50,481 nt of DNA from Bacteroidota bacterium (GCA_024277895.1 JAJRUH010000061.1:1-50481), one strand, 5' to 3'; counted from the stretch's first letter, positions 1 to 50,481 are shown. Notes: a model not told the origin generated them from the letters alone. Program-made: numbers and translations.

Positions 1-1325
1 ATTATTTTTGCCGCTTGTGTCGCTTGTTTAATTCTGTCGGCTAAACCTACACCGTCACGCATACTTCCCGCCAAATAAAGATTTTTATATTTACTTTCAA
101 TCGCTTTAATTGCCTGCAACCGTTTTTCGCTGTCGGCACCATATTGTGCAATTGCTCTTTTATGATAAAATAATTTAAACAAATCCGGTTTAAAATCTGC
201 CAAACCCAACAATTCCTGTAATTCTGTTTTTAAAATATATATTAAATCTTTTTCGGATTGTTTTGTTATTTGTTTGTTTTTAGTTCCGCCTACAAATACT
301 GTTATTAAAGCTCCGTTTTCCGGTGCCCTGTTTTTAAATAAAGTTGACATAAACAAAATTCCGAGTAAATTTTTATCTTCTTTCGATGGTATTAAACCTC
401 CGAAAGCATTTAAATTAATTCCTTTCCACTCATTAAATCCGATTGCCGCTTCAATAACTTCAGCATATTTAAGATTTATAATATCTTTTATATCATCTTT
501 GCTTAAAAAAGGAAATAAATGTAACAACTCTTCAGTATTTGAAGTATTAATTATATGTGTAAACTTTTCTTTTCCAATAACATAAAGGTCATTTTCTTTT
601 TCTACACGAATATTTGCATTCAATACAATTTTATCTTTTCCTACAAATTTTTCAAGAGCTTTTACGACGGAAGACAAACCTCCTTTTGCCGAAAAAATTT
701 CTTTTGTAATTTTTTTGTCATTTGCTGTTTTATGTTCTTTAGCTTTTTTAACGGCTCCGCCTATAAAACTCCCGTATTTTTGTTCAAGATTATATAATTT
801 AGGCAAAGCATATTTGGTAACCAAATAATCCGGATCTCCGGCATAAATACCGGAAATAAACGGATCTATTGCATAGTCTAAGAATGATTTTCCTAATCTC
901 CTGACAACTAAATCAGCAATTGTTTCAAAAGGATTTTTTCCCGGTTTTCGAAATGGTTCTCCTAAAATTCTGAATTTATCTTTCAAAGAAAATAAAGGTG
1001 TAGAAATTGCGGAAAATATTCCGGAAGGCAATGCGTGCCATTCATTATTTTTTAAGATAAGACGTTTTGCAGCCGATTTATCCGCAAAATCTATCTCAAA
1101 ATCCGTACTCAGGTTTTCAAAAAGTTCAACAGTTTCAATATTTGATAATGTGCCTGAATTAGGTCCCGTTTCATAAACAAATCCGTTTTTAGAAATTGTT
1201 TTTATCACACCGCCTATATGGTTTGTTTTTTCAAACAATTTAAAATCAACACCTTCTTTTTTAAGATAATAAGCTATTGTTAAGCCTGTTATTCCGCTGC
1301 CTATAATTGCTGTTTTTTTTTTCAT
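1..1325 (-). CDS. hemG: Protoporphyrinogen oxidase (HemG/HemY type, FAD), 3' end beyond window
   Basis: This open frame is missing from the ORF track because it has no stop inside the window. It reads from an ATG at 1325 to the left edge (about 441 codons). The N-terminus MKKKTAIIGSGITGLTIAYY is a Rossmann dinucleotide-binding motif (GxGxxG), followed by a conserved acidic residue (LFEKTNHIGG) that would bind the FAD ribose. Near the edge it reads AGSMRDGVGLADRI, the C-terminal FAD-contact segment of the family, so only a few residues should be missing. The enzyme oxidises protoporphyrinogen IX to protoporphyrin IX, the step before ferrochelatase. Its ATG lies one base after the hemN stop, so the two genes are co-transcribed and catalyse consecutive steps of haem synthesis. 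The family is clear; the exact oxidant is not. Confidence 0.9.
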   Translation of the reverse strand, partial: MKKKTAIIGSGITGLTIAYYLKKEGVDFKLFEKTNHIGGVIKTISKNGFVYETGPNSGTLSNIETVELFENLSTDFEIDFADKSAAKRLILKNNEWHALPSGIFSAISTPLFSLKDKFRILGEPFRKPGKNPFETIADLVVRRLGKSFLDYAIDPFISGIYAGDPDYLVTKYALPKLYNLEQKYGSFIGGAVKKAKEHKTANDKKITKEIFSAKGGLSSVVKALEKFVGKDKIVLNANIRVEKENDLYVIGKEKFTHIINTSNTEELLHLFPFLSKDDIKDIINLKYAEVIEAAIGFNEWKGINLNAFGGLIPSKEDKNLLGILFMSTLFKNRAPENGALITVFVGGTKNKQITKQSEKDLIYILKTELQELLGLADFKPDLFKLFYHKRAIAQYGADSEKRLQAIKAIESKYKNLYLAGSMRDGVGLADRIKQATQAAKI

Positions 1326-1326
1326 T

Positions 1327-2700
1327 TTATAACGATTTTGAAAATTGTTTTTCTGTTTGTTTTCTTAAAGGATCGAAAAGGTTTGCAATATTTCGTAAAA
1401 AGAACATCCCTTGATATGTAACCGAAATTTCTTTTTTATTAATTTTTATAAGACCTTCATTTTCAAAAACAGTCAATAAATCATAATCAATTTTAGTAAT
1501 CTCTTTAATTTCATCATAAGATACATTAAATTTTTGTTCAACATCTTTAAATGAAATAAAACGATTACTCATAATTTCGGTAATAATGTAACTGACAATT
1601 TTTTCATTTTTATTTAAAAAATAAACTTTCTCAAAAGGGAAAACTCCTTTGTCAATACTTTCCGAATATGTTTTTAAATTTTTGGTGTTTTGCAAATAAG
1701 CATTATCAAGTTGGCTGATTCCGCTTACACCGACGGCATATACCTGTCCCGTTGTTTTTTTCGTACAATATCCTTGAAAATTTCTGCTTAACTCCTTGTT
1801 TTGCAGTGCTATATATAATTCATCATCCGGTTTTGAAAAATGGTCTAAGCCAATTGATACATAACCGTTTTCAGTTAAAATATTAAATGCTTTTTCAAAT
1901 AAATGTATTTTTGTTTCGGCATCCGGCAAATGGTATTTTTCCAATATTTTTTGATGCGGTTTTACCCAAGGAACATGTGCGTAAGAAAATAAAGCTAATC
2001 GATCGGGTGCAATTGAGACAGCTTTTTTAATTGTTCCGGAAAAACGTTCAATTGTTTGCCCCGGTAAACCGTAAACAAAATCCAAATTTACCTTTATTTT
2101 GTTCTCATGTAAAAAAGCAACCATCTTTTCAACCGGTAAAATCGGTAACACCCTGTTCACATTCCTTAAAACATCTTTATCAAAATCTTGTATCCCTATG
2201 CTTAAACGGTTGAATTGCAAATTAACAAGTTCATTCATAAAATCATAAGTCAAATGTGCCGGATGGCATTCCATTGCAATTTCAGCATCATCAATAAAAT
2301 TAAAATTCTCATAAAAGATACTCATTATTTCCTGTATTTGTTTAATATCTAAATAATCAGGAGTTCCGCCTCCCCAATGAATCTGAGAAATTTTTCTTTG
2401 CGGAGACAATATCTTTTTATATAATAAAATTTCTTTTTTTAAAGTCTCAACATATTCACTTATAAGAGATTTATTATGAGTAATATGCGTATTGCAACCG
2501 CAATAATGACACAGTTGAGAACAAAAAGGAATATGTAAATAAAAAGAAATATTTTGAGTATTTTCTTCATTCGATTTTATTAACGCATCCGTTGCTTCGG
2601 AAGGTTTAAAATTATCAGAAAAGAAATTTGCCGGCGGATAACTTGTATACCGCGGAGTCGGGACATTATACTTTTTAAGTAATTCTTTATTTATGTTCAT
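1327..2700 (-). CDS. hemN: Oxygen-independent coproporphyrinogen III oxidase (radical SAM)
   Basis: 457 aa, the same length as E. coli HemN. The enzyme decarboxylates two propionates of coproporphyrinogen III to give protoporphyrinogen IX without oxygen, using a [4Fe-4S] cluster and S-adenosylmethionine. The cluster motif HIPFCSQLCHYCGCN places cysteines at about 60, 64 and 67 plus the HemN-specific Cys69. Further HemN signatures are GGGTPDYL, LSIGIQDF, YGLPGQT, PDRLALFSYAHVPW, GLDHFSKPDDEL and RNFQGY. These separate it from the related HemW chaperones. The loop normally read as E-(V/I)-(D/N)-P is ECHP here, with the glutamate kept. It starts 19 nt after the MFS gene and ends one base before hemG, inside a receptor-permease-hemN-hemG operon. 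It fits anaerobic or microaerobic growth. Confidence 0.95.
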   Translation of the reverse strand: MNINKELLKKYNVPTPRYTSYPPANFFSDNFKPSEATDALIKSNEENTQNISFYLHIPFCSQLCHYCGCNTHITHNKSLISEYVETLKKEILLYKKILSPQRKISQIHWGGGTPDYLDIKQIQEIMSIFYENFNFIDDAEIAMECHPAHLTYDFMNELVNLQFNRLSIGIQDFDKDVLRNVNRVLPILPVEKMVAFLHENKIKVNLDFVYGLPGQTIERFSGTIKKAVSIAPDRLALFSYAHVPWVKPHQKILEKYHLPDAETKIHLFEKAFNILTENGYVSIGLDHFSKPDDELYIALQNKELSRNFQGYCTKKTTGQVYAVGVSGISQLDNAYLQNTKNLKTYSESIDKGVFPFEKVYFLNKNEKIVSYIITEIMSNRFISFKDVEQKFNVSYDEIKEITKIDYDLLTVFENEGLIKINKKEISVTYQGMFFLRNIANLFDPLRKQTEKQFSKSL

Positions 2701-2719
2701 AAAATGTTTATTATACTAA

Positions 2720-3922
2720 TTATTCAATATCTGTTTTAAATTTATACAACCGAGGAAAAAAGATAAAAATAATGACGGAAAAGACTAATTCCGCAATAAA
2801 AAGTCCGTGATAACCAAAATTGTGTGCTGCTTTACCGCTTAAAACGGCTAATATTAAGCTCCCGAGATGAGTTAATACAATTTGAATAGTAAAATCTGTA
2901 CCTTCTCTGCCCTTTCTGACACAGTCCATAGCAATAGTATAAACAGAAACAGAATTAACACCGTAAACACTCCAAATTAAAAGGACACCCAAAAGTACAA
3001 AGCCACTTTCATATCCTATATAATTTAATGATACAAAGTATGTTGTAACAACAATCGTATAAGCTGTAAATAATTTCAAGGTTTTTTTTCTTCCGAGAAT
3101 TTTTATCAACTTACCTGCAATAAATGCTGATAAAAAACCCGCAGAAGCACCGTATATTCCCGAATAAATTCCGATTTGTTTAATATCATATCCCAAATCA
3201 ACGAGCCAAGGTTTTAACATTGTTAATATTCCGACCATACCGGAATAGAAGAAAAAAAGTAACAATATATGTTTATAAATACCTTTACGAGTAAAAAAAA
3301 GATATAAATCTTTTGCTCTGATTTTATTGCCTTTATCAGTTTCCTTTATCAGTTGTTTTTTATAAAACATTAAAGGGAAAAGTGCAATAAGTACAAAACC
3401 TGCAAGCCCGAACATTAAAATTTTCCATCCGTAAAGTGAATAAATAATAAGAAGAACTCCGCTGCCTATAACCGTTCCGAGGAAACTGCCTCCTGATTGC
3501 ATTGAATTTCCTATACTTCTTTCTTCTTTCTTTAAAATCAAAATTGCAAAAGCATCGGTAGCAATATCTTGCGTTGCCGAAGCCGTAAAAGCAAAAATAA
3601 GCAGGACTATAATTAACTTAAAATCAATTTGTAAGTTAAAAAAACCTATGGCAATAATTAAAACTGCATAAATCAATTCGGAAGAAAAAATCCATTTTTT
3701 AAAATCACTTAATTTACCGCTTGTACCGTCAACAAGAGGTGCCCACAAGAATTTTAAAATCCACGGAAGTTTAACCAACTGCAGTAAACCAATTGACGTA
3801 AGCGAATAATCTTGTTGCCTCATAATCACCGGCATAACCGTTGAAAAAAAAGTCATCGGTACCGATTGGGCAATGTACAGACTGAACAGAGCAAAAAATT
3901 TATATCCTTTATTTTCTTTCAT
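2720..3922 (-). CDS. MFS permease of the AmpG/RhtX-FptX type
   Basis: 400 aa inner-membrane protein with about 12 hydrophobic segments and no signal peptide. The start AQSVPMTFFSTVMPVIMRQQ, then GLLQLVKLPWILKFLWAPLVD and TQDIATDA, fit the AmpG-like branch of the major facilitator superfamily. That branch contains muropeptide permeases and the single-protein siderophore importers RhtX/FptX. It lies 59 nt downstream of a TonB-dependent receptor and 19 nt upstream of hemN. The context therefore favours inner-membrane import of whatever the receptor brings into the periplasm, such as a ferri-siderophore, haem or a porphyrin, rather than cell-wall recycling. The assignment to RhtX/FptX rather than AmpG is inferred from length and neighbours and is not certain. 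Confidence 0.75.
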   Translation of the reverse strand: MKENKGYKFFALFSLYIAQSVPMTFFSTVMPVIMRQQDYSLTSIGLLQLVKLPWILKFLWAPLVDGTSGKLSDFKKWIFSSELIYAVLIIAIGFFNLQIDFKLIIVLLIFAFTASATQDIATDAFAILILKKEERSIGNSMQSGGSFLGTVIGSGVLLIIYSLYGWKILMFGLAGFVLIALFPLMFYKKQLIKETDKGNKIRAKDLYLFFTRKGIYKHILLLFFFYSGMVGILTMLKPWLVDLGYDIKQIGIYSGIYGASAGFLSAFIAGKLIKILGRKKTLKLFTAYTIVVTTYFVSLNYIGYESGFVLLGVLLIWSVYGVNSVSVYTIAMDCVRKGREGTDFTIQIVLTHLGSLILAVLSGKAAHNFGYHGLFIAELVFSVIIFIFFPRLYKFKTDIE

Positions 3923-3981
3923 AAGAATAAAACACAGATTTGTTGCCGAAAGTTAAACCTCCGGCAACATATTTAAAGTTT

Positions 3982-6075
3982 TTAAAAGTAAATTTTCACA
4001 AATGCATTTATTTGTAAAGGATTTCCGAGTTGTACATATGAATTTCCTACGGCTTCAAAATAATATGAATTATAATCGGTATTCAATAAATTTTTTCCGA
4101 AAAAACCGAACTCAAAATGCTTACTTGTATTAACAGAAATATTTGCATTAAATAAGCCGTAAGCATCTTGATAAGCCGTATTTGCGTCATTCCAATAGAA
4201 TTTACCTACCTGTTTATAGTCTGCAACAAAAAATATTGATTTAAAAAACGAACCGCTTAAATCCATTTTATAGCTAAATCCTAAATTGCCGGTATATTCG
4301 GGAATATAAGGAATAATATTCCCGCTGTAATCTGTTTCTTCATCTTTAACATAATCTAAATAACGAACATCATTATACCCTGTATTTAGCCAAATTTGTA
4401 AATTGTGGACGGGCTTCGTATTCAATTCAAATTCAACTCCTTTACTTATTGAATGTCCGGCATTTTTCAACATTGCACCCCTCCCGCTCGGCACCGGCTG
4501 ATATACTTGTTGATCTTTCCAATCAATATAAAATACGGCAGTATTTAGCGATAATTTGTCATTCATCATCCTTGCCTTAACGCCTAATTCATAATTATAA
4601 CTGTATTCAGGGTTAAAACTTATGTCCTCATCTCTCTCAAAAGTTGAATTAAAACCACCGGCTTTATACCCTTTCGTAATACTGAAGTATGTATTGATAT
4701 CATTGTTCACTTCATACAATACACTTATTTTAGGTAAAATTTGATAATAAGTATTAAATGTATCAACATCTTGAATTTGAGTCAGATTATCGTTTAATTC
4801 TCTTTTATAATTATAAATCATATTATCTTTTTCGAAATCTCCTCTAATTCCTGCAGAAAATTTAAATTTATAAACCGGTATTGTTATTTGACCGTATGCC
4901 GCTGCACCCTGAACCGGTTGATCGTAGGTTTTATATAAGGTCATTGCACCGGGTAAATGATATGCTGCAACCGCATCCTCACCATAATTTACTTTAACAT
5001 CTTTATTTTTAAGTTGAGAAAAGCCAAATAAGCCGGCAACCCATTTAATTTTTGACACCGGTATTGATTTTACGGTAAATTCTTGAACGAAAGTATTGTG
5101 TTTACGAACTTGATTTACAAAAAACAAGTCTTTTGCCGTAAAATCTTGATCTATTCGTTGTGTGTCCGCCAAAAATTGAAAACTTGTCGCACTGTTTAAA
5201 ATAAATGCGGAAGTTTTATAATTAATATTTAAACCTGAAGACAATAAATCTCTGTGATAAGTACTTAATTGATTATAATTAATATCGAAAGCTTTTTGAG
5301 TTGTTGTATCATAAACGGCATAAGGATACCCGTTTTCAAGATTTTTTTCATAATTAACGGAAAAATTAATTTTAAAATTTGAACTCGGGGCATATTGAAC
5401 TTTCATTCTTCCCGAATACGTATTATATGAATCTGCGGAGGTGTTTAAAAAGTTATTTGTAAAAAAACCGTCGGAATGCGTGTAAGCACCGTCTAAAGCA
5501 AATATCAATTTCTTCCCGAGAGGTTGATTATAGTGTAAAACAGATTTAATACGATTGTAATTCCCGTAATCAGTTCTCAATGAAACATTCTCATTATCAG
5601 TCAGCTCAGAAGAATACATATATATTAAGCCGCCCATTGTATTTCTTCCGTACAAAGTCCCTTGAGGTCCTCGAAGAACTTCAATTTTACTGATATCGTA
5701 AAGTTCAAAATTAAACGATCCGAGTTCGAAATACGGAATATTATCGACATATAAGCCCACTGCCTGAGAATTAATTCTTGAACCGATTCCCCTGATATAA
5801 ATCGGACTGGTTAAGCGAGAACCGTGTTCGGGAATAAATAAATTCGGTATTCGAGAATTCATATCTTCAATGTTATTAATGTGCATCGTTTCAATAGTAT
5901 TCTTATTAAGAACCGATGCCGAAACAGGAGTATTGTGAACTAATTGGTTAACTTTTGTTGCTCTTACAATCACTTCGTCTATTTTTTGAGTTTCCGTTGT
6001 ATCATTTTGAGCTGTTAATTCTGGGAATATTGAAATTACAAAAATTGCTGAAAGGATAATATTTTTCATTTTCAT
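3982..6075 (-). CDS. TonB-dependent outer-membrane receptor, iron-complex/porphyrin type
   Basis: 697 aa with a signal peptide (residues 1-22, cleaved after LTAQ). The plug domain runs from about residue 30 to 150, with VHNTPVSASVLNK, IYIRGIG and the hallmark IEVLRGPQGTLYGRNTMGG. A 22-stranded barrel follows and ends in phenylalanine (KIYF). It lacks the N-terminal carboxypeptidase-like domain of SusC-type polysaccharide receptors, and its length fits siderophore, haem and vitamin receptors. It should carry a ligand across the outer membrane using TonB energy. It is first in the operon with an MFS permease, hemN and hemG, which points to iron, haem or a tetrapyrrole. Two candidate ATGs lie two codons apart; the outer one is used here. 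A perfect palindrome with a promoter-like -7 box lies about 75 nt upstream. Confidence 0.9.
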   Translation of the reverse strand: MKMKNIILSAIFVISIFPELTAQNDTTETQKIDEVIVRATKVNQLVHNTPVSASVLNKNTIETMHINNIEDMNSRIPNLFIPEHGSRLTSPIYIRGIGSRINSQAVGLYVDNIPYFELGSFNFELYDISKIEVLRGPQGTLYGRNTMGGLIYMYSSELTDNENVSLRTDYGNYNRIKSVLHYNQPLGKKLIFALDGAYTHSDGFFTNNFLNTSADSYNTYSGRMKVQYAPSSNFKINFSVNYEKNLENGYPYAVYDTTTQKAFDINYNQLSTYHRDLLSSGLNINYKTSAFILNSATSFQFLADTQRIDQDFTAKDLFFVNQVRKHNTFVQEFTVKSIPVSKIKWVAGLFGFSQLKNKDVKVNYGEDAVAAYHLPGAMTLYKTYDQPVQGAAAYGQITIPVYKFKFSAGIRGDFEKDNMIYNYKRELNDNLTQIQDVDTFNTYYQILPKISVLYEVNNDINTYFSITKGYKAGGFNSTFERDEDISFNPEYSYNYELGVKARMMNDKLSLNTAVFYIDWKDQQVYQPVPSGRGAMLKNAGHSISKGVEFELNTKPVHNLQIWLNTGYNDVRYLDYVKDEETDYSGNIIPYIPEYTGNLGFSYKMDLSGSFFKSIFFVADYKQVGKFYWNDANTAYQDAYGLFNANISVNTSKHFEFGFFGKNLLNTDYNSYYFEAVGNSYVQLGNPLQINAFVKIYF

Positions 6076-6150
6076 CTTTGATTTTTTTATCAGATAAATA
6101 AATAGAAAATTAATTTCTGCATACGTCTCTTCCGATACATCATCTTATCA

Positions 6151-6176
6151 GTTTCAAAATTATATTATTTTGAAAC
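6151..6176 (-). promoter_or_regulatory. Perfect 10-bp inverted repeat with overlapping -7 box upstream of the TonB receptor operon
   Basis: GTTTCAAAAT, six bases, ATTTTGAAAC is a perfect dyad. Outer CAG/CTG bases extend it imperfectly. On the minus strand a TAATTTTG (Bacteroidota -7 consensus TAnnTTTG) lies inside the dyad at 6155-6162, about 80 nt before the receptor ATG. No well-spaced -33 TTTG was found. A repressor bound here would cover the promoter. It does not resemble the classic Fur box. The operator role is inference. Confidence 0.5.
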
Positions 6177-6603
6177 AAACTGACAGACAATATACTATAC
6201 CAAATAACAAGAAGAAAATAAGATATTCTTGTAAAATGCAGAACTACAAATATGAATTAAGCAGCGGGGGGAGCTCTCGGGACAGAAAAATTAATAATTC
6301 TTTCGGAATATCGGAATATGCTATGCCTAAAATAAACATTTATTTTACGAGCAAATATTAGAGAATTCTTGCTACAAACAATAGTTGCAGAATCTTGAGA
6401 TAGGTGCAAATTTTTTACATTTCCCTTATCGGATTTCAATTTTTTTGATGCTCCGGATTTATTTACCGGATTGTGAGCATATAAATCAATTTTATAAATT
6501 ACCTTCAAGTGCATCTCAATGAGATCACTAAGGGTAAAAATAATAAATACCGATAAGAGAAACTTATTCAAATAATTTTTAACACTATGTAAATAGCTAA
6601 AAT
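6177..6603. other. Intergenic stretch, no convincing gene
   Basis: It contains the overlapping frames 6170-6361 (+) and 6257-6607 (-). The minus frame starts at a TTG overlapping the DUF4491 stop, lacks family motifs and ends in an odd SVPRAPPAA tail encoded by a short GC-rich patch (near 6265-6283). I see no protein family, RNA gene or clear terminator. The GC-rich patch and the repeated CGGAATAT at about 6304-6319 may be remnants of a lost element. Confidence 0.4.
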
Positions 6604-6915
6604 TCAAACCTTTTTACTTTTTTTCTTAAACCAACCTTTTTTTACTCGTTCCTCCTGCTCAATTGTTTCGTGAATTCCCCAAAGAAATATAAATCCGAAA
6701 GCGGATATTGCAGCCGAAAATAAATTTTCGGGAATAAAGAGAGACAGAGAAACGGCAATTATTCCGATTGTAAAAAAAACAATCCAAAATTTCTTTGTAA
6801 AATGATATTCACCCCAAATACAAAGTCGGCGAGCAAAAATAATAACGATAAAAACAAACAGTCCGATAATAAAACCGGAAAGATTAATTTGTGTATTAAA
6901 GATTTCTGCATTCAT
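6604..6915 (-). CDS. DUF4491 family membrane protein, divergent second copy
   Basis: 103 aa with three hydrophobic segments, homologous along its length to the gene just upstream (compare EYHFTKKFWIVFF with EYHFGKKVWPVLF, and QEERVKKGWFKKK with QHERALKGQVKKN). This is the pattern of the short Bacteroidota DUF4491 proteins (three or four membrane spans, a basic C-terminal tail), whose function is unknown. The copy has lost the family's usual GLxHPxVxxxEY pattern, reading ARRLCIWGEY instead. Its ATG overlaps the stop of its paralogue in an ATGA arrangement, so the two are translationally coupled and probably act together. Confidence 0.75.
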   Translation of the reverse strand: MNAEIFNTQINLSGFIIGLFVFIVIIFARRLCIWGEYHFTKKFWIVFFTIGIIAVSLSLFIPENLFSAAISAFGFIFLWGIHETIEQEERVKKGWFKKKSKKV

Positions 6916-7202
6916 TCGTTATAAGTTCTGTCAGGATTTTTTTTAACTTGCCCTTTTAATGCCCTTTCGTGCTGTTTAAACATTTCAATTGAACTCCAAA
7001 ACATTGCAAACGCAAAAATTCCAAATAAAACAGAATAAGTTTCATTTGAAAAAAACGAACAGATTAAAAAAATAACCCCGGGAATAAAAAGAACCGGCCA
7101 AACTTTTTTTCCGAAGTGATATTCTAATTTTGCAACTAAAGGATGACAAAGCCCGATTATCAAGAAAGCTGCAAATCCGAGAAATAATCCTTCCCAATTC
7201 AT
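6912..7202 (-). CDS. DUF4491 family membrane protein
   Basis: 96 aa, a typical DUF4491 protein. The sequence MNWEGLFLGFAAFLIIGLCH continues into HPLVAKLEYHFGKKVW, followed by two more hydrophobic segments and the charged C-terminus KQHERALKGQVKKNPDR. It is an inner-membrane protein of unknown function, widespread in Bacteroidales. The downstream gene is a diverged paralogue starting within its stop codon (ATGA), so they form a tandem-duplicate pair. Nothing nearby suggests a substrate. Confidence 0.85.
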   Translation of the reverse strand: MNWEGLFLGFAAFLIIGLCHPLVAKLEYHFGKKVWPVLFIPGVIFLICSFFSNETYSVLFGIFAFAMFWSSIEMFKQHERALKGQVKKNPDRTYNE

Positions 7203-7379
7203 TTTTTTATTTGTATTTTCACCAAAATTGTAAAAAAAAATTCAATTAACATCTGTTTTTCGAATGTTGAAAAACAAATATACTTATTGTAAGCACAACA
7301 TCCTATGTATAAACAAATTACATACAATATGTTTCAAAGCATAAATACCTCTGATAAATATCATTGTATTAGGTCAAAA

Positions 7380-8339
7380 CTAAACTTTTAAATTTAATAT
7401 TGATTGTCTGTTTCGATTCACAGTTAATTGAGTAATATCCGGCCTCGAATAATGCCCCGAAGAATCAAAATTTTGTCGTTCTTCCGAAATTCGATTAAAA
7501 AATAATTCGGCAGTTATTAATTTTTCTTTTCCCGAAATAGGCGAAACAATCCAATTCCCGTCGGGTCCGGCAATGCAAGACCCGCCGTCAGCAAGAACTT
7601 TCGGGACGTTCTCAATAATTTTCGAATAATACGGAATATTTTTAGGGATATCATCCTTTCGTAATAATCCGGAAACAGACAAAACATAAGACCTTGATTC
7701 TTCGGCGATAAATCGCGTAATATTTATTGTATTTCTCTCGGCACCCGGCCAAACAGCTATATGTAAGTTTTCACCCATACCGTATAAAGCTGTTCTTGCC
7801 AAAGGCATCCAATTTTCCCAGCAATTTAAGCCTCCTACACAAAAATCTTTTAATTTATGAACTCGCAATCCGTTTCCGTCTCCCGGAGCCCAAACCAAAC
7901 GTTCTTCATAAGTAGGTTGCAATTTTCTGTGAACTGATTTTATCTTACCGTCAGAATGGATATAAACCAAAGAACAATACAAACTATGCCCGCCTCTGTC
8001 TGCAGGTCTTTCAACAATTCCCAGATAAACAGCAATTTTGAGTTCAAAAGCAAGTTGACAAATATCAGCCAAATCTCCCTTCTCAATTTGTACGGCATTA
8101 TTAAAATAGTAAGAAAAAATTTCTTTTTGCATACCGGAATTAAAAGTCGAAGCTGAAGTATAAGTTAACCAAAAAGGATAACCGGGTAATAAAGATTCTC
8201 CGAAAACAACTAAATTACAATTCTTTTTTCCTGCTTCAATAATATATGATTTTATTTTATCTTTTGTTTTTTCTTTATTAAGCCAAACCGGAGCAATTTG
8301 AGCTAAAGCAACTTTTATTTTGTTTAAATTTGCAGCCAT
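7380..8339 (-). CDS. Nitrilase (carbon-nitrogen hydrolase superfamily, branch 1)
   Basis: 319 aa cytoplasmic enzyme with the full catalytic set: Glu48 in FGESLLPGYP, Lys139 in HRKLQPTYEERLVWAPGDG, and Cys173 in GGLNCWENWMPLAR, with a further Glu in the PTYEERL segment. The LNCWENxMPL and PTYEER motifs identify true nitrilases, which hydrolyse organic nitriles to carboxylic acids and ammonia, rather than amidases or the NAD synthetase domain. The sequence does not reveal the substrate. It is transcribed alone, divergently from recQ, with a good TATATTTG promoter about 30 nt upstream, and ends before the DUF4491 pair. A role in nitrogen acquisition or detoxification is inference. Confidence 0.88.
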   Translation of the reverse strand: MAANLNKIKVALAQIAPVWLNKEKTKDKIKSYIIEAGKKNCNLVVFGESLLPGYPFWLTYTSASTFNSGMQKEIFSYYFNNAVQIEKGDLADICQLAFELKIAVYLGIVERPADRGGHSLYCSLVYIHSDGKIKSVHRKLQPTYEERLVWAPGDGNGLRVHKLKDFCVGGLNCWENWMPLARTALYGMGENLHIAVWPGAERNTINITRFIAEESRSYVLSVSGLLRKDDIPKNIPYYSKIIENVPKVLADGGSCIAGPDGNWIVSPISGKEKLITAELFFNRISEERQNFDSSGHYSRPDITQLTVNRNRQSILNLKV

Positions 8340-8365
8340 AAGTTCTATAATTCGTTAAAATAAGT

Positions 8366-8397
8366 CAAATATACAAAAAAGAAAACGCTCAAACCAA
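8366..8397 (-). promoter_or_regulatory. Bacteroidota-type promoter of the nitrilase gene
   Basis: On the minus strand TTG (8395-8397) is followed after 21 nt by TATATTTG (8366-8373), matching the -33/-7 pattern of the main Bacteroidota sigma factor. The expected start site lies about 20 nt before the nitrilase ATG. Confidence 0.6.
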
Positions 8398-8470
8398 TAA
8401 ATAGTTAATTATTGAAATCTTTGTAAAAACAAATAAAATAGCTTATTTTTAAATTTCAAATCAAACAACT

Positions 8471-10393
8471 TTGAGTACATACAAACAAATACTGACTAAA
8501 TACTGGGGATATTCAAAATTTCGACCTTTGCAGGAAGAGATAATAAAATCTGTTGCCGAAGAAAAAAAAGATGTACTCGGATTATTGCCCACGGGAGGAG
8601 GAAAATCCGTAATATTTCAAGTAGCCGCATTAGCTTCCGAAGGTTTTTGTCTGGTAATTACACCTATTATCGCTTTAATGAAAGACCAAGTTGAAAATCT
8701 TAAAGAAAAAGGAATTAAAGCGGCTGCCGTGTATTCCGGAATGTCTAAAGACGAAATTGACATTGTTTTGAATAATGCCGTTTTCGGAGCTTATAAATTT
8801 CTGTATCTTTCACCGGAAAGATTGGCAACTCAAATTTTTTTAACACGCTTGCCGGATATGAATATCAACTATGTTGCCGTGGACGAAGCCCATTGTATTT
8901 CTCAATGGGGTTATGATTTCCGCCCTTCTTATCTGAACATTGCAAAAATTCGTAAAATTATACCCGACATTCCTTTTATAGCCCTTACTGCAACAGCTAC
9001 ACCGAAAGTTGCCGAAGATATTCAGGATAAACTTCTTTTTAAAGAACATAATTTATTCAGTAAAAGTTTTGAACGAAAAAATTTAATATACATAGTTCGC
9101 GAAGTTGAAGATAAATTAAAATATCTCCTGAAAAGTGTCGTAAAGGAAACCGGAAGCGGAATTGTTTACGTCAGAAGCAGAAAAAAAACCTTTGAAATCT
9201 CAAAATATCTTGCCGGTAAAGGTATTTCTGTTGACTATTTTCACGCCGGCATTGATGCAAAGCATAAAGACATAAAACAAAACAACTGGAAAACAGGAAA
9301 AACAAGAGTTATTGTCGCAACAAATGCTTTCGGTATGGGAATTGACAAACACAATGTTCGATTTGTTGTGCATATTGATTTGCCCGATTCACCGGAAGCA
9401 TATTTTCAGGAAGCCGGAAGAGCCGGACGCGACGGAAAAACAGCTTATGCAGTTTTACTTTATCATAAATCAGATAAAATTAATTTTGAAAAACGAATAA
9501 AGTCAAATTTTCCGGAAATTTCGCAAATAAAACGTGTATATTCCGCTTTATGCAATTATTATCAAATCCCCGAAGGTGAAGGAAAAGGTTTAATACGTGC
9601 TTTCAATATCAGAGATTTTGTAACAAAATTTAAATTGCCGATACAAACTGTGTTAAGCAGTCTTAAAATATTGCAAAGCGAAGGATATCTCGACTTTACA
9701 GAGGATAATTTCACACCTTCAAAAGTATTGTTTACGGTTAACAGAGAAGATTTATACCGATATCAGGTTGCCAATAAAAATTTCGACAGCTTTATAAAAT
9801 TAATTTTAAGAAGTTATACCGGACTGTTCTCAAATTATACATCAATTGACGAAGATTATTTGGCAAAAAAAGCTCATTGCAAACCGGAAATAATATACGG
9901 TTATCTTGAAAAATTAGCAGAACATAATATCATAAAATACATTCCGCAAAGGAAAATACCTTTTATAATTTTCATTTCGGAAAGATTAAACGAAAAAGAT
10001 TTACTGATTTCACAAGAACATTATCGCGAAAGAAAAGAAAGATATGTAAAACGTGCCGAAGCAATGATTAATTATGCCGAAAGCAAAGCAAAATGCCGAA
10101 GTCAAATTTTATTGAATTATTTCGGTGAAAAGAATGCTTATCGCTGCGGTGAATGTGATGTTTGCAAAAGACGTAACAAACTAAATATCAGCAACTACGA
10201 ATTTGATCTCATTAACAACGAAATTAAAAAAATATTAAAAGAAACACCTGTTGCTCTTGAAGAACTTACCGACACCATTGATTGTGAAGAAGAAAAAACA
10301 TTAAAAGTAATACAATGGCTTTTAGAATCCGAAAAAATAGAATATACTATTGATCAAAGGATTACTTGGAAGAAAAAGAATAAAACTCAGTAA
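8471..10393 (+). CDS. recQ: ATP-dependent DNA helicase RecQ
   Basis: 640 aa 3'-5' DNA helicase for recombination and fork repair. Walker A is LPTGGGKS (about 39-46) and the Walker B DEAH box is VDEAHCISQWGYDFRPSY (about 137-153). The aromatic-rich loop after DEAH and motif VI QEAGRAGRDGK are both present. The RQC zinc site uses the cysteines of CRSQILLNYFGE and CGECDVCKRR, and a winged helix ends the protein at about residue 640. There is no HRDC domain, so it is the shorter RecQ type. The start is a TTG (TTGAGTACATAC); no in-frame ATG lies nearby upstream, and the N-terminus aligns with other RecQ proteins. It is divergent from the nitrilase and followed 149 nt later by queE. Confidence 0.95.
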   Translation: MSTYKQILTKYWGYSKFRPLQEEIIKSVAEEKKDVLGLLPTGGGKSVIFQVAALASEGFCLVITPIIALMKDQVENLKEKGIKAAAVYSGMSKDEIDIVLNNAVFGAYKFLYLSPERLATQIFLTRLPDMNINYVAVDEAHCISQWGYDFRPSYLNIAKIRKIIPDIPFIALTATATPKVAEDIQDKLLFKEHNLFSKSFERKNLIYIVREVEDKLKYLLKSVVKETGSGIVYVRSRKKTFEISKYLAGKGISVDYFHAGIDAKHKDIKQNNWKTGKTRVIVATNAFGMGIDKHNVRFVVHIDLPDSPEAYFQEAGRAGRDGKTAYAVLLYHKSDKINFEKRIKSNFPEISQIKRVYSALCNYYQIPEGEGKGLIRAFNIRDFVTKFKLPIQTVLSSLKILQSEGYLDFTEDNFTPSKVLFTVNREDLYRYQVANKNFDSFIKLILRSYTGLFSNYTSIDEDYLAKKAHCKPEIIYGYLEKLAEHNIIKYIPQRKIPFIIFISERLNEKDLLISQEHYRERKERYVKRAEAMINYAESKAKCRSQILLNYFGEKNAYRCGECDVCKRRNKLNISNYEFDLINNEIKKILKETPVALEELTDTIDCEEEKTLKVIQWLLESEKIEYTIDQRITWKKKNKTQ

Positions 10394-10542
10394 ATTTATT
10401 ATCTGTTTCCTTTCAATTCAAAACTTTTAATCTGCCCTTCAATAATTTATTTTCAGAATTCATTAAAAATATAAAACTTCGCAGCATATTTCAAAAAAGA
10501 ACAGATAATTCTTTTTCGGTAATAATTTAATGAGCTCTTTTA

Positions 10543-11163
10543 ATGAAAGATATTTTTGAAAACGGAAAAAATTTACCTCTGATACAAGAATTTTACACAA
10601 TTCAGGGAGAAGGTTATCATACAGGTAAGGCTGCATATTTTATCAGGATCGGCGGTTGCGACATAGGTTGCAGTTGGTGCGACACAAAGGTTTCGTGGAA
10701 TGCCGACATACATTCTTTGGCAAAAACCGATGATATAATTGAGAAAGCTTTTCTGTCCGAAGCAAAATCAATTGTTGTAACAGGCGGAGAACCTTTAAAT
10801 TACAATTTAGAATATTTATGCAAAAAAGCCGATGAAAAAAAATTGCAAACTTTTATCGAAACTTCCGGAGCTTATCCTATGAGCGGAAAATGGGATTGGA
10901 TTTGCCTGTCACCAAAAAAACAGAAACCGCCTCTTAAAGAAAATTATCTTACCGCCGATGAACTGAAAGTTATTATTTTTGATGATAATGATTTGCTGTG
11001 GGCAGAAAAATGTTCCGAAAAAGTATCCGAAAATTGCAAATTATATCTGCAACCAGAATGGAGTACACGCAAAACAAATACATTAAAAATTATTGAATAC
11101 ATTAAAAAAAATCCGAAATGGAATTTATCTGTACAATTGCATAAATATTTGCTAATTCCGTAA
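10543..11163 (+). CDS. queE: 7-carboxy-7-deazaguanine synthase (radical SAM)
   Basis: 206 aa radical SAM enzyme that rearranges 6-carboxytetrahydropterin into 7-carboxy-7-deazaguanine, an early step toward preQ0 and queuosine in tRNA. The cluster motif is GGCDIGCSWCDTK, giving C-x3-C-x2-C at Cys39, 43 and 46. The N-terminal PLIQEFYTIQGEGYHTG and the TGGEP motif (VVTGGEPL) are typical of QueE, and the C-terminal QLHKYLLIP ends the family. The other queuosine genes are not in the window. No preQ1 riboswitch was recognised in the 149 nt leader. A MITE begins 60 nt downstream. Confidence 0.93.
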   Translation: MKDIFENGKNLPLIQEFYTIQGEGYHTGKAAYFIRIGGCDIGCSWCDTKVSWNADIHSLAKTDDIIEKAFLSEAKSIVVTGGEPLNYNLEYLCKKADEKKLQTFIETSGAYPMSGKWDWICLSPKKQKPPLKENYLTADELKVIIFDDNDLLWAEKCSEKVSENCKLYLQPEWSTRKTNTLKIIEYIKKNPKWNLSVQLHKYLLIP

Positions 11164-11223
11164 TTTAAAACTTCTATGTCTTCCGTTTTTTCTTTTTAGC
11201 GGCAGGGAAAAGGATATTATTTA

Positions 11224-11465
11224 GGGCTTGCTGAAAAATGCTAAATATATTGTAATTCAACACTTTATACTTGTATTTTTGTGATAAAGTGCAAGGTTTT
11301 TGAATGAAACATCTTGAAACTCTTGCATTTATTTTGATAAAACTACCAAATTTTTGCTGCTCAGCTGCACATCTTTTTTGTATTTTATTCAATTTGAAGT
11401 ATTTATATACATCTACATCTCACAAAATCCAAAATAGACGCACATCTGAGCTTTTCAGCAAGCCC
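11224..11465 (+). mobile_element. MITE copy 1, 242 bp, TIR GGGCTTGCTGAAAA
   Basis: The element starts GGGCTTGCTGAAAA and ends TTTTCAGCAAGCCC, a perfect 14-bp terminal inverted repeat. It is flanked by direct repeats TATTTA (11218-11223 and 11466-11471), i.e. a target-site duplication. There is no transposase; the 72-aa minus ORF (11174-11392) is a chance frame. A homologous element lies at 46995-47227 in the opposite orientation, sharing the asymmetric subterminal blocks ATGCTAAATATAT and GCTTTTCAG plus inner AGTGCAAGGTTTTT and AGTATTTATATAC. It was probably mobilised by an unlinked IS transposase. If the flanking A/T is counted as element, the duplication would be ATTT (4 bp). Confidence 0.85.
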
Positions 11466-11477
11466 TATTTAAAATAA

Positions 11478-11597
11478 GCCGATATCCGGGTAAATTCGGG
11501 TGCAGGTATCAGTTTTGTTGATTTTAAAAAAGGAGATATTGTCAGACATCGCTTGGTAACACCCATTGTAGAGGCGTTTGAAAGGACGGAGAGTTAA
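11478..11597 (+). pseudogene. C-terminal remnant of an unidentified gene
   Basis: Immediately after the MITE an open stretch of 39 codons ends in TAA and has convincing protein character: NSGAGISFVDFKKGDIVRHR followed by LVTPIVEAFERTE. It has no start codon, and an in-frame stop (11475-11477) precedes it. It looks like the tail of a gene whose front is gone, perhaps through the MITE insertion or an earlier deletion. I do not recognise the family. A short tandem AGTTAAA repeat (about 11592-11614) follows it. Confidence 0.45.
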
Positions 11598-11614
11598 AAG
11601 TTAAAAGTTGAAAG

Positions 11615-13270
11615 TTACTGTTTCAACAATTCTTGTGCATTTTTAAGAGCCGCATCGGTAATGGTTTCTCCGCTCAGCATTGTTGCGAGTTCTTTTATAC
11701 GCTCTTCGTTGTTTAATTTTTTAATATCGGTTCGGGTATCATACTCATCTTCAATTTTATAAACTTTGTAATGAAAATCGGCTTTTGCGGCAACTTGCGG
11801 AAGATGAGTGATGCTTATTACCTGCATATTTTCTGACATTTCTTTCATTATTTGTCCGATTTTTTCTGCAATTTCTCCCGAAACTCCGGTATCTATTTCA
11901 TCGAAAATTATTGCCGGCAATGCTATTGTATCGGCAATAACCGATTTTATACTTAACATTAAACGCGAAATTTCTCCGCCCGATGCAATATTTGCAATTT
12001 CCTGTATATCAGAGTGTTTGTTTGAAGAAAATAAAAATTTCACGGTATCTTTTCCGGTTTCCGTAAATTCATTCAGCTGTTCTGTTTTTATTTTAAATTG
12101 TGCGGAAGGCATTCCCAAACGTTGCAAAATTCCTGTTATTTTATTTTCTAATCTTTCCGATGCTTCTCTCCTTCCTTTCGACAATTCGTTTGCCGATTTC
12201 GCTAATTTTGTTTCCTGTTCTGCCGATTTTTTTTTCTTTTCGGCAATTTGCATATCAAATGATGAAATATCGTCCAATTCTTCTTGTAAACGAACTTTTA
12301 TTTTCAATAATTCTTCAACAGATTCGACCTTATGTTTATTTTGCAGAGCATAAAGAGTATCAATACGTTCCTTAAGAAATTCGGCACGTTCGGGATTATG
12401 CTCAACATCTTCGTTAAGTATTTCCAATTCGCTTGAAATGTCTTCAATTTCAATTTTTGAACTTTCAAGTCGTTCATTCAATATTTTTACTTTATCAGAA
12501 AATTTTTGAATATTTTTTAATGAAGAAATTGCATCTCTTAAATTATTTAAAACTCCGTTTTCTTCATCGGATAAAACAGAAAAAGCAGTTGTTATATTTT
12601 CAATAATTTCTTCGGCGTGGTTTAATTGTTTTAACTCATTTTCAATTTCACTTTGCTCTCCTGTCCGTAATTGCGCCGCTTCTAATTCGTCAAATTGAAA
12701 TTGTAAAAAATCAAAATCCGATTTTTCTTTTTGTGCCCGTTCAATCAACTCGGCAAGTTCTTTTTTTGTTTTAATGTATGAAGCAAATTTTTCTTTATAA
12801 GAAATTAGAGTAGGAATAAGTTTTGCAAATGCATCTAACACATTCATCTGAAAACGATTATCATTCAAATTCAGATTTTGATGTTGCGAATGAATGTCTG
12901 TTAATCGTAAACTTAAATCTTTCAGAACATTTAAGGTAACCGGTGTATCATTTACAAATGCCCGAGACCGACCGCCCGGCATAATTTCACGTCGAATGAC
13001 GGTAATTTCATCATAATCAATATCATTTTCATCGAAAAACACCTTCAACGAATAACGTTGAATATCAAATTCGGCTTCAACGGTACATTTTTTTTCTTTA
13101 TTTTTCAGAATACCCGTATCGGCTCTGTTTCCCAAAATTAAAGATAAAGCACCCAAAAGAATTGATTTTCCGGCACCTGTTTCTCCCGTAATAACGGAGT
13201 ATCCGGCATCGAAATCTATTTCGAGTTTTTCGATTAATGCATAATTTTGTATGGAAAGATGTTTCAGCAC
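11615..13270 (-). CDS. recN: DNA repair protein RecN
   Basis: 551 aa SMC-like ATPase for double-strand break repair. The N-terminus MLKHLSIQNYALIEKLEIDF is diagnostic. Walker A is ITGETGAGKS (about 27-36), a long antiparallel coiled coil covers about 150-380, and the ABC signature ASGGEISRLMLSIK and Walker B IIFDEIDTGVSG follow. The C-terminal ITHLPQVAAKADFH holds the switch histidine. The start is GTG (GTG CTG AAA), which gives the expected N-terminus. It is the last gene of a minus-strand run beginning upstream with lysS, separated from the ABC exporter gene by 43 nt. Confidence 0.95.
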   Translation of the reverse strand: MLKHLSIQNYALIEKLEIDFDAGYSVITGETGAGKSILLGALSLILGNRADTGILKNKEKKCTVEAEFDIQRYSLKVFFDENDIDYDEITVIRREIMPGGRSRAFVNDTPVTLNVLKDLSLRLTDIHSQHQNLNLNDNRFQMNVLDAFAKLIPTLISYKEKFASYIKTKKELAELIERAQKEKSDFDFLQFQFDELEAAQLRTGEQSEIENELKQLNHAEEIIENITTAFSVLSDEENGVLNNLRDAISSLKNIQKFSDKVKILNERLESSKIEIEDISSELEILNEDVEHNPERAEFLKERIDTLYALQNKHKVESVEELLKIKVRLQEELDDISSFDMQIAEKKKKSAEQETKLAKSANELSKGRREASERLENKITGILQRLGMPSAQFKIKTEQLNEFTETGKDTVKFLFSSNKHSDIQEIANIASGGEISRLMLSIKSVIADTIALPAIIFDEIDTGVSGEIAEKIGQIMKEMSENMQVISITHLPQVAAKADFHYKVYKIEDEYDTRTDIKKLNNEERIKELATMLSGETITDAALKNAQELLKQ

Positions 13271-13313
13271 AATTTTACAAAAATATAAAAAATCACATTA
13301 ATAATTAATACGT

Positions 13314-15131
13314 CTAAAAAATCTGCAAATCATATAATTTTTTATAACTGCCGTTCAATTTAATTAATTCATTATGTGTTCCTTTTTCAATAATTTCACC
13401 TTTGTGCATAACACAAATTAAATCGGCATTTCTTATTGTAGAAAGGCGATGGGCAATTACAATTGAAGTTCGATTTTGCATTAATCTGTCAAGTGCATCT
13501 TGCACGGCTTTTTCCGATTCGGTATCCAAAGAAGAGGTTGCTTCGTCCAAAATCATAATCGGCGGATTTTTCAGTACGGCACGAGCTATGCTCATTCGTT
13601 GTCTTTGTCCGCCGGAAAGTTTTGTACCGCTGTCGCCGATATTCGTATCATAACCGGCTTCTGTTTGTAAAATAAAATCGTGAGCATTGGCAATTTTTGC
13701 CGCTTCAATTATTTTCTCATCCGGAATATTTTCCGAACCGAAAGCAATATTATTTCTTGTGGTATCATTAAATAAAATAGGTTCTTGATTTACATTGCCC
13801 ATTAAACTTCGCAAATCATCAATTTTAATATTTTTAATATTTTTTCCGTCAATAAGAATTTCACCTTGTGTAATATCATAAAATCGAGGAATTAAATCGA
13901 CTAAAGTTGATTTTCCGGAACCCGACTGACCGACTAAAGCAACAGTTTGTCCCTTTTTAACCGTAAGATTAATATTTTTTACAACAAAAGCATTTTCGTA
14001 AGCAAAAGAAACATTTTTAAATGTAATTTCTTTTTCAAAAGATTTCATTTCAACGGCATTCTCTTTCTCTGTAATAGTATTTTCGGCATCTAAAATTATA
14101 TTAATTCGATCAATTGAAGCAGCACCTTTTTGGACATTATAGAGTGCTGTTGAAAAAGCTTTTGCAGGATTAATTATTTGTGAAAAAACAGCAATATAAC
14201 CAATGAATGCTTCGGGAGACAGTGAACTTTGATTTCCCAAAACCAAAGAACCTCCGTAATACATAATTCCGGTTATCATCAAAATACCGAGAAACTCACT
14301 CATCGGAGAAGCTAAGTAATTTTTACGATAAACTTTATTCATTGTATTATTATAGGTTTCGTTATGATTAACAAAATTTTTAAATACAAAATTTTCGGCA
14401 GTAAATGCCTTAATAATCCTTAAACCCGAAAGTGTTTCTTCAATTTTTGAAAGCAGAGTTCCCATTTGATCCTGAGCTCTTCGAGATGTTTTTTTCAAAG
14501 AGCGTCCGATGGTTCCGATAAGGGCTCCGCTGACAGGAATCAGAATCAGTACAAAAATAGTCAATTGCGGACTCATAACAAACAAAGTAATCAGATATAC
14601 AATGATTGTCAACGGATTACGAATCAGCATCTCAACTGAAGTCATTATTGTCCACTCGATTTCTTTTAAATCATTTGTCATTTTGCTTATAATATCTCCT
14701 TTTCTTTCTTCCGAAAAATAAGAAAACGGTAATTCAAGTATTTTTTTGTAAATTGAATTACGCATATCACGAATAACTCCGTTTCTGACAGGAACCATTA
14801 CATATTTAGAGAAATAAAATAAAATATTTTTCATTAATATCATTACAACGACAAAAATACTTACAACCAAAAGGGCTTCTTTTTTTCCGTATGTTTCGAT
14901 GATTTGCCCCAAATAATAATTAATAATATTACTAAATGCTTTTCCTGAAAAAGAAAAAACAGGTTTTACGGTAACAATAGCTTCTTGTGAAAATAAGACC
15001 CTCAAAAAAGGAATAATCATTAACAACGAAAAAACTGAAAATAAGATTTGAAATATGTTGAGAACAAAGTTCAAAATAAGGTTCACATAATAAGGAACGA
15101 GATATTTTAATATTTTTTTTAATTTTTTCAA
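13314..15131 (-). CDS. ABC exporter, MsbA-like (transmembrane domain plus ATPase)
   Basis: 605 aa half-transporter that should work as a homodimer in the inner membrane. Residues 1-330 contain six membrane spans. The ATPase domain has Walker A GQSGSGKST (about 401), Q-loop VNQEPILF, signature LSGGQRQRMSIARA, Walker B IMILDEATSSLD and H-loop IAHRLST. Its composition matches Bacteroidota MsbA-type lipid A or lipid flippases. The next genes upstream are a glycosyltransferase and a sulfotransferase, so export of a modified lipid or glycan is plausible but not shown. The start is a TTG (TTG AAA AAA TTA), since no ATG gives a better N-terminus. Confidence 0.85.
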   Translation of the reverse strand: MKKLKKILKYLVPYYVNLILNFVLNIFQILFSVFSLLMIIPFLRVLFSQEAIVTVKPVFSFSGKAFSNIINYYLGQIIETYGKKEALLVVSIFVVVMILMKNILFYFSKYVMVPVRNGVIRDMRNSIYKKILELPFSYFSEERKGDIISKMTNDLKEIEWTIMTSVEMLIRNPLTIIVYLITLFVMSPQLTIFVLILIPVSGALIGTIGRSLKKTSRRAQDQMGTLLSKIEETLSGLRIIKAFTAENFVFKNFVNHNETYNNTMNKVYRKNYLASPMSEFLGILMITGIMYYGGSLVLGNQSSLSPEAFIGYIAVFSQIINPAKAFSTALYNVQKGAASIDRINIILDAENTITEKENAVEMKSFEKEITFKNVSFAYENAFVVKNINLTVKKGQTVALVGQSGSGKSTLVDLIPRFYDITQGEILIDGKNIKNIKIDDLRSLMGNVNQEPILFNDTTRNNIAFGSENIPDEKIIEAAKIANAHDFILQTEAGYDTNIGDSGTKLSGGQRQRMSIARAVLKNPPIMILDEATSSLDTESEKAVQDALDRLMQNRTSIVIAHRLSTIRNADLICVMHKGEIIEKGTHNELIKLNGSYKKLYDLQIF

Positions 15132-15150
15132 TTCCGTATTTATTTAATTA

Positions 15151-16107
15151 TTAAAATTCTTTGCCTATTATATTCCAATTTGTATAACCGAAAAGTTGCT
15201 TTCCTCCCAAAATCTTTTTTGAAATAAAAGTTAATAATTTACTTTTAAATTTTTCGTGTTTCATTTTTGCACGAGACGGTTTATAATTCTTCTCATAATG
15301 CAATTTATCCGCCCAATTAAATTCCTTTATTTTGTTTTCCATCACTTTCGGATGTGTTCCTTCAAAAACCGGCAGTTTTGACAAATTTCCGTAATCAAAT
15401 TCAGGGGCTTTCTCTTTGTAAATTTCAGCAACTTTACTTTTTCCTTTATGAATAGTATCTAAAGATTTTGTCTTTTTTTGCATATATTCGGGGGGGCGAA
15501 CCCAGCCGTAGTGATAAATATATGCATCTAATTCAATAACATTAAGAGGAAAAGTACCGTGAGACTGCCGGAAATTTTTTTTGTCAAAATCGGGAACACG
15601 CTTAAATGATTGTGCCGAGCGAAAAGAATAAATATCGGGTTTATTTCTGATTAATCGGATTTCTTTTGGATACCAGCCGTGTGCATTTTGAAAATGATTA
15701 TAATCTCCGAAAAAATGTTTATATTGAAATAAAAAACCTTCAACTCGTTCATTATCAATATATTTTTCACAAGCATTCTTTATTGTATCAAGATATTTTT
15801 CGTGAATAACTTCATCGGCTTGTAAATGCAAAAGCCAATCACCGGTGCAAGACTCTTTGGCGATATTCGTTTGTCGGGCATTTTCGGTTCCGTTCGGAAA
15901 TTTTACTATATCCCAAACCGTATGTATAATTTTGATTTTCGGTGAATTAATTTGCTTTATTATCTCTTCGGTATTATCATCTTCATCGCTGTCGCCCAAT
16001 GCAATAACAAATTCATCAACAATAGGCAAGATTGATTCTATTGACTCGCGTATCGGATAATATAATTTCGATACATTTTTACCCATTGTGAATCCGCTTA
16101 TTGTCAT
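15151..16107 (-). CDS. Glycosyltransferase family 2
   Basis: 318 aa, cytoplasmic GT-A fold. The N-terminus MTISGFTMGKNVSKLYYPIR is followed by the nucleotide-sugar region DEFVIALGDSDEDDNT and a DxD-like metal site (LHLQADEVIHEKY, about 90-105). It resembles glycosyltransferases that add sugars to lipopolysaccharide cores or capsular chains; the acceptor is unknown. It lies 12 nt after a sulfotransferase gene and 19 nt before an MsbA-like exporter, so the three probably make and export a sulfated surface glycan or lipid. This functional link is inference. Confidence 0.75.
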   Translation of the reverse strand: MTISGFTMGKNVSKLYYPIRESIESILPIVDEFVIALGDSDEDDNTEEIIKQINSPKIKIIHTVWDIVKFPNGTENARQTNIAKESCTGDWLLHLQADEVIHEKYLDTIKNACEKYIDNERVEGFLFQYKHFFGDYNHFQNAHGWYPKEIRLIRNKPDIYSFRSAQSFKRVPDFDKKNFRQSHGTFPLNVIELDAYIYHYGWVRPPEYMQKKTKSLDTIHKGKSKVAEIYKEKAPEFDYGNLSKLPVFEGTHPKVMENKIKEFNWADKLHYEKNYKPSRAKMKHEKFKSKLLTFISKKILGGKQLFGYTNWNIIGKEF

Positions 16108-16119
16108 ATATTTATAATT

Positions 16120-16974
16120 TTAAAATAATGAATTTTCTTTTGCAAACTCTATGCATTGTTCTCTGTCCTTCCCGTAAAATATTTTATATTCAGAAAGTTG
16201 TTCTTTGTTTATCAATTCTTCTTCAAAATTTACGGGAATTAACTTTGCAAGGTATAAAAATATATGCAAAATCAACCATCGGCTTCTGTATTTAATCCAA
16301 GTTACATCTTTGTCCGTAAATTCATAAGGGTCTTTTTTATAGAACTTTCTTGTTAATTTACGAATAAATAACAGTTGTTTGTCCGAGTATGATTTATGTT
16401 TTGGTTTTAAATCAACAGAATTTTTATCGTATGTCGTATTTGTGTAATCAGCTATTTTTTTGAAAACTTTATGCGGATTTTCTTTAAATTCTTCATAAAA
16501 AAGAATTAAGGGTTTTTCGGAAAAGTGTCTTATTAAGAATTTTAATTTCGGCAAAAATAATGCTTCTTCAATTTTCCAAATACCTTTATTTGTTTTGATA
16601 TTTATGAAATCATCAAAAGAACGAGATCCTCCGTTTTTCACATATCGTCTGTATTGCGAAGCAATCCATTTTTCATTTGAACGCAGAACGATAATAATTT
16701 TTGCATAAGGATATTTTTCTGCAATTTTTATGGTTTCATCAAAAAATTGTCTGTCAAATTCGCGAGAAAATAACAGTCGATTTTCGTCACTTTGCCTGAT
16801 AATTTTGTTATAGCGATAAAATTTTGATGTATGGATATATTTTATTCCTTCGAGTTTATGAAAGAATTTATTTTGCAAATAAGTTGAACCGGTTTTTGCC
16901 AGCCCTACGTGAAAAAACAGTTCTTTTATATTTTTCGTATTTTTTTCTTCCACAATTTGTTTGAAATTATTCAC
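16120..16974 (-). CDS. Sulfotransferase domain protein (PAPS-dependent)
   Basis: 284 aa. The 5'-phosphosulfate-binding loop is [17 protein letters not shown] (about 21-37), and the 3'-phosphate-binding segment is [21 protein letters not shown]. Both belong to the PAPS sulfotransferase fold, which transfers sulfate to a hydroxyl or amine of a sugar, lipid or small molecule. The start is a GTG inside the last codons of lysS (8 nt overlap), so translation is probably coupled to lysS. A GT2 glycosyltransferase follows 12 nt later. The acceptor cannot be read from the sequence. Sulfation genes are not usually tied to lysS, so the gene pair may be an insertion behind a strongly expressed housekeeping gene. 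Confidence 0.75.
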
Positions 16975-18688
16975 ACCATTTTTTCACATCATCCGCAGAA
17001 GGATTTTTTAAACCCAATTTTCCTTTTTTATTCAATCCGCATAAATCATTAAAAAGTTTTCCGGGCTTTGCTTCTTTTAAACTTTCGACTGTTTTAAAGC
17101 CGAGTTTTTGAATAAGAGAAACCCATTCTTCAGGAATTCCTTTTTCAAAATATTTTTCGGGCTTGTCAATTTGTTCTTTCTTTTCCGGACGCATTTGCGG
17201 AAAGAATAATACATCTTGAATTGAATCTGAATTTGTCATAATCATTGCCAAACGGTCAATTCCGATACCGAGACCCGATGTAGGGGGCATTCCGTAATCA
17301 ATTGCTTTGAGAAAGTCTTCGTCGAGCATCATTGCTTCGTCATCGCCTCTTTTCGCAAGTAAAAGTTGTTCTTCAAAACGTTCTCTTTGGTCAATAGGGT
17401 CGTTAAGTTCCGAATAAGCATTACAAATTTCTTTTCCGTTGCATATTGCTTCAAATCGTTCTACAAGTCCTTCTTTGCTTCTGTGTTTTTTTGCAAGCGG
17501 CGACATTTCTACCGGATAATCTGTTATAAAAGTGGGTTGAATTAATTTGCTTTCGCACTTTTCTCCGAAAATTTCATCAATTAATTTTCCTTTTCCCATT
17601 GATGCATCTGTTTCAATACCAAGTTTTTCGGCTGTTATTTTCAATTCATCTTCATCCATATTTGAAATATCGATGCCGGTAAAATGTTCTATTGCCTCAA
17701 ACATTGTGTAACGTTTCCAAGGACGTTTAAAATCGATTATATTTTCTCCAACCTGCACTTTTGTAGTTCCGTGAATGTCCGAAGCAATTTTTTCCACCAT
17801 TTCTTCAACGGTATCCATCATCCAGAAATAATCTTTGTAGGCAACATAAAGCTCCATTTGGGTAAATTCGGGATTATGAAATCTGTCCATTCCTTCGTTA
17901 CGAAAATCTTTTGCAAATTCATAAACACCGTCGAAACCGCCGACAATTAATTTTTTAAGGTATAATTCGTCTGCAATTCTGAGGTATAAGGTTTGGTCGA
18001 GTGCATTATGATAGGTTTTAAACGGGCGTGCAGCCGCACCGCCGTATATAGGTTGCAAAATCGGTGTTTCTACTTCCAAATATCCTTTTCCGTTAAGGTA
18101 TTCGCGCATAGAATTTGTCAACTTTGTTCTGTTTATAAATGCTTCTTTTACGTGAGGATTAACAATTAAATCCAAATAACGCATTCTGTATCGTTGTTCG
18201 GGGTCAGAAAAAGCATCGTATATTTTTCCGTCTTTTTCTTTAACTACGGGTAAAGGTCTGACTGATTTTGTAAGAATTGTGTATTCTTTGGCTTTTACGG
18301 TAATTTCTCCGGTTTGCGTAATAAATACATCGCCTTTTATGCCGATAATATCTCCTAAATCCAATAGTTTTTTAAAAACCGTGTTGTACAGAGTTTTATC
18401 TTCTCCGGGACAAATTTCATCTCGACTTACATAAACCTGAATTTTCCCTTTTGAATCCTGTAATTCGATAAAAGAAACTTTTCCCATAATACGACGGGTC
18501 ATAATTCTTCCGGCAATACTTATATTTTGGAAGTTTTTTTGTTCATCGTTATAATTTTCTTTAATATCAGAACTGTATGCAGAAACTTCATATTTGGCTG
18601 CAGGATAGGGATTTATTCCGAGTTTTTTTATTTCTTCAAGAGATTTTCTTCTTAATTGTTCTTGTTCGCTTAATTCAAAATTGCTCAT
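16967..18688 (-). CDS. lysS: Lysine--tRNA ligase, class II
   Basis: 573 aa. The N-terminal OB-fold anticodon-binding domain covers about 45-160. The class II catalytic core holds motif 2 ([20 protein letters not shown]) and motif 3 ([13 protein letters not shown]). The lysine-pocket block [20 protein letters not shown] is present. The last 70 residues ([20 protein letters not shown] onward) are an extension found in Bacteroidota LysS, which explains a length above the usual 500. It charges tRNA-Lys with lysine. It heads the run lysS - sulfotransferase - GT2 - ABC exporter - recN, with the first two genes overlapping by 8 nt. Confidence 0.96.
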
Positions 18689-18812
18689 ATTTTTTGTTAT
18701 GGAAAATTAGTTTGCAAATATAAACAAGTAATCAGTATTTTAATAATTAAGTTTTGACTATTTATTATTGATTATTGATTATTGTCTATTGTTAATTTTT
18801 TGACAAAGAAAA

Positions 18813-20099
18813 TTAATATCCGGGTTTTCCGAGAATTTGAAACATATTGCGTTTGTATGCTTCTACACCCGGCTGATCAAACGGATTTACACCTAAAATA
18901 TAACCGCTTATTCCGCAAGCTTTTTCAAAAAAATAAATTAATTCGCCGATATAAAATTCGTTAATTTCCGGAATTATAATTTGAATATTTGGGACATTTC
19001 CTTCCAGATGAGCTTTTAATGTTCCCGATTCGGCACTTTTGTTTATTTCTTCTATGTGTTTTCCGGCTAAATAATTTAATTTATCAAGATTATCGTCATC
19101 TTCCGGAAGAATAATATTATTTTTAGATTTTTCGACGGAAATAACCGTTTCAAAAAGATTGCGTTTTCCGTCCTGTATGTATTGCCCCAATGAGTGTAAG
19201 TCAGTAGTAAAACTGACACTTGCCGGAAATATGCCTTTACCGTCTTTGCCTTCGCTTTCACCGTAGAGTTGTTTCCACCATTCGGAAAAAAAAGTTAATT
19301 TAGGATTATAGTTTACAAGAATTTCATTAGTAAAACCGTTGTTATACAAAATATTACGAACTGCCGCATAAGTTTCTGCATCATTTCCTTTTTTAGTTGA
19401 AAGTTTTGCAAAATTTTTTACTCCTTCAATTAATTTTTGAATATCAAATCCGGCAACGGCAACAGGAAATAAACCGACAGGCGTTAAAACCGAAAATCTT
19501 CCGCCTACATCGTCGGGAATAATATATGTTTTATATCCCTCTTTATCAGCAAGTTGTTTAAGAGCTCCTTTTTGCTTATCGGTAATTGCAATAATTCGTT
19601 TTGATGCCTCATTTTTCCCGTATTTATTTTCCAATTCGTTTTTTAATATTCTGAAAGCAACGGCAGGTTCTGTCGTAGTCCCTGATTTTGAAATAATAGT
19701 CATTGCCCAAGATTTATCTTTAAGCAAATCAACAAGTTCGTACAAATAATCTTCACTTAAATTATTACCGGCAAATAACATTTTAATATTGTCCCTGTCT
19801 TTAAAATTTGAAAAATTATCCGAAAGAGCTTCAATAACCGCCTTTGCACCGAGATATGAACCGCCGATTCCTACGGTTACCATAAAGTCTGCTTTGCTTT
19901 GAAGTTCTTTTGCCGTATTTTCGATATCGGAAATTAATGCTTCGTCAACTTCAAAAGGTAAATTTATCCAACCGAGAAAATCATTTCCCGAGCCGTCTTT
20001 ATTTTGTAAAGAATTATTGGCATTTTGTGCTTTTTTTTGATATTTTATCAATTTATCTTTACTTATAAATTTTTCAGTATTTTTAATATTGAGTTTCAT
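18813..20099 (-). CDS. pgi: Glucose-6-phosphate isomerase
   Basis: 428 aa, the short bacterial form. It interconverts glucose 6-phosphate and fructose 6-phosphate in glycolysis and gluconeogenesis. The SIS-fold phosphate-binding loops are GIGGSYLGAKAVIEAL and ISKSGTTTEPAVAFR. The signatures GGRFSVLTPVGLFPVA and, near the end, FDQPGVEAYKRNMF are also present. The start ATG gives MKLNIKNTEKF. It sits between an exonuclease gene (45 nt upstream) and lysS. Short ATTATTG-type tandem repeats lie downstream at about 18762-18800; no strong terminator was seen. Confidence 0.95.
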   Translation of the reverse strand: MKLNIKNTEKFISKDKLIKYQKKAQNANNSLQNKDGSGNDFLGWINLPFEVDEALISDIENTAKELQSKADFMVTVGIGGSYLGAKAVIEALSDNFSNFKDRDNIKMLFAGNNLSEDYLYELVDLLKDKSWAMTIISKSGTTTEPAVAFRILKNELENKYGKNEASKRIIAITDKQKGALKQLADKEGYKTYIIPDDVGGRFSVLTPVGLFPVAVAGFDIQKLIEGVKNFAKLSTKKGNDAETYAAVRNILYNNGFTNEILVNYNPKLTFFSEWWKQLYGESEGKDGKGIFPASVSFTTDLHSLGQYIQDGKRNLFETVISVEKSKNNIILPEDDDNLDKLNYLAGKHIEEINKSAESGTLKAHLEGNVPNIQIIIPEINEFYIGELIYFFEKACGISGYILGVNPFDQPGVEAYKRNMFQILGKPGY

Positions 20100-20144
20100 A
20101 TTTTTCTTATTAAAAAATTAGTAAACTTTCAAATTATGAATTTA

Positions 20145-20759
20145 TTATTTTTCGCCGTTATATTTGATTTTATAGTTCCCGTTTAAAGACAGCAGTTTTT
20201 TATAAATCAGGTAAGAAACCCAAGCATCTGTTGCGGCATATCTCAACTGCGATTCGGTATAAATATCATTTGACCAATCAGACAGTCGGGCACCTTTAGA
20301 TATTCTGAAATTGAGCAAATTTGCGGTTAAATTTTTTAATCCGTTGTCTTCAATACCGTATTCATCGGAAAAAGTTTGCAGCTCAACAAATCCTGCAGGA
20401 GTAAAATATTTTATTTTCTTTAATGCTTTTAAATCATCTCTAATTGCGACTCCTGTTTTTATAATATCCTCATCAGCAAGAATTTGCAAAATTTGTTCGG
20501 GAAGACCCAATTTTTTTAATTTAAATAAAAAAGCTTTGTCGGAAGTTGCCAATTGAAGTAAGGAAACATTATATGAAATTCCTTTTTTAAAAGCCGGGCG
20601 TGTTTCCGTATCGAAACCCAAAACTTCGGCATTCCGCAGAAACGGTAATATTCTTTTTAGTTCTTCATTATTTTGAATGAAATAAATTTCACCTTCAAAA
20701 CTCCTGACGGGAAGTGCATTTATAATATCTTTAGGTATTTTTTCAAAAAATGTATTCAT
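20145..20759 (-). CDS. 3'-5' exonuclease domain protein (RNase D/WRN-like, DEDDy)
   Basis: 204 aa, a single DnaQ-like nuclease domain. Exo I is LGFDTETRPAFKKG, Exo II contains KTGVAIRDDLKAL, and Exo III is LRYAATDAWVSYLIY, with tyrosine four residues before the aspartate, so it is the DEDDy subtype. There is no HRDC domain, so it is shorter than RNase D. It resembles the Bacteroidota stand-alone 3'-5' exonucleases that trim DNA or RNA ends; the substrate is unknown. Its ATG overlaps the stop of the ankyrin gene upstream (ATGA), so translation is coupled to a secreted protein gene, an odd pairing. Confidence 0.85.
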   Translation of the reverse strand: MNTFFEKIPKDIINALPVRSFEGEIYFIQNNEELKRILPFLRNAEVLGFDTETRPAFKKGISYNVSLLQLATSDKAFLFKLKKLGLPEQILQILADEDIIKTGVAIRDDLKALKKIKYFTPAGFVELQTFSDEYGIEDNGLKNLTANLLNFRISKGARLSDWSNDIYTESQLRYAATDAWVSYLIYKKLLSLNGNYKIKYNGEK

Positions 20760-21739
20760 TTAATTTCTTTATTCAGAGTTCCGCCCGTAATACCGATTTT
20801 TGAGACATTATGCGGTTTTAAATAATTATACTTAAAAAATTCATCGGGAAGTTCTTTTTCGGCGAAATTATAATATTTTCTGAATATTCTTCGAGGTATT
20901 TTAAGATTTTCTTCTTTGTTGTCGAGAAGAGGCAAAATATCATTTAAATTCAAGAATTTTGCAATATTATAAGTTGAAATATTATCGCTTATTTTATGGC
21001 AGAGTTTTTTATTTCGAGATATTAAAAATTTTGCTGTTCCAATCCGGTTATATAATAAGGCAATATCAAGCGCATTAAGATTATGAATATTAACGGCAAA
21101 AATGTCGCTTCCTTTTTCTGTTAAGAATTTTACCGCTTCGGTATTTCCTTTTCGAGCAGCAATCATTAAAGCAGTGTATCCGTAAATATCTTTTGTATTA
21201 AAGTCAGCATAAAAATCCCAAAGAACTTGCATTATATCCGTATCATTATACCAAGCAGCAATCATAAGAGCATCAAAACCGAAAAAATTTTTATGATATG
21301 TGTTTGCTCCGAAATCACATAAATATGCGGCAACCAAGGGATACCCGAGAGTAGCCGCAACTATTAAAGGAGAATTGTTATATTCATCAGTAATCTCTGT
21401 ATCGGCATTATTATTAAGTAATACTTCAACAATTTCCGGATTATTGTTTTTTACTGCCGTAAGCAATGCAGTCATTTGATTATCAGGTACTTTATTTACG
21501 TCGGCACCGTATTTAATAAGCAATTTCGTTAAATACAAATTATTGTTATCCGCAGCATACATTAAAGGAGTTACATTTTTATCATCGGCGGAATTTACGT
21601 CAATACCGCCTTTTAAAAGATAATAAACTTTCTTTTCATTGTTATTATAACAAGCATTTAAAAGTTCAAAATAATTTTGAGATTGCAAAAATTGACCGGT
21701 GAACAAATAAAATACTACTAACAGAAAACTTTTTTGCAT
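20756..21739 (-). CDS. Secreted ankyrin-repeat protein
   Basis: 327 aa. A signal peptide (1-20, ending QSQ) predicts export to the periplasm or beyond. About six or seven ankyrin repeats cover residues 22-250, with typical TPLMYAADNNN, TALLTAVKNNNPEIVEVLL, SPLIVAATLGY and TALMIAARKGN units. A basic, tyrosine-rich tail follows. Ankyrin repeats bind proteins, so a scaffold or inhibitor role is likely, but the partner is unknown. The stop overlaps the ATG of the exonuclease gene. A strong hairpin terminator separates it from the gene upstream, so it probably has its own promoter between 21740 and 21760 or shares read-through. Confidence 0.85.
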   Translation of the reverse strand: MQKSFLLVVFYLFTGQFLQSQNYFELLNACYNNNEKKVYYLLKGGIDVNSADDKNVTPLMYAADNNNLYLTKLLIKYGADVNKVPDNQMTALLTAVKNNNPEIVEVLLNNNADTEITDEYNNSPLIVAATLGYPLVAAYLCDFGANTYHKNFFGFDALMIAAWYNDTDIMQVLWDFYADFNTKDIYGYTALMIAARKGNTEAVKFLTEKGSDIFAVNIHNLNALDIALLYNRIGTAKFLISRNKKLCHKISDNISTYNIAKFLNLNDILPLLDNKEENLKIPRRIFRKYYNFAEKELPDEFFKYNYLKPHNVSKIGITGGTLNKEIK

Positions 21740-21760
21740 TTGTTTTTAATCATTTTATTT

Positions 21761-21786
21761 CAAAATAAAACCCCTTTTTAGGGGGT
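21761..21786 (-). terminator. Rho-independent terminator after the 287-aa gene
   Basis: On the minus strand ACCCC, a six-base AU-rich loop and GGGGT form a tight stem followed by TTTTATTTT. It ends transcription of the unknown secreted protein gene (22656-21793). The stem also has a T-run on the plus strand. Confidence 0.8.
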
Positions 21787-21792
21787 CTTTTT

Positions 21793-22656
21793 TTAAATCT
21801 TATTTAAAGCAATAAAATCTGATTTTAAAAATTTATTGGGTTTCTTTTTACCTTTTATTCTGTGAAAATCAAAATAATAAATATCGGCATTTGCCGCACT
21901 TAAAATCATTTTCGTTACTACATTGCCTTTTATGTTGCGAGAAGGTGCGACCAGATGCAAAACTAATACATCTTGATTTTTATTATCAACAGCTTGTTTA
22001 ATATCGTCTTTGGTTACAAATTTTACGTCTCCGTCATAATATTGTTTAATTTTCGCAAGAGTATTAACATATTGACTCATTTCGTTTTTCAGCAACCACA
22101 ATGTTTTGTTTTTTGTACTTTTTCTGCTGTTTTTATAGTGATTAAGCAATACTCTGTCTTCAACATGCGGATTATTCTTGAGCCATTGAACATGATTTTG
22201 CATAAACAGTAATGCTAATCCGAGTTTGTAATAATAATTATCGTAATCCACATCGCTGTATGCAAGCGGAACGGTAATAATATCAGGCATTGTATTTATA
22301 GTTCCTCCGGGTTTCCCGAGGACTAAACTTAAAGAAGTAAAAACACCAAGATCTTCTTGTCCTTCAAAATGTGATTCGGTTTGCACCACCATCGATGCCG
22401 TAGAAACATTCTTTTTTTTCTTAAATTCGTCTTTATTTATAAAATCAAAATCTGTTATTTTCCAATGTTTATTTGCAGCATCTTCAATTGCCGTATTGTA
22501 CATTCCGAAAATATTATTATCATAAACGAAATAAGTACGTGAATTCAAAAATCTTGTTACCTGTTTTGCCGTAGGTAACATTTGCTGAGCATGAGAATCT
22601 ACAGAGAATATTGTAACAAATAATAATACTAAAAATAATGCTTGTTTTTTCATCAT
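21793..22656 (-). CDS. Secreted protein of unknown function
   Basis: 287 aa with a signal peptide (about 1-24, cleaved after SHAQ). The mature part is mixed alpha/beta and rich in lysine and aspartate, with no motif I recognise. The segment AKQVTRFLNSRTYFVYDNNI and the ending NADIYYFDFHRIKGKKKPNKF look like a conserved Bacteroidales periplasmic or surface protein. It is transcribed before the ankyrin gene but separated from it by a terminator, and follows another unknown secreted protein. No function is proposed. Confidence 0.75.
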   Translation of the reverse strand: MMKKQALFLVLLFVTIFSVDSHAQQMLPTAKQVTRFLNSRTYFVYDNNIFGMYNTAIEDAANKHWKITDFDFINKDEFKKKKNVSTASMVVQTESHFEGQEDLGVFTSLSLVLGKPGGTINTMPDIITVPLAYSDVDYDNYYYKLGLALLFMQNHVQWLKNNPHVEDRVLLNHYKNSRKSTKNKTLWLLKNEMSQYVNTLAKIKQYYDGDVKFVTKDDIKQAVDNKNQDVLVLHLVAPSRNIKGNVVTKMILSAANADIYYFDFHRIKGKKKPNKFLKSDFIALNKI

Positions 22657-22802
22657 ATTAATTTTAAAGTATTGTTGAAAAATTTAGTTTTATTTTTAAA
22701 ACGAAATATCTTTTTTATTGGTATCTGAGTGTAAAAGTTATTATTAATTTTTCGGAAAATATACAGGGTGCTTTTGATTATATTTTCTGATGTACACAAA
22801 TT

Positions 22803-23408
22803 TTAATTTGTTTTTTTTCGTTTGCTTAATTTTGAAAACTCTTCATACAATTCAGGATCTTTTGAAATAACGGCTTCAACAGATTTTACATTAAAATCAT
22901 AAATTTTCCCGGTTTCAAAATCTAACAGATATTGCATCAAAACGGTTTTTTCAGAATATGAGTCATTATAATAATAATACGAATTATTATAACGATACGG
23001 ATCATATTCCTGAATTGTTTTGTTTGCCGTAAAATGACTTATACTGCCGAAAACAGGAATGCGATTAAATTCATCATTCAAATTAATGAATAAAACTCCT
23101 CTGTTACTAAACCCCCATATTCTGCTTGTATTAATTTTTTTTTGTATTCCCAAATTATCGTAAATTGTAATGTATTTATTTTGAAATAATTTATTGTAAA
23201 AATCAAACGCATTATAATCAATTGTTGTAAGAATTTGAGATTTCGGAACGGGATTATTATCTTTTACCTGTTGAAAATTAAGAAATATACCGTCTTTAAA
23301 TTTAAAAGCAGGTGTATATTTTACTTTATCCTTACGGATATTACCGGTTTGCGAAAAAGTAAGAATTACTGAGAATAAAACTATTGTACTTAATATTAAA
23401 CGCTTCAT
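22803..23408 (-). CDS. Secreted protein of unknown function
   Basis: 201 aa with a signal peptide (1-19, ending TFSQ). The mature protein contains an aromatic stretch (YRYNNSYYYYNDSYSEKT) and a lysine-rich C-terminus (KLSKRKKTN). It resembles small Bacteroidota periplasmic proteins that mention metabolic state only through their neighbours; no catalytic motif is visible. It lies 52 nt downstream of the PgpH-like phosphodiesterase on the same strand and could be co-transcribed with it. No function is proposed. Confidence 0.7.
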   Translation of the reverse strand: MKRLILSTIVLFSVILTFSQTGNIRKDKVKYTPAFKFKDGIFLNFQQVKDNNPVPKSQILTTIDYNAFDFYNKLFQNKYITIYDNLGIQKKINTSRIWGFSNRGVLFINLNDEFNRIPVFGSISHFTANKTIQEYDPYRYNNSYYYYNDSYSEKTVLMQYLLDFETGKIYDFNVKSVEAVISKDPELYEEFSKLSKRKKTN

Positions 23409-23460
23409 ATCTGTAATATTAACGAAATTTTATGATGTTTTGTTATTCTTTAAGGCATTT

Positions 23461-25536
23461 TTATTCTTCATCTTTCGGATATTCAACTCGTGTATGATAA
23501 ATATTTTTCAACTTTGTTTTCAAAACTTTCTTAATTTTATCAATTTCGGCAAAAGTAATATCGGCATTTATTAACAAATTTTGCGTAATTTTCGACTGTA
23601 CAATTTGTTCAACAAGTGCATCAATGTTTTCTTCTGAATATTCTTTCAAAGTTCTGGAAGCAGCTTCAACGGAATCGACTATCATTACTATTGCTGTCTC
23701 CTTTGAATAAGGCAGTTTACCATGATATTTAAATAAATCTTCATTAATTTCTTCTCCGGGATGCAGTTCCTTATATTTATGTAAAAACCACATTATTTTT
23801 CCGCTTCCGTGATGCGTAGGAATAAAATCTGCAACTTCTTTAGGTAAGCCGTATTTTGCAGCAATTTTAATTCCGTCATCAACATGTTTTTTTATTATTT
23901 GTACACTTTTTACAGGATCAATTTTATCATGCGGATTTTCACCATGTTGATTCTCAACAAAAAAAGAGGGATTATTCATTTTACCGACATCGTGATACAA
24001 TGCACCGGTACGAACTAAAAGAGCATTTGCACCGATTTCGCGAGCCGCTTCTTCCGAAATATTTGCGACTTGTACGGTATGTTGAAATGAGCCGGGAGCT
24101 TTTTCTGAAAGTAATTTTAATAAAGGTCTGTTTGTATCGGAGAGTTCAATTAAAGTAACATCCGAAAGAAACCCGAATAATTTTTCAAAAAGATAAATTA
24201 AAGGATATGCCATTAATACCAATATACTGCTTACGGCAAACCAAATTAGATAAGACGTTTCAATACGCGAAATATCACCTTCGCGAACAATTGTAAAAGC
24301 AGAGTATAAAATCAAATATGTAATAAAAATTATTAATGCCGTCCAAAGAATTTGACTTCTTCTATATAACCGACTAACACCGGAAATAGCGACAAATCCG
24401 GCAATGAACTGAATAAAAATATATTCAAAACCGTTAGCAGCGATATAACCGATAATCATAATTGTTACCGTATGATGTAAAAATGCTGTTCGCGGTTTAT
24501 AAAAAGTTGCAGTTATTAAAGGTAAAACAGTTACCGGAACTAAATAAATATTAGTACTGTCAGTCTTTGCCGCTATAGCGGAACTTATAATAAATAATAA
24601 AGTTAAACTTATAAAATATAATAGTTTGCGATTACTGTAAAAAATCGGCTTATTATAAAAGAACAAATGCAAAAATAAAATAGCAAGTATAGCACCTGTT
24701 AATACAAATTGCCCTAAAAATACAATAAATTTATCCGTATAAGAATTTTGTTCCGACAAATATTCTTTTTTCAAAGACATTAAAATCTGATATTTTTCAT
24801 CATTAATCAGTTGTCCTTCGTATATTATTCTTTGCCCGGCTTGTATCATACCTCTTACGGGAGATAAATCATTAAGTAATCGTTCTTTGGATTTTTCGGT
24901 TAATTCAGAATTAAAAATAACATTGTATTTAATATACTTCGAGAAATTAATTTCGGAAACACTAACCGGACTTTTTTCCGTATAATTTTTAAAATAATTA
25001 TAGAGAATATTATAGGATTGCTTTGAAGAATAGAAATCAGAATATTTTGCTGATTCCGCCACATTATTTCTTAACACATAAATTTCATTATTATCAGAAT
25101 TAACAGTATAATTTTCGGGTAACGGTTGTATAATTCCTTTTTTATAAATTGATTTTATTTTTCGTTTAAATCCTGTTATAAATGAATCGGTAAAAGCAGT
25201 AAATTCCTTATGATTTTTTTCCGGTACAGTAAGCCCTGAAAATAAAACTTTTATATCGCTGTCAACTTCATTTTCAATTGCTTGAGAAGTCGTCAGATTA
25301 AAAATATAATATGGCTTGGCAAGTTTTAAAACACTGTCTTTTTCTGCTTTAATTGTTTCGTCACTTTTATATACAGGAAAATCAAATTCAGCAATCAAAC
25401 TTTTGTGTTTCCAAGGCTCTCCTTTTTGAAATTCGTATTTAAATTTATTACTGTGAGGTAAAATAAAAACTGTAATTAAAGCCGCAACTGTAAAAATCAG
25501 TATTTTATAAAAAAAATTAAGCCTTTTTTTTTGCAT
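23461..25536 (-). CDS. 7TM-HD phosphodiesterase, PgpH-like (putative c-di-AMP hydrolase)
   Basis: About 691 aa from the chosen ATG. A first membrane helix (LNFFYKILIFTVAALITVF) is followed by an outward-facing 7TMR-HDED domain (about 40-265), seven membrane spans (about 275-460) and a cytoplasmic HD domain. The HD residues are visible in GSFQHTVQVANISEEAA, ALYHDVGKM, KKHVDDGIKIA and FIPTHHGSGK. PgpH-family enzymes hydrolyse cyclic di-AMP; the ligand of the outer domain is unknown. The track starts at TTG 25560, but the promoter TACATTTG (25566-25573) puts the RNA start there, so ATG 25536 (or 25554) is the real start. It is divergent from the PUR-alpha-like gene. Confidence 0.88.
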   Translation of the reverse strand: MQKKRLNFFYKILIFTVAALITVFILPHSNKFKYEFQKGEPWKHKSLIAEFDFPVYKSDETIKAEKDSVLKLAKPYYIFNLTTSQAIENEVDSDIKVLFSGLTVPEKNHKEFTAFTDSFITGFKRKIKSIYKKGIIQPLPENYTVNSDNNEIYVLRNNVAESAKYSDFYSSKQSYNILYNYFKNYTEKSPVSVSEINFSKYIKYNVIFNSELTEKSKERLLNDLSPVRGMIQAGQRIIYEGQLINDEKYQILMSLKKEYLSEQNSYTDKFIVFLGQFVLTGAILAILFLHLFFYNKPIFYSNRKLLYFISLTLLFIISSAIAAKTDSTNIYLVPVTVLPLITATFYKPRTAFLHHTVTIMIIGYIAANGFEYIFIQFIAGFVAISGVSRLYRRSQILWTALIIFITYLILYSAFTIVREGDISRIETSYLIWFAVSSILVLMAYPLIYLFEKLFGFLSDVTLIELSDTNRPLLKLLSEKAPGSFQHTVQVANISEEAAREIGANALLVRTGALYHDVGKMNNPSFFVENQHGENPHDKIDPVKSVQIIKKHVDDGIKIAAKYGLPKEVADFIPTHHGSGKIMWFLHKYKELHPGEEINEDLFKYHGKLPYSKETAIVMIVDSVEAASRTLKEYSEENIDALVEQIVQSKITQNLLINADITFAEIDKIKKVLKTKLKNIYHTRVEYPKDEE

Positions 25537-25565
25537 ATGAATCAAATATAACATTTTCAATTAAG

Positions 25566-25597
25566 CAAATGTATAATTAAGCATTGAAAATGAGAAA
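25566..25597 (-). promoter_or_regulatory. Promoter of the PgpH-like gene
   Basis: On the minus strand TTTC (25594-25597), 20 nt, then TACATTTG (25566-25573), a fit to the Bacteroidota consensus. The predicted RNA start near 25561 excludes the TTG at 25560 as start codon. Confidence 0.55.
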
Positions 25598-25633
25598 TAA
25601 AATTTAGAAAACTCAAAAAAAGAGATGCAAAAA

Positions 25634-25663
25634 TTTGATTTATAACTTTTTTATATAATTTTG
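25634..25663 (+). promoter_or_regulatory. Promoter of the PUR-alpha-like gene
   Basis: TTTG (25634-25637), 18 nt, then TAATTTTG (25656-25663). The ATG follows 43 nt after the -7 box. Confidence 0.65.
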
Positions 25664-25706
25664 CATAAGGAAGAATTATTGTTATTAACAAAAATAAAAA
25701 ATCAAG

Positions 25707-26078
25707 ATGGAAGAATCAATGACTGACGGAGCCAAGAAATTTAGGGAGAATGTTTTTACCAGTTCAGTGAGAGCAGGAAAAAGGACATATTATTTTGACG
25801 TGAAAGAAACAAAAGGCGGTGAAAAATACATTACCGTTACAGAAAGAAAACGACGTTACAATGAAGACGGAAGTTACAAAGTTGAAAAACACAAAATTTT
25901 CCTTTACAAAGAAGATTTTGATAAATTTGCAGATGCTTTAGATGATGTTATTGAATTTGTTGAATCCGGAAAATTACCGAAAAAAACAGAATATTCTGAT
26001 GATACGGAAAAAAAAGAAACAATTGAAGATTATACCGATGTTAAATTCGAAGATTTAGATACAGAGAAATCGGAGTAA
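25707..26078 (+). CDS. PUR-alpha-like nucleic-acid-binding protein (DUF3276)
   Basis: 123 aa. The PUR domain covers about 10-85: VFTSSVRAGKRTYYFDVKET, GEKYITVTERKRR and KIFLYKEDFDKFADALDDVI, followed by an acidic tail of about 40 residues. DUF3276 proteins are nearly universal in Bacteroidota and related to Borrelia BpuR, which binds single-stranded nucleic acid and acts as a post-transcriptional regulator. The same role is likely here. It is monocistronic, with a clear promoter upstream and a hairpin terminator downstream, and convergent with the butyrate kinase fusion gene. Confidence 0.9.
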   Translation: MEESMTDGAKKFRENVFTSSVRAGKRTYYFDVKETKGGEKYITVTERKRRYNEDGSYKVEKHKIFLYKEDFDKFADALDDVIEFVESGKLPKKTEYSDDTEKKETIEDYTDVKFEDLDTEKSE

Positions 26079-26103
26079 TATAACTTATTTTAATATTTTT
26101 TTT

Positions 26104-26134
26104 AAGAGCGGATTATATAAAATCCGCTCTTTAA
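26104..26134. terminator. Hairpin between convergent genes
   Basis: AAGAGCGGATT and AATCCGCTCTT form a perfect 11-bp stem with a six-base loop, between the PUR-alpha gene and the butyrate kinase fusion. The following U-rich stretch on the plus strand is modest. Confidence 0.7.
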
Positions 26135-26139
26135 ATTTC

Positions 26140-28110
26140 TTAAACAAACTCAATATTTGCGAACTTCTCATAATCTTCAAGAACATTTAGTTTCTCAGCA
26201 GTTTTTCTGTTAACGAATAGTTTTACCGAATCAGGTTTAAAAACCCTGGAAGCAACCGGATTACCGTCTAACAAATCCATTGCAATTTTAACCGAAGCAT
26301 CGGTTACGGCATCCCAGGGAATAACATAACCTTCCAAACCTCCTCTGATTACGGTATCTTCAAGCATACAAACCGTAGGAAAATTATCGGTAATGATACT
26401 TAATAAATCATATCCTGATGAAGCAATAAAAGTACTCGTTCCTATATAAATCCATTTAACATTTTTACGTTTAAAATATTTTTTAGCTTTTTCAAAGTCT
26501 TCAATTTCCTGAATTTCATAACTTATAACTTCAATTCCTTTTTTTTCGGTATATTCTGTAATATCATCATATTGAATTTCTGCCTGCAACTCTCCTCTGC
26601 GATATAAAACTCCTATTTTTTTCAGATTCTTATCCGATATTAAAACAGTATGCTCAAATTGATCTTTAATTTCCGGAGCATAACAAACAGCATAATAATT
26701 ATTGTTATGATTTTTTTCAAAATCGGCAATTATTGCAGAACTGTATATTCCGGTAAAAACAACCGGAATTTCTTCATTTTTAAGATATTGTCCGATTCGC
26801 ATACTGACAGGAGAACCGATTGAGAATATTAAATCCGCTTTATCTTTTTTCAACTTATCAACAGCATGCATTAAATTTTCTTCATCGCGTTTACAATTTA
26901 CATAAGTAATTTGCAAATTATTATCTCTTTCTTTTCTGAAAATATATCCCGCTTTTTTTAAACGAGCCTCAATAATATTAATTGATTTTATATAAATTTC
27001 TAAATTATCCCAATAAAGAATACCTATCTTTTTAACTTTTTGCGTATAATGTTTGGCTCTCTCCTCACCTTTAAGTACACGTAAAGCACCCTGTGCCAAT
27101 GCTTTAAGCTCCGCTTCGCCGGGATATATATTTACTTTCCCTAAAAAATCAATACGTTCTCGAATCCAACCTGTCAACAATTCAGAATGAGCCAAACCCC
27201 CTGTAATAATTATTCCGTCAATTTCACCTTTTAAATTAGTAGCTCTTCTTCCGATTTCTTCAGCAATTTGATAAGCCATTGCTTTATAAACCAATTCGTA
27301 TTTTTCAGAACCGGCTGCAACAAATCGCTCAACATTTCTAGCATCGTTAGTGTTAAAATATGACATCAATCCGCCTTTTCCCACAACCATTTTTTTTAAT
27401 TCAGTTTCAGAATATTTTCCTGAAAGACATTTATCAAGATATTTAAAAAGAGGCAAACTTCCGCTTCTTTCGGGAGAAAAAGGTCCTTCATATAAACCGT
27501 GATTTACGTTTACGGCTTTTCCTTTTTTTAATGCGGCAACCGTAATTCCTCCGCCGAGATGTGCCACTATCAGATTTAAATCAGTTATTTTTTTCTTTAA
27601 AACTTGAGCATGTTCACGTGCCGTAGCAAAAATATTTAAAGCATGCAGCAACGACGATCTTTCAAAATCTTTATGTCCGGAAATACGAGCAATCGGTTCC
27701 AAATCATCCACAGCCGGTGGATCAACAATAAATGACGGAATCGAATTCTCCCAACCGATACTGTATGCAATAACACATCCCAAATTAGAAGCATGTTGTC
27801 CCTGGTAACCGTTCCGTGCGTCATTTATCATCTCCTGATCAACATAATAAGTTCCGCTGGGTATCGGTTTTATTAAGCCGCCTCTGCCTACAACTGCATC
27901 TAATTTATCTAAATTAAAACCATTCTTATTAATTGCCCCGATGATTTCTTCTTTACGGAATGAATATTGTTCCCAAATATCAGAATATTGTTCTAACTGT
28001 TTGGGACTGTGACTTACATTAATTTCAAACAAACATTCTTCATTTTGAAAAACACCTATTTTAGTAGAAGTTGAACCCGGATTTATTGTTAAAATATGAT
28101 ATCTTTTCAT
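26140..28110 (-). CDS. Butyrate kinase fused to an ABC-type substrate-binding domain
   Basis: 656 aa in two parts. Residues 1-357 are a full butyrate kinase (ASKHA fold): ILTINPGSTSTKIGVFQNE, VVGRGGLIKPIPSGTYYV, VAHLGGGITVA, GPFSPERSGSLP and IIITGGLAHSELL. The reaction is butyrate + ATP = butyryl-phosphate + ADP; branched acids are also possible substrates. Residues 360-650 match the ABC_sub_bind (TrpX-like) periplasmic-binding fold: KKIGILYWDN, ADLIFSIGSPVSMRIGQYL, IPVVFTGIY, LKKIGVLYRRGELQAE, VIRGGLEGYVIPW and LFVNRKTAEKLNV. There is no signal peptide, so the binding domain must be cytoplasmic and may sense a ligand for the kinase. Stand-alone butyrate kinases are about 355 aa. The frame is continuous, with no sign of a sequencing fusion. 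No phosphotransbutyrylase gene is nearby. Confidence 0.92.
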   Translation of the reverse strand: MKRYHILTINPGSTSTKIGVFQNEECLFEINVSHSPKQLEQYSDIWEQYSFRKEEIIGAINKNGFNLDKLDAVVGRGGLIKPIPSGTYYVDQEMINDARNGYQGQHASNLGCVIAYSIGWENSIPSFIVDPPAVDDLEPIARISGHKDFERSSLLHALNIFATAREHAQVLKKKITDLNLIVAHLGGGITVAALKKGKAVNVNHGLYEGPFSPERSGSLPLFKYLDKCLSGKYSETELKKMVVGKGGLMSYFNTNDARNVERFVAAGSEKYELVYKAMAYQIAEEIGRRATNLKGEIDGIIITGGLAHSELLTGWIRERIDFLGKVNIYPGEAELKALAQGALRVLKGEERAKHYTQKVKKIGILYWDNLEIYIKSINIIEARLKKAGYIFRKERDNNLQITYVNCKRDEENLMHAVDKLKKDKADLIFSIGSPVSMRIGQYLKNEEIPVVFTGIYSSAIIADFEKNHNNNYYAVCYAPEIKDQFEHTVLISDKNLKKIGVLYRRGELQAEIQYDDITEYTEKKGIEVISYEIQEIEDFEKAKKYFKRKNVKWIYIGTSTFIASSGYDLLSIITDNFPTVCMLEDTVIRGGLEGYVIPWDAVTDASVKIAMDLLDGNPVASRVFKPDSVKLFVNRKTAEKLNVLEDYEKFANIEFV

Positions 28111-28219
28111 AAATTTAATTCCTTAGTGAAAATACAATCAATAAACGTGCAAAATAAGATATTTTATATCATTTTAAGGAATATTATAAAACACAAAATA
28201 AAATAAATTCGATAAAATC

Positions 28220-28250
28220 TTTGAATTATAAAATTATAAGGTTAGTTTTG
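28220..28250 (+). promoter_or_regulatory. Promoter of rpsA
   Basis: TTTG (28220-28223), exactly 19 nt, then TAGTTTTG (28243-28250). The predicted leader is about 50 nt before the S1 ATG. Confidence 0.7.
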
Positions 28251-28304
28251 CGGCTCAAAAAATATTACTATATATAATGTCTAACTTATTAATTTAAAAT
28301 TAAA

Positions 28305-30482
28305 ATGAGCGAAAAAAAGAACGAAAACGAAGAAAAAGAAATTCAGGAAACAATTGAAGAAAAAGTTCCTAAAGAAGAAACAACTGTTAATGAACAAACA
28401 GAAGAAACTAAAACTGAGCTTATTGAAGAAACAACTCCGAAAGAAACGGTAACTGTTGAAGACACAAAACCGGAAGAAAAGGTAACTGATAATGAACCTT
28501 CAGAAAAAACTAAACCCGAAGTTGTTGAAGAAACTAAACCAATTGAAATTCAAAATGCATCAACTCTTGATTTTGATTGGGATTCAGCAGCTGTTGAATC
28601 AGATGAATACTCAGGTAAAAAAAGAGAAGAATTAACAGACTTATATGCTGAAACATTATCTGTAATTTCAGAAAAAGAGGTGCTTGACGGAACAATTATA
28701 GCACTTACCGATAAAGATGTTGTTGTAAACATCGGTTATAAATCCGACGGTGTAATAAGTAAAAACGAGTTCAGATATAATCCCGATTTAAAAGTCGGTG
28801 ATTCTATCGAAGTATATATCGAAGCTCAAGAAGACAAAACAGGACAACTAATACTTTCTCATAAAAAAGCAAGAACTCTCCGCTCTTGGGAAAGAGTTAA
28901 TTCATCATTAGAAAATGACGAAATCATTAACGGATTCATTAAATGCCGTACAAAAGGCGGTATGATTGTAGATGTTTTCGGAATTGAAGCATTTTTACCC
29001 GGTTCTCAAATTGATGTCAAACCAATAAGAGATTATGATGCTTACGTAGGAAAAACAATGGAATTTAAAGTTGTTAAAATTAACAAAGAATTTAAAAATG
29101 TTGTTGTTTCACATAAAGCTCTTATTGAAGCCGAACTGGAAGAACAAAAAGCTAAAATTATTGAACAACTTGAAAAAGGGCAAGTTCTTGAAGGAACTGT
29201 TAAAAACATTACGTCATACGGTGTATTCATTGACCTCGGAGGCGTTGACGGTTTAATCCACATTACCGACCTGTCTTGGGGCAGAGTAAACCATCCCGAC
29301 GAAGTTGTTGAACTGGATCAAAAACTGAATGTAGTTATTCTTGATTTTGATGAAAGTAAAAAACGTATTGCTTTAGGATTAAAACAATTACAGGAACATC
29401 CTTGGGATTCTTTAGACCCCGAATTAAAACCCGGAAATACCGTAAAAGGAAAAATTGTTGTTATTGCTGATTACGGTGCATTTATGGAGATTAAACCGGG
29501 AGTTGAAGGTTTAATTCACGTATCGGAAATGTCTTGGTCTCAACATCTGAGAACCGCACAAGATTTCTTTAAAATAGGAGATATTGTTGAAGCTCAAATC
29601 TTAACTCTCGAAAGAGAAGAAAGAAAAATGTCTCTCGGCATTAAACAATTAAAACCGGATCCGTGGGAAGATATTGAAAAGAAATACCCCGAAAATTCTC
29701 AACATACAGCAAAAGTCAAAAACTTTACGAATTTCGGTATTTTTGTCGAACTTGAAGAAGGTGTTGACGGATTAATCCACATTTCTGATTTATCTTGGAC
29801 TAAAAAAATTAAACACCCGGCTGAATTTACAGAAATTAATGCCGATATTGAAGTAGTTGTTTTGGAAATTGATAAAGAAAACAGAAGATTAAGTCTGGGA
29901 CATAAACAATTAGAAGAAAATCCCTGGGATGTTTTTGAAACTTTATTCGGAATTGACAGCGAACATGAAGGGACAATTATTAAAATCGGAAATCGAGAAG
30001 CTTTAATTGCAATGCCTTATGGCGTAGAAGCTGTTTGCCCTGTTAATCACCTGAAAAAAGAAGACGGAAACATGCCTGCGGAAGATGAAAAAATTATGGT
30101 CAGAGTAATTGATTTTCATAAAGATGCTAAAAAAATAGTTGTTTCGCATTTAAGAACTTATAAAGAAAGAAGCAAATCAGCCAAAACAAAAGCAAACTAT
30201 CAAAATGATATCGAGAAAACAACACTCGGAGACATCAGCAGTCTTTCAGAATTAAAGGATAAACTCAACAAGGATTCTAAAAAAGCTAAAAAGAAAACAA
30301 CTAAAAAAACAGTTGAAACAAAAGAAGAAAAAGCTGAAACTGAAACCGCTGCAGAAAAAGATGAAAAAAAAGAAGTTGCTGAAAAAACAAAGAAAAAAAC
30401 AACCTCAAAAAAAGCAAAAGCAGATGATAAAGAAGCAAAACCTGCAAAAGATGATGCTCCTGCAGAAAAAGATGAAAAATAA
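28305..30482 (+). CDS. rpsA: 30S ribosomal protein S1
   Basis: 725 aa, longer than E. coli S1 (557) because of two charged tails. Residues 1-85 are Glu/Thr-rich repeats (EETKPEVVEETKP-like). Six S1 OB-fold repeats follow, with typical ends such as YGVFIDLGGVDGLIHITDLSWGR, FGIFVELEEGVDGLIHISDL and KRIALGLKQLQEHPW. Residues from about 630 are Lys/Glu/Ala-rich and disordered. It binds mRNA and the small subunit and unfolds leaders for initiation, which matters in Bacteroidota where Shine-Dalgarno motifs are weak. It has its own promoter and a perfect 12-bp hairpin terminator. Confidence 0.95.
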   Translation: MSEKKNENEEKEIQETIEEKVPKEETTVNEQTEETKTELIEETTPKETVTVEDTKPEEKVTDNEPSEKTKPEVVEETKPIEIQNASTLDFDWDSAAVESDEYSGKKREELTDLYAETLSVISEKEVLDGTIIALTDKDVVVNIGYKSDGVISKNEFRYNPDLKVGDSIEVYIEAQEDKTGQLILSHKKARTLRSWERVNSSLENDEIINGFIKCRTKGGMIVDVFGIEAFLPGSQIDVKPIRDYDAYVGKTMEFKVVKINKEFKNVVVSHKALIEAELEEQKAKIIEQLEKGQVLEGTVKNITSYGVFIDLGGVDGLIHITDLSWGRVNHPDEVVELDQKLNVVILDFDESKKRIALGLKQLQEHPWDSLDPELKPGNTVKGKIVVIADYGAFMEIKPGVEGLIHVSEMSWSQHLRTAQDFFKIGDIVEAQILTLEREERKMSLGIKQLKPDPWEDIEKKYPENSQHTAKVKNFTNFGIFVELEEGVDGLIHISDLSWTKKIKHPAEFTEINADIEVVVLEIDKENRRLSLGHKQLEENPWDVFETLFGIDSEHEGTIIKIGNREALIAMPYGVEAVCPVNHLKKEDGNMPAEDEKIMVRVIDFHKDAKKIVVSHLRTYKERSKSAKTKANYQNDIEKTTLGDISSLSELKDKLNKDSKKAKKKTTKKTVETKEEKAETETAAEKDEKKEVAEKTKKKTTSKKAKADDKEAKPAKDDAPAEKDEK

Positions 30483-30494
30483 AATAAGAATTAG

Positions 30495-30528
30495 CGAATG
30501 AAAGATTTTTATCTTTCATTCGTTTTTT
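30495..30528 (+). terminator. Rho-independent terminator of rpsA
   Basis: CGAATGAAAGAT, loop TTTT, ATCTTTCATTCG, then TTTTTT: a perfect 12-bp stem with a U-tract. Confidence 0.92.
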
Positions 30529-30564
30529 GTATTTTTACACATAAATAATTAACAAATTATAATT

Positions 30565-30918
30565 ATGGAAAAGAAATATGATGTAATAAAAAAAGATAAT
30601 CATACGATTATTCAAGTTTTGGCAAAAAAACTTGATACCAGCATAGCTCCTTCATTTAAATCCGAATTAGTGATGATTGCAGGAAACGGTGAAAAAAATA
30701 TGATTATTGATTTAAGTAATACAGAATATTGCGATTCATCAGGATTAAGTTCTATTTTAGTTGCAAATCGTTTGTGCAAAAATGCAAAAGGAAAATTTAT
30801 TCTATCCGGTTTGCAAAATGCTGTCGAGCGGTTAATTACAATATCTCAATTAGATTCAGTTCTTGATATTGAAGAAAATTTAGAAAAAGCCGAACAAAAA
30901 ATTAACACTGATAATTAA
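30565..30918 (+). CDS. STAS domain protein (anti-sigma factor antagonist-like)
   Basis: 117 aa with one STAS domain. The conserved phosphorylatable serine lies in MIIDLSNTEYCDSSGLSSIL (DSSGL), as in SpoIIAA-type antagonists controlled by a partner kinase. No such kinase or sigma factor is in the window. The stop TAA shares its last A with the ATG of the RNase Z gene, so the two are translationally coupled. A link between the STAS protein and tRNA processing is suggested only by this arrangement. Confidence 0.85.
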   Translation: MEKKYDVIKKDNHTIIQVLAKKLDTSIAPSFKSELVMIAGNGEKNMIIDLSNTEYCDSSGLSSILVANRLCKNAKGKFILSGLQNAVERLITISQLDSVLDIEENLEKAEQKINTDN

Positions 30919-31850
30919 TGCCTTTTGAAATTACTGTATTAGGAAGCAGTTCTGCTCTTCCTTCATATAATAAGTTCCCTTCCGCTCATGTAATAAATAT
31001 ACATGAGCGTTTTTTTTTGACAGATTGCGGAGAAGGAACTCAAATAAAACTAAGACAATATAAAATTAAAGTATCTAAAATTAACCATGTTTTTATCTCT
31101 CATCTTCACGGCGATCATTTTTTCGGCATTTTCGGGTTAATTTCATCTTTCAACCTTTTAGGAAGAAAAAATGACTTACACATATTCTCTCCCGGAGATT
31201 TAGAAAAAATAATATATACAGTAATTAAAAAAAACGATTTGAAATTTCAACTCTTCTTTCATCGTTTAAATACCGATACAAAAGAAACCGTTTACGAAAG
31301 CAAAAGGATTAAAATAAGCTGTTTCCCGTTAAATCACAGAATTGAAACTTATGGTTTTTTATTTGAAGAAAAGCAAAAAGAAAAAAATATCAAAAAAGAA
31401 CTTATTCAAAAATACAAATTATCAATAAAAAATATTCTTGCTATAAAAACAGGAAATGACTTTATCACAAAAGAAGGAATCTGCATCAAAAATTCAGATT
31501 TAACTTTACCGGAAGAAAAACCGCGCTCATATGCCTATTGTTCTGATACAATGTATTTTACGCAAATAATTCAACATATAAAAAACGTCGATTTGTTATA
31601 TCACGAAGCTACATTTACCGAAAAATTAAAAGAAACAGCCACAATAACAAAACATTCTACGGCTTCAGATGCCGCTAAAATTGCATTACAAGCTAATGTC
31701 GGAAGTTTATTAATCGGCCATTTCTCTTCAAGATATAAAAATGATACACCTCTGTATGATGAAGCAAAAAAAATATTTAAAAATACATTGATTGCTCAAG
31801 ACGGATTAATAATTAAAATTCCCGTACAAGAAATTAAAGAAAATTTATAA
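30918..31850 (+). CDS. rnz: Ribonuclease Z (tRNA 3' endonuclease)
   Basis: 310 aa metallo-beta-lactamase fold enzyme that cuts tRNA precursors after the discriminator base; the tRNA-Leu of this window has no encoded CCA. The zinc motif is FISHLHGDHFFGIFGL. Other RNase Z signatures are DCGEGTQIKLRQYKIK, LNHRIETYGFLFEE, AYCSDTMYF, LYHEATF, TKHSTASDAAKIA and LIGHFSSRY. It overlaps the STAS gene by one base and is followed 32 nt later by a secreted peptidase gene. Confidence 0.95.
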   Translation: MPFEITVLGSSSALPSYNKFPSAHVINIHERFFLTDCGEGTQIKLRQYKIKVSKINHVFISHLHGDHFFGIFGLISSFNLLGRKNDLHIFSPGDLEKIIYTVIKKNDLKFQLFFHRLNTDTKETVYESKRIKISCFPLNHRIETYGFLFEEKQKEKNIKKELIQKYKLSIKNILAIKTGNDFITKEGICIKNSDLTLPEEKPRSYAYCSDTMYFTQIIQHIKNVDLLYHEATFTEKLKETATITKHSTASDAAKIALQANVGSLLIGHFSSRYKNDTPLYDEAKKIFKNTLIAQDGLIIKIPVQEIKENL

Positions 31851-31882
31851 TTTTACATTTTAAATTTCTAAATAAATGAAAA

Positions 31883-33121
31883 ATGAAAAAAATAATATTT
31901 ACAATTGCAGCTTTTATGATAACTGCAAGTCTGTTTGCTCAAATCAAAACAGACAAGGCAAAATTTCAAGAATATAAACCGGGATTTTACCAAAACTCCA
32001 TTTTGAAAGATGTGAGACATGTGAATGAAAGTTTGAAACCTAAAGAAGTTAAAAAACATTTTCAAATGGTTCAAACCGGATATAACATTCCGAATAAAGT
32101 AAGCGATTACAAAAGAGAATGGGCAAATCCCGTTATATCACAAGGAAATGCAGGAACTTGCTGGTGCTATTCTACAGTTTCTTTTTTAGAATCCGAAATT
32201 TACAGGCAAACCAAGAAAAAAGTCAAATTGTCCGAAATTTATACCGTTTATTGGGAATATGTTGAAAAAGCAAAAGAATATGTCAGAACCAGAGGAACAA
32301 GTAATTTCTCAGAAGGGTCAGAGGGAAATGCCGTAACAAGAGACTGGAAAAAATACGGAACAATGCCCTATTCTGTATATACCGGATTAATTAACGGCAG
32401 GAAATATCATTCTCATGCAAAAATGTTTAATGAAATGATAACATACCTGAAAGCAGTAAAAAAATCCGATGCTTGGAATGAAAAAGAAGTTGTTGAAACA
32501 ATTAAAGCAATTATGAATTACAATATCGGAGAACCTCCGACATCTTTTATCGTTGACGGAAAAAAATACACACCGATTTCATATATGAAAAATTATTTAA
32601 AAATTAATCCTGATGATTATATCGAAATTTTATCATACGAACAAGAACCGTTCTGGCAAAAAGTAGAATATAAAGTCCCGGATAATTGGTGGCACAGTAA
32701 AGATTATTACAACATTCCTCTCGAAGACTTTATGAAAGTATTAAAAAAAGCCATCCGCAGCGGCTACACAATGAGTATCGGCGGTGATGTTTCAGAAGCC
32801 GGATTTTTAAGAAGCACACAAGCTGCAGTTATACCTTCTTTTGATATTCCCTATCAATACATTGACGATAATGCAAGACAATTCCGCTTTTCTAACGGCT
32901 CAACAACCGATGATCACGGAATGCACCTTGTGGGATATACCGAAAGAAACGGTATGGACTGGTATTTAATCAAAGATTCAAGTTCAGGGTCCAGAAATAA
33001 CGACCCTAATGCTCCGGAATTCGGTTATTACTTCTTCCGCCAAGATTATGTAAAGTTGAAAATGATGGGCTTTACAATTAATAAAAATGCAGTAAAAGAC
33101 ATTTTAAAGAAATTTAAGTAA
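31883..33121 (+). CDS. Secreted C1-family cysteine peptidase (bleomycin hydrolase-like)
   Basis: 412 aa with a signal peptide (1-20, ending LFAQ). The papain-fold oxyanion Gln87 and catalytic Cys93 lie in SQGNAGTCWCYSTVSFLESE; the catalytic His is in TDDHGMHLVGY (345 or 348). The residue expected as Asn in the usual N-S-W-G reads Asp here (WYLIKDSSSG, about 365), as in other Bacteroidota members of the aminopeptidase C-like branch. The enzyme probably trims peptides in the periplasm or outside the cell. It is followed by a hairpin terminator, and the genes upstream are the STAS protein and RNase Z. Confidence 0.85.
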   Translation: MKKIIFTIAAFMITASLFAQIKTDKAKFQEYKPGFYQNSILKDVRHVNESLKPKEVKKHFQMVQTGYNIPNKVSDYKREWANPVISQGNAGTCWCYSTVSFLESEIYRQTKKKVKLSEIYTVYWEYVEKAKEYVRTRGTSNFSEGSEGNAVTRDWKKYGTMPYSVYTGLINGRKYHSHAKMFNEMITYLKAVKKSDAWNEKEVVETIKAIMNYNIGEPPTSFIVDGKKYTPISYMKNYLKINPDDYIEILSYEQEPFWQKVEYKVPDNWWHSKDYYNIPLEDFMKVLKKAIRSGYTMSIGGDVSEAGFLRSTQAAVIPSFDIPYQYIDDNARQFRFSNGSTTDDHGMHLVGYTERNGMDWYLIKDSSSGSRNNDPNAPEFGYYFFRQDYVKLKMMGFTINKNAVKDILKKFK

Positions 33122-33137
33122 ATACTAAAAACACAAT

Positions 33138-33176
33138 AATCCTGTCAGGTTTTTAAAATCTGACAGGATTTATTTT
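33138..33176 (+). terminator. Terminator after the C1 peptidase gene
   Basis: AATCCTGTCAG and CTGACAGGATT form a perfect 11-bp stem with an 11-nt AU-rich loop, followed by TATTTTA. Confidence 0.8.
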
Positions 33177-33186
33177 ATCCGAAGTA

Positions 33187-34074
33187 ATGTTGTCAATCCT
33201 GATACCTATTTATAATTATGATGTGAGAGAATTTGTTTCACAACTGTACAATCAATCAATGCAGGAAAATATTAAATTTGAGATTATTCTCGCAGACGAT
33301 GCTTCTGAAAATAAATACAGAAAAAAAAATTCGGAACTTACCGAACTCGAACAAGTTACATACATTCAACTTGAAAAGAATATCGGTCGTTCAAAAATCA
33401 GAAATTTTTTAGCAGAAAAAGCAAATTATAAAAACTTATTATTCGCGGATTGTGATATGCTGATAAAAAACAAGAATTTTATTAAATCATATATCAAAAT
33501 CCATAACTCCGATTCAGTAATTTGCGGAGGAATTTGTTATCAAAAACAAGAACCAAAAAATAAGCAACTGTTGTTTAGATGGTATTACGGTATTAAAAGA
33601 GAAGAAAAATCTGCAAAAAAACGAAGTCTTAATCCATATTCCTCATTTATGTCCGGAAATTTTTTTATTTCTGAAAATATCTTCAGACAAATACAGTTTG
33701 ATGAAAATATTTCAAAATACGGACACGAAGATACACTTTTCGGAATTGAATTACAACGGAGAAACATCACAATAATACATATCAACAACCCATTGATTCA
33801 TAAAGGATTAGAAGATAATCAGACATTTATTAATAAAACAAAAACCGGAATTAAAAATTTAATTTATATTTCAAAAAATTATAATTATTCGGAATTACAC
33901 AAAAATATTCAACTTTTGCAAACAGCACACAAGTTACAATTTTTCAAACCTCTTATTCTCTTTTTATTTTACCTATCTGAAAAAATAATTCTTAATATTT
34001 TAAAAAGCAACCATCCGAAACTGTTTCTTTTTGATTTTTATAAATTAGCTTATTTTTACAAAAAATCAGTTTAA
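33187..34074 (+). CDS. Glycosyltransferase family 2
   Basis: 295 aa. The GT-A start MLSILIPIYNYDVREFV, nucleotide-sugar loop IILADDASEN, DxD-type metal site LFADCDMLI (about 92) and the acceptor-side SGNFFISENIFRQI and GHEDTLFGIELQRRN are all present. A hydrophobic C-terminal stretch (about 250-290) suggests peripheral membrane attachment. The enzyme adds a sugar to a lipid-linked or surface glycan; donor and acceptor are unknown. It stands alone, 65 nt after the C1 peptidase gene and separated from it by a terminator. Confidence 0.85.
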   Translation: MLSILIPIYNYDVREFVSQLYNQSMQENIKFEIILADDASENKYRKKNSELTELEQVTYIQLEKNIGRSKIRNFLAEKANYKNLLFADCDMLIKNKNFIKSYIKIHNSDSVICGGICYQKQEPKNKQLLFRWYYGIKREEKSAKKRSLNPYSSFMSGNFFISENIFRQIQFDENISKYGHEDTLFGIELQRRNITIIHINNPLIHKGLEDNQTFINKTKTGIKNLIYISKNYNYSELHKNIQLLQTAHKLQFFKPLILFLFYLSEKIILNILKSNHPKLFLFDFYKLAYFYKKSV

Positions 34075-34174
34075 CTGTTAAAAAGTTTATTGTCGATTTG
34101 CAACCAAACGGCATATTTTTTGGTCTGCACATAAAATAAAGAAACCCGACTTTCGTTAATATAATAAAGAAAAA

Positions 34175-34591
34175 ATGACACGAAAACTACTTTTGACATT
34201 CTTTGTAATAATGCTGTCAGGCATTTCACTATTTGCACAATGGGGCGGCAATAACAACAATTCAACATTAAGCTCAGGAAAAGATGCTGATGTAAAATGG
34301 GAAAAAAAAATTATTGATTTAGGAACCATAAAACAATATCACCCTGCCGAAGCAGTTTTTAAATTTACAAATATCGGCGGAAAACCCATTATTATAACAA
34401 ATGCTAAAGGCTCTTGCGGATGTACGGATATTGATTATCCGAAAAAACCCGTATTGCCGGGTGAAACAACCGAAATTGTTGTTACTTATGATGCAGAATT
34501 ACTCGGTGTCTTTAACAAAACGGTTACTCTTACTATGAATATTGAAAAAAGTTCTCAAATCCTTCATTTAAAAGGGACTGTTACAAAATAA
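34175..34591 (+). CDS. DUF1573 domain protein, secreted
   Basis: 138 aa with a signal peptide (about 1-22, ending LFAQ). The DUF1573 Ig-like fold has the typical AVFKFTNIGGKPIIITNAKG followed by SCGCTDIDYPKKPVLPGET and the strand FNKTVTLTMN. The paired cysteines of SCGCT are the family hallmark. DUF1573 proteins are abundant periplasmic Bacteroidota proteins without an established function. A second, divergent DUF1573 gene lies at 36171. It is followed 62 nt later by a lipoprotein gene on the same strand. Confidence 0.85.
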   Translation: MTRKLLLTFFVIMLSGISLFAQWGGNNNNSTLSSGKDADVKWEKKIIDLGTIKQYHPAEAVFKFTNIGGKPIIITNAKGSCGCTDIDYPKKPVLPGETTEIVVTYDAELLGVFNKTVTLTMNIEKSSQILHLKGTVTK

Positions 34592-34653
34592 TTTTTTATA
34601 TTGATAACTTTGCTATTTTTGTACAAATTAATTATTATATAAAATTTATTTGT

Positions 34654-35181
34654 ATGAAAAAATCAGTACTATTTTTATTCACAGTTGTATTAGCAAGTTT
34701 CTCGGTAAGTTGCGGAGGAGGAAGCGGCAATTCGTTAGCTGATATGAAATTAACAGAATTGAACCTTACAGACAAAGGCATTCCGATTACCATTCAGGCT
34801 CCGGAAGGTGCAGAAATAAAAGACGGAATGTTTATGGGTGAATTCGGCGGAATTAAAATGCTTGATTATGAAATCGTAAAAGGTGAATTCGTTATAGAAG
34901 TATCGATGGATGATACAAAAGAAACAAGAACTGTTGAACAAATTGTTAATGATGCCGAAGAAACAGCTAAAACCGAAGAAGGTTTTGTCAAATTTGTTAA
35001 AAAAGAAACTAACGGTTTTATTTATAAAGTTAAAATTGATGATAATGAAGACTATAAATTTCATTATGTATTAATGAAAGACGGCAAGGCAATTGAGTTT
35101 ACGGAAGGATTAAAACTGTTTACCGAATTTACTGAAAAAGATGCAGAAACACTTTATAATATTGCTGAAAATGCAAAATAA
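34654..35181 (+). CDS. Lipoprotein of unknown function
   Basis: 175 aa. The N-terminus MKKSVLFLFTVVLASFSVSC ends in a lipobox-like FSVSC, so the protein should be lipidated on Cys20 and anchored by a GGGSGNS linker. The mature part is acidic, beta-rich and contains no recognised motif. A TATTTTTG -7 box (34614-34621) lies about 30 nt before the ATG, without a clear -33 element. A hairpin terminator follows. The family was not recognised; it could be an outer-membrane lipoprotein with a small beta-sandwich. Confidence 0.75.
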   Translation: MKKSVLFLFTVVLASFSVSCGGGSGNSLADMKLTELNLTDKGIPITIQAPEGAEIKDGMFMGEFGGIKMLDYEIVKGEFVIEVSMDDTKETRTVEQIVNDAEETAKTEEGFVKFVKKETNGFIYKVKIDDNEDYKFHYVLMKDGKAIEFTEGLKLFTEFTEKDAETLYNIAENAK

Positions 35182-35204
35182 TTAAAGAAACAATCACTCT
35201 TCAT

Positions 35205-35232
35205 AAAGTCTCTGAGAAATCGGAGACTTTTT
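35205..35232 (+). terminator. Terminator after the lipoprotein gene
   Basis: AAAGTCTC(TG), loop AGAAAT, (CG)GAGACTTT then TTTTT; it sits between convergent genes, with the stronger U-tract on the plus strand. Confidence 0.8.
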
Positions 35233-35837
35233 CATTTTATCGGATTAGACTTTACTTTAATATGTTTTTTGTCAGAAGAAATAAATCCGCAAGAAATATT
35301 CAATTTTGAATTTAATTCCTTTATACTTTGAGAATCAGTATCTTTACAAGCTTTCAAAATCAAATTGGCACTCATCTCGGCATCTTCCAAAGCATGATGA
35401 TGTAAAAAAGAAAATCCGAAATATTTACCGATATTTCCCAAAGAATAACTTCCCAAGCCCTTCCAAGTTCTCCGTGCCACACGTAATGAACATGAATAAC
35501 TAAACTCCGGATAATCTAATTTATAAGTATTTAAAACAGCTTTTAACACTCCGATGTCAAATTCGGCATTATGGGCTACAATTACAGAATTATCAAACAA
35601 TAATTTTAATGATTTCCAATATCTGAAAAATTCAAGTTCATTTTCCACATCTCCGGGTTGAATTCCGTGAACTGAAATATTTTTATAATTAAATCGCAAA
35701 TCAGGCGGTTTTATTAATCGATATTTTTTATCTGTAATTTTCCCGTTTTCAACAATAACAACACCAAGCGAACAAACACTTGCCGGATTCTCGTTTGCAG
35801 TTTCAAAATCAATTGCCTTAAAAGAAATGCCGTTCAT
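35232..35837 (-). CDS. 3'-5' exonuclease, DnaQ/epsilon-like (DEDDh)
   Basis: 201 aa. Exo I is FKAIDFETANENPASVCSLG, Exo II contains IVAHNAEFDIGVLK, and Exo III is HHALEDAEMSANLIL with the DEDDh histidine. There is no BRCT or helicase domain. The protein resembles the stand-alone DNA polymerase III epsilon-like exonucleases of Bacteroidota used in proofreading or repair, rather than the replicative subunit itself. It is convergent with the lipoprotein gene and stands alone. Confidence 0.85.
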   Translation of the reverse strand: MNGISFKAIDFETANENPASVCSLGVVIVENGKITDKKYRLIKPPDLRFNYKNISVHGIQPGDVENELEFFRYWKSLKLLFDNSVIVAHNAEFDIGVLKAVLNTYKLDYPEFSYSCSLRVARRTWKGLGSYSLGNIGKYFGFSFLHHHALEDAEMSANLILKACKDTDSQSIKELNSKLNISCGFISSDKKHIKVKSNPIK

Positions 35838-36027
35838 AAAAAAATACTAAATTAGACACTTAACTAATATTGACATTTTTATTAATATCTGTTTCTATAT
35901 TAAATTTCACACAAAAATATCTGTGAAACTCTGTGAGTTCTGTGTAAATACATCAATATTTTTAACAGTTTAACAATCATATTCAATATCAACTTAAGGT
36001 CTGATTCAAAAAAAGTAATTATATATC
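35838..36027. other. Intergenic, no gene seen
   Basis: It is AT-rich with a short imperfect repeat, CTGTGAAACTCTGTGAGTTCTGTGT (about 35920-35944), of the low-complexity kind seen between Bacteroidota genes. I see no coding frame or RNA gene. A promoter for the DUF1573 gene lies just after it. Confidence 0.4.
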
Positions 36028-36058
36028 TTGATACAAAGATAAAATAAATGTATATTTG
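36028..36058 (+). promoter_or_regulatory. Promoter of the second DUF1573 gene
   Basis: TTG (36028-36030), 20 nt, then TATATTTG (36051-36058). The predicted leader is about 105 nt, unusually long for this window and without a recognised riboswitch. Confidence 0.65.
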
Positions 36059-36170
36059 TATTGATTTTCAGAAAAAATGTAATCTTTTTTATTTTTTTTA
36101 TGGAATTTAATCTATTAATTCATCTTTATTTAAAATTCAAAAATTTATTATTAATTTAAATATTAGAATC

Positions 36171-36593
36171 ATGAAATTACAGAAACTTATTATGTTAACA
36201 ATTGCCGTATTTGCTTTTAGTTTTATAAGCTACGGACAAGTAGAACCTGCAGAAGCCCCTATGTTCGGAAATGTCAGAGGCGTAAAATCATCTTTCAGTC
36301 ACAATTTCGGAAAAGTAACCGGTACTGTTCAATCGTATAATTTTAAAATCAAAAATACCGGCTCAACTCCTTTACACATCATTGATATTAAATTACCCGA
36401 AAAAATTGGTGTTACAGTTGTTGATATGCACATTAAACCCGGTCAAGAAGGTGTAATAACTGCAACAGTTGATCCTACGGTAATGAATAAAGGTAAATTT
36501 GCCGAACAAATTATCATTACAACAAAACAAAAAGATAAAGGTATTACAACAACAAAAGAAATACCTTTTATTGTAGCAGGTGAAGTAAAATAA
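36171..36593 (+). CDS. Divergent DUF1573-like secreted protein
   Basis: 140 aa with a signal peptide (about 1-22, ending SYGQ). The Ig-like strands match DUF1573: SHNFGKVTGTVQSYNFKIKN, TGSTPLHIIDIKLP, HIKPGQEGVITATVDP and EQIIITTKQK. Unlike the other copy (34175) it lacks the SCGCT cysteine pair. It is monocistronic, with its own promoter and a long leader, and ends in a hairpin terminator. The function of DUF1573 proteins is not established. Confidence 0.75.
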   Translation: MKLQKLIMLTIAVFAFSFISYGQVEPAEAPMFGNVRGVKSSFSHNFGKVTGTVQSYNFKIKNTGSTPLHIIDIKLPEKIGVTVVDMHIKPGQEGVITATVDPTVMNKGKFAEQIIITTKQKDKGITTTKEIPFIVAGEVK

Positions 36594-36617
36594 TCAGATT
36601 TATTTCAATTTAAAAAG

Positions 36618-36659
36618 CAATAATCACTTATCAAAAGATATGAGGATTATTGTTTTTTT
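36618..36659 (+). terminator. Terminator after the DUF1573-like gene
   Basis: CAATAATC and GATTATTG form the outer stem with an inner TATC/GATA pairing, followed by TTTTTTT. Confidence 0.82.
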
Positions 36660-36781
36660 ATTTTAAATGCGAATATTTTTAAAAATGAATTATTGCCGCA
36701 ATCCGAAAAAAACTTAAAAAATAGTATTATATCTTTTTTCGATTTAAGAGAAATAAATAAATTTGCAAACCCGAATTCAAA

Positions 36782-36867
36782 GCCCGGATGGCGGAATTGG
36801 CAGACGCGCATGGTTGAGGGCCATGTTCCGAACTTTCGGAGTGCAAGTTCGATTCTTGTTCCGGGCA
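36782..36867 (+). tRNA. tRNA-Leu, anticodon GAG
   Basis: An 86-nt class II tRNA. The acceptor stem pairs GCCCGGA with TCCGGGC, and the discriminator base is A. The anticodon stem CATGG/CCATG encloses the loop TTGAGGG, giving anticodon GAG (36816-36818). A long variable arm (TTCCGAACTTTCGGAG) and the T-arm GTTCGATTC follow. CCA is not encoded (ACAA), so it must be added after RNase Z cleavage. It decodes CUU/CUC. A hairpin terminator follows directly. Confidence 0.97.
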
Positions 36868-36870
36868 CAA

Positions 36871-36897
36871 AGCTCTGCTTCAGGCAGGGCTTTTTTT
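36871..36897 (+). terminator. Terminator of tRNA-Leu
   Basis: AGCTCTGC and GCAGGGCT form an 8-bp stem with one G-U pair, followed by TTTTTT. Confidence 0.85.
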
Positions 36898-36901
36898 ATT
36901 T

Positions 36902-37480
36902 TTAATACGGAAATCGTTCAAGCATTAATATTATTGAAACTCCGAAAGCTGCTCCGGCTGTTATTAACGTTAAATCTCGTCTTTTTACTTTAAAAAAAGA
37001 CACTAAAATTGTTGCAAAACTCAAATAACTGAGAACAATAATTATTTGTCCGAATTCTAAACCAATATTAAATGCAAATAACGGTGATACTATATTTTCT
37101 TCATTCCCGAGCAAATCTCTTAAATAATTAGAAAATCCCAAACCGTGAATTAAACCGAAAAACATTGCCAAAGCATATTTAAAATGATGTAATCTCTTAT
37201 CATTAATATTTTCTTTATAAAAGAAATCCGAAAAAGCAGAAATAAATATTGTTACGGGAATTAAAAATTCAATTAAATCTGTCGGTATCTTAATAACACG
37301 TAAAGTTGCCAATGCTAATGTAAAAGAATGACCTATTGTAAAAGCAGTTACTAAAATAAGCACTTTCTTCCAATCTTTCAGCAGGTAAACCGCTGACAAA
37401 GCCATAAGAAATAAAATATGATCATAACCGTTTAAATCGGTTATATGTTCAATTCCCAAATGCAAGTACATCGAAAACAT
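36902..37480 (-). CDS. HupE/UreJ-like membrane protein
   Basis: 192 aa, six hydrophobic spans. The N-terminal GIEHITDLNGYDHILFLMAL holds the HX4-5D-type pattern of the HupE/UreJ_2 family, and TAFTIGHSFTLALATL and FGLIHGLGFSNYL add conserved histidines. HupE/UreJ proteins are nickel or cobalt permeases, but this subfamily is only loosely characterised. It lies 10 nt downstream of a ZIP-type transporter gene and is last in the miaA-zupT run, consistent with metal transport. Confidence 0.8.
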   Translation of the reverse strand: MFSMYLHLGIEHITDLNGYDHILFLMALSAVYLLKDWKKVLILVTAFTIGHSFTLALATLRVIKIPTDLIEFLIPVTIFISAFSDFFYKENINDKRLHHFKYALAMFFGLIHGLGFSNYLRDLLGNEENIVSPLFAFNIGLEFGQIIIVLSYLSFATILVSFFKVKRRDLTLITAGAAFGVSIILMLERFPY

Positions 37481-37490
37481 AATACTAAAT

Positions 37491-38303
37491 TTACATAAAT
37501 AAAATTAAACTGACAGCCATTACCATCATTCCTGCGATAAGACCGTAAATTGCAGAATGCGGTTGCCCGTATTCTCTTGCTGTCGGCAACAATTCATCCA
37601 AAGAAATAAAAACCATAATTCCGGCAACGGCAGCAAATAAAATTCCGAAAACCGTATCATTTAAAAAAGGCATTAAAATCGCAAAACCTATAATCGCACC
37701 CACGGGTTCGGCTAATCCGGATAAAAACGAATACCAAAAAGCCTTTTTCTTATTCCCGGTTGCATAATATAAAGGTATAGAAACGGCAATACCTTCAGGA
37801 ATATTGTGAATGGCAACAGCAACAGCAATAGCAATTCCGAGTGCAGGGTCGGTTAAAGCAGCCGTAAAAGTAGCCAAACCTTCCGGAAAATTATGAATAG
37901 CAATGGCAACAGCCGAAAGCATACCCATTTTCAGCAGCTTCTTTTTTTTCATTGCTTCAACTTCATTCTCTACATTCTCAATTTTATGAATTTCATGCGG
38001 GTTTTCAAATTCAGGAATTAATTTATCAATAATTGCGATAATAAACATACCTCCGAAAAATCCGGCAATTGTGTACCAATTTCCTAATCGCTCCCCGTAA
38101 ACTCCGGTTAAACTGATTTGTGCTTTTGAAAAAATCTCGACCATTGAAACATAAATCATAACACCGGCTGAGAACCCGAGAGATACCGATAAGAATTTCG
38201 TATTGGTTTTTTTTGCAAAAAATGCCAAAGCACTTCCTATGCCGGTAGATAAACCGGCAAAAAGTGTTAATAAAAATGCACGTAATATTACTTCTGTTGT
38301 CAT
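37491..38303 (-). CDS. zupT: ZIP-family zinc transporter, ZupT-like
   Basis: 270 aa, eight predicted spans. The paired metal motifs are [18 protein letters not shown] and [19 protein letters not shown], the HNxPEG signatures of ZIP transporters in helices IV and [13 protein letters not shown]-like sequence ([16 protein letters not shown]) is typical of ZupT. It imports zinc and possibly iron or manganese. A lysine/glutamate-rich cytoplasmic loop ([13 protein letters not shown]) lies between spans III and IV. It starts 10 nt after the miaA stop and is followed by a HupE-like gene. Confidence 0.92.
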
Positions 38304-38313
38304 AAATTTCTAA

Positions 38314-39234
38314 TCAGCTAAATAATTCTTTCACTCTTTCAATCTGTTTATTAAGAGGTAAATACCCGTCAATTTTATAAATTTTATGACCGTCTTTTTC
38401 CATTTTTCGGAACCAAGTCATTTGGCGTTTTGAAAATTGATGTATTGCAGTTTCCAATTGGGAAAACATATCTTCATAAGTTATTTCACCGAGAACATAT
38501 TCTGTAATAAATTTATATTCCAAACCGTAATATTTTAAAGTTTCCGCAGAAACCCCGCTTCCTATTAATCTCTCAACTTCCTCAATCATACCGCTTTGCA
38601 GTCGTTTTTTCAATCTTTGGCTTATTCTTTTTCGTCTCGAATTTCTGTCAAAAACAATTTGAATATTCAAACTTTTAATTTCAGGATAAGAAAAATCAAT
38701 ATCCTTATTTTTTTTATAATACAGAGCAATTTCAACCGCTCTTATCAGTCGTTTTCTGTTTGTAATATCGCTTCGGTTATGTAAATCCTTATTTTGTTTC
38801 AAAATATCAATCAACTCTTTGTCTGTTTGTTTTTCAAGTTGTTCTTTTAATTTCTCATTATGCGGAACATTAATTAATTTATATCCTTTTAAAACAGCAT
38901 CAATATACATTCCGGTGCCTCCGCATAATATCGGTAATTTTCTTCTGTTTTTAATATCTGTATAAACGCTTAAAAAATCTTTTTGATATTCAAAAACATT
39001 ATATTTAGTTCCGGCATCTGCAATATCAATTAAATGATAAGGTATTTGCTTATCGTTAATAATAAATTCTTCCAAATCTTTTCCGGTTCCTATATTCATT
39101 CCGCGATACACCTGCCTTGAATCGGCACTGATTATTTCGCCGTTAAACTCATAAGCCAAATTTGCCGCAAATGAAGTTTTTCCTCCGGCGGTAGCACCCA
39201 TAACGGTAATAATATCAAATTTGTCGTTTTCCAT
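38314..39234 (-). CDS. miaA: tRNA dimethylallyltransferase
   Basis: 306 aa from ATG 39234. The ORF track begins at a TTG five codons upstream; MENDKFDIITVMGATAGGKT is the natural N-terminus. The P-loop is GATAGGKTS, followed by SADSRQVYRGMNIGTGKD, LCGGTGMYIDAVLKG and ITNRKRLIRAVEIA, all typical of MiaA. It adds the dimethylallyl group to A37 of tRNAs that read codons beginning with U. It is the first gene of the miaA-zupT-hupE-like run and divergent from smpB. Linking tRNA modification to metal transporters has no obvious reason. Confidence 0.95.
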   Translation of the reverse strand: MENDKFDIITVMGATAGGKTSFAANLAYEFNGEIISADSRQVYRGMNIGTGKDLEEFIINDKQIPYHLIDIADAGTKYNVFEYQKDFLSVYTDIKNRRKLPILCGGTGMYIDAVLKGYKLINVPHNEKLKEQLEKQTDKELIDILKQNKDLHNRSDITNRKRLIRAVEIALYYKKNKDIDFSYPEIKSLNIQIVFDRNSRRKRISQRLKKRLQSGMIEEVERLIGSGVSAETLKYYGLEYKFITEYVLGEITYEDMFSQLETAIHQFSKRQMTWFRKMEKDGHKIYKIDGYLPLNKQIERVKELFS

Positions 39235-39282
39235 AAATATGAAGAACAAAAATAAATACTTTTCAGTAATAATTTCATAAAC

Positions 39283-39313
39283 TTTCGACTTTTCAAACTT
39301 TTAACTAATTTTG
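39283..39313 (+). promoter_or_regulatory. smpB promoter placed next to the ATG (near-leaderless)
   Basis: TTTC (39283-39286), exactly 19 nt, then TAATTTTG (39306-39313). The smpB ATG begins only six bases after the -7 box, so the RNA start should fall within about three bases of the ATG. The TTG used by the ORF track (39311) lies inside this box and cannot be the start. Confidence 0.6.
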
Positions 39314-39319
39314 CGGCTT

Positions 39320-39793
39320 ATGGCAAATTTTGTAAACATAAAAAATAAAAAAGCAAGACACGATTATGAACTTCTTGATAAATTTATTGCAGGAATTCAA
39401 CTTTACGGAACAGAAATAAAATCAATACGTTCCGGCAAAGCAAGTATTAATGAAGCCTATTGTGTTTTACTTCCTATGCCCGGAAAGCCGAATAAAAAAG
39501 AGGTTTTTATAAAAATGCACATATCAGAATATTCTCACGGAACCTATGCAAACCATGACCCGAAACGCATCAGAAAATTGCTTTTAAGCAGGAAGGAAAT
39601 AAATAAAATTGATAAAAAAATAAAATCAACTTCTCTCACACTCATCCCTACTCGACTGTTTATAAATGATAAAGGTTTGGCAAAATTAGAATTTCACATA
39701 GCTCGAGGAAAAAAATATCATGATAAACGCGAGACCTTAAAACAAAATGACGATAAACGCGAAATGGACAGACTTAAAAAAATGAGATTATAA
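39320..39793 (+). CDS. smpB: SsrA-binding protein SmpB
   Basis: 157 aa from ATG 39320 (MANFVNIKNKKARHDYELLD). SmpB binds tmRNA and brings it to stalled ribosomes for trans-translation. Conserved blocks are FIAGIQLYGTEIKSIRSGKA, INEAYC, MHISEYSHGTYANHDPKRIRKLL and the basic C-terminal tail KLEFHIARGKKYHDKRET, which ends KKMRL. The track's N-terminal MRL is an artefact of a TTG inside the promoter. The tmRNA gene is not in the window. Expression from an almost leaderless mRNA would free it from RBS-dependent initiation. Confidence 0.95.
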   Translation: MANFVNIKNKKARHDYELLDKFIAGIQLYGTEIKSIRSGKASINEAYCVLLPMPGKPNKKEVFIKMHISEYSHGTYANHDPKRIRKLLLSRKEINKIDKKIKSTSLTLIPTRLFINDKGLAKLEFHIARGKKYHDKRETLKQNDDKREMDRLKKMRL

Positions 39794-39874
39794 ATCACTT
39801 CAATGGAAAAGTACCTTTATCATCATAAACACACAACCCTTGAAATATAAAGATAATTGCATGAATAATACGTC

Positions 39875-40495
39875 CTACGAATGAAAACTTTTAACTGATT
39901 CAGCAATTAAATATTGTGCAGACCAATATAGTACGATGGTTGCTATTTTTGAAAATTCATAATCATAATAAAATTTTGTAAATGCAATATTAGTATCTGA
40001 AAAAACAAACAATACTGCTCCGATAAATGCAAATTTTGAAATATTCGAATAGTCCTTTTGCACATAAGAACGCCAAGCCATTGTAACAATAATGAAGATA
40101 TAAACCATTACAGGCATTGTCATTTTTCCGGTATATTGAGAAAAAAACAGAGCTAATAAAATTGCTGCCGCATAAAAAGGAATCGAACTCAGCAATTTCA
40201 ATTTTTTGTTTCTTTTAATAAAAGCTGTAATATAAAAAATATGAGCAATTAAAAATGCCGCCAAACCGAAAATAAATTTATCAATTACTTTCATTAAAAA
40301 AATATCACCTGCTAATGAAAAAATGAACCCTGCAAAAATTAATTTGGCATAAACAGAATTCGGTTTTATTAAAAAAATCAGAATTAATACCGGAATTGGT
40401 TTTGTAACAGTGCGTAATAAATCATTACCGGTATAAACTGCAAAACAAAAAATTAAAGCCGATATTACAAATAAACCCTTTAAAATATTTTTCAT
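39875..40495 (-). CDS. YhhN/TMEM86-family membrane protein (lysoplasmalogenase-like)
   Basis: 206 aa with about eight hydrophobic spans. The family pattern is seen in TKPIPVLILIFLI, LAGDIFLM, FLIAHIFYITAF, FIGAVLFVFSDTNIAF and YWSAQYLIAES. Members hydrolyse the vinyl-ether bond of lysoplasmalogens. That would fit an anaerobe with plasmalogen lipids, but the activity here is inferred from family only. It is convergent with smpB and divergent from a small zinc-finger-like gene. Confidence 0.85.
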   Translation of the reverse strand: MKNILKGLFVISALIFCFAVYTGNDLLRTVTKPIPVLILIFLIKPNSVYAKLIFAGFIFSLAGDIFLMKVIDKFIFGLAAFLIAHIFYITAFIKRNKKLKLLSSIPFYAAAILLALFFSQYTGKMTMPVMVYIFIIVTMAWRSYVQKDYSNISKFAFIGAVLFVFSDTNIAFTKFYYDYEFSKIATIVLYWSAQYLIAESVKSFHS

Positions 40496-40531
40496 AACTT
40501 TTGAATTAATTTATTTCTCAAATATATAAAA

Positions 40532-40562
40532 TTTGCAGAAACCGGCATAATAAGTATATTTG
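40532..40562 (+). promoter_or_regulatory. Promoter of the 60-aa CxxC protein
   Basis: TTTG (40532-40535), exactly 19 nt, then TATATTTG (40555-40562): a perfect match to the Bacteroidota consensus. The TTG that the ORF track uses as start lies inside the -7 box. Confidence 0.75.
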
Positions 40563-40589
40563 CATCCTTTAAACTTTAAATATATTAAA

Positions 40590-40772
40590 ATGGAAAATAA
40601 AGAACATACTTGCATTGTATGTAAAAGAAATGAAAATGAAGTTCCTTTAATTTTAATGAAATATAAAGGACAAGATTTAAGAATATGTCCGCAACATGTT
40701 CCTGTATTAATACACGATCCTCAAAAATTGGTCGGGTTAGTAGAAGGTGCGGAAAATTTTACTGCCGGATAA
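40590..40772 (+). CDS. Small cysteine-motif protein of unknown function
   Basis: 60 aa from ATG 40590. It begins MENKEHTCIVCKRNENEVPL, a CxxC pair, followed later by LRICPQHVPVLIHDPQKLVG, a C-x2-H pair. The spacing of about 37 residues would allow one small zinc site. It is acidic, cytoplasmic and conserved-looking, but I do not recognise the family. It has a perfect promoter and a hairpin terminator, so it is a monocistronic, probably well expressed gene. Confidence 0.75.
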   Translation: MENKEHTCIVCKRNENEVPLILMKYKGQDLRICPQHVPVLIHDPQKLVGLVEGAENFTAG

Positions 40773-40793
40773 ATTATTTGTATTCAAAAAGAT

Positions 40794-40820
40794 AAAGTTC
40801 GGAAAAGCCGGACTTTTTTT
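40794..40820 (+). terminator. Terminator after the 60-aa gene
   Basis: AAAGTTCGG, loop AAAAG, CCGGACTTT with one G-U pair, then a run of T; it lies between convergent genes. Confidence 0.85.
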
Positions 40821-40823
40821 ATT

Positions 40824-41240
40824 TTATTCTCCGATAATTTTCACCAGCACACGTTTTCTTCTTTTTCCGTCGAATTCGCCGTAAAAAATTTGCTCCCAAG
40901 GTCCGAAATCTAATTTACCGTCAGTAATTGCAACTACAACTTCTCTGCCCATAATTGTTCTTTTTAAGTGAGCATCCGCATTATCTTCAAATGTATTGTG
41001 ATTATATTGCGAATACGGTTTTTCAGGAGCTAAGCCTTCAAGCCATTTTTCAAAATCTTTATGTAACCCGCTTTCATCATCATTAATAAATACACTTGCG
41101 GTTATGTGCATAGCATTTACCAATAATAAACCTTCTTTAATTCCGCTTTTTTGCAGTTCTTTTTCTATATCAGAAGTAATGTTAATTAATTGGCGTCTTT
41201 TAGTTGTATTAAACCAAAGCTCTTTTCTGTATGATTTCAT
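40824..41240 (-). CDS. YjbQ/UPF0047 family protein
   Basis: 138 aa. The family signature [20 protein letters not shown] and [41 protein letters not shown] are complete, including the conserved His, Asp and the GxWQ-like (GPWEQ) segment. YjbQ proteins form trimers with a metal site; a weak thiamine-phosphate synthase activity has been reported for the E. coli member. The biological role is not settled. It is monocistronic on the minus strand, with a MITE just upstream of its start. Confidence 0.9.
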
Positions 41241-41279
41241 TTTTAATTAAATATCAGATTTTAGGTATAACAAGAAAGA

Positions 41280-41409
41280 GAGGCTGTCTAAAAAGTCTCG
41301 TTGTGAATAATTTAATTAAAACAGAAAAACATAAAAGTTTTTTCGTCAGTTAGTAAAAAAATCACACCGAGACTATAATTCTATAAATAACGACTTTTCA
41401 GACAGCCTC
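41280..41409. mobile_element. Second MITE type, 130 bp, TIR GAGGCTGTCTRAAAAGTC
   Basis: GAGGCTGTCTAAAAAGTC (41280-41297) and GACTTTTCAGACAGCCTC (41392-41409) are 18-bp inverted repeats with one mismatch. An inner pair, AGTCTCGTTGTGA and TCACACCGAGACT (one mismatch), makes a nested, subterminal inverted repeat. There is no coding frame and no clear target-site duplication. The TIR differs from the other MITE of this window. It sits between the yjbQ and flotillin genes and could also fold as a long hairpin affecting either transcript. Confidence 0.75.
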
Positions 41410-41429
41410 TTTAAACTTAAAATAACCGG

Positions 41430-42893
41430 TTATTTTTTCTTATTTTGTTTTATTTCTTGGGCGTCTTCAATCTTTTCATTTTTTGAATTACCTTTCAAAT
41501 AATTAGGAAGTTCCATCCCTGCCAACTTAAATAAATCTTCAAGCGGAGGAACCGCACCCATCATACCTTTCATAAAATTTGCCGTAGAACTGCTTCCGTC
41601 TCCGTCTCCGTTTCCGCTGTCCCAAACAGTTATTTTATCAATTTTAATATTTTTTATTGCTTCCACTTGTGTTTCAACCAATTCGGGGAGTCTTTCCGCA
41701 ATCATCATTAATACGGCATCACGTGCATTTTCTCCGGCAGATTCAACCATTAATTTATAACCGGCAGCTTGTTTGCTTAAAATTTCATAAGTTCCGCGAG
41801 CTTCAGCTTCCATTTCAAGGAATATGGCATCGGCTTCACCTTTTGCTATACGTCTTTGTTTTTCGGCTTCGGCATCGGCTTCAATAATTTTCTTTTGTTT
41901 TTCAATTTCGGCAGGAATTAGAATATTTGCTTTTTGCGTAGCAGCTTCTCTCTCGGCTCTTTTGAGCTCAGCTTCTTTTTCCGCAAGATATGCAGCTTCT
42001 TTTGCCTGTGCTTCATTCACTTTTTCAGCTGTAACAGAAATTTTTTCAGCTTCAGCTTCTTTTTTCATTCTTTCGGCATCGGATAATGCAATTGATATTT
42101 TAGCTGTATTTTCGCCTTCAATAGCTTTAGCATTAGCTGCTGCAACATTTGTTCTTTGTTTTTGGGTTGCAATTGCTTCTCCGATTTCAGCTTGAGAATT
42201 TGCGTCTGCAACTTTAATACGTTGATCCATTTCTGCATTTGCTCTGCCGATTTCTCCGTCTCTGTTCTTTTCTGCGACTTGTCTTTTAGCTTCATTTACG
42301 GCACCGGCAGTAGCTTCTTTCCCCAAAGCTTCAATATACCCGGCATCATCAGTAATATCAGTAACATTCACATTAATTAATTTCAAACCTATTTTTCTTA
42401 ATTCGTGTTCAACACTGGTAGAAACATTTGTTAAAAACTTTTCTCTGTCGGCATTAATTTCTTCAATATCCATTGTAGCGATAACAACTCTCAATTGTCC
42501 GAAAATAATGTCAGCAGCTAAATGACGAATTTCTGCCTGTGTAAGACCGAGCAAACGTTCAGCTGCATTTTGCATAACTCCCGGATCTGTATAAATAGCT
42601 ACCATAAAACGAGAAGGTACATTTACACGAATGTTTTGTTTACTTAAAGCATTTTCTAAACCGATTTCAATAGGAATAGGTGTTAAATCCAAAAATTCAT
42701 AATCTTGAATAATCGGAATGATAAATGCCGCTCCGCCGTGCACACATTTTGCAGTTCGTCCTGAATTGCCGATTTTTCCGTAAACAACAAGTATTCTGTC
42801 TGAAGGACATCGTTTATAACGTTTTACCAAAAAGGCAAACATTCCTAAAAGTAAAAAAACTAATAAAATAATCAGTACTGCTGCTGCTCCCAT
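41430..42893 (-). CDS. Flotillin-family membrane-microdomain protein
   Basis: 487 aa. One N-terminal membrane helix (AAAVLIILLVFLLLGMFAFLV), then an SPFH domain (about 28-200: RILVVYGKIG, INVPSRFMVAIYTDP, GLKLINVNVTDITDD), then a long Ala/Glu-rich coiled coil (about 200-370) and a C-terminal oligomerisation region. The composition matches FloT/YuaG. It assembles membrane microdomains and is usually made with an NfeD protein; here the NfeD gene lies 47 nt upstream. The C-terminal Ser/Gly-rich stretch GNGDGDGSSST is a flexible linker before the end. Confidence 0.92.
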   Translation of the reverse strand: MGAAAVLIILLVFLLLGMFAFLVKRYKRCPSDRILVVYGKIGNSGRTAKCVHGGAAFIIPIIQDYEFLDLTPIPIEIGLENALSKQNIRVNVPSRFMVAIYTDPGVMQNAAERLLGLTQAEIRHLAADIIFGQLRVVIATMDIEEINADREKFLTNVSTSVEHELRKIGLKLINVNVTDITDDAGYIEALGKEATAGAVNEAKRQVAEKNRDGEIGRANAEMDQRIKVADANSQAEIGEAIATQKQRTNVAAANAKAIEGENTAKISIALSDAERMKKEAEAEKISVTAEKVNEAQAKEAAYLAEKEAELKRAEREAATQKANILIPAEIEKQKKIIEADAEAEKQRRIAKGEADAIFLEMEAEARGTYEILSKQAAGYKLMVESAGENARDAVLMMIAERLPELVETQVEAIKNIKIDKITVWDSGNGDGDGSSSTANFMKGMMGAVPPLEDLFKLAGMELPNYLKGNSKNEKIEDAQEIKQNKKK

Positions 42894-42940
42894 AATGTAT
42901 AAATTTAACAGATTAATTAATAATTAAATGATTTAATGTG

Positions 42941-43528
42941 TCAGCGTTTTCGCTTAACAACTAATGTATCGTTAACAACTTCAATAACTTCAACAAAACT
43001 GCCGGTTTTAATATCTTCGGTATCTTCTGTAACCGCATCTAATGTTTTATATCCCTCTTGAATAATAATTTGGACTTTCCCGTTTCCTTTCTTTTTTGCG
43101 GGAATGGTTAAATACACCTCAGCTTCTTTTCCGAGAGCATTTTCCATTACTAATGTACCGCTGGACTGAAGTTTTAACAACATAAAAAATATCCAAGCGG
43201 TAAAAAGCATCATAATTAAACCGAGAGCAAGTGAAATTCCCGAAACACCCCACCACACATGCATTCCTCTGTCAATTGCAGCTAAACCGCCCCAACCGTA
43301 AAACATCAAAAATGCTAATATACTTTTAACGGAAAAAATATGCATGCCGGCATCTTGATCTCCGCTGAAATCACCATTATGATCTGCGGAAGTGTCTAAA
43401 TCGGAATCAACTCCTGCCGTTAAAGAAATTATTAGTTGAATGACAAAAATAGTTGTTGAAGGCAGTGCAATTGCCCAATGTATTTTTTGAAGTGATGATA
43501 ACGCATCCCACCAAGAAGATATTTCCAT
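42941..43528 (-). CDS. NfeD-like membrane protein
   Basis: About 195 aa from ATG 43528 (MEISSWWDALSSLQKIHW). The track begins at a TTG eight codons upstream. Three hydrophobic segments (near residues 18-36, 68-85, 98-118) precede a C-terminal OB-like domain (about 130-195: GKEAEVYLTIPAKKKGNGK, GSFVEVIEVVNDTLVVKRK). An Asp/His-rich outward loop (DSDLDTSADHNGDFSGDQ) joins the first two spans. NfeD proteins bind flotillins and help form microdomains; here flotillin follows 47 nt later. It is not the protease-fused long NfeD form. Confidence 0.85.
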   Translation of the reverse strand: MEISSWWDALSSLQKIHWAIALPSTTIFVIQLIISLTAGVDSDLDTSADHNGDFSGDQDAGMHIFSVKSILAFLMFYGWGGLAAIDRGMHVWWGVSGISLALGLIMMLFTAWIFFMLLKLQSSGTLVMENALGKEAEVYLTIPAKKKGNGKVQIIIQEGYKTLDAVTEDTEDIKTGSFVEVIEVVNDTLVVKRKR

Positions 43529-43578
43529 AACAAAATTATAATAAGAAACCAAATATATGACAATTAATTATGATATCC

Positions 43579-43607
43579 TAAAAAAAAGACCCGCTAATGC
43601 GAGTCTT
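43579..43607 (-). terminator. Terminator after the PID-CTERM gene
   Basis: On the minus strand the stem AAGACTCGC/GCGGGTCTT (one mismatch) with loop ATTA is followed by a T-run. It separates the microprotein gene from nfeD. Confidence 0.75.
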
Positions 43608-43627
43608 AATTAAAATTATATTAAGAT

Positions 43628-43828
43628 TTAATTTTTTTCTTCTTTTTGTTGTTTATAAAGCTTCCTTGCACCGTATGTTGCTCCGGCAGCAATTAATAAA
43701 AACAAACCTCCGTCTATCGGAATATCCTGCGGCGGCGGCGGCGGCGGTTGAGCTGCAGCATCTTTAACAAGTCCCGGTAAAACTAATAATGTAAAAACAA
43801 TAGTAATTGTGAGTAAAATCTTTTTCAT
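43628..43828 (-). CDS. PID-CTERM-type sorting-tail microprotein
   Basis: 66 aa. A signal peptide (1-27, ending DAAAQ) is followed by a proline run (PPPPPP), the motif DIPIDGGLFLLIAAGATYGA and a basic tail (RKLYKQQKEEKN). The PIDGG plus a short hydrophobic stretch and positive end is the pattern of the Bacteroidota PID-CTERM sorting signal. Here the mature protein is almost only the signal, with no cargo domain. It lies 99 nt upstream of nfeD-flotillin, separated by a terminator, so it has its own promoter. Function unknown. Confidence 0.75.
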   Translation of the reverse strand: MKKILLTITIVFTLLVLPGLVKDAAAQPPPPPPQDIPIDGGLFLLIAAGATYGARKLYKQQKEEKN

Positions 43829-44082
43829 AAAATCTAAATTAAAAATTCGTAGTTTACAGATTAGGCAGTTTTTATGGGAAAACGATATTTTTATAAAATT
43901 ATTATATGCAAATTAAAACGTAAAAAATTTAATATCAAAATTTTTGTTTATATTTTTATAAAAAATTACTGAACAATAATTAAATTTAATACTTTTAAGA
44001 CGTACAAATATATAATTATTTATTAAAATTATGTATAATTTTTTGATAAAATGCAGTATATCGAAGATAAAAAAGAACAGCT

Positions 44083-44616
44083 ATGTATAAAAAGAACAGT
44101 ATTCATACCAACGTCGCCTTTTCCGCCATTAAAGAGTTTCTTATCACAAATTCGACTCAAAGGATTGAAAATAAGAAAGTTCCGAATGAACTTTCTTACA
44201 AAGCAGCGTGTTTTGTTACTCTTAAAACAGATATTGATAAATTGAGAGGTTGCATCGGTACGTTAAAGCCTGTATATAAAAATTTATATACAGAAATTAT
44301 TAAAAATGCCGTAGCTTCAGCTTTTCGAGATAATAGATTTTATCCTCTTACTTCAGAAGAACTTAACAGTATTATCATAACTGTTGAAGTATTATTTCCG
44401 CCGGAAAAAATTGAAGATATTTCTATGTTAAATCCTAAAATTTACGGTGCAATTGTATCAGATAAATTCGGAAGACGCGGAGTTTTACTGCCTGGTATTG
44501 AAGGAATTGATACTGTTGAAAACCAGATACAAATTATAAAACACAAAGCAAATATTATACAAAAAACTAATACTAATTTAACTTTTTATAGATTTAAAAC
44601 AGAAAAATTTCATTAA
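44083..44616 (+). CDS. AMMECR1-domain protein
   Basis: 177 aa. The AMMECR1 domain holds the invariant KLRGCIGTLKP, AFRDNRFYPLTSEEL, IITVEVLFPPEKI and GRRGVLLPGIEGIDTVENQ. In many bacteria AMMECR1 is found with MEMO1-like and radical SAM proteins (AmmeMemoRadiSam); neither partner is adjacent here. The function of the family is not established. It is a monocistronic plus-strand gene; the overlapping frame from 44051 is a shadow. Confidence 0.9.
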   Translation: MYKKNSIHTNVAFSAIKEFLITNSTQRIENKKVPNELSYKAACFVTLKTDIDKLRGCIGTLKPVYKNLYTEIIKNAVASAFRDNRFYPLTSEELNSIIITVEVLFPPEKIEDISMLNPKIYGAIVSDKFGRRGVLLPGIEGIDTVENQIQIIKHKANIIQKTNTNLTFYRFKTEKFH

Positions 44617-44782
44617 ATATATCTTAAGCAGTTAAAAAATTATTAATACATCTTCTGTTTTTTGTTAATTACATCAAATTTACGAATCGGATTACAGAAC
44701 CAAAAAGAAAAAATTAAATAAATTTAAGCTTTCGGTTTTTTTATATTTTCTTTGTATTGTTATAAATTAAATAAAAAAGCAT

Positions 44783-46939
44783 ATGAAACGATTATTATTG
44801 ATAATAACGATTATTTTAAGTTCTGTTCTTTTTGCTGTTTCTCAAAAAAAGCAACTGACAATTGAAGATGCGGTAACAGGACAATGGCGTCAATTATACC
44901 CGAAACATATTCAGGGAATAAAGCCCTATTCAGATAATGATTTCACTTATGTAACAAATTATAAGGAAATCCATTTGATGAATAAAAACGGGAAAGACAT
45001 CAAAATGATTACCGATTTGAAAGAACTTAATTCGGCATTAAAAGAAACCGGACATAAAGAGATGAAATTCTTTCCGTATTGGAATTACAAGTGGACAGAT
45101 GCACAACATTTAAATTTTATAACCGACAGTATATTTTATGTTTACAATATTCAAAATAAAAAAATTGAAACTGATGTTCTGCTTCCGAAAAATTCAAAAA
45201 ACATAACTGTTTGTTATAAAAATGATTACGTAGCTTTTACAATTAAAAATAATTTATATTTTTCCGATGAAAAATCCAAAACAGTTCAAATTACTTTTGA
45301 TGAGAACAAAGGAATTGTAAACGGCAGCAATTATGTTCACAGACAGGAATTCGGTATAAATAAAGGAATTTTTTGGTCTCCGAAAGGAAATGCAATCGCC
45401 TTCTACAGAAAAGATGAGACTATGGTTGCAGATTATCCTTTGGTGGATATTTCAACTCGTATTGCAACCGTTAAAAATATCAAATACCCGATGATTGGTG
45501 AAAAAAGCGAAGAAGTTACACTCGGAATTTACAATTTAAAAACCGGAAAAACAGTTTTTTGTAATGTAAAAGATTTTACCAACGAGCATTATCTCACAAG
45601 TATCACTTGGCGTCCCGACGGAAAATATATTTTTATCGGTGTGCTTAACAGAGAACAAAATCATTTAAAAATGAATATGTATAATGCTTCAACCGGGGCA
45701 TTTGTAAAAACTTTATTTGAAGAAAGAAACGACCGCTATGTTGAACCCGAGCATCCGCTTTATTTTTTACCAAACAGTAATGACGAATTCTTATACTACA
45801 GTGAAAGAGATGGTTATGACCACTTATATCTTTACAATACAGATGGAAAATTATTAAAACAAGTTACAAAAGGAAATTGGGTTGTACTGGATTTTAAAGG
45901 TTTCGATAAAAAAGGAAAAAATATTTTTATTACTTCAACAGAAGAAAGTCCTATTGAAAAACAATTATATAAAGTAAATATCAATACCGGAAAAATACTA
46001 AAATTAACAACGAATAAAGGAACTCACACAATTATTCTTTCAAATTCAAGAAAATATTTCTTTGATTCTTATTCAAATACTAAAGTTGCAAATAATAACA
46101 GAATTTGTGATGACAAAGGAAAAATTGTTCAGAATATTTTAAACGCAAAAGACCCGCTGAATGAATACGACTTAGGCAAAATGTCAATAGGAACAATAAA
46201 AGCAGCCGACGGAAAAACAGATTTATATTACAGATTAATAACACCGCCTAATTTCGATCCTAAAAAGAAATATCCTGTTGTTGTTTATGTTTACGGCGGG
46301 CCTCATGCCCAATTAGTTACAAATTCACGTCTCGGAGGTGCAAGATTATGGAATTATTATATGGCACAAAAAGGATATATTATGTTTACACTTGATAACA
46401 GAGGTTCTGCAAACAGGGGTTTTGCATTTGAAAGTATTATTCACCGACAATGCGGGCAAGAAGAAATGAAAGACCAAATGAAAGGTATCGAATTTATTAA
46501 AAAATTACCCTATGTTGATGCCGACAGAATAGGAGTTCATGGCTGGAGTTACGGCGGATTTATGACAGTCTCTTTAATCACAAATTATCCGGAAACATTT
46601 AAAGTTGCCGTTGCAGGCGGTCCTGTTATTGATTGGAAATATTACGAAGTTATGTACGGAGAACGCTATATGGACACCCCGAAAGAAAATCCGGAAGGGT
46701 TTAAAAAAACAAGTTTATTAAATAAAGCAAAAGATTTAAAAGGCAGATTATTAATAATACACGGCTATGTCGATCCGGTGGTTGTTCCGCAAAACAGTTT
46801 GGATTTTATTCGTTCCTGTATAAAAGCAGGTACCGATATTGATTATTTTTTATATCCCGAAAGCGAACATAATATGAGAGGTAAAAAACGTGTGCATTTA
46901 ATGAAAAAAATAACGCGATATTTTGATGATTATTTGTAA
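44783..46939 (+). CDS. S9-family dipeptidyl peptidase (DPP IV-like)
   Basis: 718 aa with a signal peptide (1-20). An eight-bladed propeller (DPPIV N-terminal domain, about 90-470: NYVHRQEFGINKGIFWSPKG, TWRPDGKYIF) precedes an alpha/beta hydrolase domain. The catalytic Ser is in GWSYGGFM (HGWSYGGFMTVSL), Asp in HGYVDPVV and His in SEHNMRG. The double-Glu-like RQEFG motif for the substrate N-terminus is only partly kept. It removes N-terminal dipeptides in the periplasm, and S9 enzymes of this type are frequent in Bacteroidota that live on peptides. A MITE follows 55 nt downstream. Confidence 0.92.
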   Translation: MKRLLLIITIILSSVLFAVSQKKQLTIEDAVTGQWRQLYPKHIQGIKPYSDNDFTYVTNYKEIHLMNKNGKDIKMITDLKELNSALKETGHKEMKFFPYWNYKWTDAQHLNFITDSIFYVYNIQNKKIETDVLLPKNSKNITVCYKNDYVAFTIKNNLYFSDEKSKTVQITFDENKGIVNGSNYVHRQEFGINKGIFWSPKGNAIAFYRKDETMVADYPLVDISTRIATVKNIKYPMIGEKSEEVTLGIYNLKTGKTVFCNVKDFTNEHYLTSITWRPDGKYIFIGVLNREQNHLKMNMYNASTGAFVKTLFEERNDRYVEPEHPLYFLPNSNDEFLYYSERDGYDHLYLYNTDGKLLKQVTKGNWVVLDFKGFDKKGKNIFITSTEESPIEKQLYKVNINTGKILKLTTNKGTHTIILSNSRKYFFDSYSNTKVANNNRICDDKGKIVQNILNAKDPLNEYDLGKMSIGTIKAADGKTDLYYRLITPPNFDPKKKYPVVVYVYGGPHAQLVTNSRLGGARLWNYYMAQKGYIMFTLDNRGSANRGFAFESIIHRQCGQEEMKDQMKGIEFIKKLPYVDADRIGVHGWSYGGFMTVSLITNYPETFKVAVAGGPVIDWKYYEVMYGERYMDTPKENPEGFKKTSLLNKAKDLKGRLLIIHGYVDPVVVPQNSLDFIRSCIKAGTDIDYFLYPESEHNMRGKKRVHLMKKITRYFDDYL

Positions 46940-46994
46940 ATTAATAATTCGCCGAAGTTGATGTCTTTAAGAAAAACTTCGACAAAAATAAATA

Positions 46995-47227
46995 GGGCTT
47001 GCTGAAAAGCTCACAGGTGCATTAGATTTCAAGTTTCTCGTTTGAAGTCGTATATAAATACTGTGAAATAAGAGAAATTTGAAAGATGGTGTGCCTGCGG
47101 GAAGCTAAAATATTTTACACAAGTGCAAGGAAATAGGGTGAAATGAATTAAAAACCTTGCACTTGCATATGTAAATAACCTTATAAGTAACTGAAACACA
47201 AATATATTAGCATTTTTCAGCAAGCCC
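46995..47227 (-). mobile_element. MITE copy 2, 233 bp, inverted relative to copy 1
   Basis: GGGCTTGCTGAAAA (46995-) and TTTTCAGCAAGCCC (ending 47227) are the same 14-bp inverted repeats as at 11224-11465. The flanks are TAAATA on both sides (46989-46994 and 47228-47233), i.e. TATTTA in the orientation of the element. An inner perfect 11-bp dyad CAAGTGCAAGG/CCTTGCACTTG (47120-47130 and 47155-47165) can form a stem. There is no transposase; the minus ORF 47029-47223 is a chance frame. Confidence 0.85.
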
Positions 47228-47240
47228 TAAATAACCAAAT

Positions 47241-47275
47241 AAAAAAGAGAGTTTCATTACAAAACTCTCTTTTTT
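47241..47275. terminator. Bidirectional terminator, mainly for rplS
   Basis: AAAAAAGAGAGTTT and AAACTCTCTTTTTT form a 14-bp stem with a T-run on both strands. It ends rplS on the minus strand and may also stop read-through from the DPP IV gene. Confidence 0.88.
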
Positions 47276-47295
47276 TATAATCGTTAAGAATATAT

Positions 47296-47643
47296 TTAGA
47301 ATCTTTTTTCTTTAATTCTGGCTTTTTTACCTGTCAGTTTTCTGAAATAATAAATTCTTGCTCTTCGGACTTTTCCTTTTTTATTAACAACAATTTTATC
47401 AATCAACGGAGAATAAAGCGGGAAAATTCTTTCGATACCGACTCCTCCTGTTGATTTTCTTACGGTAAAAGTTTTTGTGGTTCCTTCACCTTTTTTTTGA
47501 ATAACAACACCTCTGTAATCTTGTATTCTTTCTTTTTCGCCTTCTTTAATTTTATAACTTACGGTTATCGTATCCCCTGCTCCGAATTCGGGAAAATCAA
47601 TTTCTTTTGCAAATGCCGTTTCAACTACTTTTAATAAATCCAT
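47296..47643 (-). CDS. rplS: 50S ribosomal protein L19
   Basis: 115 aa, the expected length. Conserved blocks are FGAGDTITVSYKIKEGEKER, IQDYRGVVIQKKG, TFTVRKSTGGVGIERIFPLY and SPLIDKIVVNKKGKVRRA. L19 sits at the 30S-50S interface. It is monocistronic, with a perfect Bacteroidota promoter (TTG-N19-TATTTTTG) and a strong hairpin terminator. The neighbours rimM and trmD of the classic L19 operon are absent from the window. Confidence 0.97.
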   Translation of the reverse strand: MDLLKVVETAFAKEIDFPEFGAGDTITVSYKIKEGEKERIQDYRGVVIQKKGEGTTKTFTVRKSTGGVGIERIFPLYSPLIDKIVVNKKGKVRRARIYYFRKLTGKKARIKEKRF

Positions 47644-47681
47644 CTCTGTGTATATTTTGTATTTCTTTAAAATTGAGGACG

Positions 47682-47711
47682 CAAAAATATAATAAATTTA
47701 TTTACCGGCAA
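47682..47711 (-). promoter_or_regulatory. Promoter of rplS
   Basis: On the minus strand TTG (47709-47711), 19 nt, TATTTTTG (47682-47689). The predicted leader of about 35 nt is short for ribosomal-protein autoregulation. Confidence 0.65.
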
Positions 47712-47735
47712 TTAATTACGCCTCTTTTTTTCTTT

Positions 47736-48398
47736 TTATTCCGTAAAAACGTATTGAATAATATTTGCCCCTGCTTCTAATGCCTGCAAATGCTTTTCTA
47801 CAGGGTCATGATATACTTCGGTATCTTCCCATCCGTTACCCAAATCACATTCATAAGTATAAAGTAAAACAAGTCGGTTATCAAAAAAAATACCGAATGC
47901 CTGCGGACGTTTTCCGTTGTGTTTATGAATTTTAGGCAAACCGTTCGGGAAATCATATTTTTGATGAAATATCGGGTGCGAATACGGCAATTCAACAAGC
48001 CGCCGATCGGGAAACAATTTTCTGATTTCTCTGCGAATATATTTATCCATTCCGTAATTGTCATCAATATGCAAAAAACCGCCGCCGAGAAGATATGTTC
48101 TTAAGTTTTTTTGTTCTTCAACAGAAAAAATAACATTCCCATGCCCTGTCATATGCAAAAAAGGATAATTAAAAATTTCGGGACTGCCGACTTCAACCGT
48201 TGCCGGTTCCGAGTTTATTGAAGTATGAAGATTTTTATTGCAAAATTCAATTAAATTTGGTAAAGACGTAGGATTTGCATACCAATCGCCGCCGCCGTTA
48301 TATTTTAATCGGGCAATTTGATATGAACTTTGAGCCGAAAGCACAAAAAAACTAAAAAAACTAAAAAATAAGATTGATAAAATTTTCTTAATAAACAT
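47736..48398 (-). CDS. DUF4159 domain protein, secreted
   Basis: 220 aa from ATG 48398; the track begins at a TTG two codons upstream. A signal peptide (about 1-23, ending LSAQ) is followed by the DUF4159 domain: IARLKYNGGGDWYANPTSLP, LHMTGHGNVIFS, YLLGGGFLHIDDNYG and FGIFFDNRLVLLYTYECDLGNGWEDTEVY. The glutamine-amidotransferase-like fold (HxxGHG, GGGFLHIDD) is typical of the family, whose function is unknown. It lies 37 nt after rsmE on the same strand and is probably co-transcribed with it. Confidence 0.9.
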   Translation of the reverse strand: MFIKKILSILFFSFFSFFVLSAQSSYQIARLKYNGGGDWYANPTSLPNLIEFCNKNLHTSINSEPATVEVGSPEIFNYPFLHMTGHGNVIFSVEEQKNLRTYLLGGGFLHIDDNYGMDKYIRREIRKLFPDRRLVELPYSHPIFHQKYDFPNGLPKIHKHNGKRPQAFGIFFDNRLVLLYTYECDLGNGWEDTEVYHDPVEKHLQALEAGANIIQYVFTE

Positions 48399-48440
48399 AC
48401 TCAAAACTTTTAACTTTCTCCTTTTAACTAATAACGAACT

Positions 48441-49145
48441 CTACACATTCATAAAATCAATAATCTGGCAAGCAACAATTCCGGCTGTTTCGGTTCGTAA
48501 ACGAGCATCCGACAAACTTATCTCCGCAAAACCTTTTGATACAGCCTGTTTCACCTCATCTTTCGAGAAATCCCCTTCGGGACCTATTAAAATTAAAACA
48601 TTTTTCCCTTTTTCGTAAACTTCTTTTATATGCTTTTTAGTATCCGAATCGTAACAATGTGCAATATATTTTTGTCCTTCAAAATCAGAATTAATAATAT
48701 CTTTAAAAGTAACAAGTTTTTGAAGAACCGGTTTAAAGAACGCTTTCGATTGCTTAGTTGCCGATATAATTACTTTTTCGAGCCGTTCGGGTTTAACAGT
48801 TTTTCTTTCCGAATAACGACTGATAAACGGTATAATTTCATCAACGCCTATTTCTGTTGCTTTTTCAAGAAAAAACTCAAAACGACTGATATTTTTTGTA
48901 GGAGCAACAGCTATTTGAAAACAATATTCTTTTCGTCTTTCTTTTTCTTGAATATCAACCACCTTAACCGAACATTTTTTAGGATTATCATCCGTAATTT
49001 CGGTTACAAACAATTTACCCTTTCCGTTAATCAGTTGTATTTTATCTCCGTTTTTTAATCTTAACACTTTTATGCAATGTTTTGATTCTTCCTGCGAAAG
49101 TGTATATGTATTGCTTAATATGTCGGGGGTGTAAAAAATGTGCAT
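48441..49145 (-). CDS. rsmE: 16S rRNA m3U1498 methyltransferase
   Basis: 234 aa from ATG 49145; the track starts at a TTG one codon earlier. The N-terminal PUA-like part (YTLSQEESKHCIKVLRLKNG, IQLINGKGKLF) precedes the SPOUT domain with its knot: VLILIGPEGDFSKDEVKQ and ISLSDARLRTETAGIVACQI. It methylates U1498 of 16S rRNA with S-adenosylmethionine. It heads a short run with the DUF4159 gene 42 nt downstream. A TATTTTTG box (49164-49171) lies about 20 nt before the ATG. Confidence 0.95.
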   Translation of the reverse strand: MHIFYTPDILSNTYTLSQEESKHCIKVLRLKNGDKIQLINGKGKLFVTEITDDNPKKCSVKVVDIQEKERRKEYCFQIAVAPTKNISRFEFFLEKATEIGVDEIIPFISRYSERKTVKPERLEKVIISATKQSKAFFKPVLQKLVTFKDIINSDFEGQKYIAHCYDSDTKKHIKEVYEKGKNVLILIGPEGDFSKDEVKQAVSKGFAEISLSDARLRTETAGIVACQIIDFMNV

Positions 49146-49163
49146 CAAAAATTATTATAATTG

Positions 49164-49171
49164 CAAAAATA
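49164..49171 (-). promoter_or_regulatory. -7 box of the rsmE promoter
   Basis: TATTTTTG on the minus strand, with only a weak TTTC-like -33 element about 17 nt upstream. The predicted leader is about 15 nt. Confidence 0.45.
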
Positions 49172-49255
49172 CTTTAATTTCGTTATTGAAAAAACTGTTG
49201 AATGACAAAAATAGGATTACTATTCAATACTCTTACCGGTAATTGTTTGCAATGG

Positions 49256-49408
49256 CGTAAATTAGACTACATTCATCAAAATCCGGTTAAAGAATTGATT
49301 GTAGAGCATCCGGAAGAATATTTATATTCAAGTGCAAGAAATTATGCCGGTTTAGATGCAGTTTTAGATATTGAAATGTTAAATTTGCCATGGAAAACGT
49401 ACAATTAG
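49256..49408 (+). pseudogene. C-terminal remnant of a REP-associated tyrosine transposase (RAYT)
   Basis: The 68-aa frame 49202-49408 contains KLDYIHQNPVKELIVEHPEE followed by YLYSSARNYAGLDAVLDIE, the C-terminal part of IS200/RAYT-like single-strand transposases. The 150 or so residues before it, including the HUH motif and catalytic tyrosine, are absent, and the first 18 codons of the frame do not match the family. It is therefore an inactive fragment. Three consecutive small palindromes follow immediately, as expected for the repeats these transposases move. Confidence 0.75.
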
Positions 49409-49431
49409 TTAAATATTTGGAAAGTAACTTG

Positions 49432-49494
49432 TCCGTTTATCAACGGATAGTAGTTGAAAACTACTGTTATGAAAAATCGAAGTTGCAAACTTCG
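49432..49494 (+). repeat. Three consecutive palindromes (REP-like unit)
   Basis: Stem 1: TCCGTT/AACGGA (49432-49447). Stem 2: AGTAGTT/AACTACT (49449-49465). Stem 3: CGAAGTT/AACTTCG (49478-49494). They directly follow the RAYT remnant. No other copy was noticed in the window. Confidence 0.65.
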
Positions 49495-49538
49495 CCTATC
49501 GAGGGGGGATTTATACGAACATTTTAAATAATTGAATT

Positions 49539-50481
49539 ATGAAATATATTATTGTTATAGCTTTTACTTTTATTACTTTAAAAGCAATTAGTCAACAAGA
49601 TTCTATTTACAATTTTGTAAAACAAGATTTTGATAAAATTATTCAATATGAAAAGAAACATGAAACAGTTGTCGAATTTTATAAAAACAGGAAGTTTTAT
49701 TATACTGATAGTATAAAACAAACATATTTAGTAAACATAATTACTAATAGTAATTATGGGGCTAGTTTTAATGGTGTCAATAAATTAATATATATTGGAG
49801 AAAACAGCCCTTTCAAAACAAACAGGAAAAAAATCTTAAATCATTTATTAAATGTTTGTAGATACCCAGAAAGAGATGTTGGAGAAGTTTATGATTTTAA
49901 ACCAGAAGATTTTGACAGTACTGCAAGGCAAAGAATTGTTCAATTAATAAACGGAAGATATTCCAATGAAGAAAATATAATCATTCACAATTACAGAAAA
50001 AATGATTATATAAAACATTTTGATAATCAATTTATAGAATATAGAATTGATAATGTTATTAAGAAAACAAATAAATCAAGAAAAGAAATAAGAGATAGTA
50101 TTTTAGAATATGAATTAAATTTGAGGTTTGGAGATACACTTAAAATTGTTAGATACCCAAAATCTCTTTTTGATATTGCTGGAAAATTTTATATTTATGA
50201 GGCTATTCCTGAATTAGAATTGTTATTAAAAAAACTCGAAAAAAATAATAAAAAGTATAATGATAAAATATTTACAATAAAAAAAGCACTGGCAAGGCTT
50301 GGCAATGAAGAATATGCTAATCAAGTTACAGATTCATTAATAAATTTTATAAAAACTGTTGATATAGGCATTTCAAATTATGATGAGATATTATATACAG
50401 CATCATATATTTGTAATAATAAATCTGCAGAGGTATATAAAGCAATATTACAATCAAACTATAAATACATTTGTTTGTATG
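49539..50481 (+). CDS. Secreted protein of unknown function, 3' end beyond window
   Basis: An open frame of 314 codons starting at ATG 49539 and running off the right edge, so it is missing from the ORF track. The N-terminus MKYIIVIAFTFITLKAISQQ is a signal peptide cleaved near SQ. The mature part is charged, rich in Asn, Lys, Tyr and Asp. Around 220-300 it has paired helices (IYEAIPELELLLKKLEK, TIKKALARLGNEEYANQ) that look like HEAT-type repeats. I do not recognise the family. Codon use differs from the rest of the window: CG dinucleotides are rare and codons such as GCC, CCG and GGC are nearly absent. The gene may be a recent arrival. Confidence 0.7.
   Translation, partial: MKYIIVIAFTFITLKAISQQDSIYNFVKQDFDKIIQYEKKHETVVEFYKNRKFYYTDSIKQTYLVNIITNSNYGASFNGVNKLIYIGENSPFKTNRKKILNHLLNVCRYPERDVGEVYDFKPEDFDSTARQRIVQLINGRYSNEENIIIHNYRKNDYIKHFDNQFIEYRIDNVIKKTNKSRKEIRDSILEYELNLRFGDTLKIVRYPKSLFDIAGKFYIYEAIPELELLLKKLEKNNKKYNDKIFTIKKALARLGNEEYANQVTDSLINFIKTVDIGISNYDEILYTASYICNNKSAEVYKAILQSNYKYICLY

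Follow-up and report, generated by a model that had tools for sequence, protein, structure and literature searches.

A conserved receptor–permease–hemN–hemG gene order in Bacteroidota and the mutually exclusive occurrence of hemH and DUF4491

Genes at the start of the window

The window is a 50,481-nucleotide stretch of a Bacteroidota bacterium genome (GCA_024277895.1, JAJRUH010000061.1), and its start is base 1 of the contig (C38) in an assembly of 3.19 Mb that comprises 183 contigs and is 95.7% complete. Genes for a TonB-dependent receptor (TBDR), an MFS permease, HemN and HemG lie here on one strand, and the coordinates confirm the gaps of 59, 19 and 1 nt given in an earlier sequence-only reading of this DNA. 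The unit is larger than the four genes noted then, and also takes in two DUF4491 genes upstream, the first of which (DUF4491-A) overlaps the second (DUF4491-B) by 4 nt. The features, with bit scores and family cut-offs, are as follows.

3–1325, minus strand: hemG, HemY-type FAD protoporphyrinogen oxidase (TIGR00562, 265 bits, cut-off 98; PF01593)
1327–2700, minus strand: hemN, oxygen-independent coproporphyrinogen III oxidase of the radical SAM type, 457 aa (TIGR00538, 494 bits, curated cut-off 325)
2720–3922, minus strand: MFS permease of the AmpG/RhtX/FptX kind, 400 aa, proposed inner-membrane porphyrin(ogen) importer (PF07690)
3982–6075, minus strand: FyuA-like TBDR, 697 aa, proposed outer-membrane porphyrin(ogen) receptor (PF00593 and PF07715)
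6257–6607, minus strand: small open reading frame between DUF4491-B and the TBDR gene (tblastn)
6604–6915, minus strand: DUF4491-B, 103 aa (PF14898, 86 bits, gathering score 27)
6912–7202, minus strand: DUF4491-A, 96 aa (PF14898, 97 bits, gathering score 27)

Because the window begins where the contig begins, the 3′ end of hemG is cut, leaving 441 readable codons in a frame that is open at the window start and lacks the last residues, and any genes beyond hemG are unreadable. The small open reading frame has tblastn matches only in four loci (L020, L022, L026 and L090), which are those of the nearest relatives.

HemN and HemG both score well above the cut-offs of their families, and the CX3CX2CXC motif of HemN can be read in the translation as CSQLCHYCGC. 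The matches to TIGR00562 and PF01593 place hemG with the FAD-dependent HemY type rather than with the flavodoxin-type HemG of E. coli. The two transport proteins are less closely defined: the family nearest to the permease is TIGR02718 (RhtX/FptX; 169.5 bits, cut-off 356) and that nearest to the TBDR is TIGR01783 (TonB-dependent siderophore receptors; 154 bits, cut-off 223.5), and both proteins fall below the thresholds for membership. The TBDR is further still from the TonB-dependent heme receptors of TIGR01785 (68 bits, cut-off 317), and its closest relative of solved structure is FyuA (4epa, 130 bits). Neither of the heme-receptor motifs FRAP and NPNL occurs in any of the 99 receptors examined. 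A search upstream of the TBDR gene for a cobalamin or other riboswitch found none.

Conservation of the gene order and heme pathway content

The earlier reading's operon would have been weakened by a gene order peculiar to this genome, but the order recurs in dozens of loci across the Bacteroidota. An even sample of 247 genomes across the order contains 33 with a close permease; 32 of them have hemN and/or hemG directly downstream of the permease gene on the same strand, and the TBDR gene precedes the permease gene in nearly all 33. A profile search with the permease recovered 75 loci, nearly all of which read TBDR-MFS-hemN-hemG where the contig permits, most of them continuing with hemH. There are variants, including Prevotella-type loci with the order TBDR-MFS-hemD-like, and Hoylesella timonensis, in which a few kb separate hemN and hemG from the permease locus. 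Three further loci (L170, L177 and L180) have hemG with no adjacent hemN, suggesting that substrates may differ between loci. A conjugative plasmid of Bacteroides xylanisolvens carries the whole set as a TBDR-MFS-hemN-hemG-DUF4491 cassette, and this co-mobility, together with the conserved order, indicates that the genes form one functional unit. In Acaryochloris a homologous TBDR-MFS pair lies inside a catecholate siderophore cluster.

The sequence-only reading had supposed that the genome would lack hemA-hemE and retain hemH. The first part holds in that hemB and hemE are absent from the assembly (G000); the second does not, since the assembly has no match to PF00762 (HemH) and carries the DUF4491 genes instead. 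Loss of hemB is also seen in 41 of the 50 other permease-bearing genomes, but hemB is present in 3 of 33 sampled genomes with the permease and 43 of 214 without it (p=0.15), and we reject an association between the permease and hemB loss as not significant. As hemB is commonly lacking in the order whether or not the permease is present, its absence here is context for salvage and not proof of it. Neither is the operon confined to precursor auxotrophs: in G006 and G042 it coexists with a complete hemA-hemE set, and salvage can thus supplement synthesis. In the second of these genomes hemA-C-D-B-L-E lies mid-contig with hemN-hemG elsewhere, and it has DUF4491 and no hemH.

Absence of a gene from metagenome-assembled genomes can reflect an assembly gap. 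In G011, a member of the window's genus, hemB, hemE and hemH belong to a single cluster, and their loss from the window genome therefore does not amount to three independent observations; a synteny check of the hemA cluster through its neighbor gene found that this neighbor is also missing from the window assembly. The CobN/HmuS dechelatase family (PF02514) is absent from the window genome and from 46 of 48 operon-bearing genomes, so that the Hmu dechelatase route does not operate in these, and we have rejected this family as an alternative chelatase.

Distribution of hemH and DUF4491

The occurrence of hemH and DUF4491 is mutually exclusive in the genomes sampled. Among 52 permease-bearing genomes, 26 have only hemH, 23 only DUF4491, none both, and three neither. 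When all 69 genomes scored for both genes in genome-wide scans are considered, DUF4491 is found in 0 of 30 with hemH and 26 of 39 without, three Hoylesella-type genomes with weak PF00762 matches being counted as hemH-negative. We rejected those matches as HemH, because they represent a signal-peptide-bearing CbiX protein encoded beside a SusC-like receptor. The three genomes with neither gene are G022 and G031, in both of which the operon lies at a contig edge, and G032, which is a real exception, with the operon and neither gene. Bacteroides ihuae, a control genome, has a PF00762 match and no DUF4491; should this match prove, like those in Hoylesella, to be CbiX, then this species too has neither.

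A similar picture emerges at the level of individual loci, where a profile search of permease-centered regions places DUF4491 near the operon only if hemH is missing. The two members of the window's genus provide the closest comparison. In G011, which lacks DUF4491, the order is hemA-C-D-B-L-E-N-J-hemH and 12 nt separate hemJ from hemH; the G006 cluster reads hemA-C-D-B-L-E-N-J, and this genome has no hemH elsewhere but does have a DUF4491 pair and the import operon. A contig gap concealing hemH in G006, which would make this genome an exception, can be rejected for the expected site, as the 324 nt between hemJ and the contig end do not contain it. DUF4491 genes also accompany the late heme genes in loci with no importer, as DUF4491-DUF4491-hemN-hemG in G008 and DUF4491-DUF4491-hemG in G013. 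In the B. xylanisolvens plasmid DUF4491 follows hemG in the slot of hemH, and in G050 a fused double DUF4491 takes that same slot in the order MFS-hemN-hemG-DUF4491. The single-copy DUF4491 genes of Bacteroides, Prevotella and the complete genome F22 (G038) are usually not beside hem genes. Annotated examples of the family are found in Bacteroides finegoldii, Parabacteroides distasonis, Prevotella nigrescens and the B. xylanisolvens plasmid.

When the presence of the two genes is mapped on the permease tree, about six changes between hemH and DUF4491 are counted if some rows carry locus-level labels, and two with genome-level labels alone. The exclusion thus follows clades, with more than one switch, though with too few for a significant pair test.

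These observations bear on a published puzzle. Bacteroides and Prevotella have no HemH homologue and yet make heme from protoporphyrin IX (PPIX) and iron through an unidentified ferrochelatase, and B. fragilis extracts have a forward ferrochelatase activity that is not reduced by deleting both CobN-like proteins (PMC6460266). The lack of an encoded ferrochelatase homologue in Bacteroides, together with stimulation of B. thetaiotaomicron by PPIX, has been reported separately (PMC4696147), as have the lack of HemH and growth on PPIX in Prevotella (PMC7709123); HemH is annotated in all 17 of the Porphyromonas species studied (PMC4700951). In the literature searched, which left most subscription journals and preprints outside its reach, we found neither a later identification of the Bacteroides ferrochelatase nor any mention of DUF4491.

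A proposed role for the operon and DUF4491

The DUF4491 proteins match PF14898 only, with no detectable homology to PF00762. An alignment of 47 DUF4491 domains over about 92 positions shows that the single-copy proteins of Bacteroides and Prevotella combine an HP motif with a KGWFPxNPKR tail, whereas in tandem pairs these are divided, copy A keeping HP and KQH and copy B losing the histidine and usually keeping the tail. Such a division is what would be expected if an obligate homodimer had become a heterodimer. Residues invariant in an 18-row alignment include E27, Y28, W69, E73, Q77 and R80. An AlphaFold2 model of DUF4491-A (mean pLDDT 91.4) has three predicted transmembrane helices (residues 3–30, 36–51 and 54–82), with E27 and Y28 near the end of the first and E73, Q77 and R80 near the end of the third, and these positions should share one face of the membrane; the basic tail suggests that this face would be the cytoplasmic one. 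Foldseek comparison of the model with the PDB gave no significant fold match, and none to any chelatase; the weak, non-significant matches include subunits of the mitochondrial pyruvate carrier and MFS proteins.

We propose that the unit is a heme-completion module that combines TBDR/MFS import, HemN, HemG and iron insertion by DUF4491, and we lean modestly toward this account as a whole. The part that concerns the operon itself, namely that it serves porphyrin salvage by importing and completing an exogenous porphyrin or porphyrinogen, we regard as quite probable. Entry of this compound through the outer membrane would be by the TBDR and through the inner membrane by the MFS permease, the substrate being most likely coproporphyrinogen or coproporphyrin III because hemN belongs to the unit. 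HemN would then convert coproporphyrinogen III to protoporphyrinogen IX, HemG would oxidize this to protoporphyrin IX, and DUF4491 would insert iron in place of the absent HemH. HemN acts on reduced coproporphyrinogen, so that either the reduced form would be imported in anoxic habitats or the oxidized form would be reduced inside the cell. DUF4491 may act as a dimer, formed from a single gene in Bacteroides and Prevotella, from the diverged A and B pair here, and from a fused protein in G050; the conserved E27, Y28, E73, Q77 and R80, along with His20 of copy A, are candidates for binding and would lie at one face of the membrane.

The separate elements of this proposal differ in strength. It is likely, given the exclusion, that DUF4491 takes over the role of HemH in some way. 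Judged by the distribution, it is about as likely as not that it is the ferrochelatase sought in these bacteria or an essential part of one, and that it is itself the chelatase is at best an even prospect and perhaps slightly less. The joint proposal, that DUF4491 is a new membrane-embedded dimeric ferrochelatase of Bacteroides, Prevotella and many environmental Bacteroidota and that the TBDR-MFS pair is the missing coproporphyrin(ogen) importer, is a tentative one that falls a little on the doubtful side of even. DUF4491 and HemH/PpfC (PF00762) would share Fe2+ insertion into PPIX, and on the plasmid and in G050 DUF4491 takes the operon position of hemH behind hemG, but the two differ in that DUF4491 is a protein of about 100 aa with three transmembrane helices and no detectable homology to HemH. 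There is a precedent in HemJ, a small membrane protein that stands in for an unrelated enzyme late in heme synthesis, although it belongs to another family and acts at another step, and hemG is present alongside DUF4491.

It is also possible, though unlikely, that the salvage operon stands as described while DUF4491, as a small dimeric protein of the membrane, carries or chaperones heme, PPIX or Fe2+, or else partners HemG, and another, unrecognized enzyme inserts iron. Paired three-helix subunits are typical of small carriers, as the weak resemblances to the pyruvate carrier and MFS proteins recall, and the usual location of single-copy DUF4491 genes away from hem genes accords with such a function. 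What this leaves unexplained is that none of the 30 hemH-bearing genomes has DUF4491, and that DUF4491 occupies the position of hemH after hemG.

An alternative already offered by the sequence-only reading is that the TBDR and permease are a FyuA/FptA-like and RhtX/FptX-like siderophore uptake pair, and that a common role in supplying iron accounts for their position next to heme genes. The resemblance is real, in that the yersiniabactin, pyochelin and rhizobactin systems use the same receptor and permease superfamilies in a two-component layout, siderophore families are the best matches for both proteins, FyuA is the nearest solved receptor, the heme-receptor motifs are missing, and the Acaryochloris homologues do lie in a siderophore cluster. 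Nonetheless neither protein reaches the siderophore family cut-offs, the neighbors are heme genes and not siderophore genes in 32 of the 33 sampled genomes, and the pair travels with hemN, hemG and DUF4491 on a conjugative plasmid. The alternative is weakened accordingly, and we consider it improbable, if kept alive by Acaryochloris.

It is very improbable that the pair imports heme itself, with hemN and hemG as decaying remnants in an auxotroph; a cell without hemB, hemE and hemH does need outside heme or a precursor, but the readable parts of hemN and hemG are intact and score above curated cut-offs, their order is kept across the phylum, and both heme-receptor motifs and, in 46 of 48 genomes, the CobN/HmuS dechelatase are lacking. 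Equally remote is an assembly artifact concealing hemH in an organism with an ordinary complete or late pathway, for although the roughly 9 kb hemA-hemH cluster of G011 could fit one gap among 183 contigs, and its neighbor gene is missing too, a true hemH is missing from 25 of 50 further operon genomes (the three Hoylesella matches taken as CbiX), which include the complete genome CP095414.1 (L076/G038), the G006 DNA past hemJ is present and empty of it, and its absence from Bacteroides and Prevotella is published (PMC6460266).

The porphyrin salvage that we favor has parallels in known systems. Porphyromonas gingivalis, with HusA/HusB and late genes through hemH, is likewise a member of the Bacteroidota that imports and finishes porphyrins without macrocycle synthesis, but Hus relies on a hemophore that is secreted and fails to bind coproporphyrin III (PMC6173696), whereas here hemN-hemG, with no hemH, share their operon with genes for a FyuA-like TBDR and an MFS permease. 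Coproporphyrin III supports growth of P. gingivalis even though HusA does not bind it (PMC6173696), implying that a coproporphyrin receptor is still to be found. The Hmu operon also provides TonB-dependent tetrapyrrole uptake in Bacteroidota, but HmuS is a CobN-like protein of more than 1400 aa that strips iron from heme (PMC12583661).

Were the proposal correct, heme formation from PPIX in Bacteroides, Prevotella and many environmental Bacteroidota would be catalyzed by DUF4491, and having a specific candidate to examine turns the question of the missing ferrochelatase into a testable one. Bacteroides and Prevotella dominate many gut communities and depend on outside heme or porphyrin; the conserved TBDR-MFS pair is a candidate route for sharing the porphyrins of neighbors, and at least once it is carried on a conjugative plasmid.

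Heme synthesis genes among relatives

Two species from the same genus as the window carry a heme cluster with the gene order hemA-C-D-B-L-E-N-J(-H), and the remaining congeners lack hemH, a picture of patchy loss or gain inside a single genus.

L153 6865-15067 (genome G006), nine-gene heme cluster
L015 1217-10497 (genome G011), nine-gene heme cluster

An orphan HemD-like gene (PF02602) is convergent to hemG in relatives of the window, and in Prevotella-type loci it overlaps the end of the permease gene by 4 nt; the genomes carrying it mostly have no hemB.

L012 4701-5468, L026 11176-11964, L090 7643-8422, HemD-like protein, relatives of the window
L072, L073, L077, L092, HemD-like protein directly behind the permease, Prevotella-type loci

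Plasmid-borne relatives of the import genes

L206 5539-12231 (NZ_CP045613.1), whole import and heme-completion cassette, conjugative Bacteroides plasmid
L208 5314-17197, receptor-permease homologue pair heading a catecholate siderophore synthesis cluster, Acaryochloris plasmid

The Bacteroides cassette adjoins a tyrosine recombinase remnant and apparently represents mobile use of heme precursors. The Acaryochloris pair shows that the TonB-dependent receptor and MFS permease have siderophore relatives.

Genes near the receptors

Window 6257-6607, minus strand, small ORF flanked by the DUF4491-B and receptor genes
Window 7380-8339, minus strand, nitrilase-family protein (nearest TIGR04048 Nit6803, score below cut-off)

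Counterparts of the small ORF, 28-47% identical, occur only in L020, L022, L026 and L090, and it is possibly an extra small membrane protein of the window's subclade. The nitrilase-family gene sits upstream of the DUF4491 pair, with no evident link.

L185 5068-5967, L186 5157-6056, L187 5273-6172, CbiX-like chelatase with signal peptide

In these Hoylesella-type genomes the chelatase gene adjoins that of a SusC-like receptor, and its product may act as a metal (de)chelatase in the periplasm.
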